From: Chamaelirium japonicum
Lineage: Eukaryota > Streptophyta > Magnoliopsida > Liliales > Melanthiaceae
DNA: 64,000 bases
Direction of reading: 5' to 3'
Assembly (NCBI GenBank): GCA_947650365.1
Contig: OX393553.1
Span: 43,039,513-43,103,512, forward strand
Part shown: piece after piece, positions 1-64,000 of the stretch
Numbering within the stretch: position 1 is the stretch's first letter
How the letters are laid out: each line of letters begins with the position of its first letter
The notes under the pieces: model-generated
The model's input: only the letters and a program-made list of their open reading frames with translations
Told to the model about the DNA's origin: nothing
Databases searched by the model: none
Position numbers and translations under genes: made by a program

Positions 1-3
1 TAT

Positions 4-397
4 GGGTCAGGATCGGATGACCCAGCAAATTTTGACCCATTAATAACCCAGCACCCTTTGAGGCACTTATAGGTTATAGAATGGGCTGATTTTTTGTAGG
101 GATATTGTCTATGGTATGTTGATCATCCTCACAAAAAATTAGCCCATTCTAAAATCTCTAGATGCATCAAATGCGCACTTTAAATCAACGGTTTTTGACT
201 GTCAATTTTAACCGTTGATTTGAAGAGCACCCTTTGATGCACCTAGAGGTTTTAGAATGGGCTGATTTTTTGTGAGGATGATCAACATATCATAGATAAC
301 ATGTCTACAAAAAATCAGCCCATTCTAAAACCTCTAGGTGCCTCAAAGGGTGCTGGGTTATTAATGGGTCAAAATTTTGATGGATTATTCGATCCTG

Positions 398-401
<4 letters not shown>
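4..401. mobile_element. Foldback MITE, copy 1
   Basis: The element starts GGGTCAGGATCGG and ends with its inverse, GATCCTGACCC. The two halves are inverted copies of each other around a centre near 200, so the single strand would fold almost end to end. TA sequence flanks both ends, which fits a TA target. It has no coding capacity. Two further copies (1883-2281 and 33977-34369) share the same ends and internal motifs, so this is a family rather than a chance palindrome. The superfamily is not certain. Confidence 0.8.
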
Positions 402-402
<1 letters not shown>

Positions 403-475
<73 letters not shown>

Positions 476-476
476 A
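403..476. repeat. (TA)n then (GA)n microsatellite
   Basis: About 46 bases of TA pass directly into about 27 bases of GA. The tract abuts the right end of the first foldback MITE. Open frames rich in IY or RE residues here are products of the repeat, not genes. Confidence 0.9.
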
Positions 477-648
477 AACGGGAGGTGAGCCGTCAGCCTA
501 TTTGGATATTTAGGTTGTCGGACGCATGCGCGCTTGCTTTGTCGTTCGATGAAAGTGCTGCATTTGCAGCCGTTCGATGCGAAACAGGTTGGAGAATCAC
601 AATTGTTAATAGCTGTCAACAGCTGTTAACAATTGTTATCCACCAACA

Positions 649-679
<31 letters not shown>

Positions 680-1097
680 TCTCTCTCGCGTTCGAGGCCG
701 GCGCAGGACCACCGGAGGACTGTGGGACTGTGCTTCTTCGGTCCACTTCCCCGTCATCCCCTCCAGCAGCCTTCGCCCCCCTCCCGTCGACGTTGAATCG
801 ACCCTCCGTCAAGCCATCCTGATCAGTGAATCACACTCGGGCCCGCCGGCAAACAATCCCGATGATGGATCAGACTCGCCCCCCTTCCGGCTCCGATTGC
901 TCTTCCCCTCCTTCAGGCCACCCCGGCCGCTGAATCGCACTCGCCCCCTCTGGCGAAGCCCTGCTGGTACATCATGAAGTGGTTGACGGAGGTCGAGGAG
1001 CTTGGTGAGCTGGGCCCTGCCCGTTTAGCCCTGACCTAGACCTTGCTCTTCCCCTCCTTCCCTAGCTTCGGCACCTCGAACACCGCCATGTCCAGCT
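477..1097. other. Unassigned GC-rich stretch with (CT)n
   Basis: No supported gene. A CT microsatellite lies at about 646-688. The 780-960 part is C-rich and repeats motifs of the type GAATC(A/G)CACTCG, the complement of the GTGCGATTCAC motif that recurs at 20.2-20.6 and 29.6-30.0 kb. This suggests it is a fragment of the same dispersed repeat. Confidence 0.45.
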
Positions 1098-1500
1098 GAA
1101 GGGAGCGGCGGCGCCTGGTCGGGGCAAGAGTCGGGGCGGTGGCATCCCCGTCGTATGGAGCGGCGGCGCCTAGTCGAGGCGGTGGTGTCCCTGTCGGAGG
1201 AAGCGGTGGCGCCTAGTCGGGGCGGTGGAGTCCTCGTCGGAGGGAGCGGCGGCGCATGGTCGGGGCGGTGGCGTCCCCGTCGGAGGGAGCAGCGGCGCAT
1301 GGTCGGGGCGGTGGCGTCCCCGTCGGAGGGAGCAGCGGCGTCGGAGCCAAGGCTGCTGGGCGGTGGCGTCCCCGTCGGAGGAAGCGGCGGCGCCTGGTCG
1401 GGGCGGTGGCGTCCTCGTCGGAGGGAGCGGCGGCGCCTGGTCGGGGCGGTGGCGTCCCCGTCGGAGGGAGCAGCGGCGTCGGAGCCAAGGCTGCTGGTGC
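1098..1500. repeat. 43-bp GC-rich minisatellite
   Basis: Units contain GGGGCGGTGGCGTCCCCGTC followed by GGAGGGAGCRGCGGCGC. GTCGGGGCGGTGG recurs every 43 bases (about 1131, 1174, 1217, 1260, 1303) and again at about 1398 and 1441. A variant insert (GGAGCCAAGGCTGCTGG) occurs twice, at about 1336 and 1480. All six frames are open for long stretches because stop codons are missing from the unit, so long overlapping ORFs here are not evidence of genes. Confidence 0.85.
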
Positions 1501-2281
<781 letters not shown>

Positions 2282-2850
2282 TATATATATATATATATAT
2301 ATATATAACACATAAGTTGATCCTATATATCCCATTAGCAATTAATTAGTTCCTCTCTTTCTCTCTTTTTTTTTATGTGTATGTGTCTGCCCTACCACAT
2401 ATTTATAAGTTGTTGGTCAACAGGAAAGATGAGAAAAAGTTGGACACAACCCCTGTTCATGGGAGTCTCCTGCAACTAGAACTAATGGAACCCAGGGTGA
2501 TCCCTATGAAATCACTTAATTAATATTCTCAATGGAGGGGGGGTCGGTTGGCTGAAGAGGGTGGTTGGTTGGTTGGTTGGTTGGTTTCCGTATCGTCTTG
2601 GCAACTCCAATTTTTATCCGGTTTTTATAATTAAAAAAACTTCACCTTTTTCCTGGTAGAGCGCACTTCATTCCATTCGAGAGAGACAGGCAGTTCCGAG
2701 GAGCATAGGAACTCAAAAGGGTGGAAAGTAACGCGACTAGGGACATCCTGACGTGGCAATGGATCACTGCCGCCCATCCCGACTGGCGATTCGCGGGCCA
2801 GAATAAAAAAAAAAGGAGGGGGTGGGGGCGGGGAGAGTGGGCCTCTCCGG
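2282..2850. other. Intergenic, nothing recognised
   Basis: A short TA tract (2283-2307) is followed by mostly unique AT-rich sequence with a GGTT repeat near 2561-2585. I see no coding pattern or RNA gene. Confidence 0.4.
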
Positions 2851-3500
2851 TAGGGCTGCAAGTGGGGTGGATTTGATAGGTTGGGGTCAACCCAAGCCCA
2901 ATCCTAATAATAATATCCACAATTCTAACCCAATCCAACCTAACCTTCAACCCCATATGCCCAGTCCAAATCTAACCCAAGTAAAAATTTTTATACTCAG
3001 ATTGGACTTGAGTTAGCCCAATTTGGTAGGATGGATCGGATTGTGTAAGTTCGGGTATACATATTATTTAGAATTTTACTCTTTAAAAAATCAAAATGTA
3101 AAAAGAACTTATACTTGTTAACACTAACATACAACTTTTTTTTGCATTTCTATTCATTCAATTTACTAGATCGTTAGATAATATATTTATTTGATGAACA
3201 AGAAGCAAATAAATAATATGGGACTGGGTGAAACGGATGATTGTGACTATGACCCCTCAACAAATTAGTACTCGGGATGGTTGTGATTGTTACTTATATA
3301 TCATAGACTTATAGATATACATGGATATTTGGGTTCAGGGTTGTCGACCCCTCGACCCGAGCCCGATCCAAATTCAACTCAGGGTTGTATTTTTTCAACT
3401 CTAACCCAACCCAATCTTCAAATGCATCAACACAAACACACCCAAAATTCGGATTGGGCTCAGGTTTGGTCGAGTCCAACCCACCCAGGTTGCATCCCTA
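2851..3500. mobile_element. hAT-like non-autonomous element (TAGGGCTGCAA family)
   Basis: It starts TAGGGCTGCAA and ends TTGCATCCCTA, imperfect inverted ends. The interior is full of alternating GGGTTGGG and CCCAACCC motifs. The flanking 8-mers CTCTCCGG and TCCCTCGG match at 5 of 8 positions, so any target duplication is decayed. A related copy lies at 30986-31486 and a partial one at 20.69-21.22 kb. Confidence 0.55.
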
Positions 3501-4016
3501 TCCCTCGGCCTAGCTCGTCCATTCAAAGCCACTGGTTTTAAGGGACTTGGACGAGTCTGACCCGAACCCGACCCGTCCAACCGAAACAATGGATAAGCAT
3601 AGATAAAGCTGGTTAAAAACTTGAACATATTTGGACAAAAAAAAAAAATCAATCCGATTTCAATTTGGACGAGTAGAGTGACATACATACTTGTAGGGCT
3701 GTTGTTGCTGATCCATCACCACAGTCATTTCAGAATGTGATGAAGTTTTAAGAGAAATAGAAAGAGCGAGAGTATGTGTAGTGTTAGCTGATTTTAATTT
3801 TTTATAGTGGTGGTTATTGTTGGTTAATAAAATTAATTTTTTTTAAGAGAGAAAATATTTTTATTTCTTATGATCAAGTTAAACTCGTCCAATCCGACCA
3901 ACCCGTCCATTGTTTTGATAAATTGGGTACTCCAGACAGCTCGACATGGGCAAGCAGGAGTTAGACTATTCTCGGTTGCACGGGTAAAACGGGTTGAGAT
4001 GTGTGTAGATCAGGTT

Positions 4017-4076
<60 letters not shown>

Positions 4077-4976
4077 CGGGGCTTTGACCCTGCACCCACG
4101 GGCTACAGTAACGTTCATTACTGTAAATAGAAGGTGGTGGGTGGGGCCTAGCCCTCGACTGGGTGCAGTTTTGCTCTTTCTCTGGAGCCCACCACCGCCA
4201 CCTGGCTAACTCAATCAGTGAGCCAGTAGGGTCTGGAGCTCCCTCACCCTACACATGACGCGCCCATATGGGAGGCGGGGCGAAGGAGCGCTTGGTAATC
4301 GTACCGCCACCACTATACCACCGCAATCTAGCATTTATGGGCCTTGCTTTATTTGCCCAAGCACCGCCGCAGCAGCGGACTATACCGGCGTGAATCCAGT
4401 TCTATCCCGAAATTTTATTTTCCTAACGGACTTTTATGAATAATTAAGGGTTATTTTGACTTTGCACCCCAAACTTTGCCTTTAATTCATTCTAATTCAT
4501 TCTAATTCTAATTCCAAGCCCATTGTTGGGTACGCCATATTATTTTGCTTGCCATTAGAGCTCCCATGACCTTAGAGTTGTGGGTGACATGGCGATCGGT
4601 GAGAGGCTAATGTTCAAACATCCCCCACCCCACCCCCCACCTCACCCCACCCTGCACCATCACTGTTTCTAGGATGAGACATTGGTTTTTCTTTGCATCC
4701 CATAATCATGCATATACTTAGGTTTTTCATGAAAATGCCATAAAATTTTGAAAAGCTTAAATATTTTTCAAAAGCTAGTTTGTTTTTATGTCCTCCATAT
4801 TCTTCACGTTAGTTTTTATGTTCTCCATATTCTTCACGTTAATATGATTTCTCATGATTATTTAGTGATTTAGTGCATACATACTTAATAGTGTTTTATG
4901 TGTGTGTGTGTGGTGGGGGGGGGGGGGGGGGGGGGGGCGCGCGCACGTGACATCTCATTTAGTTGAGACTTATGGT
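3501..4976. other. Intergenic with GA microsatellite and poly-G run
   Basis: No supported gene. A GA microsatellite occupies about 4021-4074. A TG stretch leads into 23 consecutive G at 4915-4937, followed by CGCGCGC. Degenerate GGGTCGGG-type repeats continue to about 3600. Confidence 0.5.
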
Positions 4977-5745
4977 CTGTTTTTGGACCCGGAAAGGAGG
5001 ATTCTAACTTTCAAGAATCCCAGAGAGTCAAAAACCCTTGTTTGGCACACACAAATTCTCTCGGCTAGGTAGTTCCACCTTATTGCCAAGGGGAAAGAAA
5101 TCTCGCAGGAAGAGGATGGTGTTCGAAGGATCGAGAGTTGGAGCCTTACGGGGATCATGCCCAAACACAGAGAATTCGATGCACCCACACACAAATAGTC
5201 CGAACAATAGAAATAACCGCCAATCAAGGATTTGGATTAGAAGATGATTCATGGAACATGGGAGTCTTAATATGGCTAGGTATTACCTTAGTCTTCATCC
5301 AGGTATATTTTGATGCCACGATCACTAATAGAAAGAGGATTCGTAGAGCATAGGACCCTAATATGGCTATGTATTGACTTGGTCTTTATCCAGATACACA
5401 AAAGATAGTCACTAATCCTGTGCTCCCTCAAAACCCGTTGTGAGGGGGAGGAGACAACAAGTATACGAAGATACGGATCTCTCACCCCAAATCAATATGG
5501 GCCTATCCACTCAACATCTTATCCGCCCGTACTCAAAACGAGTTTCAATGGAAACTCATCCCGCACGTAGGGAGGGAGAGTGCTTTGATACCAAGTCACT
5601 AATCTCGTCCCCTCCCCTCTCAAAACTGGTTGTGAGGGGGCGAGGCAAACGGTTATATGAAGACACAGATCTCCCACCCCTAATCGATGTGGACTTTCCA
5701 AAATATTTATACATCAGGAATCCCCAACCATCCAAACAGAGAGGA
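4977..5745. repeat. Repetitive segment with ~202-bp internal duplication
   Basis: Two related blocks begin at about 5424 (AAAACCCGTTGTGAGGGGG) and 5626 (AAAACTGGTTGTGAGGGGG). Each continues through a similar GATCTC(T/C)CACCCC motif. Both are preceded by TCACTAATC. The short open frames here follow the duplication and show no known domain. Confidence 0.5.
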
Positions 5746-6009
5746 AAAAAAAATCCAAAATCTCCAGGAAGAATCTCGGCTCCCAGAGATTCGTAACCTC
5801 CCATGGGGAAATCCCCGCTGGGATGTGGAGGATGGTGGTAGCCACCCAGTCATCAACACTAGTATATGATCCGCTACCAAAAAAAAAAAGAACACTAGTA
5901 TGTAATCAGGATTCCTGACAGAGATCGAGATTAAAGAAACAAAAGGGAAGATACACCGCCTACAGGTATTGAGATACGACTGTCTCCTCCAATCTCCATC
6001 CGCTGCTAT

Positions 6010-6590
6010 TACACTTTAACCCCCTGAAACTTAGCTCAGAAACGCATAACCCCTCTGTAGTCAATTTTGTTCCAAATCGCACCCTAAAGTTTGAAATGTT
6101 ATCAAACCTTTTTGTTAGCTACTTAATTTCATCATTTGGTAATTTTTATTTTTATTTTTATTTTTGATAAGAATGTTACACTAATATGTCCGAACAGTTA
6201 CATCAATTAATAGACACCCATTGATCATTTCATGCACGCCGCATCACCTCTAGAGAAAAACAGGAGCTTCACCTACAGGATTGGCCTGTCATCCTTGCCC
6301 ATCCTGCAAACCAGTCTGCAACTGAGTTTTCTCCACGGTAAATGTGAAAAATCCGCACGCTCCCCATAGACTGGCTCAGCTCCTTGCAGTCTTGTATAAG
6401 ATGAGACGGAGAGGCATCAGTAGAGAATTGCTTGATGACACACTGAGAGTCTCCTTCGTTCCATAGAGTAATTTTTTTCTGGTCAAAACTGAATTGAAGG
6501 GTGGGGGGGGGGCAAAATATAATTTCCTTTAACCACAGGGGGGTAAGTGTTTTTGAAATAGACTGCAGGGGGGTAAAGTGTGATTTACCC
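6010..6590. mobile_element. Short TIR element holding an RNase H fragment
   Basis: The left end ACACTTTAACCCCCTG and the right end CAGGGGGGTAAAGTGT are inverted copies. The G-rich end is repeated once inside (about 6495-6545). The interior carries a piece of a LINE-type RNase H on the minus strand. I could not fix a target duplication, so the family (Mutator-like is one option) and exact limits are tentative. Confidence 0.4.
6269..6480 (-). pseudogene. LINE-type RNase H C-terminal fragment
   Basis: On the minus strand this reads NEGDSQCVIKQ, then DCKELSQSM, then NSVADWFAGWAR, and stops soon after. This is the last third of the RNase H domain found at the end of plant L1 ORF2 (the GDS motif and the N-x-x-AD-W-x-A motif). 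The rest of the domain and the reverse transcriptase are missing. It is a dead fragment, not a gene. Confidence 0.7.
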
Positions 6591-7234
6591 TTTAAATAAA
6601 TATAAATATGCTCGCATTAATAATTCAGTTTTTGGAACAGCAGCAGAAAAGCGGGGAAAATAAAGAAACTGTACGAAAAGTTCGTAGCCCCTGACATGGA
6701 CTTTGACCCCCGCAAGAAGATAGAAACATAGAGCGCGCGCACGATAACCGATGTGCGCCCCACTACCCCCCCCATCCCCCACCCACCTACTCGCTGTTTG
6801 CCAAGTAGCATCCACGTCAACCCGCGGTTCGGACCGGTCAAACGGGTTGGTTGCCCGGTTCTCTCTCGACTCCCCCCACCCCTTTCCGATGAAAGCAAAA
6901 GTGCGGGCGGTGTGAAAGGGATTAAAACCGGGCCGGGCCAAATAAAGAAAGAGAGTTAAGGGAGGGGAGGAGAGAGAGGGACAACAAACAGACACTGGTT
7001 GCGCTCTTGCTCTTTCTCTGCTTTTGATGCCTGCAGCCCCCTTAACTCCCTGCCCGGTTCTTTTTGGACTTTCCCAACGTCCTCAGACTTCCAAATCCGA
7101 GGGCCAAACACACAGCCCTTGAAGTGGGATTTGAATCATAATTCCAACCTCATCATCCATGATCAACATCTCTATAACATCCACCTGTACATCGCCTTAT
7201 TACAGAATCTCAGCTAAGCAAAATTTCTATCCCA
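6591..7234. other. Intergenic downstream of PIP5K
   Basis: No supported gene. The stretch holds a CCCC-rich patch near 6760-6790 and a GA-rich patch near 6960-6985. Open frames of up to 136 codons show no recognisable domain. Confidence 0.35.
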
Positions 7235-7534
7235 CCCACCCATCTCTTACTCGTTAGTAGTTCACTTTAAAAAATAAAAAAACCAAAAAAGGAAAAAAAA
7301 AACCCGGAAATCCAATTCCCATCCCAAGATTAGCATGTACATAGGGATACAACCACAATGGCCGACCTTCAAAATTCAGCCCCGCCCACCGATAACCGTA
7401 ACCTTGAATCGAGTTCACCCCCGATCCGCCAGCCCTAGCTCTCACCTCCGACGGAGATTTCTTTCCCCTAATCAGTTTAGAATGCAGCTTGTAGGATTTG
7501 GCCGCCAACCTAGCTATCTTTCCTTCCCTTCAGA

Positions 7535-10500
7535 TCACTCGTCCTCCGAAAAAACCCGGTGTATGAAGTCCCGGAACCTCCTCGAGTAGAGCTTCGGGTC
7601 GACGGCCGAGATGGACGCGGGATCGGCCTGAAACGACTTGTACGCGTGCTCCAGCTTCTTGGTGATGTCGTAGTCCTGGAGGACGTCGATGATCCCGAAA
7701 TAGAGGATCACGTCATAGACCTCCCCGGTCTGGGCAGGCGCCAACCATGGTTCCGACTTGCTCCCCCTCGACACACGCTCTGCTCTCGCCGGCATGTTGG
7801 CCCCCAGCCGGATCAGCGGCTTCCTGATCAAAATAAAGTGTATTAACAATTGAGTGAAACAGGAAACGGAAGCTTATCTAAAAAAACATAGAGCTGATTA
7901 GCTTGTTTTAAACACTGAATCAACAGTAATCATCATGTTGAGATTAGTTAATAGCCCATGTCTTCCTCTTGCCCACACTTGGGCCCAATGATGCAGCACT
8001 CAATCCTGTGTTCGCCATGCAGACGGCCATGATGAGAACAGCATCATTGCACCTAAAACTAAAATGGGGGGACCTGCTGACTATGTACATTATCTTAATC
8101 CACAGAGATAGGTTTTATGTTCAGTGGCGGCTAGTGGGTATTGAATCCTATGTACATTATCTCCAATGAACGGATCAACAGGACCTATTCAACTACAGCA
8201 GTTGTGATAGTATTCGCAGCCGTTTGTAAATGGATTGAGCCTAAAATCCGAGAAACAATTCATTTCGAGAAAGGGAAAAAGGATAGAGAAGGAAAAGATT
8301 GCTCTTATTGATGAATCCAAGCGGAAGAATACACTAAAGTAGCTCTACATTTACAGTTTCATGATCAGGCCAATACTTCCAAAGGCATCGAGGCCTGCGG
8401 TACATAATATAATCAATCTTAAGAAGTGCCAGCTTATTAGAACATGGAGTTGTGCATCAAACAACCGAACGATAATAATTAAGGTGGATTTAATTAAGAA
8501 TTAAGATATCGTGTCTTCCACTCGTCTACACTTGGAGCAAACAGCTAGGACCCAAATGATGCAGCATTCATCCTCTGTTCGCTAAGAAGAGAGCAACGGG
8601 GTTACAGCATAATGACAACTGCACCATTGTGCTTAATTAAAACTGAGGGACCCAGCAACTGAGGGACCCGGAAGGATCGAGGAGGCCACTCAATAAGAAC
8701 TATCCATAGAGGTCATTGTTTAGTGGAGGGATTTTAAAATACCACATCTATGATTAAAGAATCAGCTGGACTACTTCAACTAGTGGAACGAGTGACTCGC
8801 AACAGGTTTAAAGCACTCGATTCCTTGAACGCAAAAAATTGGTTCTATCTCAAACTTCAAACTAAGCCAATAGATCTCCAAAGGCATCGACGCGCACTCA
8901 ATATGCACGACGATCAATTAAGGCAAGAACAAAGCCCAACCACAATATACACTTAAGAGTTAACGACTGTGTTAGGCATAATTCAATTTTCGTAGTATAC
9001 AAAATGTCATAAACAGCGCGTAATCAACGTGTTAAAACAGAATTATTGTTATAATAGTAAAATCATAAAATAAGGTGGTTGCTTTCATTTGTCATATTGC
9101 ATATGGAATTCAAATTGGGTTTTGCTTGCAAAACGATGAATCACACGTAACAATATAAAATAAGAATAGATATATGGAGTTAAACACTAAGGCATACCGC
9201 CCGTCTAGAATCCGGTCCATATCCTGCCACCCTGATTCTGACAAGCGGAACTCAGACATGGCCCCTCCACCTTGAAATGAATCCCTCTTGCCAATAAAAT
9301 CTGAACGAGCATTGTTGTATGGATTTAGATAAAACTGAAAGACTTTAATAGGAACAATATAATCTGAACATTCTTATTGTGATCGTCAACTTACTTGAAG
9401 AAGCAACATTAGGTGATAAACCCATCTTGGAAGCTGAGACATCATCACGGAAGTGAACTCCCACCAACAGACTGTAATCCATGATCCCCTCTGCTTCCAA
9501 GAACTCACAATCTCGATCGATTTGTCTGAAGGAGCATGCATATTATTAAACCAAGAAGATAGACAGTCCAACCAATGTTATAACAGAAGTAACAAATTAG
9601 AGAAAGAAATTACTCGATAAGATCGTTGAACCATGATCTCTGCAGGCGAAATACAAAATTGAGGTCGAGATCCTTGAGGGTGGTGGTCTCATCAATCTCA
9701 CCCTCAGTCTTATCAGTTGTTCGTCCATGGGACGAACCTTTTAGGTCGAATCGTCTATGGATATGGTACTCTGAGCAGAACAAATTGCCAATTACGATGA
9801 AACGGACCTGGTTTCCGACCATACATAAGTATTGTAAGAATGGGGATCAGCCACATTAACAACCTTAATAGACCAAACCCTTGAGAACATCCTAGCATTA
9901 GAATTGCACAAGGATTGCATACCTTCGGCCCACCAATTGGTTTCACGCAGTGTACACCGAAGAACTTTGTGACCAGCGAGTTCTTATAGTGGCAAACATG
10001 TTGGTAGTAACTTGGTAACATCCTAATAAGTACCTGTGCATGAAATATAAGGGAAGTGTATAACGATAAAGCATTTTGATTCCAATAACTGCGTGCAAAC
10101 AGAATGCAAACCAACAAACTGTAAGGTATTCTCAATTAACCGATACAACTAAATTCAAGAGCATTTGAAGCATTGAACATCCACCATAAGGCATCTTTTC
10201 AACAGAATAACAATGAGAACCCCATTGATGACTAAGATGCATAGGCTAAATCTAAAAGTTCTATCATTTAGATATGCAAGGAACAGCATTATGATTTTTA
10301 AATTTTTTTTTTTTGGTGGGGGTGGGGGGGGGGGGGGGGGGGGGGGGTAATTGGATGAGATCCTTATTCAGTGTTGATTCTTATCAAGGGCTACAGATAA
10401 CCTGAATGTAAATAAACCAACAAGGGAGGTACATTCTAATTTTGAGAGCATTTCAAGCACTAACCAGAGGGCATTCTTCATTATTTGAACAATTTGAATT

Positions 10501-12312
10501 TTGATTCACTATGATGGATTAGTAAGTGATAGATGAGTAAAGAGCTGGAATCAAACCTTGACTTCAGATTTCTTCACCGTCTTTATCATGAAACGGTCAT
10601 CATGGGTCATGTAGAAGAAGCTCCCACTCTTTCCAGGGGAAGACAACTCTCTCAAAGCATCATTTCCGCAGATCGCCAGCATATAATCCGCCGCATCTAC
10701 CGAAAACAACTTCCTCAGATGTCTGGATGCCACACCCAAGTAAATCATCACAAATTAAAATGACGAAGACATAAGCATTCAGCAACGTCATCACTAGAAG
10801 AGAAATTCAAACCTCAAAATCCAATTAGGAATTGAAAGTTCGCAATAATAGCAGAGTAAAACCATATGAATATAGAATCGATCGAGGAAAGGAATACCTG
10901 AAGACCATGGGGCAGTAGTCCTTCCATCTGAACTCGGCCGACGGGTGCGGGGGAGTGACCTTGGATCCCTCAGGGGGGAACCTCGTCCAGAACTTCTCTC
11001 TTGGGTCGAAATCCCCAGGTCTGAGATCCCTCATCTGCATCGAAGCAGGCTTCCCCACAGAGTAGCTGAAAGGCAAGATTATGTTATGAAACAGCTCGAA
11101 ATCCCTCAGATCAAATAGAGCAAACACCTGATGGGCATTTGGGTAGGATCGGAATGCAAACCTAATGCCCAATTGCAGATTAAGCATCAGATCGTAGTTC
11201 TTGTGACCCTTTGATATCATCTGCCCGGGCTTCTTCACCTCGCCGGTATTGAAGCAACAAGGGGTCCGACGCCGCTGCAAAGCTTCCGCCGACTGAAGGA
11301 AGGATGTGCTGTCCCTGTGAAGCATCGAGGCCTCGAGAGTGTCGATGATGTCGCAGGTGATGTCCCCGGCCTCCCCGTCGGATTCCCATATGCAGATCCG
11401 GGGGAAGTTCTTCTCCACGGTGCTCCCCCTCCCAATAGCGCCGTCCACCGAGGAGCGTTTCCTCGTGGTCAGCGGGAGCTGCAGCAGGTTGTCGTCCCGG
11501 GAGAAGGGGGCCCTCCAGCCGGCGGCGATGTCTTTCCGGGCGGCGGAGGCGGTTGCGGGGAACAAGGTGCCGTTGAGCTGGTGCTGGCTCTTGGCGTCCT
11601 TGCTCCAGCTGCTGACGTAGCAGGTCCCGTCGGGCCAGGTGAAGACGCCGCTGCCCTTGGGCGCGCCGTTCTCCCAGAGCCCGTCGTAGCGGTTACCGTT
11701 GGTCCAGATGAGAACCCCTCGGCCGGAGATGACCCCGCCGCGCCACTCGCCGATGTACTGGTTCCCGTTGCGCCAGACGTAGCGGCCGTGGCCCTCCTGG
11801 AGGTTGCGGCGCCAGGTGCCCTCGTAAAAGTCCCCGTTGGCGTAGGACTTGCAGCCGTAGCCGTGCTTCCGGTCGGCGCTCCAGGAGCCGCGGTAGGTGT
11901 CGCCGTCGGGCCCGGTGAAGGTGCCGAACCCCTCCATCCGGCCGGAGCGGAACTCCCCCTCGAAGGTGGCGCCGGAGGGCCACGAGAACTTCCCCTTCCC
12001 GGCCGCCTTCCCCCGCCGCCACTCCCCCTCGTACATGCACCCGTCCGTCCACAGGTACTTCCCCGTCCCGTGGGGCGCGTTCCCGGCGAATCCCCCCCTG
12101 TACAGATCCCCATTCGGGAGCGCCCTCTCCACCGTCGCCGGCGCCCCATCTCCCCCCTCGGCTCCGCCGGTCGCCGGGACCACCCGCCGGTTTCCGGCCC
12201 CTTGAGATCTGCTCCTAGGGTGGGGAAGCGGGCGGGCTACCGCTGCCATCTCCTTCTCCTCCGACTCCTCTCCTCCGCCTCGATTCTCGCCATCCACCGC
12301 CATCCGCGTCAT
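7535..12312 (-). CDS. PIP5K: Phosphatidylinositol-4-phosphate 5-kinase, MORN type (eight exons)
   Basis: Phosphorylates PI4P to PI(4,5)P2 at the plasma membrane. The exons I derive are 12312-11162, 11065-10898, 10722-10557, 10033-9923, 9807-9614, 9525-9395, 9300-9198 and 7823-7535. All junctions are GT..AG, phases agree, and the joined frame is about 770 residues, normal for plant subfamily B. Eight MORN repeats of 23 residues cover about 71-250, each opening like YEGEW. The kinase domain follows, with [11 protein letters not shown], the loop GKSGSFFY, lysine in [12 protein letters not shown], the catalytic [22 protein letters not shown] and the activation segment [17 protein letters not shown]. 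It ends in a C-terminal block like YSRRFRDFI. It most resembles the Arabidopsis PIP5K4/5/6 group. Met4 is an alternative start. No broken residue is seen, so the gene is probably functional. Confidence 0.93.
7940..9000. repeat. Diverged tandem duplication in PIP5K intron 7
   Basis: The last intron (9197-7824) is by far the largest and holds two diverged copies of one ~550-bp block. Matched pieces include ATGATGCAGCACTCA (7989) with ATGATGCAGCATTCA (8557), and CCAAAGGCATCGAGGC (8378) with CCAAAGGCATCGACGC (8878). No coding is seen in either copy. Confidence 0.6.
10324..10347. repeat. Poly-G run in a PIP5K intron
   Basis: A T run leads into about 24 G on the plus strand (a C run in the transcript), within the intron between 10556 and 10034. 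It could be an assembly-sensitive homopolymer. Confidence 0.8.
11066..11161 (-). other. Short in-frame intron of the PIP5K gene
   Basis: These 96 bases have no stop codon and keep the frame, so an ORF finder reads straight through them. They begin GT, end CCTTTCAG, and encode residues that the family lacks between LQLGI and YSVGKPAS. Splicing gives LQLGISYSVGK where relatives have LQLGIRYSVGK. I therefore treat the stretch as an intron. Retention would add 32 residues inside the kinase domain. Confidence 0.75.
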
Positions 12313-12640
12313 CCTATCGCCTCTCTCGCCCTAATCTCTACCCTGCATTTTCTCCTGGACGGCTCACTCACTTCCCGCCCTCTCGCTTTCCCCTCTCCTC
12401 TCTCTTCTTTGACAGCAATTTGCCTTGTAGAAGAGGGAGAGAGAGAGAATCCACAGGACCGGAGAGAGAGAGAGAGAGAGAGATGAGAGAGAGAAAGAGA
12501 GAGACAAGAGAGAGAGAGCGGGGTGGAGTTTGTGTTGCGTTGGCGGTAGGCCAGCCTTTTAGCTTTGGTGCGCTTTGTTGCTCCCAACCTATGGAACGTT
12601 GAAATGGGGATGGGGATGGCGAGGAAGAGAGAGGGGGTAA
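12313..12640 (-). promoter_or_regulatory. PIP5K 5' leader and proximal promoter, CT-rich
   Basis: Read on the gene strand, the stretch just upstream of the start codon holds long CT blocks (complement of GA at about 12430-12521). CT-rich leaders are common in plant housekeeping genes. I cannot point to a convincing TATA box, and the transcription start is not determined. Confidence 0.45.
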
Positions 12641-13635
12641 TAAAACTCCGGCTAAACTGTCGTTTGGCCTAAATGACGGGATTACCGCCGATCCACCAAG
12701 AAAGTACAAAGAGATGCTCTCCGGTTCCACCTGTTCCCCACCTCGTCTCCATCGCGGGCTAGCGGGGGGCGGTTGAGGGGCGTCGCTCTCATATCCCCCC
12801 CTGCCGACGTGAACCATCCCCCACCCCACCACCACCACCATCCTACGGTGGATGACACCGGTGGCTCACTGTGCACGGTCGCTGTTCGATACAGTGGCCT
12901 GAGCCCATGTCGTGACCGCCTAGTCCGCTGGTGGGCCCGCCGCGTGCGGTGTTGCATAACGCCCTAACACGTCGGGGAACCGGCGAGGGACGTAACGCGA
13001 TCGTCACTCGTCACCTGTAAGGGTGTCATTGGGCCAACCCGACACGTACGTCCTGTTGTGTGCCCGGTCCGGTCCGAACTGTGCATGTTTCGGGAATAGT
13101 GGGTATTGCTAGGTTGGGGGGAGGACCGTTTGCTATCACTATTATGCGGGCATTTCGGGAGCATCAGGATTTTATATGCGCTTATTGTGGACGTTTGATA
13201 TGGTTGACGATGATATTTATTGAAATATAATCGGAGGGTTTAGGTATAGGAAAATGATGTTTGAACATAAAAAGGGACATACCCCCGGACATACTAAGGT
13301 AGTGGTGGGGCAGTGGTCAATGCTCCGTGCGCACCTAATTGCATTGTGCGCACTGCCGCATTTTGTCCGTGAATGTGTGCCAGGTATATGGACGTTGAAA
13401 TATTTGGACGGTACATGAATCAACGTATTCGGCAAATCTTCTAATAATGGATAACGATTTGTAGATTGGGTTGTATAAATTTATAGATTAGGTTGTTTAA
13501 GTGGTGGCAAATGTTGGACCGGTGTGATGGAGGCGGAAGACCCATGCAATAGGGTTAGGGTGGATGATGAGATGGGAGAAAGGGATCCCTCTCGACTTAT
13601 GCCACAAACTAAATAATAAAGGGATGATTTGAACA
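12641..13635. other. Intergenic, nothing recognised
   Basis: The upstream region of the PIP5K gene, GC-rich to about 13150 and then AT-rich. No open frame with a known domain and no clear repeat structure. Confidence 0.35.
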
Positions 13636-14045
13636 TCTATACTATAAAACTAGGCAGTAATCCTGTGCAATGCACAAACGGTTGAAATGCCGCTCTCAAA
13701 TCACACGCACTGCTGCAAGAGATGATCATCGATGTCGGGGCTATGATGCGCAAGCGATCTGGAGTAACGGACGTTTTTTTTTTTCTTTTGTGACTTATTT
13801 TTGTTTCAAGAAGAGGCTCCACCTAGCGTCACACGGTCCAAAGGCTTTGTTTTAGTATAATATAATTCGATTATATAAGGCAGAAGGTGCCCTGTGCGGT
13901 AACAAACCAACCCCCCCCCCCCCCCCAAAAAAAAATATATATATATTAGCATGTTATGTTTTTCTTCTGGCTTTCCCACATAGTATCGTTGACTTGGATT
14001 CAAGGACCAAAGGCATCAAAGTAAAGTTGATCAAGGACTCCTCTA
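13636..14045 (+). mobile_element. Possible degenerate Helitron
   Basis: The left end TCTATACTATAAAACTAG follows an A, as plant Helitron 5' ends do. It is followed by CCTGTGCAATGCAC. A CTAG-T 3' end may lie at 14041-14045, but I see no good terminal hairpin, so the right limit is uncertain. There is no coding sequence. Confidence 0.35.
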
Positions 14046-14191
14046 GTTGGTTTTTTTCATATAATTAGTAAGAAATCCGAGCAATGCCCGGATGAACTTT
14101 ATGCACTTCACTTGCCACAAACGACATCACAATCGTCCGAAGAAGTGTGCAATATGGAGCGAGTGTGATTCACTTGTGGAGTTGTGATTCA

Positions 14192-14194
<3 letters not shown>

Positions 14195-14280
<86 letters not shown>
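14195..14280. repeat. (GT)n/(GA)n compound microsatellite
   Basis: About 42 bases of GT pass directly into about 44 bases of GA, inside a dispersed repeat that starts near 14065 with AGCAATGCCCGGATGA. The same composite occurs at 19286-19445. Confidence 0.9.
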
Positions 14281-14283
<3 letters not shown>

Positions 14284-14547
14284 CTACTTAACATAAAATG
14301 ACCATTAATGTGTATATATCATCTTTATAGTAGGTTTTTAATAGGATTTATGAGAGATAGCCGCATCTATATAACATGGCACGGCGGTTTGGTGCTGACT
14401 AGACAAAATGGCACAAAAGCTGACTAGACAAAATAAATGCTGAGAGCAGTGTGCGGCCGAGGTTAGTGTGCGGCTAACGTGCGGAGGAGTCGGGGGTGCA
14501 CGGACCGTCCGATCGACGGATCCAACGATCGGGATTCACCCAACCAT

Positions 14548-14592
14548 CGAAAATCGTTGTTACTGTGGCGGCCACAGTAACAACGATTTTCG
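14548..14592. repeat. 21-bp perfect hairpin inside H1
   Basis: A 21-bp perfect stem (CGAAAATCGTTG...) closes a 3-base CGG loop. Near copies occur at about 14996-15043 and 15410-15457 with one or two stem changes. The hairpin is part of the repeated Helitron interior. Confidence 0.85.
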
Positions 14593-15184
14593 GTCGTCCG
14601 GGTGAACTCCGGCCGTCCGATCGACGCGAATCGAACGGTCCAAATTCTTTCCGCCCCGGTTTTGGTGGTTCGGATGAACCCCGGCCGTCCGATCGGCGTG
14701 AATCGAACGGCCCAAATACTTTTCGCTCGGTTAAAAGTTGTAGCCGTTCAATCGAATGATCGAACGGATGAGATCCCGTGGGAATCAATCAAATAAGACA
14801 AAAAGTAATGATAGTAATATAACATGGCACGACGGTTTGGTGCTGACTAGACAAAATGGCACAAAAGCTGACTAGACAAAATAATGGCTGAGAGCAGTGT
14901 GCGGCCGGGGTTAGTGTGCGGCTAACGTGCGGCGGAGTCGGGGGTGCACGGACCGTCCGATCGACGGATCCAACGATCAGGATTCACCCAATCATCGAAA
15001 ATCGATGTTACTGTGGCGGCCACAGTAACAACGATTTTCGGTGGTCCGGGTGAACTCCGGCCGTCCGATCGGCGTGAATCAAACGGCCCAAATTCTTTCC
15101 GCCCCGGTTTTGGTGGTTCTCATGAACCCCGGCCGTCCGATCAGCGTGAATCGAACGGCCCAAATACTTTCCGCCCGGTTAAAA

Positions 15185-15330
15185 GTTGTAGTCGTTCGAT
15201 CGAATGATCGAAACGGATGAGATCCCGTGGGAAACAATAGAATAGGACAAAAAGTAATGATTACTATCATTACTTTTTGTCTTATTCGATTGATTCCCAC
15301 GGGATCTCATCCGTTCGATCATTCGATCGA
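15185..15330. repeat. Large inverted repeat inside H1
   Basis: The block ending GACAAAAAGTAATGATT (about 15252) is followed at once by its inverted copy ATCATTACTTTTTGTC and on through the GAGATCCCGTGGGA region. This gives two arms of about 70 bases with almost no spacer. Confidence 0.75.
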
Positions 15331-16140
15331 ACGGCTACATCTTTTAACCGGGCGGAAAGGATTCGAACCGTTTGATTAAAGCCGATCGGACGTCCGGAGT
15401 TCACCCGAACCACCGAAAATCGGTGTTACTGTGGCGGCCACAGTACCAACGATTTTCGGTGGTCCGAGTGAACTCCGGCCGTCCGATCGGCGTGAATCTA
15501 ACGGCCCAATTCCTTTCCGCCCCTTTTTTGGTGGTTCGGATGAACCCCGGCCGTCCGATCAGCGTGAATCGAACGGCCGATTTTGATCTGTAGATTCGGT
15601 CCTCCCGGCCGTTTCAAATGGGATCGAACCCCACCAACCGTTGGGGCTCGGCCAGGACTTACTCCTCTTCGTCAACATTTTTTGAGAATTTCTCAAAAAA
15701 AAAAACATTTTCTTCTCTAATTTACTGATATTTGTTTTCTTATTTCTCTTTTTTTTAAAAAGAAGAAAAATATGGATCTTATTCTCTCAAGATCTTCCTT
15801 CTTCATGTTAATTATTTCGATCGCAACACTGTTATTTGATTTAACAACACACCCATTTCTCCATTAAAAACAGTGCAGGTTTGATCTGACATCGCACTGT
15901 TATTTTTGTGTGTAGTGGTAAGGATGGCGGGGAGCAACGACAACGGCGAGTTCAGCTTCGCCAACGGCGGGGGGACGTGGTGTCGTGGAGCGAGCTGTTG
16001 CCGAAAGTTTTTTGTTGCCGAAGGTGGTCAGCTGTGCTGTCGCCGCATACAACGTTGGGGCTGATGGTGGTGATGCCCGGGGGGGTGTTTTGCCGCCGAA
16101 GGCGGCCCGCTGCAGTGCCGATAGGCACGGGCATGCACTA

Positions 16141-18340
16141 TCTATATAATATGGCACAACGGTTTTGTGCTGATTAGGACAAAATGGAACCAAAAACTGA
16201 CTAGACAAAAATGAACAAGCTGACTAGACAAAAATAGGCAAATCCGGCCGTCGATCAAGATTCAATTATTCACTTTTATATTTTTAAAATTTTATAATTT
16301 TAGAAAAAAAGGAAGATCATAAAGAGAGAGAGAGAGAGAGAGAGCAAATCCCATAAATTGTTCTCTTGCATGGCCATTCAACATACAAAGAGAAAGATAG
16401 AAAGAGAGTATCTCATATTAAATAATTATTACCCTATTAGCTCCCTTTGTTGGTTGTGCATAAATCCCATTAATACCATATTAGCATACGAGCAAGGAAG
16501 ATCATAAAGAGGGATGAGAGAGAGAGCAAATCCCATAAATTAATATTTTGCATGGTCGTTCAACATGCAAAGAGAGAAACAGAGAGAGTATCTCATATTA
16601 AAAGATTATTACCATATTAACTCCCTCTCTTGGTTGTGCATAAATCTCATTAATATCATATTAGCATGCTAGCAAGGAAGGTCATAAAAGGAATGAAAGA
16701 GAGAATCCCATAAATATCTTGGCCATGCAAACCATATTAGCCCCTAACAACCCAATGGTGCGATGACAGCCGTCCGATTGTGCTTGCTTATATGTAGAAA
16801 CCACATCAATGAACCTATTGATCCAGCCGTGGTTGTCGGGTTCAGAGAAAGCGACCAACGCTAATCTTCTCCTCGGCTTCGATATCCACCGTCCATCTGT
16901 ATCAATGGAATGATAATCCATGCCGCGCTTTGAGTTTATGTGGGGTCCTGGAATCGATCCCCTATTCGTCGCCGTGAAGTCACGTTATTCGGTACCATCT
17001 CTAATCGAACGGACTTATGATGACCACATGCAAATTTATACTCAATTGGACAGAGATCACCGACAACCCCGCCGTACGATCATACGAGGGGACACTCACT
17101 TGGCAACATCCAAATCGTCCATCATCACAAGGTCCATAACCCACGACTACACACGAATAAAGTACCGGCAAGCGACACCATCCCAATAGATTGTCTATAC
17201 AAACAAAGGACGGGCGGTCTACATGCTGGCTAGGATAAAATGGAACAAAAAGCTGACTAGATAAAAAGGAATGCTGACTGATCGGACGGGAGAAGAGACA
17301 TGTCTGCATACATGGCTCGAAGATGGGGATACGTGGGCTACTGATCAGGAATTTTTTTTTCAGTAGTCTACATGCATGGCTCGGATATGAGTATGCGTCT
17401 GATCGGGGGGAAATTTATCAGCACATCCTACGTACGCTACAACCGCAGGGCCCACTGCGATTCAAGAGACATGATATAGTCGGCCCCAACACATGGGGGT
17501 AGTGGCCCTCAGTACTTGGAGCATGCTGATAGGCTCTGGGCAACGGTTGTAGCAAGCGTAATCAGGTTGTGCTGAAATTTTTTTCGCTAATTGGGTATCT
17601 GCTCGAACTAGAGAGAGAATTCCAAGGTGGTCTCGAATGAGAGCTGGATACGAGAGACTCGGGTTCTTGGATTCACATGCATGGGTTGAGTTGTGTGGAG
17701 TTTTGGACATGCATGGCTGGTTGGGTTTGGACGGTTGGTTTGTATACGAGTCGTGCAAGGTTTGTAATGGGTTAAGTCGGGTGTGATGGGCAAAAGGAAT
17801 AAGAAACGAAAAGAGAAAATAAAGAGAAGATAACAGAAGAGAAAGAGAAGAAAAAGGAAAGGAAGAAATAGAGGAGACAGAAAATGGTGGCAGACTTGGG
17901 TGTTCTCTGTGCCACATTCACAAGCCATCATCATACTCCATTAAGCTTCGTAGAACGTTCGAGGTTCTCCTCTGGTTCGAATCATGCAATGCGCTGATCT
18001 AATGATTTCATTTATCGATCGAATTCCACAATTATTTTTTTTTACATTAATTTTCAAAAAACCTCCAAACGAGCTGTGCATCCTCCGTCGACTCGCCATG
18101 AGAATATCCATCACTTAGTTACGATGCCCTTGAGCTAGCTGCTGTAGGCCAGTGTTACCACCGAAAGTGTTCTGTTGTCGAAGACGGTTAGATGTGTTGC
18201 CGCGCGAATATGATAGTGTTGGTGGGGGTGGTGATGCCAAGGGGTGTCTTGCCGTCGAAGGCGGCCCGTTGCAGTGCCGACAGGTGTGTTGCCGCAGAAG
18301 GCGGCCCGCTGCAGTGCCGACAGGCACGAGCATGCACTAG
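16141..18340 (+). mobile_element. Non-autonomous Helitron H2 (with nested 5' end)
   Basis: It begins TCTATATAATATGGCAC immediately after H1 and ends with the hairpin GTGCC-GACA-GGCAC (18314-18327) and GCATGCACTAG, followed by T. A second 5'-like end (TCTATACAAACAAAGGAC) sits at 17194, so one Helitron may lie inside another or H2 may be a fusion. The 3' terminal block is itself duplicated (about 18255-18340). No Rep/helicase frame is seen. Confidence 0.65.
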
Positions 18341-18432
18341 TTTACATATAGGGTAAGGATTTTGCCTCTTTAAAAGAGGCCCACATGTCACAACATGGGA
18401 GAGAGGTTTCCATTTTAGTATTATACTACTGG

Positions 18433-18583
18433 GTAAGTGTCAGCTAGGTGAGTTGGTAAAGTCTCGAGGGGTTGGTACCCGAGAATGGGATCGATTTCCG
18501 CTTACATCAAATTAAATAACTAGTAGGGACTGCCATAACCCTCCCTCAAATGAGACGTTGAGGGGTTCTCAAAAATAAAAAAT
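18433..18583 (+). mobile_element. tRNA-derived SINE
   Basis: The left part has a box A-like AGCTAGGTGAGTTGGTAAAG and a box B-like GGGATCGATTTCC, as in a tRNA head. The right end is A-rich. The flanks are direct repeats, TTATACTACTGG at 18421-18432 and 18584-18595 (12 of 12), a typical L1-driven target duplication. Confidence 0.75.
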
Positions 18584-18595
18584 TTATACTACTGG

Positions 18596-19290
18596 TACGA
18601 AAGTTGGGCAATGTCCGGATGAACCAGATGCATGCGACTTGGCACTGATGACATCACAACCGTCTGAAAAAAGTGTGCAAGCTGGAGTGAGTGTGATTCA
18701 CTCATACGGGTGTGATTCATTTGTTTGAGAGAGAAAGATAGTACTAATGAATTTTCTAATTAACATTAAATTATCATTAAAAACCATTGAATGTGTATTT
18801 ATCATCTTTATAATATAATTTTTTTTAGGGGTAAAAAAAAAATTTATTAAACGAAAACAAAAGCGAATACAGAACACGGCTTATCTCTGGGTGAGTAAGC
18901 AGGACACCAGACCTAATATGGCCACACACTAGCACCAAAGCCCTAACTAAGAAGAAACCCACACTCACACAAGTGAGCAACAAGCCACACCCCAAGCGGG
19001 TAGCAGACCGACATGGTAGCTACCCGCAACCCAAACTGCACACAACCACATGGACCAAACATGAGGCCAAAAAAAACAAGAAGCCAACTGACAAAAATCA
19101 GCTAGCCCCCTTACTCCTTGTAACTCTATCAGAAGGATCCTTAGATTAAGACTCCTTGTCTCTTTATATTATGATTTTAATAGGATTTATGATGGAGCCG
19201 CGTTCACACATGGGAAAAGGATTCTAACTCTTCAAAAGAGGACCACGTGTCACAATACGGGAGAGAGGGCTCCTTTTAAGTATTATACTA
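18596..19290. repeat. Dispersed repeat (GCAATG(C/T)CCGGATGA family), interrupted
   Basis: This repeat starts near GGGCAATGTCCGGATGAAC and ends near AAGTATTATACTAG, with TGTCACAA(C/T)A(C/T)GGGAGAG before the end. Related copies start at about 14065 and 19286, and a piece of the end lies at 18360-18425. It is interrupted at about 18826-19165 by foreign sequence that starts with a T run, probably an antisense retroposon tail flanked by TCTTTATAATAT and TCTTTATATTAT. The repeat could be a Helitron family (CTAG-T ends). Confidence 0.5.
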
Positions 19291-19398
19291 GTAAGAAACC
19301 GGAGCAATGCCCGGATGAGTTTAATGCACGTCATTTGGCACAGAGAACGTCGCAATTGTTCGAAGATATGTGAAATCTGAAGTGAGTGATTCACTTGT

Positions 19399-19449
<51 letters not shown>

Positions 19450-19610
19450 AAAGACATTAAATGAGTATTGTATCACTTTATGGTAGGTTTTTAAGAAGAT
19501 TTAAAAGTGAGCCACGTTCACACACAGAAGAAGGATTCTGACTCTTTAAAAGAAGTCCATGTGTCACAACACGGGAGAGACGCTTCTATTTAAGTCTTAT
19601 ACTATTAGAT
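19286..19610. repeat. Dispersed repeat, uninterrupted copy
   Basis: It starts AGTAAGAAACCGGAGCAATG and ends near AAGTCTTATACTATTAGA. It includes a GA microsatellite at about 19399-19445. The same order of motifs is found at 18596-19290 and from 14065. Confidence 0.55.
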
Positions 19611-20023
19611 TAGATTAAATGTTGGTTGCCCAAATTTAGGGGACCAATAGCATCAAAGTCGTCTAGGGACAACGCTATTGGCCCAGTGCAAATGCACTTA
19701 TGGGGTGATTGCTATCGAATCGGTGTGATACCATCATGCCTAAATCCAAGCAATGTTACTCCACGAATTGCTTGGGGCTTGCACTTATATACATAGAAAA
19801 AAGGATCCACAAAGTACTTATCCTGAGAGACTACCACGAAGATTATATGTACCGCCACCTGATGGCAGGCAACTAGGCCTATCAATTAGGCCCTCCCAGA
19901 AGGGCACCCGGCCCGTCAAAGCCCGTCTTAAACTCAGCCCGACCCGTCTCTTTTCAGTAAGTGAGTCAGTCCTGGCATAGTGGTTTCCAACACGCCCGTC
20001 TCGTCCCGTTTTACTATATTTAT

Positions 20024-21460
20024 TATATTATATACGGTAAATGTTATACTACATAATTTCAATCGGAACGGTCCCTTTTTGATCACAATCGTCCCTCTCC
20101 AATCGCAACAATACCTTTTGATTCACTACAAGACAAAAAAAAAATCAGAGTTACTATAGCCTGTACAATAACTCCGAAAAAAATTTGTCTTGTAGTGAAG
20201 TTTTTTTTACGGTACATGAAGCTGTTTGTTCTTGTTGTGATGTTTATTCTCGCGAATTGAGTGCGATTCATCGCTAAAGGGGAAGAGATCGACCATGGGG
20301 TGGGTCTGCTGGTGGTTCTAAATGCGATTCTTTGTTAGAGGGGCTGCTAGTTTGGACAGAGTACGATTAATCAGCCGGTGATGCTTTTCGGTCAGGACGG
20401 AGTGCGATTCACCTATCGGTGGTGCAGACAAACCTCCCTATGGCCCTTCTCCACCAATCTAGCGCCCTAGTCTCCGCCCGGCCATCTCCTCCCCTTCATT
20501 GTGCGGTCAAGTTGAGTGCGATTCACTTCGTCCTGGAGACTGCCAACCTGGATGGAGTGCGATTCTACGGTAGATGGTGCTTGCCGGCGGGAACAAAGTG
20601 TGATTCACCTTAGATTTATCTTCCTCTTAATGGACTGGAAAGTTATTGGAAACAACAATTGATAGGCCATGTGACACAGCTCGGGCTGAGCTCGGGCACT
20701 CAAAGAGCCGGGCTAGGGCTCATGTTAGCCCAAGTTGGTGGGACGGGTCAGATTGTGTGGGTTTGGGTGTACTTTTTTCAATTATTATTTAAAATTTTGA
20801 TATTTGAAGATCTAAAACTAAAAAGAACTTATACTTGTTGACACTACAATACCACTTTCCTGCATTTCTATCCATGCATTTTACTAGCTCATCAGATAAT
20901 GTCTTTATTTGATAAGCAAAAAAGCAAATAAATAATATAAGACTAAGTGAAATGGATGATTGTGATTATGACCCTTAACATATGAGTATTTGGGATGGTT
21001 GTGATTGTTACATGTACATCACAGACTCACTGACATAAATAAATACTCGGGTGTGGGTTGGGTCGGGTTGCCTAACCCCTCAACTTGAGCCTGATCCAAA
21101 TTCAACTCGAGTTGTTTTTTTCAACCCTAACCCAACCCAATCTTCAAATTCATCAAACCCAAAACCGCCAAAAGCTTGGGTTGGGTCGGGTCTAACCCGC
21201 CCAAGTTGCAGCTCTATTTGGGCTGAATTTAATGACCGTCATAATATAGGAAAAAAGGACAATTGTGTAGTGTTATCGGGGGGTTCCCTGAGACAGAACA
21301 ACCCAGTCCTCGACTCATGACAATTCCCATATTGTCATGACCTGCATGGACTCCAATATCAAGCATGCATACCCAAGATTGGTGAGCATGCCGAGAGTAG
21401 TGAGCAGTGGGTTGTCAATACCCAGTTTGCAAGATCAGTCGTAACCCGTGCTCCTACGAG
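20024..21460. repeat. Duplicated segment S1
   Basis: The 20024-20700 part matches 29393-30040, and the 20700-21440 part matches about 31000-31700. Shared blocks include the CACTA microelement, a run of GTGCGATTCAC motifs, the hAT-like 3' end, and CAATATCAAGCATGCATACCC. The two copies lie on either side of the LTR retrotransposon. S1 lacks the 30.04-31.0 kb material present in S2. No gene is supported in it. Confidence 0.75.
20124..20197. mobile_element. 74-bp CACTA-like microelement
   Basis: It has ends CACTACAAGACAAA and TTTGTCTTGTAGTG with about 46 bases between. The ends are a classic CACTA-type inverted repeat. The flanks TT and AA do not give a clear 3-bp duplication. The matching copy in S2 is at 29495-29567. 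Confidence 0.6.
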
Positions 21461-21613
21461 TGCAAAACTTTTGGAAGAGTTTAGAGAGTTGTCTTCCACC
21501 TTACAAGAGTGATGCACTCTGATAGTCGAGCGATACTTCTCTTTCACAAAATGATTTTCTTATCTTCCTTGCTAGGACGGGTGTTCCAGTGTCGATCTTT
21601 AGGCACTGGATGG

Positions 21614-22199
21614 TGTGGGTGCAAAAATTGTACCGGACCAGATCAGAGCAGCATGGGCCCGCGCAACGGCCCAAGTGAGTAAGCCCGCCCGGGTGCATGG
21701 GCCCACTCTACGAGGCTCGCAGATCAAGCCCTCCCCCTTATTGGGCCCGAACAACGGCCCAATAAGGGCCCAGCAAAGAGGCCCAGAACCAGTGCCACAT
21801 CATCATCGCCACGTCACCACTGCCATATCGGGCACGTGCCTACGCTACAAAAGGACCCCCAAGGCATCCAGGAAGAGGGTTGGCCATTCAATCAGAGGAG
21901 GAGGATCCCAGAGCAAGTGCTAGAGCTCAATTCTCCCCTTCTTATTCTCTTCTAGTTGCTCCGTGCAACCCGACTGTACGAAGCTTCTCTTGGCCTGTCA
22001 AGAGAACGCTCACCCCTTATTGACTTAAATTATAGTGAAGATCAGGTGGCACCTCTCGCCCGGAGACGTAGGTCGTAAGGCCGAACTCCGTCACCAATCC
22101 TTGTGTCATCATTGCTTACTCTCTCTATCTATTCTCCCATCTCTCTAACTCTACAAACAATCCAATTCAATCAAGGCTGTGGGGTGGGATTCTCGATCA
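21614..22199 (+). repeat. 5' LTR
   Basis: It starts TGTGGGTGCAAAAATTG and ends TTCTCGATCA. A possible promoter motif is CTACAAAAGG near 21844. It differs from the 3' LTR at three sites that I found (GGGCCCGAAC vs GGGCTCGAAC, CAAAGAGG vs CAAGGAGG, GGAAGAGGG vs GGAAGGGGG). Confidence 0.93.
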
Positions 22200-22230
22200 A
22201 GGCGGCTCGGAAATTTCCCCCCACAATCTT

Positions 22231-22248
22231 TGGCGCCGTCTGTGGGAT
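22231..22248 (+). other. Putative primer-binding site
   Basis: TGGCGCCGTC followed by TGTGGGAT is the motif found after the 5' LTR of many plant Gypsy-type elements; its first bases match the complement of a tRNA-Asp 3' end. It lies 31 bases inside the LTR end, further than the usual few bases, which is odd. Confidence 0.6.
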
Positions 22249-22365
22249 ATCGATAGAGGTCTTACCCACACCTCTACCGACTCCTATTCAGCTTGTGGTG
22301 ACGAGCCACAAATCCTCCTCCAAATCAACCTCAAAGCTTTCACCACGCCAACATCAACACGCTCA

Positions 22366-22812
22366 ATGGTGAAGGCCAGCACCAACCCACCAAAGGTGGG
22401 TGCTGATCGGACAATCGACGTGCTAATCGAAGAAGAACAAGAAGTCTCGGTTGCAACCAATCGAAGAAATGTTTATAAGCGACTGGGGCCACAAGGAATT
22501 CATCCGGGAAGCCACAGCAATCGGCAGGACCCACCATTCCCGAGGCAACAGTCTGGCAAAGAGCACGCCACCCAAGGGGACAACGATCTAACTACATACC
22601 AAATTTCGGCTGCTGATTTACAGCTGTTGAACCTTCTCAAAAGGAACGCATCCCTCGAGCAAGAGAGGGATTCCCTAAAGAAGGTAGCTGAAAGAGCGGG
22701 GGTTGTGGCCCACAACTCTCCAACTGCTGATGAAGACCAACCAAAGACCTTCGATTCCGCCCATTCAAGTCGGAAGCTCGAAGGTAAGTCGGCTACGCCA
22801 TCTCGAGGCTAA
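22366..22812 (+). CDS. Gag-like or leader ORF of the LTR element
   Basis: A 148-codon frame directly after the leader. Residues about 85-110 (LQLLNLLKR...LEQERDSLKKVAERA) look like a short coiled coil. No zinc knuckle or capsid motif is recognisable. Its last ~25 codons run into the first unit of the 107-bp tandem array, so the C-terminus is made by repeat sequence. It may be the start of a gag whose remainder was replaced by repeats. Confidence 0.4.
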   Translation: MVKASTNPPKVGADRTIDVLIEEEQEVSVATNRRNVYKRLGPQGIHPGSHSNRQDPPFPRQQSGKEHATQGDNDLTTYQISAADLQLLNLLKRNASLEQERDSLKKVAERAGVVAHNSPTADEDQPKTFDSAHSSRKLEGKSATPSRG

Positions 22813-23380
22813 CGACCGATAAAAAGGCTCCTGGCAACCCAGGTCAACCAAAGACCTTCGATTCCGCCCGTTCAAGTCGGAAGCTCGAAGGCAATTCGGC
22901 TACGCCCTCTCGAGGCTAAAGTCCGATAAAAAGGCTCCTGGCAACCCAGGTCAACCAAAGACCTTCGATTCCGCCCATTCAAGTCGGAAGCTCGAAGGCA
23001 ATTCGGCTATGCCCTCTCGAGGCTAAAGTCCGATAAAAAGGCTCTCGGCAACCTGGGTCAACCAAAGACCTTCGATTCCGCCCATTCAAGGCGGAAGCTC
23101 GAAGGCAACTCGGCTACGCCCTCTCGAGGGTAAAGTCCGATAAAAAGGCTCCTGGCAACCCAGGTCAACCGAAGACCTTCGATTCCGCCCATTCAAGTCG
23201 AAAGCTCGAAGGCAATTCAGCTACGCCCTCTCGAGGCTAAAGTCCGATAAAAAGCTCTTGGTAACCCAGGTCAACCAAAGACCTTCGATTCCACCTATTC
23301 AAGTCGGAAGCTCGAAGGCAATTTGGCTACGCCCTTTCACGGCGAAAGTCGGATAAAAATGCTCCTGACAATCCAGGTCA
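22741..23380. repeat. 107-bp tandem array
   Basis: CCAAAGACCTTCGATTCC recurs at 22741, 22848, 22955, 23062, 23169 and 23275, a period of 107 (once 106). The last unit decays toward 23380. Each unit contains GGAAGCTCGAAGG and CTGGCAACCCAGGTC. Confidence 0.92.
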
Positions 23381-23469
23381 AGCTAAACTATCAACTATAC
23401 TTATCCGAGGCGACGAGAATAAGTCCAAGGCAGACATCGCCGCTTTGACATGCACCAAGTTCAAGGAGA

Positions 23470-24650
23470 CATCCTTGACACTCGAAGACAAAGTCCGAAG
23501 TGACCAATGCCTCGGCAATCTATAAGCCCAGGGCCCTGCCCTTGGCACTCGAAGACAAAGTCCGAGGTAACCAATGCCTCGGCACTCTACAAGCCCAAGG
23601 CCCAGCCCTTGGCACTCGAAGACAAAGTTCGAGGTGACCAATGCCTCGGCACTCTACAAGCCCAAGGCCCAGCCCTTGACACTCGAACACAAAGTCCGAG
23701 GTTACCAATGCCTCGGCAATCTATAAGCCCAAGGCCCTGCCCTTGGCACACGAAGACAAAGTCCGAGGTGTCCAATGCCTCGGCACTCTACAAGCCCAAG
23801 GCCCAGCCCTTGGCACTCGAACGCAAAGTCCGAGGTAACCAATGCCTCGATAATCTATAAGCCCAAGGCCCTGCCCTTGGCACTCGAAGACAAAGTCCGA
23901 GGTAACCAATGCCTCGGCACTCTACAAGCCCAAGGCCCAGCCCTTGGCACTCGAAGACAAAGTCCGAGGTGACCAATGCCTCGGCACTCTACAAGCCCAA
24001 GGCCCAGCCCTTGGCACTCGAACACAAAGTCCGAGGTGACCAATGCCTCGGCAATCTATAAGCCCAGGGCCCTGCCCTTGGCACTCGAAGACAAAGTCCG
24101 AGGTAACCAATGCCTTGGCACTCTACAAGCCCAAGGCCCAGCCCTTGGCACTCGAAGACAAAGTCCGAGGTGACCAATGCCTCGGCACTCTACAAGCCCA
24201 AGGCCCAGCCCTTGGCACTCGAACACAAAGTCCGAGGTGACCAATGCCTCGGTAATCTATAAGCCCAAGGCCCTGCCCTTGGCACTCGAAGACAAAGTCC
24301 GAGGTGACCAATGCCTCGGCACTCTACAAGCCCAAGGCCCAGCCCTTGGCACTCGAACACAAAGTCCGAGGTGACCAATGCCTCGGCAATCTATAAGCCC
24401 AAGGCCCCGCCCTTGGTACTCGAAGACAAATGCCAAGGCGACCAATGCCTCGGCACTCTACAAGCCCAAGGCCCAGCCCTTGGCACTCAAAGACAAAGTC
24501 CGAGGTGACCAATGCCTCGGCACTCTACAAGCCCAAGACCCAGCCCTTGGCACTCGAAGACAAAGTTCGAGGTGACCAATGCCTTAACACTCTACAAGCC
24601 CAAGGCCCAGCCCTTGGCATTCGAAGACAAAGTCCGAGACGTCGTCGCCG
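23470..24650. repeat. 67-bp tandem array with higher-order order
   Basis: About 17 units of 67 bp. Each has a self-complementary core CCCAAGGCCCAGCCCTTGG and ACAAAGTCCGAGGTGACC. Units are of type A (GGCAATCTATAAG...CCCTGCC), B (GGCACTCTACAAG...GAAGACAAAG) or B' (as B but GAACACAAAG). The order A-B-B' recurs around 23514, 23849 and 24050, giving a 201-bp higher-order unit. Short frames repeated every 67 bases are not genes. Confidence 0.92.
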
Positions 24651-25089
24651 ACGTATTGGCATTCGATCAAAAGTCCAAGCTTAGTCTTGTCACTCAGGTC
24701 CAAGCATGAGATTATCACTGGCCATCACCTTTTTTCGACGACTAACGGTTCCAAACCGGTCAGGGGGTGGTTGGTCTGACTCTGTCAGTGCGTGTCTCCA
24801 CACTGGTGCAGTCGACGGTGGATAACACGGGATAAAATGGTGCTTCCTTGATCCTGGCCAAGTCAACACCCTCACGTGACCGTAGTACCTGGTGAATACA
24901 GTAACCAGGTGCGGTAATACATTGGGTGAAGACCGGCTGGCCATCATGCGGCGTCATCCTAGATTATCTCTAAGAAACCTCCTCGAATATAGCATTGTCC
25001 CTCGCCGACATCCCCGTGCACCAGCGTTTTACCGAAAAAGTGTCGGTTTCAAATGGGGCTGAAATTCGAAAAATATACTATTTTCAATA

Positions 25090-25975
25090 CCGACACTTTT
25101 TGGCCTCTTCTAGCGGCCCCAATAATGGGGTGTCGGCATCAACAAGCAACCCCCCCTCGGTTTCGCACAAAAACCGGGTGGGGAGGGGGTGACGACACAC
25201 CATCAGCACACCCCTCGGTTTCGTCAGAAAACCGAGAGGGGGGGTGTGTCGGTATTAACAAGCAGTCCACCCCTCGGTTTCGCACAAAAACCAAGTGGGA
25301 AGGGGGTGACGGCACACCATCAATAGTACACCCCTCGGTTTCGTCAGAAAACCGAGAGGGGGTATGTGTCGGCATCAACAAGCAACCCCCCCTTGGTTTC
25401 GCACAAAAACCGAGTGGGGAGGGGGTGACGGCACACCATCAGCACACCCCTCGGTTTCATCAGAAAACCGAGAGGGGGTGTGTGTTGGCATCAACAAGCA
25501 ACCCTCCCTCGATTTCGCACAAAAACCGAGTGGGGAGGGGGTGACGGCACATCAGCAGCACACCCCTCGATTTCGTCAGAAAACCGAGAGGGGGTGTGTG
25601 TCGGCATCAGCAAGTAGCCCCCCCTCGGTTTCGCACAAAAATCGAGTGGGGAGGGGGTGACGGCACATCAGCAGCACACCCCTCGGTTTCGTCAGAAAAC
25701 CGAGAGGGGGTGGGTGTCGGCATCAACAAGCAGCCCCCCCTCGGTTTCGCACAAAAAACGAGTGGGGAGGGGGTGTCGGCACTAACAACAGTCCACCTCT
25801 CGGTTTCATAAAAAAAAAAAAAAAAAAAAAAACCAAGAGGGTCAGGGTGTTCGACATCAACAATAGTCCACCTCTCGGTTTCGTCAGAAAACCGAGAGGG
25901 TGGGTGTTCGGCATCAACAACAGCCCACCCCTCGGTTTCGTCAGAAAACCGAGAGGGGGGGTGCTCGGTGTCATC
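25090..25975. repeat. 116-bp tandem array of hairpin units
   Basis: Units are marked by CAACAAGCAACCCCCCCTCG at 25140, then about 25257, 25377, 25493, 25609 and 25724, giving spacings of 115-120. Each unit has TCGGTTTCG...AAACCGAG pairs that fold back. An A run at about 25809-25832 interrupts the later units. A separate palindrome (AAAAGTGTCGG and CCGACACTTTT) precedes the array at about 25035-25102. Confidence 0.9.
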
Positions 25976-26298
25976 CACACACAATGATTATTTAAAGACG
26001 AAGAGCTATCTTCCATTGGGTCGGTTGGATAGCATCTCATCCAAACCTATTGATTTGCTTGTACAAACTTCACAAAAAAAAAAAAATCCCCTTTCTCATC
26101 AGGGGTGAGCACGCGGTAACCGTTGCGTCATCACTGGGGCCCGACTGCAGTCCCTAGTGAACACAGTAACTAGGTGCAATTGGGTGTCAGAGAGAACGGA
26201 TGAGTTACCTCGTGCCAAGACATCTTTAAGACGCTAGCCTAAAACCCGGTCGGCACGCTCTTAAGAGTCATCTCTCTATAAAGGTGAATGCCGGAAAA

Positions 26299-26790
26299 GT
26301 TACTCGTCAAGGCGAACAATGTTTCACGTCCACTTTGACTGTTTTTTCGGTGCCTATACAACGACACCTTATACGCATTCATCCGACATGCGTATGAAAA
26401 GTTATGACTATCGGAAGGTTTCAAGGTCTTTTTCTTCGAAGACATGCATTGGAAATATTACACGCAAAGGTGCCCGACGCTTTACGTCCACCTTAACCAG
26501 TTTTTCAGTGCCGACGCAACAACGCCTTATACGCATTGATCTGACGCGTGTATAAAAAGTTATAACAGTCGGAAGTTTTCGAGGCATTTTTCTCCGAAGG
26601 CAGGCATCCGTAGGGTCACACGTCAAGATGTGCGATGTTTCACGTCCACTTTGATCGGTTTTTCGGCTCCGACACAACGACACCTCATACGCGTTGATCC
26701 GACGTGTGTATGAAAAGTTATGACTGTCTGAAGACTTCGAGACTCTTATCTCCAAAGTAAGGCATCAGGAGAGTTACACGTCAATGCATG
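26299..26790. repeat. 158-bp tandem array
   Basis: Units begin at 26299, 26457, 26615 and 26773, an exact 158-base spacing, with diverged sequence (for example TTTCACGTCCACTTTGA and TTTACGTCCACCTTAAC). Three full units and the start of a fourth are present. Confidence 0.88.
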
Positions 26791-27219
26791 CCGGGTTTCA
26801 CCCTTCGGTGTCAGCACAACGCCGTCGTCCCGGACGCCCGTATGCATCCCTCCACCTGCACGTGATCCTCCGCATGGCAGCAACGAACCCGGGGGGGATA
26901 TCCGACTTCTCTTCAATCGGCATGTCCTCGGCGACACCGGCGAGGGGGACATGTCCTCGACGCAAAGGCTCTTTTGTGCAGACACTGCCCACGGCTCTCT
27001 CTCTGACTCGCACCCGGCTCCTTCTCCCACTGGCGCATGGGTCCGCCCACCGCTTTTGTGCGACTCGACCTTCCTTTCGGCTCGCATGGATCTGCAGCAA
27101 TCCAGCTCTACAGCACTCGTGCATGCATGTATCCACAACAAAACCCAAAAAAAAAAAAAGAAAGAGAGTGCTGTGCGCCGCCGTCACCGCCTGCGATCAA
27201 ATCCCAGATCTGAGAAGAG

Positions 27220-28070
27220 ATGGCTCTGCTGGTGGAGAAGATGACCTCCGGCCGGGAGTACAAGGTGAAGGACATGTCTCAGGCCGACTTCGGCCGCCTC
27301 GAGATCGAGCTCGCCGAGGTCGAGATGTCGGGCCTCATGTCGTGCCGCGCCAAGTACGGCCCCTCGCAGCCCTTCAAGGGGGCCCGGATCACCGGCTCCC
27401 TCCACATGACCATCCAGACAGGTCCTCGACTGGGGCGCCGGTGGCAGGCCGGATCTCATCATCGACGACGGGGGAGACGCCACCCTCCTCATCCACGAGG
27501 GGGTCAAGGCCGAGGAGGAGTACGAGAAGACGGGCAAGGTGCCGGACCCGGCGTCCACGGACAACGTCGAGTTCCAGCTGGTGCTCGGCCTCATCCGGGA
27601 CAGCCTCAAGGTGGACCCCAAGAGGTACCACAAGATGAAGGAGCGCCTCGTCAGTGTCTCCGAGGAGACCACCACCGGCGTCAAGCGCCTCTACCAGATG
27701 CAGGCCAGTGGCACCCTACTCTTCCCCGCCATCAACGTCAACGACTCCGTCACGAAGAGCAAGTTTGATAATCTGTATGGATGCCGCCACTCCCTCCCCG
27801 ATGGCCTAATGAGGGCCACGGATGTGATGATTGCCGGCAAGGTCGCCGTGGTCTGCGGCTACGGAGATGTGGGCAAGGGCTGTGCCGCTGCCCTGAAGCA
27901 AGCCGGGGCCCGTGTGATTGTGACGGAGATCGATCCTATCTGCGCCCTTCAGGCCCTGATGGAGGGCATCCCCGTCCTCACCTTGGAGGATGGTGTGGCC
28001 AAGGCGGACATCTCAATTCGTGACCACCACAGGAAACAAGGACATTATCATGGTGGGGCACATAAGGAAG
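27220..28070 (+). pseudogene. SAHH: Captured S-adenosyl-L-homocysteine hydrolase fragment
   Basis: SAHH (EC 3.13.2.1) splits S-adenosylhomocysteine into adenosine and homocysteine. The fragment starts at the true initiator ([22 protein letters not shown]) and runs to TGNKDIIM, about the first 290 of roughly 485 residues. It is broken three ways. About 57 codons are missing after HMTIQT, where the frame changes (27421-27425). About 4 extra bases shift the frame again before FVTTTGNKD (about 28012-28016). The C-terminal third is absent. The NAD-binding motif GYGDVGKG and the [11 protein letters not shown] segment remain. It lies inside the LTR element in the same orientation and cannot make active enzyme. 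Similarity to known plant SAHH is high, so the capture looks recent. Confidence 0.93.
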
Positions 28071-28202
28071 ACAGAAGAGGCCAAAGAGGAAAGAGAGAGA
28101 GAGAAAGGAAAGAGAGAGCGGGGTGGGGTACACTGCACTCACGCGAATGAATGCCAAAGAGGAAAGAGAGAGAAAAAGGAAAAAAAAGAAAAAGCTGTTC
28201 TT

Positions 28203-28530
28203 TCACCAAAAGGGTCTCGGTACCCTCTCGGTATGCTCTCGGTATGCTCTCGATACCCTCTCGGTATGCTCTCGGTACCCACTCGGTATGCACTCGGTAC
28301 CCTCTCGGTATCCACCCGGTCGGAAAACGCACTGTGTTTTCGGAAACACCCCCTTGCAAAACCGAGACTTTTTGGTTTGCACCAAAAGGGTCTCGGTACC
28401 CACCCGGTATGCTCTCGGTACCCACTCGGTATGCACTCGGTACCCTCTCGGTATCCACTCGGTCGAAAAACGCACTGTGTTTTCGGAAGCACCCCCTCGC
28501 AAAACCGAGACTTTTTGGCTCGCGCCAAAA
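28203..28530. repeat. Tandem pair of ~180-bp and ~145-bp units with CTCGGTA(T/C) subrepeats
   Basis: Two units start AAAAGGGTCTCGGTACCC at 28203 and 28385. Each holds short CTCGGTATG/CTCGGTACC subrepeats, the same GAAAACGCACTGTGTTTTCGG or GAAAAACGC... palindrome, and AAAACCGAGACTTTTTGG. The last motif relates them to the CCTCGGTTT units at 25.1-26.0 kb. Confidence 0.85.
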
Positions 28531-28676
28531 AGGGTCTCGGCATCGGCGGAAGAAGGCTCTGCTAATACGAACCGCGGCATCGACAACCCTCGCCAACCGC
28601 GCCAGGATCCTAAAGCGTTTGCACCTTGGAATCCCAGCCGACCCAGGGGGTCCTGACCCGACTGGGAGGGGGTAAC

Positions 28677-29262
28677 TGTGGGTGCAAAAATTGTACCGGA
28701 CCAGATCAGAGCAGCATGGGCCCGCGCAACGGCCCAAGTGAGTAAGCCCGCCCGGGTGCATGGGCCCACTCTACGAGGCTCGCAGATCAAGCCCTCCCCC
28801 TTATTGGGCTCGAACAACGGCCCAATAAGGGCCCAGCAAGGAGGCCCAGAACCAGTGCCACATCATCATCGCCACGTCACCACTGCCATATCGGGCACGT
28901 GCCTACGCTACAAAAGGACCCCCAAGGCATCCAGGAAGGGGGTTGGCCATTCAATCAGAGGAGGAGGATCCCAGAGCAAGTGCTAGAGCTCAATTCTCCC
29001 CTTCTTATTCTCTTCTAGTTGCTCCGTGCAACCCGACTGTACGAAGCTTCTCTTGGCCTGTCAAGAGAACGCTCACCCCTTATTGACTTAAATTATAGTG
29101 AAGATCAGGTGGCACCTCTCGCCCGGAGACGTAGGTCGTAAGGCCGAACTCCGTCACCAATCCTTGTGTCATCATTGCTTACTCTCTCTATCTATTCTCC
29201 CATCTCTCTAACTCTACAAACAATCCAATTCAATCAAGGCTGTGGGGTGGGATTCTCGATCA
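28677..29262 (+). repeat. 3' LTR
   Basis: It has the same length (586) and termini as the 5' LTR, with three substitutions seen. It is followed directly by the target duplication GATGG. Confidence 0.93.
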
Positions 29263-29494
29263 GATGGGTCCGAGCAAGGAAGAACAATCTAAACTTAAAA
29301 CCCTTCTCTTGTTATCTTTTCAAAAAAAAAAAAAAAGTGGCAGTGAAAGTTCGTGCTTGGGGTCTCACGCTGTAGAGCGGAATTCGTGGCATGACATATT
29401 ATATACAATAAATGTTATCCTACAGAATCCCAATCACAACGGTCCCTCTTCGATCACAACCGTCCCTCTCCAATCACAACAATACCCTTCAATT

Positions 29495-29567
29495 CACTAC
29501 AAGATAAAAAAAATTTAGAGTTATTGTAGCATGTTAAGTAACTCCGAAAATTTTTTATCATGTAGTG
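29495..29567. mobile_element. CACTA-like microelement, S2 copy
   Basis: CACTACAAGATAAA at one end and TTATCATGTAGTG at the other. It occupies the same position in S2 as the copy at 20124-20197 in S1, so it was present before the duplication. Confidence 0.55.
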
Positions 29568-30375
29568 AAATTTTTTTTCACGATGAAGCTGTTTGTTCTT
29601 GCTATGACGCGGTTTATTCTCGATGACGGAGCGCGATTCACCGCTGAAGGGGAGGAGATCGGCCATGTGGTGGGTCCGCTGGTGGTTCTGAGTGCGATTC
29701 TTTGTTAGGGGGACTGCCGGCGTGGACAAAATATGAATAACCGGTCGGTGATGCTTTTCGACGGGGACAGAGTGCGATTCACCTGCCGGTGGTGCAGACA
29801 AACCTCCCCATGGCCCCTCTCCACCACTCCGGCGCCCTAGTCTGCACCCGACCATCTCCTCCCCTTCATTTTGAGGTCAAGTTGAGTGCGATTCACTTCG
29901 TCCGAGAGACTGCCGGCTTGGATGATGTGTGATTCTCCGGTAGCTGGTGCTTGCCGGCCGGGATAGAGTGCAATCCATCCTAGATTTATCTTTCTCTTGA
30001 TGGACCGGAAAGTTATTGGAAACAACAATTGATAGGCCTAGACCCAGTCTGGGCCCTTAAAGAACCGGGCTAGGGCGCGAAAGCCCGGGCTTATGTAGGA
30101 CCGGCCCGAGCCCGCCCGTTGACAGCGATACAGACACCCCGCCAGGTGGAAATCGCACTCAGCCGAACTGTACACTCTACCCACATCGGGGGATCCCGTA
30201 TTGCACTTTCTATGCACTATAGGACAAACAATTTTTAGTTTTTCTAGCTACGGTACCTCCGAATAAAATCGGTCTCATTACCGCATATAAACTGTGCACT
30301 ACTGGACAGTTGGCGCCCGAGGATGATATATCACAGGCTGCCTCATATTACTTGGTACCAAGATCCCCTAGACAT

Positions 30376-30843
30376 TAGGGGTGGCAATGGGTCATGTCGG
30401 GTCGGGTTCATGTCGTGTCTAGTTTCGGGTCGTGTCCAAAACCCCTAGACCCGGACCCGACCCGATTAACTAATTTTGTCTAGACCCTAACCCGTACCAG
30501 TTTATAAACGGGTAGACCCGATAAGACCCGTTTACCACACGGGTCTATTCAGTTGACCCGATCCGACCCAATCCAACTTGACCCAATCTGACCGATAAGA
30601 CTGCTGGTACTACATACTACGGCATCGGATTGCGGGTAGACCTGATCACCCGACCTGACCGTTGACTTTTAAACGGGTTTTTCCGAATCTACCGTGTCTA
30701 GACCCTAAACACGGACCTGACCCGTTTATTAAACGGGTCTACCGTGTCAACCCGTTTTTACAACCTGAACCCGTTTAACCTAGACCCAGACCCGTTAATT
30801 TCATGTCGGGTCTGCCGTGTCGGGTTCAGAATTGCCAGCCCTA
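30376..30843. mobile_element. hAT MITE (TAGGGGTGGCAAT family)
   Basis: It starts TAGGGGTGGCAAT and ends ATTGCCAGCCCTA. The flanking 8-mers are CTAGACAT and GTAGACAT (7 of 8), the 8-bp duplication expected of hAT. The interior is made of GGGTCGGGT/ACCCGACCC-type repeats with no coding. Near copies are at 45274-45744 and, more distantly, 48697-49134. Confidence 0.85.
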
Positions 30844-30985
30844 GTAGACATGCAGTCAAGTAAACTTGCATGAAGGTTTCATAATTGGCTAATTTTTGAT
30901 GGGGTTGCATATCTTATCATAGATGACTTATCCACCAAAAATCAATTAATTCTAAATCCTCTAGGTGCGTCAAATACATTGAGCT

Positions 30986-31486
30986 CAGGGCAGCAACTCG
31001 GATGGGTTGGGGGTCAACCCAAGCCCAACCCAAGTACTAAAACCCTTAACGTACCCTAACACAACCCAAGCTGACCTCTAAACCGAGATGTCAAGCTAAA
31101 GCCCAAGTCCAATCCAAGCAAAAAATTTTATGCTCGGGTTGGGCTCGAGTTAATGGGTCGGGTCGGATCGGGTTGTACAGGTTTGGGTGTACTTTTTTCA
31201 ATTATTGTTTAAAATTTTGAGCTTGAAGATCAAAAACTAGAAAAGAACATATACCTATGCTCACACTACAATACCACTTTTGTTGTATTTCTATCCGTGT
31301 ATATCACAGACACACAAACATACATAAGTAGTCGGGTGTGGGTTGGTTGGGGTTGGGGTGCCCGACCCATATTCAACTCGAGTTGTTCTTTTCAACCCTA
31401 ATCCAACCCAATCTTCAAATTCATCAAATCCAAACCACCCAAAACTTAGGTTGGGTCGGGTCTAACCTACCCAAGTTGCAACCCTA
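30986..31486. mobile_element. hAT-like element (CAGGGCAGCAA family)
   Basis: It starts CAGGGCAGCAACTCGG and ends CCAAGTTGCAACCCTA, with flanking 8-mers ATTGAGCT and TTTGGGCT (6 of 8). It is related to 2851-3500. The S1 copy keeps the same 3' flank TTTGGGCT, so the insertion predates the S1/S2 duplication. Confidence 0.6.
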
Positions 31487-31876
31487 TTTGGGCTGAATTT
31501 ATCGGGCATCATAATAATATGAAAAAAGGACAATTGTATAGTGTTACCGGGGAGTTCCTTAAGACAGAACAACCCAATCCTCTACTCATGCAATCCCCAT
31601 ATTGTCATGACCTGCATGGACCCCAATATCAAGCATGCATACCCAAGATTGGTGAGCATGCCGAGAGTAGTGAGCAATCATGGGTTGTCAATATCCAGTT
31701 GGCAAGATCAGTGAGGATGCAAGACCCATGAGGGATGATGCTGCGTGAGAGATGGTATGCTGGTATTATTAATCTCATGTTGGATAATCTGTCTTGATCC
31801 TGAGCCTATGTAACCCATAAGTCACCTTGCCCATTTTCCCGATTGATGGTGTTGGATGCGGTTTATTGTGTTACAA

Positions 31877-31900
31877 ATTAATGGTATTAGAGTCAAGGGT
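31877..31900 (+). other. Copia-type primer-binding site relic
   Basis: TTACA then AATTAATGGTATTAGAGTC closely matches the end of a plant copia LTR followed by the initiator-tRNA primer site (TGGTATCAGAGC). The region upstream (to about 31500) may be the decayed LTR. Sequence near 31705-31830 resembles 34545-34660. Confidence 0.5.
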
Positions 31901-32042
31901 GGCTTGCGTCATAATGTGGGTGTACTGTAATGACATGCATGGACACCAATATCTGGTGTCGGTTCAGAAATGAGTCTATGGTTGAGATTGCACGGATTAG
32001 GCGTGTTTCACCATCCAAATCAAGATTGAAGTCAGACCGTAA

Positions 32043-32610
32043 TCTATATAATAAGGGACGTCGGTTTTGTGCTGACTAGACAAAACGGAACAAAAAAACT
32101 GACTAGAACAAACTGACTGGACAAAAATGAACCGAATAGATCTAACCATTCGTTCAAAAATCAACGCACGATCTCTCCTTGGTTTCAAATCCCAACCCAT
32201 TTAAACTGCACTAAACCCCTAAAATCCCGGCCCATTGAAACTGTTCTAAACCCCTAAAATCTAGGCCCATTGAAACTGCACTAAACCTGACCGTTCATCC
32301 CGTGATCGTTGTTCACATCAATGGCTATTAATCCGTCTGCTGAAAGTTTGGCCATCCCAAACCATTGGGTCGATCTCGAAGAATCCGTTCGAACATAGAC
32401 AGCTGTGTTGATCGATTATAGGGGGAGGGGGGGTTGGTCGCGCCGAAGGCACCCGCTTTATACCAATCGCACGGGCGAGGAAATGGGTACGTGTCCCTAT
32501 GAATGCTGGTGTTGTTTGTCAAAAGTGTTTTGTTGCCAAAGGCGTTCAGGTGTGTTGCCACATACCGAAGACGGACCGCTACAGTGCCGACAGACACGAG
32601 CATGCACTAG
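32043..32610 (+). mobile_element. Short non-autonomous Helitron H4
   Basis: It starts TCTATATAATAAGGGACG after an A and ends GAGCATGCACTAG followed by T. Ends match H1/H2, but the terminal hairpin is weakened (GTGCC vs GACAC). It is 568 bp with no coding. Confidence 0.7.
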
Positions 32611-32760
32611 TATATCACAAGACCAAGATAGTAGCAACACATGGAGTAACAACATCATGGAAAGAACACATAGGTTTACGTGGAAGCTCTCTCCAGTTGA
32701 AGGGGAAAAAAGATGCACTATCAAATCAATTACAAACTCTCATATCTCTCATGAATTCAA

Positions 32761-32812
<52 letters not shown>
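32761..32812. repeat. (CT)n microsatellite
   Basis: About 50 bases of CT. The flanking frames read as LSLSLS and are not genes. Confidence 0.9.
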
Positions 32813-32814
<2 letters not shown>

Positions 32815-33976
32815 ACAAAGAGTCCCTCTGTGTCCCTCTAACTGAAGCCTTGGTCTTCGATCTACTTACAGATTTCACTGGTCAAGATCCCGCTAATTAT
32901 GGGATTTAGTCAAAGGTAATTATAATGATTCGCTAATTACGACTGTAATCTACCTGAATGAGGAGGACGACCAATGTTGATCATGTCACGTTAGCATTCT
33001 CGCAATTGCCAATGTCTTCTCCATGTGTTTGGACATAGAAACCTTGTAGGAGTCGAGAAGCCTTTCACCTTCATGTAAGTAAAAATGCTCATCATTATCT
33101 TCTTCCCACTTGTTCTCATACTGTTAGAGACTTAGAGGCTAATTAAACATAGAGAAGTTTGCGAAGGAAGAAATATTTTTTATAGTACAGTCTGCAATAT
33201 ACGATAATTTGCATTCTTTTTATTCAAAGGGTTATTACGTTCTTATAGGTCCATCATTAACCTTAAGCTCACGTTTGGGACTATAAAACCTCATGTTAAT
33301 CCTTAGTCAGCTATCCAAGTCATTTTAATCAGTTATTTATGATTCCATGCCAACACATCCACATATTGTTTCTCTATGTTCTTTTATTTTTTGAAAGGTA
33401 AGATTTTATATGGAACCCACGAAGTGGGGAGAAGAAAAATTACAGTGCTAGATTATGCTCAGGATGAGCAAGCATAAGGCTCCAAATAGCACAACTCGAT
33501 CGTAGCTGTGCGTAGAAAGTCCAACATCACTCTAACTCAAAAATCTCACAAAAAGAGCTAGCTCAAACAATCGAGCATCACGCAAAGAAATACACCCAAC
33601 TCAACACAAATAACCAAGACAAGCAAGCCCCACTATTCTATCCTAGTCCCTTCTACTTCCCACTTCTGGTTGTTCGGTCTCTTTCGGTCGAAGGCCAGCG
33701 TTGCAGGAGCCGTTTCGTAGAGAAACACTCCAAGATATCCGTGTGGAGCCGAAAGAAACGCATGCATGGGGGTCTCCGAGGGCCCCTTCTAGTATTTGAT
33801 TGCTGTCACGAGGAGAAGGGTCGCCATCTCATTTTCCGGATGTATCCCTCAGATCCCACCTCCGGGGATCTCCCAGCCTTTTACCTTCATGATATCAACA
33901 ATACCCCGTTAGATACTCGAATGTCCTTTCTTTGCTCTATGTACTTTTTAAAAGAGTAATCAGGCATTTCCCCAGT
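32813..33976. other. Unassigned intergenic sequence
   Basis: No supported gene. A frame at 33741-33959 (72 codons) lies just 5' of the third foldback MITE and shows no known domain. The 33390-33700 part, starting with TTTTGAAAGGTAAGATTTTAT, looks like retroposon debris, but I cannot assign it. Confidence 0.35.
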
Positions 33977-34369
33977 GGGTCAAGATCGGATGACCCGACA
34001 TTTTTTGACCCATATTTGACCCATCATCCTAATCGTTGGATTTGGGTCTCAAAATTTGCTGAGTTTTTGTGAGGATAATCAACATACCATAGATAACAAC
34101 TCTACAAAAAAATCAACACATTCTAAAACCTCTAGGCGCATCAAATGTGCTCTTCAAATCAACAGTTGCAATTGACGGTCGAAAAAACTTATAATATTTG
34201 ATGGCCCTAGAGGTTTTAGAGTCTACTCAAATTTTGAAGGTATGCTATCTAAGGTATATATGTTGATCATCGTCATAAAAAATCAGCAAATTCTGAGACT
34301 CGAATCCAACGATCAAGATGATGGGTCAAAGTATAGATAAAAAAATGATGGATTATCTAATCCTAACCC
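33977..34369. mobile_element. Foldback MITE, copy 3 (diverged)
   Basis: It starts GGGTCAAGATCGGATGACCC and ends near CTAATCCTAACCC. Inner arms match the copies at the left end of the window (for example GATAATCAACATACCATAGA) but carry many changes. Confidence 0.7.
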
Positions 34370-34689
34370 TTTAATTTTCCAGTATACCAGTGGTTATTCA
34401 GGTATTGAGTTACCAGCGACATTAATTATCCATCTCATAAGATGAAACCACGTGCGTGCATGCGTGTGTGTGTGTTTGTGTGTACCTACATCGGGCATAC
34501 ATGCTAAAGAGCGATGAACAATAGGTGTGAATAGCAAAACCTATGAGAATGCAAGAGTAGCAAGACACATGAGGGATGATGTCACTTGAGAGGTGGTATA
34601 TAGGTATGATTAATCCCTTATCAGATTACAAGCCTCCTGACCTTGAACTTATATAACCCATAGGTCTGCTGGGATTGGTTGTGTTCTAA

Positions 34690-37128
34690 TTGCCAATTTA
34701 CGACATTATTAACATTATAAAGATTAGTAAAATACTATGCACCTATCACAGATAACTCTATATCCCAGTACAAGATATATACACACCACTAGTCCGCTAA
34801 GGTGGACACTAGATAACTCAAGTGTCTTGATTAGATCAGTACACAAAAGATTTGAGTGCATCAGTTTACACATCTAAGAAGATTCAATTTTAGTAATCGG
34901 ATTGGACACCTAATCAAAGACTATAATACCTTAGCTTTCTCATCATTGAGAGATAGTCTATCTCGGCTATTGGATTAGTTCAATCTAAGTTAGGAATGTT
35001 GGTGTGCTTGTCATTGAGAGATATGGAAATACACTGAACTTAATCAAGAGAGATGATCTTGATTATAATATTATCACCCTAGACTATGGTCCCTCTACTA
35101 CTAGTTGACTAACCCTAAATCCCAAGATGTCCTATGTACTCTGGGTTTGATGCTTGTCACTTTGACCTGCCAATCAACGAGGCCTAAATAAAGGACCAAA
35201 GCTGGGTATATTGGGTGGCTTGTATTGGATACTGGGGAACATAAGCATGTTGTGGGAATTCCTCACTCCCCGAGGGGAGATAGGTATCTCCTTGAGAAAC
35301 CTCCATGAAAGGTTGATCACTAAGCCTGGCCAAATAAATCTAAAGATAATATGATGATTATAAGGATTGAAGAGTTGGAACTCAAGTAGGTGAGCTATGC
35401 TGAGTAGGACAGTCTGAGTTCTCAGATAGCATATACGGACACCGGAAGTAGGAGGGGTTCTAGTTCAACATAGTAGGAAATGCTACTTTGGTAACTTTGG
35501 AGTGCAACTATAGCTTGATGGTGGTTCAAATAGTAGTTGATTAAAGGAATGACATAGTCATAAGATGACATGTCTATTACCTAATTGGAGCCAAAGTCAT
35601 TAGGGACCCAATAGATTCCAAGTCATTTATATTGACTATAGAAATCCTAATCCTAGTGTACGTAGAATTTCTAGTTATGGGGTCAACCCATGGTGAATAG
35701 GACCACTATGGTTATCTAGATTAGATATACCACTTATTAAGTTCCCTAATGAGATTAAGATTCATAATATATCATTCTATGTGCTCTATTTTATAGATTT
35801 TCTAGTTTGACTAAGATTTCCAGTTTGGCATCACGATGGATATGCACGTGTGCATGAGATCCATTAGAATGAGCCAATCGGCGAACTAATTTATTAGTGT
35901 GGAAGTTAATCATGTATGATCCCTAGTCTAACTAGGATCACTAGATCATGATTAAATTGACTAAGTTGACACTCTTATTTTCTAGAGGTTATCGTAAGTG
36001 TCAAATTGGACTAAGTTGCCTTTTTATAGAAATATCATAAGTGTCCGGAGTCTCCTAGTGGACTAGGTTGACCTTCCTACAAGTTAGGGTTAACCATTAG
36101 TGTCCATTTGAGCGGCTAAGATTGGTTTCCTAAAATATAGGAGGAGTCATATGTGTTATAGTAGGAGTAGGTCTCTATGTCCATCTCTAGTCGTAATCCT
36201 GTTGGAATAAAGAGATGGCCTCTAAGGGCATTATCGTATTTGTCCATAGTAGATAATGACAGATAATTAATTAGTTAATTTATTTATTAATTAATTTCTC
36301 TTTAATGGTTTCCTTGTTGGACTAGGAATAGTCATGACATATTGTCTTGGGTTGACTTGGGAGTTGACTCGGCTAGACATACGTGTAACTTTCTCTCGTA
36401 GAGACCTAAGAGCACTAGGGTTGCACCTAGTGGTAGGCTAATGGGTCCAATAGGAATTATAGGGGCCGACCATATGATTTTCTATTGCTCCAAGGAATCT
36501 TTACTGATAAGGTCTATCTTTTAGGAGTTGAGTCTTATCTCAACTTGGAAAATGATAGAGACCAAAGGGAAACTTATCCCTTTGGTATTCAATATAAGGC
36601 GGGATACTATAGGAGTTTTTTAACCCTTGTGGCCGGTCCTATAAAGCCATAAAAAACCATCCATGGTGATGGGGGAGGCCGGCCACATCAAAGGAAATAG
36701 AAAGAGGATGGAATAGAAGAAAAGAGAAAAAACGGAAAGAAAGTAGCTATGCTTCTTCTTCTCATTTCATCTTCCACACCTCCTTGTTTGCAAGCATTGA
36801 GGCTTCATCAATGGAAAATAGAGCATCATAGAAGGATAGAACTATATGTGGATTGATCCCTTTAAAGATGGTACGTAGGCAGTCTGAAGGAATTGATTCA
36901 GATTCAGTTAGAGTCGAGGAAGAAAGAATCATCTTCTTCGACGATTTCTCCATAGGTATCCATAAATATTATGAGGTAATCTTTCAGAATCGTTAGGTTG
37001 TTTGCATGTGCTTTAAATTTTAAAAGTCATCTAGAACATCTTCTACTTGAAAGTATATGATATGATCTATAGATTCAGACTGCTTCCGTCCGCACTACGA
37101 TATCCGATCCAACAATTAGTATCAGAGC
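34690..37128 (+). mobile_element. Probable long copia-type LTR with primer-binding site
   Basis: ATTAGTATCAGAGCATGG at 37115 is a near match to the initiator-tRNA primer site of plant copia elements. It directly follows ...CCAACA, a normal LTR end. The AT-rich 2.4 kb upstream has no coding. It includes CCTATAAAGCC near 36650, a plausible promoter, then a purine-rich leader-like stretch. The left limit is a guess. No matching 3' LTR lies in the window. It may belong with the copia remnants at 43.5-47.2 kb. Confidence 0.5.
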
Positions 37129-38966
37129 ATGGTCTTATGCTTTCTTTTAGATTATAATCAAAAGAAATTGATGATGCTTGTTGTTTTTTCAAAGACATCC
37201 ATTGCATAATTGATGATGCTTGTTGTTTTTCATCACATGCTCTATTTTGAGATAGTAGATGGCATGTTATGTTTTTTTAGATTTTCATTGTATATTCTAT
37301 TATAAGATAGTAGATACCATACTAGGATGGCGGTGCATGTTCTGTTTTGAGATAGTAAATATCATGCAAGATTGTGGTACTTGATCTATTATGAGATAGT
37401 AGAAGTCATGTTTAGATTGCAATGCTAGTTCTATTATGAGATAATAGATGTCATGCTAATTTTTTAATATTCGTATGCGTGTATGAACATAATTTATGCT
37501 AATTCATCTTGCATCATATCTTATGTTATAGTCCGATGATTCTTCACGTGTGGTTATAATAGTTATTTTTTTTGTATAACGATCAAAGAGGATCATAGAC
37601 AATGAGCAAGCATATGTCATATCTTTTTACCGGATGTCTTTGTTATATACAATATAGTATTATTCTAGATGGTAGAATTATATTCTAGATAATTTAATAT
37701 GGGCTACACCACGGTTAATCTAAAGGTATGATTATAGTTACGAGAGACACACGTGGGTTAAACCATATGAATGACTAAGTCCAATGGTTAAATGGTATTC
37801 AAGATCAAGTCATTGATCTCTTCTATAAATAATCATAAAAGATAGTTAATCGAAATAATATAGTATTCATACGATGCATAGTAGGATATCATATAATGAT
37901 ATACTTGTTTATGTGGCGTGATCATGAGATATTTTGCACCTGTATTAGATTAGAGTATTTATGAGATTAATGTTAAATCACCCCCCATTCATTGCAAATC
38001 CATAGTAAGTCGGATAGTACCTCACCTCCCCCCACATGGGAGTCCGTAGATTGGGTGGCATCATCCGATGGTTACAAGTATGGACTGTGCATGATATCAT
38101 CCTTATTCATTATATTAATATTGGATTTAAGAAAACTTTCCTTATTTAACAATCAAGTGGCCGAGAGTGGGATTCTTCCTAAGATTCCCATGACCTTTCA
38201 TTGCCAATCCATAGTAAGCTAGGTAGTGTCTCACTTCCCCCATGTGGGAGTCTGTAGATTGGGTGGCATTATCCGATGGTTACAAGTATAGATTCCTAAG
38301 GGGATAGGTGACAGTGAGGGGATAGGAGTGACCGCCTGAGTGGCGTAGTCTATTCTTTCACATGCTTACCTTGGTAGTGGTATATGCTTGACAAGAAAAG
38401 ATGACACTCTCCTAGAGAAGCTAGATATCATTTTCACTAGAGGCCAAAGAATCTCGAATACCAACTGTTCATTTGGTATGAGATGCCCAGACAGTACGAG
38501 TTGGTGGAATACCTGTTCAACTAAGTAAGGGAATGAAGGGTCTTATGTCCCAGTGTTCTTGCAGGGTTGAATTTTTGAACTTTTTCCTTAAGTGGTTTTA
38601 AAGAGGACCATTGATAATTAACGAAAATAAAAGACTAAAATTCTTTAGAGTTGTGATGACGAAAGAGAGGATCCAGATTGAGCGCCCAAGAGTCAAAGTC
38701 TGATGCCCGTGATTTCCCCCACCTCTTGTTTCAAGGCCAGGTTACGAGCTAGAACTTTAGGCCCTAGGACAAAACAAATAATAAGATAAGGATCCCCCTT
38801 GTATCGGACCCCTCCTACAATGAAACCACGTAGTTGGGGACTTGTTAAGAAGGACAAAGAAATATGGAGGCTCAATGCAGGTCCTAATCCACCCAATCCA
38901 AGTGCTGCATAATCTAAATTTTATTGACCGCCCTACATATAAACGACCATGACACCCAGTCGCAAT
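37129..38966. repeat. Post-LTR spacer with short internal repeats
   Basis: At about 37240-37465 the phrase CTATT(T/A)TGAGATAGTAGA recurs five times with drift. At about 37990-38100 and 38200-38290 a block is repeated (AATCCATAGTAAG...GATTGGGTGGCAT...ATCCGATGGTTACAAGTAT). No gag frame survives. Confidence 0.5.
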
Positions 38967-39494
38967 TAGGCCTGTCAGCGGAGTGGATCTTGATCCGAAT
39001 AGCCCAGATCTAGTAGTAATTTTTTGATCTGATATCCGATTAAAAATGATCCGATCAAATTGAAAACATAATCGAATCGTATTCAGGTTTACCCTGATCC
39101 GATTCGATTAAAATCCGATCCGACACTATCTAACATAAGCATTAAACAACCACCTTTGGATCTGGGTATTATGATTATCAAGGGCTTCAATTTAAAACCT
39201 AACATCTCTATTATATAAACTTTGACAAGTATGTGCCCTCTTTACCTAATCTCTCTTTTCTTTGTATTGAAAAAGAAAATAAACATAACTTGTTTTGAAT
39301 CCATAATTTGAGGACGGTTTAGTAATTTTTTTTTTTGGTTTATCAACAGATATTCGGATCTCAGATTATCCGACGGATTCATACTCTAACCAATGGCTGC
39401 AATATCCATTGGATATCGGATCAGACGGATTCCAATTCGGATCGTATTCGGATATACCCTGGTCCAGCCCAAATCCGACCCGTTGACAGGGCTA
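38967..39494. mobile_element. hAT MITE (TAGGCCTGTCA family)
   Basis: It starts TAGGCCTGTCAGCGG and ends CCGTTGACAGGGCTA. Flanking 8-mers GTCGCAAT and GTCGTAAT match at 7 of 8. The interior repeats ATCCGAT(C/T)/GATCGGAT-type motifs. It has no coding sequence. Confidence 0.8.
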
Positions 39495-39849
39495 GTCGTA
39501 ATCTTGTGCCAGTTGCCTAATGTTCTTACAAATGCTCTTCGTATCCTCTTGGCAAAAGCCACTTGTTCCTTAGCTAAATGACAGGGTGTTTCATGATACT
39601 GACCAACAACTTGGTGAACACCTTGAAATGGTTGGGTTCAGAGGGATCATTGTTGTTAGGGATAAGAGCAGGGAAGACATGATTCCAACTATTTGACATG
39701 GCTCCCGGCTGGAAGAAGCCCTCGATTGCCCGACTGACACCGATTTCGAGGGTTGCTCCAAGCCAATGGTATCACTGAAAAACCCCTATTGACACATTAA
39801 TTATTAGAAAATTAATAATAATCAAAGTCGTTATGTGAATTGCTAACAT

Positions 39850-40400
39850 TGCTGCCCCCACCATCAAGTTTGCAAATTTGGCAAGTTTGACATTGCCAAA
39901 GGTGCATGGGATCTTCTGAAGAAATGGTATGTCCCAACAAATTTTGATTCGTGAATTGAAAACATTGATGCTCCCCACCATTAGTATGCAATTTGGCTAA
40001 GTTTGACGCCGCCAAAGGAGTCTTGGATCTTCTCGAGAAATGCTGTGTCCAAACAAACTTTGCTTGGTAAATTGAAAACATTGATGTCCCCACCATTAGT
40101 ACGCAATTTGGCAAGTTTGACGCCGCCAAAGGTGTCTTGGATTTTCTCGAGAAATGATGTGTCCGAACAAACTTTGCTTGGTAAATTGAAAACATTGATG
40201 CCCCTGCCATTAGTACACAATTTGGCAAGTTTGACGGCGCCAAAGGTGCCTTGGATCTTCTCGAGAAATTATATGTCCAAACAAACTTTGCTTGCTAAAT
40301 TGAAAACATTGATGCCCCCATCATGAGTATGCAATTTGGTAAGTTTGCGCCGCATAGGTGTCTGGGTTCCCCTCGAGAAATGATATTTCCAAGCAGACTT
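39850..40400. repeat. ~115-bp tandem array
   Basis: TTAGTA(T/C)GCAATTTGG recurs at 39981, 40096 and 40210, and in altered form near 40324, with a degenerate copy before. Units contain GGCAAGTTTGACGCCGCCAAA and TTCTCGAGAAATG. Because the spacing is close to a multiple of three, frames on both strands stay open and read as a 38-residue repeat, but no start, splice or known domain supports a gene. Confidence 0.85.
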
Positions 40401-40808
40401 TGCTTAGAAATACAAGTTGGAACATGACTTTCGTTCCATGAAACAACAAAAGGGCCAATCGATTTCAAACTTTCATTCTCACATGTCCATCATTTGGGAT
40501 TAATTGGCTCTTATGGAGTCCACAATAGACCATTGATGTAACAATTTACCACAATTATCGAGAGTAATCAAATATTTTTCAATTCCTTAGCAAATCTGGT
40601 TATGAAGCACGAAAGCCATGTTAAAGATGAAAGATTTTATGATCTATTTAGGAGATTAAATATAAAATTCAACAAATACTATATCCTTAAATAAGATTTT
40701 AATAGAGAACTAGCAAATAATCTATTTAACTTGCTTGTAAGTTGATAGATAAAGATAGATAGCCAATAGAAATAAATTATAACTCAAACAGACATTGCAT
40801 ATAATAAA

Positions 40809-41532
40809 GGGCAAATTACTTAAACATCCCCTAAACTATAGGGGTAGTTTCGAGTCTTCCTCCTTGAACTCTATAACTAAGCCGGTCAAGCACTCATCTG
40901 TACTCAAGTATTTTCTTCTTTAATAAAATAGTAGGGGTCTAGGCCGAACCCCCCCTCATTCTCATAAAGAGATTTCTCAAAAAACAAAAAAAAACTTTGA
41001 GGGTAGTTTCATATTGGTCCCTCAACTTTCTTTTTGAACAAATAAGCCCCCAAACTTTGGATCAATTTGAAATCGTTGTCATCCATAGACGGAATATGTC
41101 AAATGACTAAAATACCCCTGTTCTTTCTTCAAAACAGACCAGAAAAGGAGGAGGGAGGTTACTTTGCAACTCTGGCCACCACCACCCCCCACCCTTCTTC
41201 CTCTCGGCTTAGCACAGCCGCTGGCTTGCCTCGCCGGCGCCTCCAGTGCGCGAGTAGGCCGCGACTGGATCGGGTCCCGGAAAGTAGGGGGTCTGAGGTG
41301 GTGCGAGGGAATGGGAGGGAGGTTTTGCAACTCCGGCCACCATGACCCCCCACCCTCCTTCTTCCTCTCAGTCTGGCACAGTTGACGGCCTGCCTTGCTG
41401 GCACCTCTGGTGTGTGTGCAGGCCGTAGCCGGCCTAGGGTCTTCGCCGAGGGCTTATCGGAATGCTGTTAGTGATCGATGGGCCTGAGGTGGCTTCAGGA
41501 GGTCGGGAAGAAGGTGGTGGTGGTCAAGCTGC

Positions 41533-41622
<90 letters not shown>

Positions 41623-41841
41623 GGGGGGGGGGAGAGAGAGGGGGGGGGGGGGGTAAAATCGAAAGAAAATAAATAAATAATGGCCACGTCAGCTATTTTT
41701 GACAAATCTGATGGTGAACAATTAACAGAGGGGTCAACTTGTTAAAGTTGCATAGTTTGTGGGTTTATTTATTAAAAAAAAAGTTCAGGGACCAATGTGA
41801 AACTACCCCCATAGTTCAGGGGAGGTTTATGTAATTTGCTC
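40809..41841. mobile_element. Mutator-like MITE with 9-bp target duplication
   Basis: Ends are long imperfect inverted repeats beginning GGGCAAATTACTTAAAC and GAGCAAATTACATAAAC and continuing for more than 40 bases. The flanks are perfect 9-bp repeats TATAATAAA (40800-40808 and 41842-41850), the mark of Mutator-type insertion. The interior has a duplicated GC-rich block (about 41165-41250 and 41325-41410) and a long GA/G array (41535-41655). There is no transposase. The GC-rich interior might be captured genic sequence, but I recognise none. Confidence 0.88.
41535..41655. repeat. (GA)n and G-run array
   Basis: GA repeats to about 41620, then two runs of G separated by GAGAGAG, inside the Mutator-like MITE. 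Confidence 0.9.
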
Positions 41842-42911
41842 TATAATAAATTCAGCAATATAAGTTCATGTAAATATAAGGAAAAACATTGATAATGATA
41901 CCAATGATGACCATGCCAAGCCACTAATATAGGAGATGAATGAGTAACAGTTATGACAAAGATATATATGACTAGGAAAAAGTTGTAGAGAAATATCAAT
42001 TAAAGCCAATTAACATATCAAAGTGCGGGAAATATAATAACGACAATCTCAATTTTTGTTGTGGGTAGAAATCTCCATCGATGAAGATAAAAGGTGTGGG
42101 GAAGAAGAACGAAGAATCATCCTTCTTCAATGCTCTCACAAAAGAGACAAATCTCAATCCAACATGATGTCTTTAGGGGTTGTTTGGTTGCTATGTTTTT
42201 TTGTCTGTGATTTTGAAAACACATTTGAAAACAATTTAGGATTATTTGGTTAATGGGGAATGACCTGTGGAAACAAATTTACATTTGCTCAATTTGTACA
42301 GCTTTTGCACATAAAACTATACAAATAAAGTTTCACCAAAACACATGAAACTTTAATTGCATATGTCACATGTACAAACAGATGTATGCACATCATTTGC
42401 ACGACAACCAAACAGGCCTTAGAGTTTTTATCTTCTTCTTTTATAGATGAGGGGGCATCCCACACAAGAAAACTCAAAAGGGGGGAGCAATAGAGAAGAG
42501 GGGAGCCGTTTGCTAAAACGATACGTTCCTAGGGGAACACATCTACACAATGTGAAGGAAAAAAAGAAAGACCACACGCAGTCTCTTGGTTTTCATGGCA
42601 AAAAGGTGTCATATGGTACTCATACGGAAAAGAATAAAAGAGACAGCGATTGATATTCTAAGGACACCCCCCATCAAAAAAATTAAATTCCCATTGAGGC
42701 TTTTAAAATTTGATATGAGCACCCTCATATTTGAAAATTTAATGGCTTGCTTGTTTTTACTGTTGGATGCATCATAGGATGCCTCATGTCATCATACATG
42801 GAACATCATATTAATTAATTTTAAACAAATAAACATGCTAGCCCAATAGTCTTATTTGGTTCTGACAATCACACATCCTAGGCTAGCAATCATGTGAAAA
42901 GTCATAACTAA
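41842..42911. other. AT-rich intergenic, nothing recognised
   Basis: No supported gene or RNA. Short frames here lack any known domain. Confidence 0.35.
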
Positions 42912-43118
42912 CCCGCCAGGGGATTGGAGAGTTGGCAAAGCAGCTGATGCTTTGGTGATGAGGTTGTGGGTTCAACTCTTCCTCCCCTCGATTTACCCAA
43001 GAGTGAAGTGGGAATTGCCGAGAGGGTCGGGCTTCACTCCCGGAGGGATTAGTCCGAGCCTGAAGTGGGCCATTGCTCGAAAGGTTTCGGGACACCCGCC
43101 GATGTCTAAAAAAAAAAG
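42912..43118 (+). mobile_element. tRNA-derived SINE
   Basis: The head has GAGTTGGCAAAGCAG (box A-like) and GTGGGTTCAACTC (box B-like). The tail is an A run. Flanks are a perfect 13-bp direct repeat AAGTCATAACTAA (42899-42911 and 43119-43131). It is about 207 bp, normal for a plant SINE. Confidence 0.88.
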
Positions 43119-43958
43119 AAGTCATAACTAAATAATCGGCCGTCCAATCGTCACCTAGAGACAGGCAATAAAATCGCAAAAACAAATACATACAACTTAA
43201 AGCAATAAAATAAAAATATTTTTTTGTTTGTAGTGCTATCTGGCTACATCATTATGGCTCTTCTCAAAGAATTTGAGTCGGTCTAAGCCTACATTAGTTT
43301 TTTTTATTGAAGGGGGAGGTCACAATCGGACCTCCTGGATGCGGGATGCGCCACATGCTGACACAACAGAGAAAAGGCCCGTCACCTTACGGGAAACAGA
43401 CTACCACCCGGTAGGACACCGACAATGCCACTCTGGTGGAAAGAGGGCACCTTGATACTACATTAGTAGATTGCTGAGGAAACCAACAAAAGGTCTAGTC
43501 CTTTTTTCATTTACTGACAATGTTTTGGTTGTACCTTCCTATCCTCACAAATCTTTACAAATCAACATTCCAACTGGATTTTACAACGACATGTTTCAAG
43601 TATAGTGCAAATTGTAAAGAATTTCACCACCCAAAAAATTATTGCCCGCCTCCCTCCTCTCATAACACAAGCTCAAAGAAGTTTGGCACTGTACCTATAA
43701 AGTTTACAGCAACATTTATTCCATGAATTTAAAGTTTGTTGGCCAACCTCCCCCTCTATGCATTGGCATAGTCCCTTGGGTCATGTTTTATTTACTCGTT
43801 TATGTTATATATGACAAATAATGGTTTGTTGTGCCCATCCCTGTAACACACTAGCTAAGCAAACAATTCTACAATTTCATAATAGTAACACAGTTTCCTC
43901 TCCTTTTAATCTTGTCCTATCCGATATATGGGGACTGCATCTATGACATCCTTGGGCG

Positions 43959-44275
43959 TAGGGGTGGCAGTGGTGCGGTTTAAAACCGAAAGCCGTGGTA
44001 AACTGTATGGCATGGTGCGATTTTGACTTGCCAAAATATAACACCGTTGCGGTGCCATGCGGTTTGGGTTTTGACCAAAACCGTAGAAAACTACACTATT
44101 TAGGTCATTATCATGATAAACCGTGGTGCACCGCACCACACTCATGGTGCGGTTTTGGATTTACATAATGGTACATCGTTATGGTGCAGTGCGGTTTTGG
44201 TGTGCCGGTTCGGTGTTACGATGCGGCTTTGGTTTTACCCAAAACCGTACTGAAACCGCACCATTGCCATCCCCA
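43959..44275. mobile_element. hAT MITE nested in copia integrase
   Basis: It starts TAGGGGTGGCAGTGG and ends CCATTGCCATCCCCA. Flanking 8-mers CTTGGGCG and CATGGGAG match at 6 of 8. The interior is rich in AAACCGCACC/GGTGCGGTTT. It splits the integrase just after SDIWG. Confidence 0.7.
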
Positions 44276-44581
44276 CATGGGAGGTGCTTCTTATTATATT
44301 CGCGAGCAATTATTTTCTCTATACATAAATTTACCTCTTACACTCATGATCTGATTTTATTAAAGATTATAATATACTTTCCACATCGATTATAACTCAA
44401 TTTTTAAAAATCATTAAAATCTTTGGATCTAATTCTAGTGGAGAATACATCTCTAGGTTTTTTTTTTTAATTTTCTTGAAACTCGAAGAACTCTCCCTTA
44501 ATTATCTTGTATTGATACGGCACAACAAATGGTATAACTGAACGCAAGCACTGTCATATTGTTAAAACAACTCGCAACTTA

Positions 44582-44824
44582 GGAGGTGTTTGGCATCGTT
44601 CCAGAACCTCCTGTTTCTATTCTCGGCTCCGAATTTTAAAAGTAACGGCTAATGTTTGTTCTGGCAGAATAAAGAGTTAAGAACGAGAATTTATCGCTCC
44701 ATGCTTTTCTCTGCCAACCGAAACACTGAATCATCGAATTTACACTAAAATTGGCCATTGACAGTAATACCTTGTGTTGGATGAGGATTAAACGAAATAG
44801 ATGTTCCTCATGCCAAACACCCCC
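44582..44824. mobile_element. Small TIR MITE nested in copia integrase
   Basis: The ends GGAGGTGTTTGGCAT and ATGCCAAACACCCCC are inverted with one mismatch. Flanking triplets TTA and ATA fit a decayed Harbinger-type target, though another family is possible. It is 243 bp with no coding. Confidence 0.6.
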
Positions 44825-45273
44825 ATACTTTCAACCTCTCCTGTTCCACAAGAATTTTATGGACAAGCTATTAATACATCTGTCTAACAGCTTCTCCCAA
44901 AAAAGAACAAGACAGTTGGCCAAAAAATCCCCTATTTGTGTCCTTATGGATTTTATGATTCAACCGAAATATTAACGTTTCTATTATCCCAATGAAAAAA
45001 AATGCTTGTTTCACGGCATGTCACCTTTCGGGAAAAGATACATTCTTATTCTCTTCCCAAAGGTGACCTAAAGCTCTTAAGCCATCGACACCTATTATTT
45101 CCGTCCCTTTGGATGGTTTCGGATTGTTGAGATCTACAGGTCACTGGGAGAACTCCAGGGGACTCCAATCATAAGGGCCGGGTGATCAAACGGATGGGTA
45201 TAGGTGTTGATGGCTGGACCCCGAACCACCGTGATTCTGTGGTTTGGGGCGACTATTTTAAGTCATTCGAAGG

Positions 45274-45744
45274 TAGGGGTGGCAATGGGTCGTGTCGGGT
45301 CGGGTTCATGTCATGTCTAGTTTCGGGTCGTGTCCAAAACCCCCAGACCCGGACCCGACCCGTTTAACTAATCATGTCTAGATCCTAAACCCGTATCCGA
45401 CCCGTTTATAAACAAGTAGACCCGATAAGACCCGTTTACCACACGGGTTTATTCAGTTGACCCGATCCGACCCAATCCGACTCGACCCGACCTAACCCGA
45501 TAGACCCGCTGATACTATATATTACAGTATCACATTGGGGGTAGACCCGACCCGACATAGCCCGTTGAATTTTAAACGGATCTTCCTGGGTCTACTGTGT
45601 CCAGACCCTAAACCCGGACCCGACCCGTTTATTAAACGGGTCTATCGTGTCGACCCGTTTATGACCCGAACCCGTTTAGCCCTGACCCAGACCCGCTAAC
45701 TACGTGTCGGGTCTGCCGTGTCGGGTCCGAAATTGCCAGCCCTA
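45274..45744. mobile_element. hAT MITE nested in copia remnant, perfect 8-bp duplication
   Basis: It starts TAGGGGTGGCAAT and ends ATTGCCAGCCCTA, with perfect flanking TTCGAAGG on both sides (45266-45273 and 45745-45752). It is a close relative of 30376-30843. Confidence 0.9.
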
Positions 45745-45959
45745 TTCGAAGGTGATCACTCCCAAACTGAACATTTCATGTCCTTGATCCCTCCACTAAA
45801 TTTGACACCATTGGTTCTCAGATGCCCTCTATCATTTCCTATATTACTGACTTTGACCAGTATAATGGTTGACATCCCCTTGCATCTTCATTGAGGGATT
45901 CGCCAACACCATTGCATCTTGGTGACTATAACTGTTGTATGTCTACCCTTGATCCCCTA

Positions 45960-47195
45960 CATGAACCATAATCCTATGTATCTTGAGGCATCATCTAATC
46001 TTCAATGGCAGCAAGCTATGGAAGAGAGGAACTCACAACACTTCAGCACACTAATAATACTTGGGTCTAGTTGATTAACCTTCTGGAAAATATGCAGTTG
46101 GGCGCAAATGGATTTACAAAAACAAACCTCGGTCTGATCGATGGCTCTATCGAGTGTTACAAGGTCCGTTTAGTTGCAACAGGCCTCCTTACAGTCACCA
46201 TCGTTCATGCTGCTTGCATGACGACTGTCCGGACTCTCCTTACAGTCACCCTCGTTCGAGAATGACAACTACGTCAAATGATGTCAGGAATGCATTTCTT
46301 GTTGGATATCTTCAGGAAGAGGTGTACATGATACCTTCACCGGATATATCTCATCAGTCTCATCAAGTTTGTAAGATTCATCGTGCTGTATTTGACCATA
46401 AACAAGCATCCATTGCTTGGTTTGAGAAGTTTCACTCCGCCATCACATCATGGATTTCATCCAGCGCTCTCATGATTCTTCGATATTTAGTCGTTTGACG
46501 CGTAGAGAGTTTGTGCTTCTTCTAGTATAAATCAATGGTAGGGTTATCACAATGATGATATTGAAGGCATCCATGACACAAAAAATCATCTCATACCTAT
46601 TTTGAGATAAAATATCTTGGATCACTTCGTTACTTTCTTGGCGTTGAAGTTGACTCCTCACAGAAAGGTTACTTTCTTTCAATTCAACTATGACTCACTT
46701 ACTAAATAATGTTGGCATAATTGACACCAAAGTGGCTGAAACTCCTATGGATGGAGTTGAATGTGAAGTTGTGGCCATTGACGGTACATCGCTTTCTAAG
46801 CCCACTCTGTATCATCAACTTGTTTGGAGTCTCAATTACTTGACCACTACTCATCCAGATATTTGCCATGTTATCTTAGTAAAAAATTTATGTATGCACC
46901 GCATTCTATCCGTTTTGCTATGGTTCCCCGAATTTGCGGCTTTATCAAGGAGTGATTCTCTCATCCGATTCTCTTCTTGATCTTTGTGCTTATTCTGATG
47001 CCGATGGATTGACTATTGCCTATAGAATTTTATATTTTCTTTGAGGGTTGAGTATTTTCATTCATTGAGTGAGTAAGCCCATTGCTTAATAACCTGGAAA
47101 AACAAAAGCAACTGTTGTTGCTTGATCCAATGCTGAAGAAGAATATAGAGCCCTTGCAGACACGACCTTGAACTTATATGGCTTCATAGACGAGA
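45960..47195 (+). pseudogene. Copia reverse transcriptase and RNase H remnant
   Basis: Recognisable pieces are SSNLQWQQAMEEE with NTWV, DGSIECYKVRLVATG (family DGSIERYKARLVAKG), NDVRNAFLVGYLQEEVYM (family MDVKNAFLHGDLQEEVYM), WFEKFHSAITS, VAETPMDG, TLYHQLVWSLNYLTTTHPDI, AYSDADG and SNAEEEYRALAD. They fall in different frames with stops between. The YVDD catalytic box is not recognisable. Confidence 0.85.
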
Positions 47196-47600
<405 letters not shown>

Positions 47601-48319
47601 TTTTGGGATAGATCACACTAGCACGGTAGTAAACGTTAGTTGTCGGCTAACATTGAACCAACTAGCATGAAAACTCATCGCATGGCTAAAGCCTAAAACC
47701 CAATGTGCACCTCTAGCTCGCCCGTAAATAGTCGATGATAAATTTTTTTTAGACCAACTACCAACCCTGGAATAGACCAGAACTAACCCATCCTTAGTGT
47801 GGGTTGGGTTGGTTCAAGTCTATGTCCAAGTCGGATTGGTTCGGGTTTCAATATGGTATAACCGAACTAGATTGGTTCGATTCTGGGTTGGCTCAAATCC
47901 AAACCAACCCGACCCGAGTTGCACCCCTACTTGCTACGCGTAGTTGTCGACTCTACTGTGCTCCTCAGACCCTTGCTCTATCCCTCTCTCTCCTCCTTTA
48001 AACACCTCTAGCCCTATATCAGGACCAGATCTAAGCCAAAAGCTAGCCACAGTACGTCGACGTGATCTAGCCAACTACCCAACTTCACAAAAAATTCTTT
48101 TATTTCCGAAATACGCCAAGTTCATGCTTATATTTTGGAAACGTTTTCATTTTTTTGTTTTGGGTCATAGATCCAGACACTATTTCGGGTTTTCATACAC
48201 CAAGATTGATTTGTTTTCCTTCCGTAATCTGATTGGCATTGTTATAATCCTTAGAAAAAATGGGTTTCTAACAGTGGGTAAGTAGTTATTCTCAGTTTTC
48301 AATCTTTGAATATTGATGT
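47601..48319. other. Intergenic with a hAT-like end fragment
   Basis: A GGGTTGGGTTGG/CCAACCCGACCC-rich piece ending AGTTGCACCCCTA (about 47800-47932) resembles the right end of the hAT-like family at 2851 and 30986. The remainder has no recognised feature. Confidence 0.4.
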
Positions 48320-48573
48320 CGGTGTCATGGTTTGGCACGTGTTGCGAGAGCGTAACGCTGGAGTCGTCTCCAACAAACGCTGCTCGGTGGATGAGATGGT
48401 TTGGTGTATTCGATGTACGTAGTCGAGTACAACGTGGGTATGCCCGCCGACTTATCGGGTAGCCTTCATGCAATATGTAATCGTCTCTAAACCTTTTTTT
48501 TGGTGCTTAGTTAATAAACTGGTTGGGATCCATGCCTACCCCTCTCACCACGAGAGTCCTCAAAAAAAAAAAA
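48320..48573 (+). mobile_element. Probable SINE or retroposed sequence
   Basis: It ends in a run of A (48562-48574) and is flanked by ATTGATGT at 48312-48319 and 48574-48581. The 254 bp between have no coding. I do not see good box A and B motifs, so the source RNA is unknown. Confidence 0.45.
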
Positions 48574-48696
48574 ATTGATGTTGCGGTAATTCCCTATGAT
48601 AATTGACATCTCTTGGATCAATAATCAGTAGAGTTTGTTTCACCTTCGGAAGCTTTAAGGCACATTTTGTATTTGTACTTGTGCAATTGCTGCATG

Positions 48697-49134
48697 TGGG
48701 GGTGGCAATCCTTGACCCGATCTGCCAACCCGACGGGTTTGGGTTTGGCTTAAACTGTTTCAGGTAAAAAACGGATTGACCCGACTGACCCGTTTATTAA
48801 ATGCGTTGGGTTTGTGTTTGTACTTATAACCCGATTGGCCATACTTAACCGGTTTACCAAATGGGTCGTGTCAACCCGACTTGATCCAACCCGACCCAAC
48901 CTGACCCAACCCGATCAAACCCGACCGGTTTATATGGATTCTGTTGAGGCAACCCGACCCAACCCATCTATTAAACGGATTAAACGAGTCTGGTCGGGTT
49001 GGGTCAACTCTTTTATTAGATGGGCCGGGTTTGGATTTATATTTTTAATCCGTCTAATAAACAAGTCGGGTTCAGATTAAGTGTTTTGCCCTTATACCTA
49101 TGTCTCAACCCGACCCAACCCATTACCACCCCTG
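48697..49134. mobile_element. hAT MITE (diverged TAGGGGTGGCAAT relative)
   Basis: It starts TGGGGGTGGCAAT and ends ATTACCACCCCTG. Flanking 8-mers GCTGCATG and GCTGCACG match at 7 of 8. The interior is made of CCCGACC/GGTCGGG-type repeats. Confidence 0.78.
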
Positions 49135-49359
49135 GCTGCACGTTCATCTACTTGCACATATACATGTGAAAACAGACTTTCATCTATACATTTATGTTTT
49201 TATATGCACATCCATTGTATATATTTATATGTCTAAAAAGTGAACATTTGTATCTGTTTGCATTGATTGTAGCTCCTTTATCAGTTTTAATCTGAGTGTA
49301 TATGTGCAACTGAAAAAACAAGTCAATCTCACTTAAACTAAACATGTCCTTAAGCAACA

Positions 49360-52300
49360 TTGAAAATACTATTCTGGAATTGCCGGGGATTATTACGACC
49401 GGCAGCAATTGGGCATATCAAATTGCTAGTAAAGAAGTTTGAGCCTCAAGTAGTTTTACTGGTGGAGAGTCATCTACGACTAGCTAAGTTAAGCCGAGTT
49501 AAGGCTGTATTTCGCGGTCAATATGAAGTGGCCTGCATTCCGTCTAATGGCCTGGCAGGCGGGATTGTTTGTATGTGGCGAGGGGATTTGGGTTTGGTTA
49601 CGGCACTTGATCGTCAGAAGCAGGTGTTGCATTTGGTGGTGACGGAAAATAATGCCAAGCCTATTGTTCTCTCTTCTATCTATGCTAGTACATCTGAACG
49701 GGAAAGGAGGGAGTTGTGGACTGAATTGACGGTGTTAAGTAGGATGTGTTACCCGTGGTGCCTGTTAGGGGACTATAACTGTGTGTTAACGCCAGAGGAT
49801 AAGAGAGGTGGTAGACCGTTTTGTTGGTCTCGAAGCACTAAAGATTTTTTGGAGATGGTCAATGACAGTGGACTACGAGATATACAGTTCTGTGGGGAGT
49901 CGTTTACTTGGTGCAACAACAGACAAGGAAGGGCTCGGATATGGGAGAGACTTGACAGGTGCTTTGTTAATGATCGATGGACGGCTGAGTTTGATGATAC
50001 TTCGGTTCAGCATCTCCCGCAGTGTGTGTCGGATCACTCACCGATTTTAGCTTCCACTATGGCGAATACAAGACCTAGAAGGGTTCCGTGGAGATTCCAT
50101 AACTTCTGGTTGTCTAGGGCAGATTGTCGGGAGGTGATTCTTCGCAAATGGATCAAAGGAGCTAGTTGTACTGCGAATATACCTTTTGTTCGAAGAGCTC
50201 TATCTGATTGGAATAGAACTAAGGTGGGTAATATTAATTCGCTGGTGGAATCGTTATGGAGCCAAATTGAAGTGATGGGAGAGAATCAAGCACAGGGAGA
50301 GGAATCGCAGGAGTGGATGAGAGGGCAGAGGCAGCTGGAGTGGGCCTTGGGGCAACAGGAGTCCCTTTGGGCTCAGAAATCTAGAGTGCAGTGGTTACGT
50401 GAGGGTGACCGGAATACAAGATTCTTCCAATCTTGTACTCGAGTGCGAAGGGAGCGGAATCGTATTCGATGCCTGCAGGTAGGGGGAGTGGAGATCTCGG
50501 AGCCTCAGAAGGTGAAACAAGTGTTGCTGGAGTTTTTCCAGAAGCGGTGGACACGAGCAGATGAGGTGCAGCTGCAATTTCTCGATGAGATGCCACGATG
50601 CGTGTCTCATGAGATGAATGAATTCCTTATTCGAGTTCCGGATAGAGGTGAAATCGAGAGGGTAGTGTTCGCTTCCCCGGCTAATAAATCTCCGGGACCT
50701 GATGGGTTTAATGGGGAGTTTTATAAAGAATATTGGGCTATCATTGGTGAGGATGTGATTAGGGAGATCCAGGGTTTTTTTCAATCGCATCGTATGCCGG
50801 TGGGATGGAATGAAACAGCTGTTGTACTTGTTCCGAAGAAGACGGGGCCAGGGTCACCAAGCGATTTCAGGCCGATAAGCCTCTGCAATGTACAATACAA
50901 ATTTATCTCGAAGATTATGTCCAATCGTCTCCGGCTACTGTTACCTTCTATTATTAGAGAGGAACAACATGCGTTTATTCCTGGGAGGCGAATCAGAGAT
51001 AATGTCATCCTCGCACAAGAGATACTGCATTCTATCCATCGGACTCCTCGGTGACGGGCAGCGATGGTGTTTAAAGCAGATTTAGATAAGGCATATGATA
51101 GGATTCAATGGGAGGCTTTGGAGGTAATTCTGTCCAGAATGGGGTTCCATCCGATCTGGATTTTGTGGGTTATGCAATGTGTGCAATCAACCTCAATCCG
51201 GATATTGATCAATAGGGAGGAGACAAGGGTTTTTAGACCTACCTGTGGTTTACGACAAGGGGATCCAATATCTCCGTATCTTTTCCTCCTAGTAGCCCAG
51301 GTGTTTCAATGGGAAATAGATAATAGTATAAGAGAGGGGGCGCTGGAGGGGTTTACTACCAAGAGGAACTCGCAGCCGATTGCCACTCTCGCTTTTGCTG
51401 ATGATTTCCTTTTCTTTGCCAGGGCGACAGAATTAGATGCTTGGGGGTTGCGTGAGGTATTCACCAAAGTCGCTTTGAGTACTGGTCTGAAGATTAATCC
51501 AGTTAAGTCTAGTATCAAATTCTCTCGGTGTGTGAGAGCTTCGGTTCGAAGGCGGGTGGAGCGGGCTTTGATGGTGAAGGAGGAGGGGGGACCTTGGGCC
51601 CACCTTGGAGTTCCTATTAATGGAGGTAGAGTCCCAAATGACTGCTTCAAGTTTGTGATAAGCCGAATGGAATCTCGACTTGCGGGTTGGAAGGCTCGAT
51701 TGTTATCGCAAGCGGGGCGTTTGGTATTGATTAAATCTGTTTTGGCAGCTACTCCGGTACATTTGTTGGGGGCAGGGGGTTTACTGGTTGGGGTGCTGAA
51801 TCAGATGGATCGGATTTGTCGAGAATTTTTGTGGGGCCATATTGATGGAAAGCGACACCTGCATCTGCTTTCGTGGGAGTTGATTACTAAGGTGCGAGAG
51901 ATGGGGGGGCTGCAGATCTCTTCTTTTCAAGAGCTACAGGTTCAACAAGATATAGCCAATATGAGGTACGTGTTGATGGAGGAGGGGGTGGGAGCTCGGT
52001 GGATTAGAACTAAATATACAGTGGATGTGGAGTGTTGGCAAAATTGGCAAGGTAGGCAGGCATCGGTGTGGTGGCGTCGAGCAATGAAGCGGCTACGACA
52101 GACGAATTGGAATCTGAGTAATTTGCGGCCCAAATATGTGAAAATGCTGGGAGAATTGAGGGGTGAGCAGGTATGTAATGCAGCTGTGGCGCCTACTTGG
52201 GATGGTGCTGGACTTTGGAGGTTGAGAGTTCCTCCGCGAGTCCACCTTTTTTTGTGGAAATTGTTGCGAGGGGCTCTGCCAACTGCAACTCTTTTGAGAC

Positions 52301-52704
52301 AGCGGATTAGGATGGGATATGGATGTTGCCCCTGGTGTAGCGACCCGGAGGAGGACATAGCACATATATTCTGGGATTGCAACAAGGCTGTAGAATTTTG
52401 GACATGTATGCAAATGGAGACGGGGATTAATTTCTACTCACAGCAATTACTTCACTCTACTGGCCGAAAGGTACGACTGCGAGAACCCCCTAAGCCTCAA
52501 GAGATGATAGCTGTTGCTATGTGGATTTTGTGGAAGGCAAGATGCGACAGAGTGTTTGGAAGGCCGGTTAAGCCTTGTCAAGTACTAATACGGCAGAGTA
52601 TAAACTCGCTTGAGTTGTTCCAAGAGCCATTCCCGTTAATTCAGAGGGGACTGATGGATCTTTCAAGCCAACGGAGGGAGGGGCGAGTGGGGCTTGGGTT
52701 TTAG
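49360..52704 (+). pseudogene. L1 ORF2: AP endonuclease, reverse transcriptase, zf-RVT; one in-frame stop
   Basis: The endonuclease domain opens with MKILFWNCRG and shows the catalytic glutamate in LLVESHL, the GDYN motif and SDHSPI, over residues about 1-230. The reverse transcriptase has SPGPDGFNGEF, FRPISLCNVQYKFISKI, KADLDKAYDRIQW, GLRQGDPISPYLF and the catalytic FADD (51393-51404; FADD instead of YADD is common in plant L1). The zinc-binding region has FLWKLLRGALPTATLL, CCPWC and HIFWDC. A single TGA at 51052-51054 splits the frame between SIHRTPR and RAAMVFKADLDKAYD. The two halves share one frame, and the stop looks like a CGA-to-TGA change. Confidence 0.93.
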
Positions 52705-53078
52705 CGGATCAGAGGGGGATTGTTTGTGCTACTGCGGCTTTTCGCAGTGAGGCGTCATCGCCGCTGCAGGCAGAGCTAGGGGCCATCCAGGGAGCTCTTG
52801 CGGAACTCAGGAAGTGGTTGGATATCAGGGTAGTACTTCTGACTGATGCCACAATGGCGCGGGATGCTTTGGTTCTAGGGAAAGGGTGTTCTAGTGCAAT
52901 CTGCCCAAACATTATGACTTGCCTGCTTATTTGGGATATGTTGCCGGGGGTCCGAGTGTAGTGGATTCCAAGAATAGCCAATAGTGCAGCCCACTGGTTG
53001 GCTTCTGATGCCCGAGTCTCCGGGGTTGAAGGGTACTGGGTTAATGATATACCTCCTCCTATTTCGGCCCTTGTGTAA
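52650..53078 (+). pseudogene. L1 RNase H domain, frame-shifted
   Basis: In the next frame after ORF2 the sequence reads TDGSFKPTEGG, QAELGAIQGAL, VLLTDATMARDAL, NSAAHWLASDARVSG and ends in TAA at 53076. These are the RNase H motifs that normally follow zf-RVT in plant L1 elements. It is out of frame with the ORF2 body, so a small deletion must lie near 52620-52650. It also carries one TAG before WIPRIANS, possibly CAG to TAG. Confidence 0.85.
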
Positions 53079-53134
53079 GAGGATATCAGGATCATGATGT
53101 CGTGATCCCCATCAGATGTAACAAAAAAAAAAAA

Positions 53135-53942
53135 CCCTCATCTCACATCACTCATGTTCAAAGGCTAATGCTTCTATAAAGTTGACATACCTCGAGGCTC
53201 GAGCCACTACCTAAGCCATGCATATATTTTCTTTCTATTTTATACTAGGATCAAGGCTATTTTAGGAATGTTGGAGTAGCATTTTTTTTGTAATTTAAAT
53301 TTTTTTTTTACACTACAAAGGCCACACCGGTATAAAAGATCACTATTTTAGCGTTGTCTACATTCGAGCATGAACCTGGGCCGCAAGGCTCAATACATGC
53401 TGAGGCCTAAGGCAAAAAATCAAAATAATAATTTTTTGATATTTAATATATTGATATAAATGATTCTAATTTTTACATATCATAAGGTTTTTATTTTATA
53501 TTGGGTCTTAGGTTTATATTTTACATAGGTTCTTAAATTATTTAAGTGGGTTGGGGGTCTTCATTTTTGAATTATTTTTTACTACGTGGGGGATTTCGCT
53601 GCAGATGTTAGTGAGCATCTGGACTATTCCTTAATATGCAAGAGAAAAGAGAAACAGTCTTATTGTATGTAAAAAGAGTATGGGTGCAGTGCATGGACCG
53701 TGGTTGTGTGCAAAGTATAAGTGGACGACTCTCTATTTTTCCATGAACAGTCCAAATTCCCCACTCAGCATCGGCAACGAATTCCCATGCAACAAAAATT
53801 CTCTTTTCTTGGGGGGGCTTAACCTATTAGGTTGGTTGGGTCCTTGGAGGTCTTATTTTCAATGGGGCCTTAGGCGACCGTCTTAACGACCTTATGGTCG
53901 AGCCAGCTCTGAACCCGGTAGCCCTCATATCACGCCCTACTA
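53135..53942. other. AT-rich intergenic, nothing recognised
   Basis: No supported gene. It includes T runs near 53284 and a few short frames without known domains. Confidence 0.35.
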
Positions 53943-54374
53943 TCAATAGTAACGGCCCGGAAAATCCTCATACCAAACTTGTGATTGTCTGGAGATTCTG
54001 CCTTTTGTAGCCAGTCAGTCCGCTACTGTGTTAGCTTATCGGAATATGGTAATACGAACATGTCTCCGGAGCTGTATTAAGGCGCGACAGTCTTCTAAGA
54101 TCGGATCAAAAGAATTATTGGAGAGTAGAAGTTGGATTGTAGATAGCGAGTCGCCTTCGATCCATAGGGATGCCATTGGGAAACTTCTGAGAGCCTCTTG
54201 CAATTCCGTCCATAATCTCCAGCCTTCAACCACCTGCACAGAAGACAAAGACAACGAGATAACACCCATATACAAAATATTACCTTGGGAGTTTCTGAAG
54301 ACAAACCCGACGCCCACCCGTAAGGAGTGCCATTCAAGGGCACCATTGAAGTAGACTTTTCCATTGCATCTCAA
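53943..54374 (-). pseudogene. LINE-type RNase H remnant
   Basis: On the minus strand it reads GKVYFNGALEWHS, VGVGFVFRNSQGNIL, VVEGWRLWTELQEAL, LWIEGDSLSTIQLLL, then ANTVAD-LATKGRIS with stops before and inside. This is an RNase H domain with the first catalytic aspartate changed to asparagine (FNGA for FDGA) and the tail broken by two stops. It is unlike the RNase H at 52650, so it belongs to another LINE lineage. Confidence 0.75.
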
Positions 54375-55250
54375 ATTTTAATATTGCCTTCACTACCGAA
54401 CTCTCCTCTGTCAGAGTCCCCCGCCACCAAGCTCTATTGGGGTAAGCCTTTTAGGTTACCACCCTTGGCAACTCACCTACACTTTAGCGGCCCCGCTCGT
54501 TGAAAGACAAGGAGAGAGAAGACACATGAAGTGGGGTTCGACTCCTCTCCACTGATGCTCGTCTCCCCTCTATCGGTAACTGACGATTTGGGGAGTGACA
54601 TGTGGCGATTTGAAAAAGAACGGCCATGATCTATGGCTATGGGATGAACTCAAGGGGAGATGCCACCACCTCCGACCACCGCCCACCACCTGTCGCCTCC
54701 GGTTGGCCACCGTCCTTGCTGCTTCACCGCTAGTGACCACCCATGTCGACAGCTAGCAACCACAATGGCGGCGGGTAGCCAGTGATTTGCAAGGGTGATC
54801 CCCAACAGTACGTGGTGGTTGGCGACGGCCGGGTGTAGAGGTATCCCATCTTGGGATCATCCCATGATCATTGATCGTGGCCGTTTGTTTTCGGATCGCC
54901 ACATGTCACTCTCGAAATCATCACCGATAGGGGAGACAACCATCAGTGGAAAGGAATCGAACCCCATGAAGCATGATGCTAATTTTCTCTCCTCGTTATC
55001 AGTCCTATGTTATTCTTTGAAGACCAAGGCCTCATCTTCTAATGGGGTGTAGTACCTGAATAACACATTTGGACGCGTTTGTCCATGGGCCGGGCTCAAG
55101 CCTACCCCAAAACTTTTAGTCGAGCTCCGGCGAGAAATGGCCGGGACGAGCCCAACATAATCAGCCGGACCACTAGGCCGAATGATCCAACCGGACCACA
55201 AGAAAACCAGCCCCGCTGCCGGGGAGCGCAGAGATTCAGATTTCAGGTTC
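54375..55250. other. Unassigned sequence
   Basis: It has CCACC-rich phrases at 54660-54780 and no supported gene. Two blocks near 54535-54640 and 54840-54980 share inverted phrases (CGTTGGATCACTCCCC-type), which may be degenerate repeat arms. Not resolved. Confidence 0.3.
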
Positions 55251-55254
55251 TCGT

Positions 55255-56280
55255 TTGGTGACAGTCAAGCTGCAGGTGCTGGGGACGATAGTGGTACAGA
55301 GAATGATGGCACGGGTGGAGGAACAGATCAAGCAGCTGCGAAGGACCCGCAAAGTGGTCCCCGACATCATCCACCACCCGCTCACGGCTGAGATCTGCAA
55401 CGTCCGCGAACTCGCTACCGTCCTCCACAAGGTCACCGTATTCAAGCGAACTGTTGGGGGATATTTTTCGCTGGCTCGTGCGCTCCTCCTGCAAGACAAA
55501 GGAAATGTGAGAACGGCTGGCTCCCTTAGGAGCGTAGACCCTCCAACGCTCAAGTTAGTCAAGGTTTATCAAGAAGAGCTGTAATAGTTGGAAGTGGTGG
55601 GGTTTTGGGTTTTGAACCTGTATTTTAGAGCTGGGGGATGTACCTTTATAGACTTTCTGCAGACCGTCAGAGTTGGACACGTGGCGGCTTCTTCCTGCAC
55701 CTTCTATGCCCACATGTGCCAGTTCACATGGGTCTCTAATGGATTTTGTTGTTTAGCCTGTCAGGCGGTGGTTAAAAGGGGGGGGGGGGGGGATGTACCG
55801 GCCAGGTGGAGATTCTAGAAAGCTCTAGTCTGGGAGGTCCTAGACTAACTCGGGCCGGCTTCTGTGGCCCACAGTCGTCCACGTAGGGGGTGGCGACATC
55901 TTCCAGCTCGATACCGCCTTACTGTAGGTGATTCGGTAGGACGGGGAGCGAGCTTCTGGTCGTCGCACTATCGGGCGAGCTCCGCAGAGACCCATTGGTG
56001 TCGTTCTCCGCCCACTTATTTCTATTGTTAATAGGTGAGCTCTATGGCGGTTGCATGATTGGACGAGCTCCTGAGCAAGCTGTGGGTGTTGGACCTTTCA
56101 AAAATGTTCTTTGGATTCTGCCAGAAGCGATCTATTCCGCGAGCGAGCAGATCGTGTGCGGACATAATGAGCTTCTTGGCGAGCTGTGTCAAGAACTTTG
56201 ACTTGCAGTACCTCATGGATGAGGCCTCGAGGAAGATGCTGCTCTGTCCAAGGGATGCAATGATCTGTTACTAAGCTTCG
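55255..56280. other. GC-rich block, possible LTR or gene remnant
   Basis: Overlapping frames exist on both strands (plus 55255-55584, minus 55562-55236), and neither shows a known domain. The stretch CCAACGCTCAAGTTAGTCAAG, with an adjacent TTTATAGAC and GTGGCGGC, resembles phrases found in plant Gypsy LTRs. I give this as a weak suggestion only. A G run lies at 55779-55791. Confidence 0.3.
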
Positions 56281-56770
56281 GGCGGGCTACGAGCACTAGC
56301 CGCGGGGTGACATCTTCCGCGTACAAGCTGGTCACATGCGGCCAAGGTCAGTCCCGGACAGGCTGTGAGCCATGAACCGCTACTGTAAGCTCCGGGCGAG
56401 CTACGAGCACTAGCCGTGGGGCTAGTGTCAACCTCAAGCGGCAATCAGCTTACCTCAAGCCGGTTGAACCGATGATATTGTTTTAGATGAGCGACGAGCA
56501 TCGAAGTCTAGCGTCGGTCATCAGCCTTGAGTGGCAGTTGTCAAGTGGCTAGTGTCAACCTCAAGCGACAGCTAGTGATCGATAGTCGTCAAGCAGCTAG
56601 CGTCGGCCTTGGCAGCAGGCGATGGTCTCGAGCGACAGGCATCACTCAGCCGACAATGATTGACAGTCGTCGAACGGCGGGCATCGTCGTCGAGCGACAA
56701 GCGTTAGCATCGATGTCAAGCAACTAGCATTGGCCTCGAGCGACGTGCATCGGAGTCAAGCAGCGATCTC
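56281..56770. repeat. Degenerate short repeats (CTCGAGCGAC, GAGCTACGAGCACTAGCCG)
   Basis: GGGC(G/A)GGCTACGAGCACTAGCC-type text occurs at about 56280 and 56393, then many variants of GTC(G/A)(A/T)CCTCAAGCGAC to 56760. No coding is supported. Confidence 0.5.
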
Positions 56771-57296
56771 CGTGATGCACTCTCTTCCCCTCCCTTCCTC
56801 ACCCTCCTCCAACCGCTCTGTCTCCACGCCCTCCACCACCCCCACCCCGCCATCCACACCCTCGACCCCGCCACCGACTGCTGGCGGGGTCTTCCTCCCC
56901 CTCTCATTCCTCCCATTCCCCTCCTCATTCCTCGTCATCGTCGCCGCTGCCACCTCCCTCTATCTCTGGCCCGACCCCATTCCCATCGCTAATGATCTTC
57001 TCGCAATCTGATTTGGGGGAGTACATGCCGGTCGCGAACTCACGAGTTTAACCAAACAATCGGGTCACGGGTGTCAGTACAAAACCGGGTGGTTCGCACA
57101 GGTTTTGCCAGGTCAATAGCACTTCCGGTCCAATGACTTGATTAGACCAGTTTAAAGCCCGGTTCGACGGTTCAGCGGTTTGACCGTTCGGTCCGGTCCG
57201 GTTCGATTCTGATAACACTGTCCAGATCTATGCAGTGGTGGCATGGCCTAGCGTTTAGTGCATTTGCATCTGCCGCCTCTGAGTGTTTTTTTTTTT

Positions 57297-57348
57297 TTTT
57301 TGCTGAAGGCGGCCCGTCTGCGTGCCGACTGGCACGGGCTTCTACTAG
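57297..57348 (+). mobile_element. Helitron 3' terminus
   Basis: Hairpin GTGCC-GACT-GGCAC (57322-57335), then GGGCTTCTACTAG and T. It is preceded by GGCGGCCCG, as in H1 and H2. No matching 5' end is recognised nearby, so only the terminal part can be placed. Confidence 0.65.
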
Positions 57349-57530
57349 TATATATATATAGAGTAGAATAGTGATACATTGCGACTGCTTAACATGAGGT
57401 TAACGTGTGGCCCCCACCCTAGGGGATTTATTTTGAAATTTATTTTTGGAGATTGATCACCTCTCCTTTAATAGCATACCAAAAAATTTCAACTCATTCT
57501 AAGACCTATAGGTCTATTAAATGTGCTCGA

Positions 57531-57835
<305 letters not shown>

Positions 57836-57943
57836 ATATATATATATACATATACATATATATATATATACATATACATATATATATATACATATACATA
57901 TATACATATATATATACATATACATATACATATATATATATAC

Positions 57944-58014
<71 letters not shown>
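57836..58014. repeat. (TA)n array with TACATATA higher-order pattern
   Basis: The first 120 bases alternate TATATA and CATATACATATA blocks before pure TA resumes. It contains no coding sequence. Confidence 0.9.
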
Positions 58015-58015
<1 letters not shown>

Positions 58016-58458
58016 TAGTAAAAACCCCGTGCCCAAGGTCACGGAAAAAATTTCTAGGACGACGAAAATATTTCGAGGGCGGGGATAATTTTTAGAGGGT
58101 GGCGGCAATATTTTGGGGGCGGCAAAAGATTTTGAGGGCGTGAAAAATTTTTAAGGGAGGGGTCAATATTTTAAGGATGGTAACAATAATTTAAAAGTGG
58201 TAATAATTTAAAAGAGATGATAATATTTCCATAAAAGCATTTTGGCAAGGACACATACATTAGTTGGGGGCGACAAAATTCACTAATAACACAACTGCAC
58301 TAATATTTTGTGTGAATGGACTCACGAACTACGTCGTATGCTCACAATATTTTGATGTAGGTGGGCCCCACTGATGAATCACATTCGAATGATACTGCAG
58401 GCCACAAACATTGGTTGCTTCTGTTTGCTCCCCTCACATTGTTTGTTTTTTTCCCTAG
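58015..58458. other. Degenerate GGGCGG/AATATTTT repeats
   Basis: Starts ACTAGTAAAAACCCCGTGC, a phrase often near Helitron or MITE ends. Then G-rich and AT-rich half-units alternate (GGGCGGGGATAATTTTTAG, GGGTGGCGGCAATATTTTG) to about 58220. It could be the left part of the element that carries the gene fragments to the right. Confidence 0.35.
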
Positions 58459-59001
58459 GCATTGACAATTGCAATTCTGTGGCAGTTGAGAAGTGTTATT
58501 GATCCAAAACGACACTTCAAGAAGGGAGAGAAATCCAAGGCACTCCCCAAGTATTTCCAGGCAAGATGCATGCCCTTTCGATTGCGTTAAAAAAGCATTT
58601 ACTCTACTATTAAGCACCACTATCAACCTATTGCTTGAGGAATTAATATTTAGCCCCAACAGGTCTCTTGTACCCCAAAAAAATAAAAGTTGCATGTGAA
58701 TCCTCTTGTACCAAAACTTCTTGTCTTGGATCTAGATCAAGTGCCTGTTGAAGCTAGAGTTTAGTGTAATCAGCATCAACCAAACCTTACCGAAACTATG
58801 GTATTGTGTTATGTTGCGATTTCCGCATGAAATTTTATTGGATCCTTCTTGTGACGCAATGTTGATGTGTATTTTTTTCATTGCTGTTACAGGAAACGCA
58901 GGATCCACGAAATCAAGGAAAAACATCGTCCTGGTGGTGTCGGGAAATGGAAGAACAGGGGGCGCCAGACGATGAAACATGCTAAGCAGAGACGGAATTA
59001 G
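58459..59001 (+). pseudogene. FCF2: FCF2 (rRNA processing) gene fragment, two exons
   Basis: FCF2 is a nucleolar factor for early cleavage of pre-rRNA. Exon piece 1 (58459-58560) reads LRSVIDPKRHFKKGEKSKAL and then PKYFQ, after a TTTCCCTAG acceptor; its donor is GC rather than GT. Exon piece 2 (58893-59001) reads KRRIHEIKEKHRPGGVGKW and then RQTMKHAKQRRN-stop, after TGTTACAG. The family has about 40 residues between these pieces (the segment with EPASEF and LTKKERKAT), and I cannot find them here. The two pieces are also not in compatible phase. It is a partial copy, not a working gene. Confidence 0.8.
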
Positions 59002-59175
59002 TCGGTCCAAGAAAGAAGGGTGCTGCCATCTTCTGAGGTGGAACCAAAACGTATCAAGGGAGTGTTGGTGATAACCTTTCTGTTGCTGATGATGTCGACA
59101 ATTGCGGCGTTCATGGTGTCGATTATGTCGCCCCCAATGTGGGAACCTTATTATGACTGGACTCGAGGTGAATAA
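59002..59175 (+). other. Open frame after the FCF2 stop, one membrane-like segment
   Basis: The frame of the FCF2 end continues open for 57 codons past the TAG. It includes VLVITFLLLMMSTIAAFMVS, a strongly hydrophobic stretch, then PPMWEPYYDWTRGE-stop. I recognise no family. It may be 3' UTR sequence, or a third captured piece. Confidence 0.25.
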
Positions 59176-59339
59176 AAGCAAGTAGATAAACAAAATAAAA
59201 TATCAAACAATTTGATATTTCAAAAATAAGTTTGACATGCATAATAAACGTTTAAAACATAGCTGGAAACTTTGTTCAAATTGCAACAATCAAGTTAACA
59301 TCAAATTGCTAAAACCGTAATATATCTTGAAATAGCAAC

Positions 59340-59405
59340 AATCACGCGCTGTCGTTCGGCTTCTGAGCTCACGGGGAGCCCATCAACATGGAGGATGTAG
59401 TACTC
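59340..59405 (-). pseudogene. ACT-domain repeat (ACR) protein exon fragment
   Basis: The minus strand has a TTGCAG acceptor, then EYYILHVDGLPVSSEAERQ and RVI, followed by GT. This matches the conserved block of plant ACR proteins (EYYIRH-DG-P-SEAERQRVI), which lies between ACT domains. ACR proteins are proposed amino-acid sensors. Only these 22 codons are found, so it is an isolated exon piece. Confidence 0.65.
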
Positions 59406-60656
59406 CTGCAATCAAACAGTATAGAATTGTTAGATCTTTAGACTAAATCCTGATTTTGTGGGGCTTTCAAATTTTAGGAAGCAAGCCTAATCAATCGATT
59501 ATAGATCAGTTCTATGGATATTCATTCACAAATCTTTTCAATAGTTCTCACATCCTCATTGGATATTTTAACCAAAGATTCAATTCATATGGGCAATTTA
59601 ACCTTAATATGCATTAAAAGATTTCAAATACAAAAAAAAATTTAAAAAAATTGCTCACACACACAAACAGAATTCAATCCCCCTATCTACATGAAAAATA
59701 AAACACTTGGTGAAACAAAAAAGAAGTGCAATACAAAATAAAAAATTGCTTTAGATATAAAATTAAAAATATGAATAAAAAAAACTTGATCCTCTTTCTC
59801 GGACTTTTTTCTCTTTTTTTTTTCATTCCTTCTCTTAACAAACAACACTTTCTAGAGTGAGTTGTTATCAAAAACCTGCAAAGATCATATGTTGGGGTGG
59901 AAAATTCAAGTCAGAGTCCTTAGGCAAAGGAACTGACCAACGCTATGTGATGCAGTCTCATAGCATTTTGAATTAAAAACAAAGCAAATGGATTATAAAA
60001 AAAAATACATGAATGAAAGACGGGTTATATCCTCAGCGCAAAATATGAGGCATTTTGAGCTAGTTAAAAACTGCTTTTGTAATCCACTTGAATTTAAAAT
60101 CTTAAAGCAATCTTTAAACACGTAGAATAAGCTCAAAGTGTTTGGTTCAGTTTGGTTTCGAAAATAGGAAAGCCGGGTATTTGATTTGGTTTTTAAAATC
60201 CGATAAGCCTCAAATTTTGAAATCTAAGGCATTTGCAACTTCCGTGAAGGTTGCGGTGAGTTCAGAGACAGTAGATAGCTGGAATAGTTAATAAAAGAGA
60301 AACCAATGATGAATTCACTACCCAATGAAAATACAAACTTCATTCATCTATTGCGAAGACTTTTGAGCTGGCCTAAACCCCACACATATAGAACACAATT
60401 ACTTAAACCTTGAGAAACTCTGGCTTAGCACTACCAAAATTCAAGTTAACTATTGATTCAATAAACTAATCCTATATTTTATGACTTTAAAAAATAAAAG
60501 AAAACAACTATATCTCAATCATGCTTAGCACTACCAAAATTTAGGAAAAGATTAATTTTTTGGATCAATTTTCATCACAAAATTTTTGTCAAAGTTTTTG
60601 AATTGGATCATTCAAAAATCGGATATTAAAAATTCTTATATTAAAAATCAGAGTTT
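59406..60656. other. AT-rich sequence, nothing recognised
   Basis: No supported gene. It holds A/T runs and scattered short repeats only. Confidence 0.3.
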
Positions 60657-61400
60657 TTGCTTAGTTTGCAAAACAATCGGATTTTGGCTCGGGTTAAAAT
60701 TCGATGCCAATACCCGAGCCTAATCCAACTTTGTGTTGGATTTGGGCTAATACCAGAGTCTAATCCAACTATGTGTTGTATTTGGACTTATTTTGCAAAA
60801 CAATTGGATTTTGGCTCGGGTCGCATAGGGCTTTTTTTTCTAGATCGACGGAAAAAAAAGCAAGCATTTCGAGAAAAATCAGCAGCAATCTAAAAATAAA
60901 TTCTGATTTTGAAATCTGATGCCAATACCCGAGCCTAATCCAACTTTGTGTTGGATTTGGGCTAATACCAGAGCCTAATCTAACTATGTGTTGGATTTGG
61001 GCTTATTTTGCAAAACAATCCGATTTTGGCTCATTTTGCATAGGTTTTTTTTTATAAATCAACGAAAAAAAATCAACAAAATAAGCGTTTCAAAAAAAAT
61101 CAGTAGTAATCTAATTTTAAAATCTGATTTTGAAATCTGATGTCAATACCCGAGCCTAATCCAACTTTGTGTTGGATTTGGACATTTCGAGAAAAATCAA
61201 TAGTAATCTGATTTTAAAATCTGATTTTGAAATACGATTTCAATACGCGAGCCCAATTCAACTCTGTGTTGGATTTGGCCTAATACCAGAGCCTAATCCA
61301 ACTATGTGTTGGATTTGGGCTTAATTTGCAAAACAATCGAATTTTGGCTCATTTTGCATAGGGTTTTTTTCATAGATCAACAGAAAAAAATCCTCCTAAT
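60657..61400. repeat. Imperfect tandem repeat (ATCCAACTTTGTGTTGGAT family)
   Basis: Units of roughly 190-250 bp carry AATACCCGAGCCTAATCC, the small palindrome ATCCAACTTTGTGTTGGAT, GGGCTAATACCAGAGCC and AAAACAATC(C/G)GATTTTGGC. Four partial copies run to 61400. A further stray copy of the last module lies at 62641-62712. Confidence 0.75.
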
Positions 61401-61475
61401 AAGGGAAGAGCAAGGTGATTCAGAAAAAAAAAAGACCTGGATTCACTCTTACAGAACTCGAGCTAAGTAGAATAC

Positions 61476-62492
61476 CTGAAATTGCACTGAGCATGCTGAA
61501 TGGTCCCAAACGTTGAAACTTTCACCAGCGAGTGCCTTTGCATTAGCTACCTCCCACAGTGTGATGTCTCCAACATTTGTTCCAACTGAAAGAAAAGGCT
61601 ACAATCAGCTCGATGCTGAACTTAAATCAACTCTAAAGAAAGCTTTGTAACTGAAATTTAAAAATAAAACTTAAAAAACAGTACAGGAAAGCACGACTTC
61701 TAACCTAAAAGAGTAGTTGATTGAATTGGATGGAAATCCATGCTCATGACAGAAGAACCCTGATTTAAAATTCTTGCAAGGAATTTGGGTAATTCATCAG
61801 GAGAGTGCTGGTTCCGTGCAATGCCAGTGTTCCCTTCAGGCAAATGAGTGCCAAGCTTTACAACCTGCCAGACACAACCGCAATAAACATGCCGTTCTAT
61901 TTTAGGCCTCCTGAAGCAATGCAAAAGCAAAAAACATCAAGACTTGAAAGATACAGAACATTAAAAACATTCCTTTTTTTTTTAGAAATGCATTAAAAAC
62001 ATACCTCATCAGATGTTCCCACAGAGTGTTTTCTTTTCAAATGGCCGGCTATCATGAGGAGAAAAACATGTGTAAACAACAAAGGGAATGGATTCAAACA
62101 CAGAGCGCAAAGTTACATATGAAAATTAATCTCCAGGAATATGAACGGTTGCAAAATTAACTGATGGCATTAAAATCTGTCTCACTGTAAATAAAAAATC
62201 CAAAAAAAAGAAAAGAGTAGAACTGAACTATCACACATATTGGCTAAATCAACATTGTTTTCATAGTGAACAAATTAGCCTATAAAATTCATAATAAATG
62301 CATAGCACATCTATGAGCAAAACACAGTGGTAAATCATATGAACACATCAAGCATGCTAGATTCCTTTAAAATCATATTAGCAAATGGACCGATTCGTAC
62401 GAACCTGTATTGGGAGGAGCAAAACGAACGACGGGGGCCATGATAGGAGCATTTGGAATCGGACCGAGAGATGTTGGAGGAGGCTGAAATGG
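61476..62492 (-). pseudogene. TPR: TOPLESS-related (TPR) corepressor fragment, four exons
   Basis: TOPLESS-type proteins are nuclear transcriptional corepressors with a LisH/CTLH head and WD40 tail. Four exons are seen: 62492-62405 (PFQPPPTSLGPIPNAP), 62048-62005 (GHLKRKHSVGTSDE), 61864-61705 (DELPKFLARILNQGSSVMSM, then DFHPIQSTTLL) and 61585-61476 (GTNVGDITLWEV, SFNVWD, SACSVQFQ). All have GT..AG borders and matching phases. They cover only the proline-rich linker and the first WD40 blade. The N-terminal head and the rest of the WD40 domain (about 700 residues) are absent. The text is closest to the TPR2-like branch. No stop interrupts the joined exons, so this is a truncated but otherwise intact internal piece. 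Confidence 0.82.
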
Positions 62493-62640
62493 CTGAGCAC
62501 AAATGACCGCGACAAAATCAAGATCCGATAGAAGCATTCAACATTTAATAGTTCAATCCGGATCGCCATAATGTAACTTACCGAATGTGCCCTCTGTCGT
62601 GAGAGGAGGATTGAGCGCAGTGTATCAATTGTCCCGGCAG

Positions 62641-62712
62641 GAAAACAATCCGATTTTGGCTCATTTTGCATAGGGTTTTTTTAAAGATCAACGGAAAAAA
62701 ATCAACCAAATA
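62641..62712. repeat. Stray copy of the 60.7-61.4 kb repeat module
   Basis: AAACAATCCGATTTTGGCTC and GCATAGGGTTTTTTTAAAGATCAACGG match the module at 61015-61070 and 61335-61390. Its position on the other side of the TPR exons indicates the repeat is mobile or that the region was shuffled. Confidence 0.65.
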
Positions 62713-62979
62713 AGAAGCGGGAGCAGCGGCAGGGGCGGTGACCGGGAGCAGCTGTAGGGCCTGCGGTGGTCGGGTGACAATAGGCGGAGAGAGGCAAATC
62801 AAAACAACAGGGGTTGTCTTCACCATTCAAAACAAATATGGGCTATGATCACCAATCAAAAAATAAAAAAGCTCATGATTGAAAACCATTCAAAACTTTC
62901 AGGGTAAACAACCAAATAAAAAACAATGAAGAGCCGACTATGGAAGAACCCTGCAAAAAAAAAAAAACTGATGTCATAA

Positions 62980-63148
62980 AAGAGCGAGATCCAACCCCGC
63001 CGGAGACGACTCCAACCCCTCCCCCTGCACCGGCGATAATTGAGTCTCCGGCGATGTGCTCCTCTGCCTCCGGCGATGTGCTCCTCTGCCTCTCTGTCTG
63101 ATTAGCCATCGTTTCAGATCCAAAATCAAAGATCGTTATCGAAAACAT
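62980..63148 (-). other. Possible coding exon, unrecognised
   Basis: The minus-strand frame reads MANQTERQRSTSPEAEEHIA then a G-rich stretch ending GVGSRS. GAGGCAGAGGAGCACATCGCC is repeated twice in tandem. No family is recognised. It may be a start exon or simply an open frame. Confidence 0.2.
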
Positions 63149-63475
63149 CAGATTTCAGATCTACAGAAGACAATGCAAAATCTTCTTAATTAGTGCAATA
63201 TTATTGATTTGAGAGAGAGAGATTAGGGATCAGGAGATCACCTTCCATTTTTGGAGGACTGATCGGAGACAGAGACGGAGAAGACCAATGATCTCATCTC
63301 AGAGAGGGGGAGATGAAGCTGCAGGAGATGAGATCAGATCGGAGACGGAGAAGATCTCAGAGAGGGGGAGATGAAGCTGCCGGAGATGAAGCCCTGCAAC
63401 CCAACAACCCATCCAAGATTACCATATTTGATCCAACAAAAAAAAATCATGAAAAGAAAAGGATTGAAAACCTAC

Positions 63476-63561
63476 TTCATGGATTTGCAGAGATTGGTGA
63501 CCTGAATGATGAAGTTGACCCCGCCGGGGCGGAGCTCGAGGAGGCGGACGCCGCTCTCCAT
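63476..63561 (-). other. Possible first exon, unrecognised
   Basis: The minus strand reads MESGVRLLELRPGG then VNFIIQVTNLCKSM, ending ATGAA|GTAGG, a fair donor. The GC-rich sequence upstream is open through to the window edge and looks like a promoter and leader. I do not recognise the protein. The plus-strand frame 63313-63597 over the same bases is the alternative. Confidence 0.3.
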
Positions 63562-63607
63562 CACCTGGACGCGCCACCGGAGGAAGCAGCCGAATGACTG
63601 TGGGTTA

Positions 63608-63890
63608 AGAGAGAGAGAGAGAGAGAGAGAGAAAGAGGGGATCAGGAGAGAGAGGAAGAGGGAGAAATCAAGAGGGAGGGAGAAAAGGGGATCGCGAGGG
63701 ATGGATGGGCTGGATCGGGAGGGATGGGGGGGCTGGATCGGGAGGGATCGGGGTGGGGGAGGGGATCGGGAGGGATGGGGGGCTGGATCGCGAGGGATCG
63801 GGGGGGGGGAGGGGATCGCGAGGGATGGGAGGGGGGCTGGATCGGGAGGGATGGGGGGGCTGGATCGCGCTGGTAGGGAGGGCCGGGGGT
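63608..63890. repeat. GA microsatellite and G-rich tandem tract
   Basis: GA repeats at about 63609-63632 are followed by repeats of GGCTGGATCGGGAGGGATGG and GGGGAGGGGATCGCGAGGG to about 63880. Many GGGG/GGG runs make G-quadruplexes likely. It lies upstream of the candidate minus-strand exon at 63476-63561. Confidence 0.8.
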
Positions 63891-64000
63891 TTATAAGGAA
63901 AGAGGGAGTAATGGCTGCTGTCACCGGAGATGCCTGCAGCCGGCCAGAGTCGCCGTCACCGTCGATGCAGGTCGCTTTCGGGCGCACCACCGGAGGGGGA

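Follow-up and report, generated by a model that had tools for sequence, protein, structure and literature searches.

Capture of host genes by reverse-transcribing elements is known from retroviral oncogene transduction, and partly deleted src viruses recover c-src sequence. In excerpts of two reports, Bs1 of maize is described as one element type with three host-gene segments (PMC13317346; PMC4717578). In a data set of more than 31,000, the excerpted maize survey of Baucom et al. (2009) counts 425 intact LTR elements with gene pieces, for at least 189 captures, and states that none contained pieces of more than one gene (PMC2774510). TRIM elements with captured exons measure 1.2-1.4 kb according to the excerpted account (PMC4717578).

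The window, i.e., the whole stretch of 64,000 nucleotides of Chamaelirium japonicum DNA analysed here, contains an LTR element carrying a piece of the S-adenosylhomocysteine hydrolase (SAHH) gene. As far as the excerpts on Bs1 go, the element is similar in lacking a full pol and carrying spliced host gene pieces, with several genes possible, and the SAHH and APS reductase segments of its family lie between LTRs without introns. It differs from the Bs1 described there in that family members carry different genes at the same region, SAHH comes from two paralogues, and the cargo recombines. As in the excerpted maize survey, gene pieces lie within LTR elements, Gypsy type included; unlike there, 11 of 19 sampled elements carry pieces and two (L041 and L047) carry two genes each, a contrast that is only rough because the screens differ. 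With the TRIMs of the excerpted account, the family shares captured exons only, sometimes from several genes, and 5-bp duplications (PMC4717578), whereas the window element is 7.6 kb long with large tandem repeats. A possible likeness to the TR-GAG elements named in an excerpted source (PMC4608283) lies in LTRs and gag with no pol seen. Unlike these, the window copy has lost gag. To our knowledge, gene capture is not part of the TR-GAG definition. The similarity to src viruses lies in capture from mRNA and later homologous exchange with RNA of the cellular gene, while here a plant retrotransposon is concerned, the cargo is of no known use, and the exchange is between two paralogues. Literature searches made without a species name returned no description of this element family and none of a retrotransposon carrying SAHH. 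While LTR elements are known to capture genes, a family with so many captures and with cargo that recombines is unusual among them.

The element at 21614-29262 is a young LTR retrotransposon. Its firm borders, claimed in an earlier note on this DNA, were confirmed: the aligned LTRs (21614-22199 and 28677-29262, 586 bp each) have three differences, and flank comparison placed GATGG on either outer side (21609-21613 and 29263-29267). The LTR length of 586 bp given in that note is correct for the aligned pair but not for the family, whose LTR is 612 bp (21614-22225; the 586 bp are followed by a further 26 bp that end in CA), as delimited by the match of L039. The extra ~26 bp was found in all 15 other LTR ends read with the PPT side upstream (L004/L037 as one entry). 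The 3' LTR (28677-29262) lacks these last 26 bp, and unequal LTR lengths occur in the window copy only, LTRs being otherwise equal in the family. Tandem element arrays as a general rule were rejected, the sequence after the 3' LTRs being the 26 bp of the longer LTR; L026/L027 form the only tandem pair. Paired LTRs, a PBS, a PPT, and a short target-site duplication are all present, and 5-bp duplications were found in 8 of 8 elements where both flanks were in hand.

All internal features lie on the + strand together with both LTRs. The primer-binding region (22226-22246) contains TTTGGCGCCG, which we take to resemble a tRNA-Asp type site, and is followed by a leader open frame (22366-22812) and tandem repeats of 107 bp x 6.0 (22738-23381), 67 bp x 17.4 (23473-24638), 116/58 bp and 57 bp (25127-25968), and 158 bp x 3.1 (26298-26784), the last forming the left shoulder of the cargo region. 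The segment between the 158-bp repeat and SAHH (26749-27174) is also present in the SAHH-bearing copies of group A (see below) and in L053, where it is followed by sequence unlike that of the window. The captured SAHH occupies 27175-28075 (5' UTR from 27175, ATG at 27220, end at about 28075). A purine-rich (GA) tract (28080-28207), related to the cargo-adjoining tract in sister elements, makes the right shoulder; it is followed by repeats of the TCTCGGTACC type (28215-28540) and the polypurine tract (28663-28676) ahead of the 3' LTR.

Two stretches, 27214-27427 and 27424-28071, matched plant SAHH (3ond) with E-values of 2e-33 and 6e-111, respectively, and the piece gave Pfam AdoHcyase and AdoHcyase_NAD matches. 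Compared with the mRNA of the host gene on C8, it starts in the 5' UTR and reaches about codon 339; an internal deletion at 27424-27427 has removed about 165 bases, so about 284 codons of sequence are left, and the first ~290 codons reported in the earlier note were a fair estimate. Capture in sense with the natural start codon, also claimed there, is borne out by the ATG at 27220 on the + strand. The fragment is indeed internally deleted and frame-shifted: besides the missing bases, there is a frame-shifting insertion near 28019, and the frame opened by the natural ATG is only 182 codons long. The comparison with the intact gene suggested there as a check for intron loss showed the window piece to be intronless, 27763/27764 being the splice junction where the host gene has intron 1. 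The same internal deletion was found in L017, L019, and L021, each with its own 5-bp duplication; the window piece is therefore not an assembly join, which the earlier note had named as a possible refutation. This copy is a late member of group A and is broken, so that it can make no SAHH enzyme.

Thirteen SAHH-bearing units were read, comprising four of group A (including the window copy), five of group B, and four of group C; as a number of copies this is a lower bound, resting on a protein search. L032 (C3; SAHH pieces in opposite orientation) and weak SAHH-like matches at C9:4.9 Mb, C4:29.95 Mb, and C8:3.65 Mb were left out. The host SAHH genes are located on C8 (L030) and, as a paralogue, on C134 (L031); each has two GT-AG introns and a full 485-codon frame, with no other element part nearby. 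The C7:67.4 and C11:58.4 loci were rejected as host genes, both being group B elements. Group A is closest to the C8 gene (3.4-5.1% different from its mRNA vs. 12.7-14.2% from C134) and group B to the C134 paralogue (2.1-3.8% vs. 11.2-12.1% from C8), and group C is older. Intron 1 is absent from, or beyond the end of, all 13 captured units, the group C pieces stopping at mRNA position 750, ahead of this intron; intron 2 is absent in 4 of 4 units long enough to reach it. The host introns being absent, SAHH was captured by way of spliced mRNA. The SAHH piece does not resemble a LINE-made retrogene, as it ends within the coding sequence and travels with an LTR element, nor a Pack-MULE type capture, having no introns and LTRs in place of inverted repeats. 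Capture at the DNA level (Pack-MULE-like) would make the antisense cargo of three sister elements easier to obtain, with no point in its favour found for SAHH, while the SAHH and APS-reductase pieces are intronless; an assembly artefact is countered by the recurrence of the SAHH piece in several insertions whose duplications differ. Either explanation is highly improbable.

A first look at the genome gave 3387 candidate copies with this LTR. For the rest of the family, 19 sister elements were drawn by LTR or 3'-region similarity, not at random and with SAHH disregarded. Other recognisable gene pieces were found in the same region in the 11 elements mentioned above, and the remaining eight gave no gene match in partial scans. 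The question raised in the earlier note, if SAHH is present in every copy with this LTR, is answered in the negative (0 of 19 among recognised cargo). Capture in this family is neither a single event nor restricted to SAHH, as its members have taken up SAHH from two host genes along with pieces of many others. The cargo genes include CAF1, HSP90, P450, ribosomal S5 (with exon-wise search matches), APS reductase, ALOG, and F-box; the two-gene elements are L041 (with L042 and L043) and L047. Sister cargo starts in or just past the 158-bp repeat, at 26589-26593 (L037/L038) and 26739-26748 (APS-reductase copies). The APS-reductase elements lack both host introns and show a 10-base identity with the element at the 5' junction; clear microhomology was seen at one 5' junction only. 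Three recognised pieces (ALOG, P450, and F-box) are antisense. Of five 3' junctions examined, three fall within the top 5% of their own mRNA for purine content, and two are not purine-rich.

A gag gene follows the leader frame in L017 and L021/L023, and the window copy is without it; the frame of L017 is open over 419 codons from stop to stop. Matches to gag were also obtained in L038, L007, L061, and L062 (the last two used for gag only), and gag is absent from the window copy, L019, L024, and L037. Retrotrans_gag was the only Pfam match in gag-bearing members. The absence of pol stated for the window element agrees with the lack of a Pfam pol match among the 11 scanned non-SAHH ORFs, and the RT motif gave no match in six loci, a weak test. 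The family may belong to a Ty3/Gypsy, Tat-like lineage, which it resembles. L039 (C187), with an LTR 98.5% like that of the window copy, was rejected as an autonomous partner: the open frame after its LTR, read by eye as Copia-type pol, would belong to a nested element, and L039 was dropped from the cargo count. L063 and L064 contributed nothing to the results.

Among the copies, SAHH and LTR types have been shuffled relative to each other. The window copy and L019 are 99.3% alike in SAHH but 87.6% in their LTRs, and the LTR closest to that of the window (97.3%) belongs to the CAF1-bearing L037; L024 and L026 are 99.0% alike in SAHH and 89.9% in LTRs. Near-identical SAHH (99%) between divergent LTRs (88-90% alike) therefore indicates that the cargo recombines, while the L028/L029 pair, concordant in both LTR and SAHH (99.3% and 99.1%), counts against reassortment. 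L028 and L029, the two longest group B copies, are mosaics in which C134-type sequence gives way to C8-type over the last ~55 bases. Of the diagnostic sites in L028, 10 of 136 up to position 1415 but all 7 from 1418 onward are C8-like; the counts for L029 are 10 of 134 and 7 of 7, and none of 20000 shuffles matched either break. No mosaic break was detected in A_L017 and A_L021 by this test (6635 and 7231 of 20000 shuffles, respectively). A change of the C134 host gene after capture was rejected as the source of the group B end, as it needs 7 of 7 end changes against 10 of 136 elsewhere.

The explanation we favour, with a probability of about 0.8, is that a large non-autonomous family has repeatedly taken host pieces, that SAHH was acquired via spliced mRNA and recombined, and that the window copy is broken. 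The region from the 158-bp repeats to the purine-rich tract would be the site taking up host gene pieces again and again. Inside the particle, reverse transcriptase would switch from element RNA to host mRNA, copy it toward the 5' end, and then switch back to element RNA; the SAHH pieces lack both introns, and their 5' ends lie close to where transcription is expected to begin. SAHH cargo later recombined, probably by template switching, with another SAHH template, as the mosaics show. The antisense ALOG, P450, and F-box pieces argue against a simple minus-strand switch, which gives none. It is possible, though rather doubtful, that the element is specialised for gene sampling: the purine-rich tract and repeats would form a landing pad for jumps to purine-rich mRNA, and the cargo would act as a homology arm, replaced by paralogue mRNA and swapped between lineages. 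The three purine-rich 3' junctions, the 10-base APS-reductase identity, the group B mosaic, and the LTR-cargo reassortment suggest this, while the two 3' junctions that are not purine-rich and the three antisense sister pieces speak against it. A chance somewhat below even is given to group B being instead a separate capture of C134 mRNA that later recombined with group A RNA in the same particle, rather than C134 mRNA replacing the body of a C8 piece. The LTR/SAHH reassortment shows that elements recombine with one another, and such recombination would give the same mosaic and the same shared 3' end, but one extra capture is required. The 3' breakpoint common to long A and long B copies within a base or two (mRNA positions 1476 and 1475, respectively) is also expected from replacement in one ancestral capture.

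As for effects on the host, the idea of the earlier note that element transcripts or small RNAs lower SAHH and thereby weaken transposon silencing is very unlikely to hold. Of the 881 21-mers in the window piece, 413 occur unchanged in the C8 SAHH mRNA, so cross-targeting is possible but unproven, and the excerpt of a rice/sorghum survey reports small RNAs mapping to some captured genes (PMC3726574). However, the window piece is broken and in sense, group C copies have hardly any 21-mers (1-14 each) in common with the two host genes, and the other captured genes are unconnected with methylation. Because the family cargo spans two SAHH genes and many others, nothing singles out methylation or silencing, and the methylation idea loses its particular attraction. 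The window copy gave no sign of acting on SAHH or methylation. It is also unlikely, if somewhat less so, that the group B protein was under selection for a time and that the L029 product could be an interfering subunit. L029 has a single open frame of 476 codons (SAHH residues 1-425 plus a foreign tail), and changes on the element branch per codon position are 12/3/15 in L028 and 11/3/17 in L029, but these counts are small and largely common to both copies, and in L028 the frame is cut off by a stop after 117 codons. No such clear pattern was seen in group A (6/3/11, 7/5/12, 11/13/17, and 9/11/21), for which selection on the cargo was rejected, or in group C (33-39 first-position changes).

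Captures by LTR elements are usually viewed as rare single accidents; here, recognisable captures occur in over half of the few elements sampled. With the many independent junctions of the family, template switching as the mode of capture can be tested by counts: of where switches occur, of the homology needed, and of how often cargo already present guides a later capture. For annotation of this genome, SAHH-like and APS-reductase-like frames may be transposon cargo.

The cargo piece of the window element (21614-29262) matched plant SAHH, and its frame is broken. Two host SAHH genes were found in the genome on contigs C8 and C134, each with a full frame of 485 codons and two GT-AG introns (2355 and 87 bp in C8; 1101 and 80 bp in C134). 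A protein search of the genome revealed 38 SAHH-matching places, from which 13 units of this LTR family were read, all with a family LTR downstream. They form group A (window, L017, L019, and L021), group B (L024, L026, L027, L028, and L029), and group C (L033-L036); L026 and L027 (C11:40.26-40.27 Mb) are a tandem pair with one LTR in common. Comparison with the host genes, suggested in the earlier note, confirmed intron loss: all 13 units either have no intron 1 or stop short of its position, and the four reaching intron 2 lack that intron. The captured pieces begin at mRNA positions 156 (A), 122 (B), and 145 (C), probably near the transcription start expected from the TATA box.

The borders proposed in the earlier note were partly retained. 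The 586-bp LTR copies with three differences and GATGG on either side are present, but the family LTR is 612 bp long, since the LTR ends of other copies extend about 26 bp further. Comparison of 15 further LTR ends, each having the PPT side upstream, placed this extra sequence, with CA at its end, in every one. In the window copy, the 26 bp are present in the 5' LTR and absent from the end of the 3' LTR (region 29237-29267), yet the 5-bp duplication is still perfect; integration seems to have occurred at an inner CA. Duplications of 5 bp, called by eye, were observed in all eight elements having both flanks (window, L019, L024, L036, L037, L038, L017/18, and L021/23). LTR divergence (K, 586-bp part) was 0.0051 for the window element, 0.0086 for L019, 0.0103 for L024, 0.0315 for L021/23, 0.0407 for L036, and 0.0524 for L017/18. 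The rice rate is 1.3 × 10^-8 per site per year; if it applies, these six insertions are about 0.2 to 2 million years old. Outside the duplication, direct repeats of 83% identity (20025-20668 and 29396-30038) flank the window element. The window also contains fold-back-like stretches (1856-2307, 33977-34369, 54532-54966, and 57533-57986; 390-455 bp, 70-92% match to their own reverse complement) and, by eye, two long open frames resembling LINE endonuclease and reverse transcriptase (49354-52701, plus strand) and an open frame whose repeats resemble MORN motifs and which may be an exon of a PIP5-kinase (10828-12330, minus strand).

Group A differs from the C8 mRNA by 3.4-5.1%, group B from the C134 mRNA by 2.1-3.8%, and group C from the C8 mRNA by 15.7-17.9%. 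At sites telling C8 from C134, L028 carries the C8 state at 10 of 136 as far as position 1415 and at all 7 from position 1418 onwards; the counts for L029 are 10 of 134 in the body and 7 of 7 at the end. This break was reached by none of 20,000 shuffles, and the same test detected no break in two long A copies. The long copies end on the mRNA at 1476 (A) and 1475 (B). A C8-like end on a C134-like body indicates that the SAHH piece of L028 and L029 is a recombinant of both gene types, as judged from these sites. It may have arisen when C134 mRNA replaced most of an earlier captured C8-type piece, which is slightly favoured, or through recombination between two elements. Published reports already describe LTR elements that have captured host genes, cargo consisting of exons only, and template switching from one RNA to an unrelated one (PMC13317346, PMC3726574, PMC2774510, PMC4717578, PMC4608283); in the open-licence literature searched, no report was found of a family whose cargo region is comparably varied, or of cargo being renewed from paralogues.

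Pairwise identities indicate that cargo and LTR types were reassorted among copies. The window element and L019 are 99.3% alike in SAHH and 87.6% in LTRs, and the window LTR is closest to elements with other cargo (L037, 97.3%; L005 and L006, 96.9%; L038, 96.8%). Likewise, L024 and L026 share 99.0% in SAHH and 89.9% in LTRs; the pair L028/L029 is closely matched in SAHH (99.1%) and in LTRs (99.3%).

The SAHH-bearing L017 has an open gag frame of 419 codons stop to stop, relatives of which match Pfam Retrotrans_gag, and L021/L023 contains stop-free gag pieces. No gag match was obtained in the window element, L019, L024, or L037, and a limited scan detected no pol. In L029 (~2332-3760), a 476-codon open frame fuses SAHH residues 1-425 to an element-derived tail. 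Codon-position counts gave no clear constraint signal in group A; few second-position changes in group B (12/3/15 and 11/3/17, non-independent counts) are a weak hint of coding constraint.

APS reductase was found in 29 places. Its host gene (L057) has two introns, and both sites are read through, intron-free, in elements L048, L058, L059, and L060. At the 5' junction, the chimera has a stretch of 10 bases that is identical in both contributing sequences, the element (26739-26748) and the host 5' UTR. L058 (C19:2.83 Mb) is a miniature relative with APS-reductase sequence within ~10 bases of the LTR and without leader, repeats, or gag. Three of five 3' junctions (SAHH short A, SAHH long A, and APS reductase) rank within the top 3.5-4.7% of 30-base stretches of their mRNA for purine content; purine richness is missing at the other two, where 78% (group B short) and 53% (group C) of stretches equal or exceed the junction in purines. 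A tendency of 3' junctions towards purine-rich mRNA stretches is suggestive only.

Twenty further elements were sampled, by LTR matches and by 3'-region matches (for the 3' region, 40 scored of 1357 candidates); L039 was left out because another element interrupts it. Recognisable gene pieces were present in 11 of the remaining 19, or 9 of 17 when L041-L043 count once (L042 and L043 are 99.6% identical to L041). These comprised CAF1 (L037 and L051), antisense ALOG (L038), ribosomal protein S5 (L040), antisense cytochrome P450 together with HSP90 (L041), exostosin GT47 with EF-hand (L047), PAPS/APS reductase (L048), antisense F-box/KIB1-4 (L049), and EF-hand (L054); the HSP90 piece of L041 and the CAF1 piece of L037 were recognised through a PDB search, not Pfam. 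Scanning one to four open frames each gave no cargo match in L044, L045, L046, L050, L052, L053, L055, and L056. Several versions of the S5 piece occur in the genome (79-98% identity to that of L040), some open across 202 codons, with other loci matching only part by part. Every gene piece is flanked by the tandem-repeat block on one side and the purine-rich tract on the other (26298-26784 and 28080-28207 in the window). The SAHH capture described in the earlier note is real and well bounded, but not unique: it is one example within a capture-prone family.
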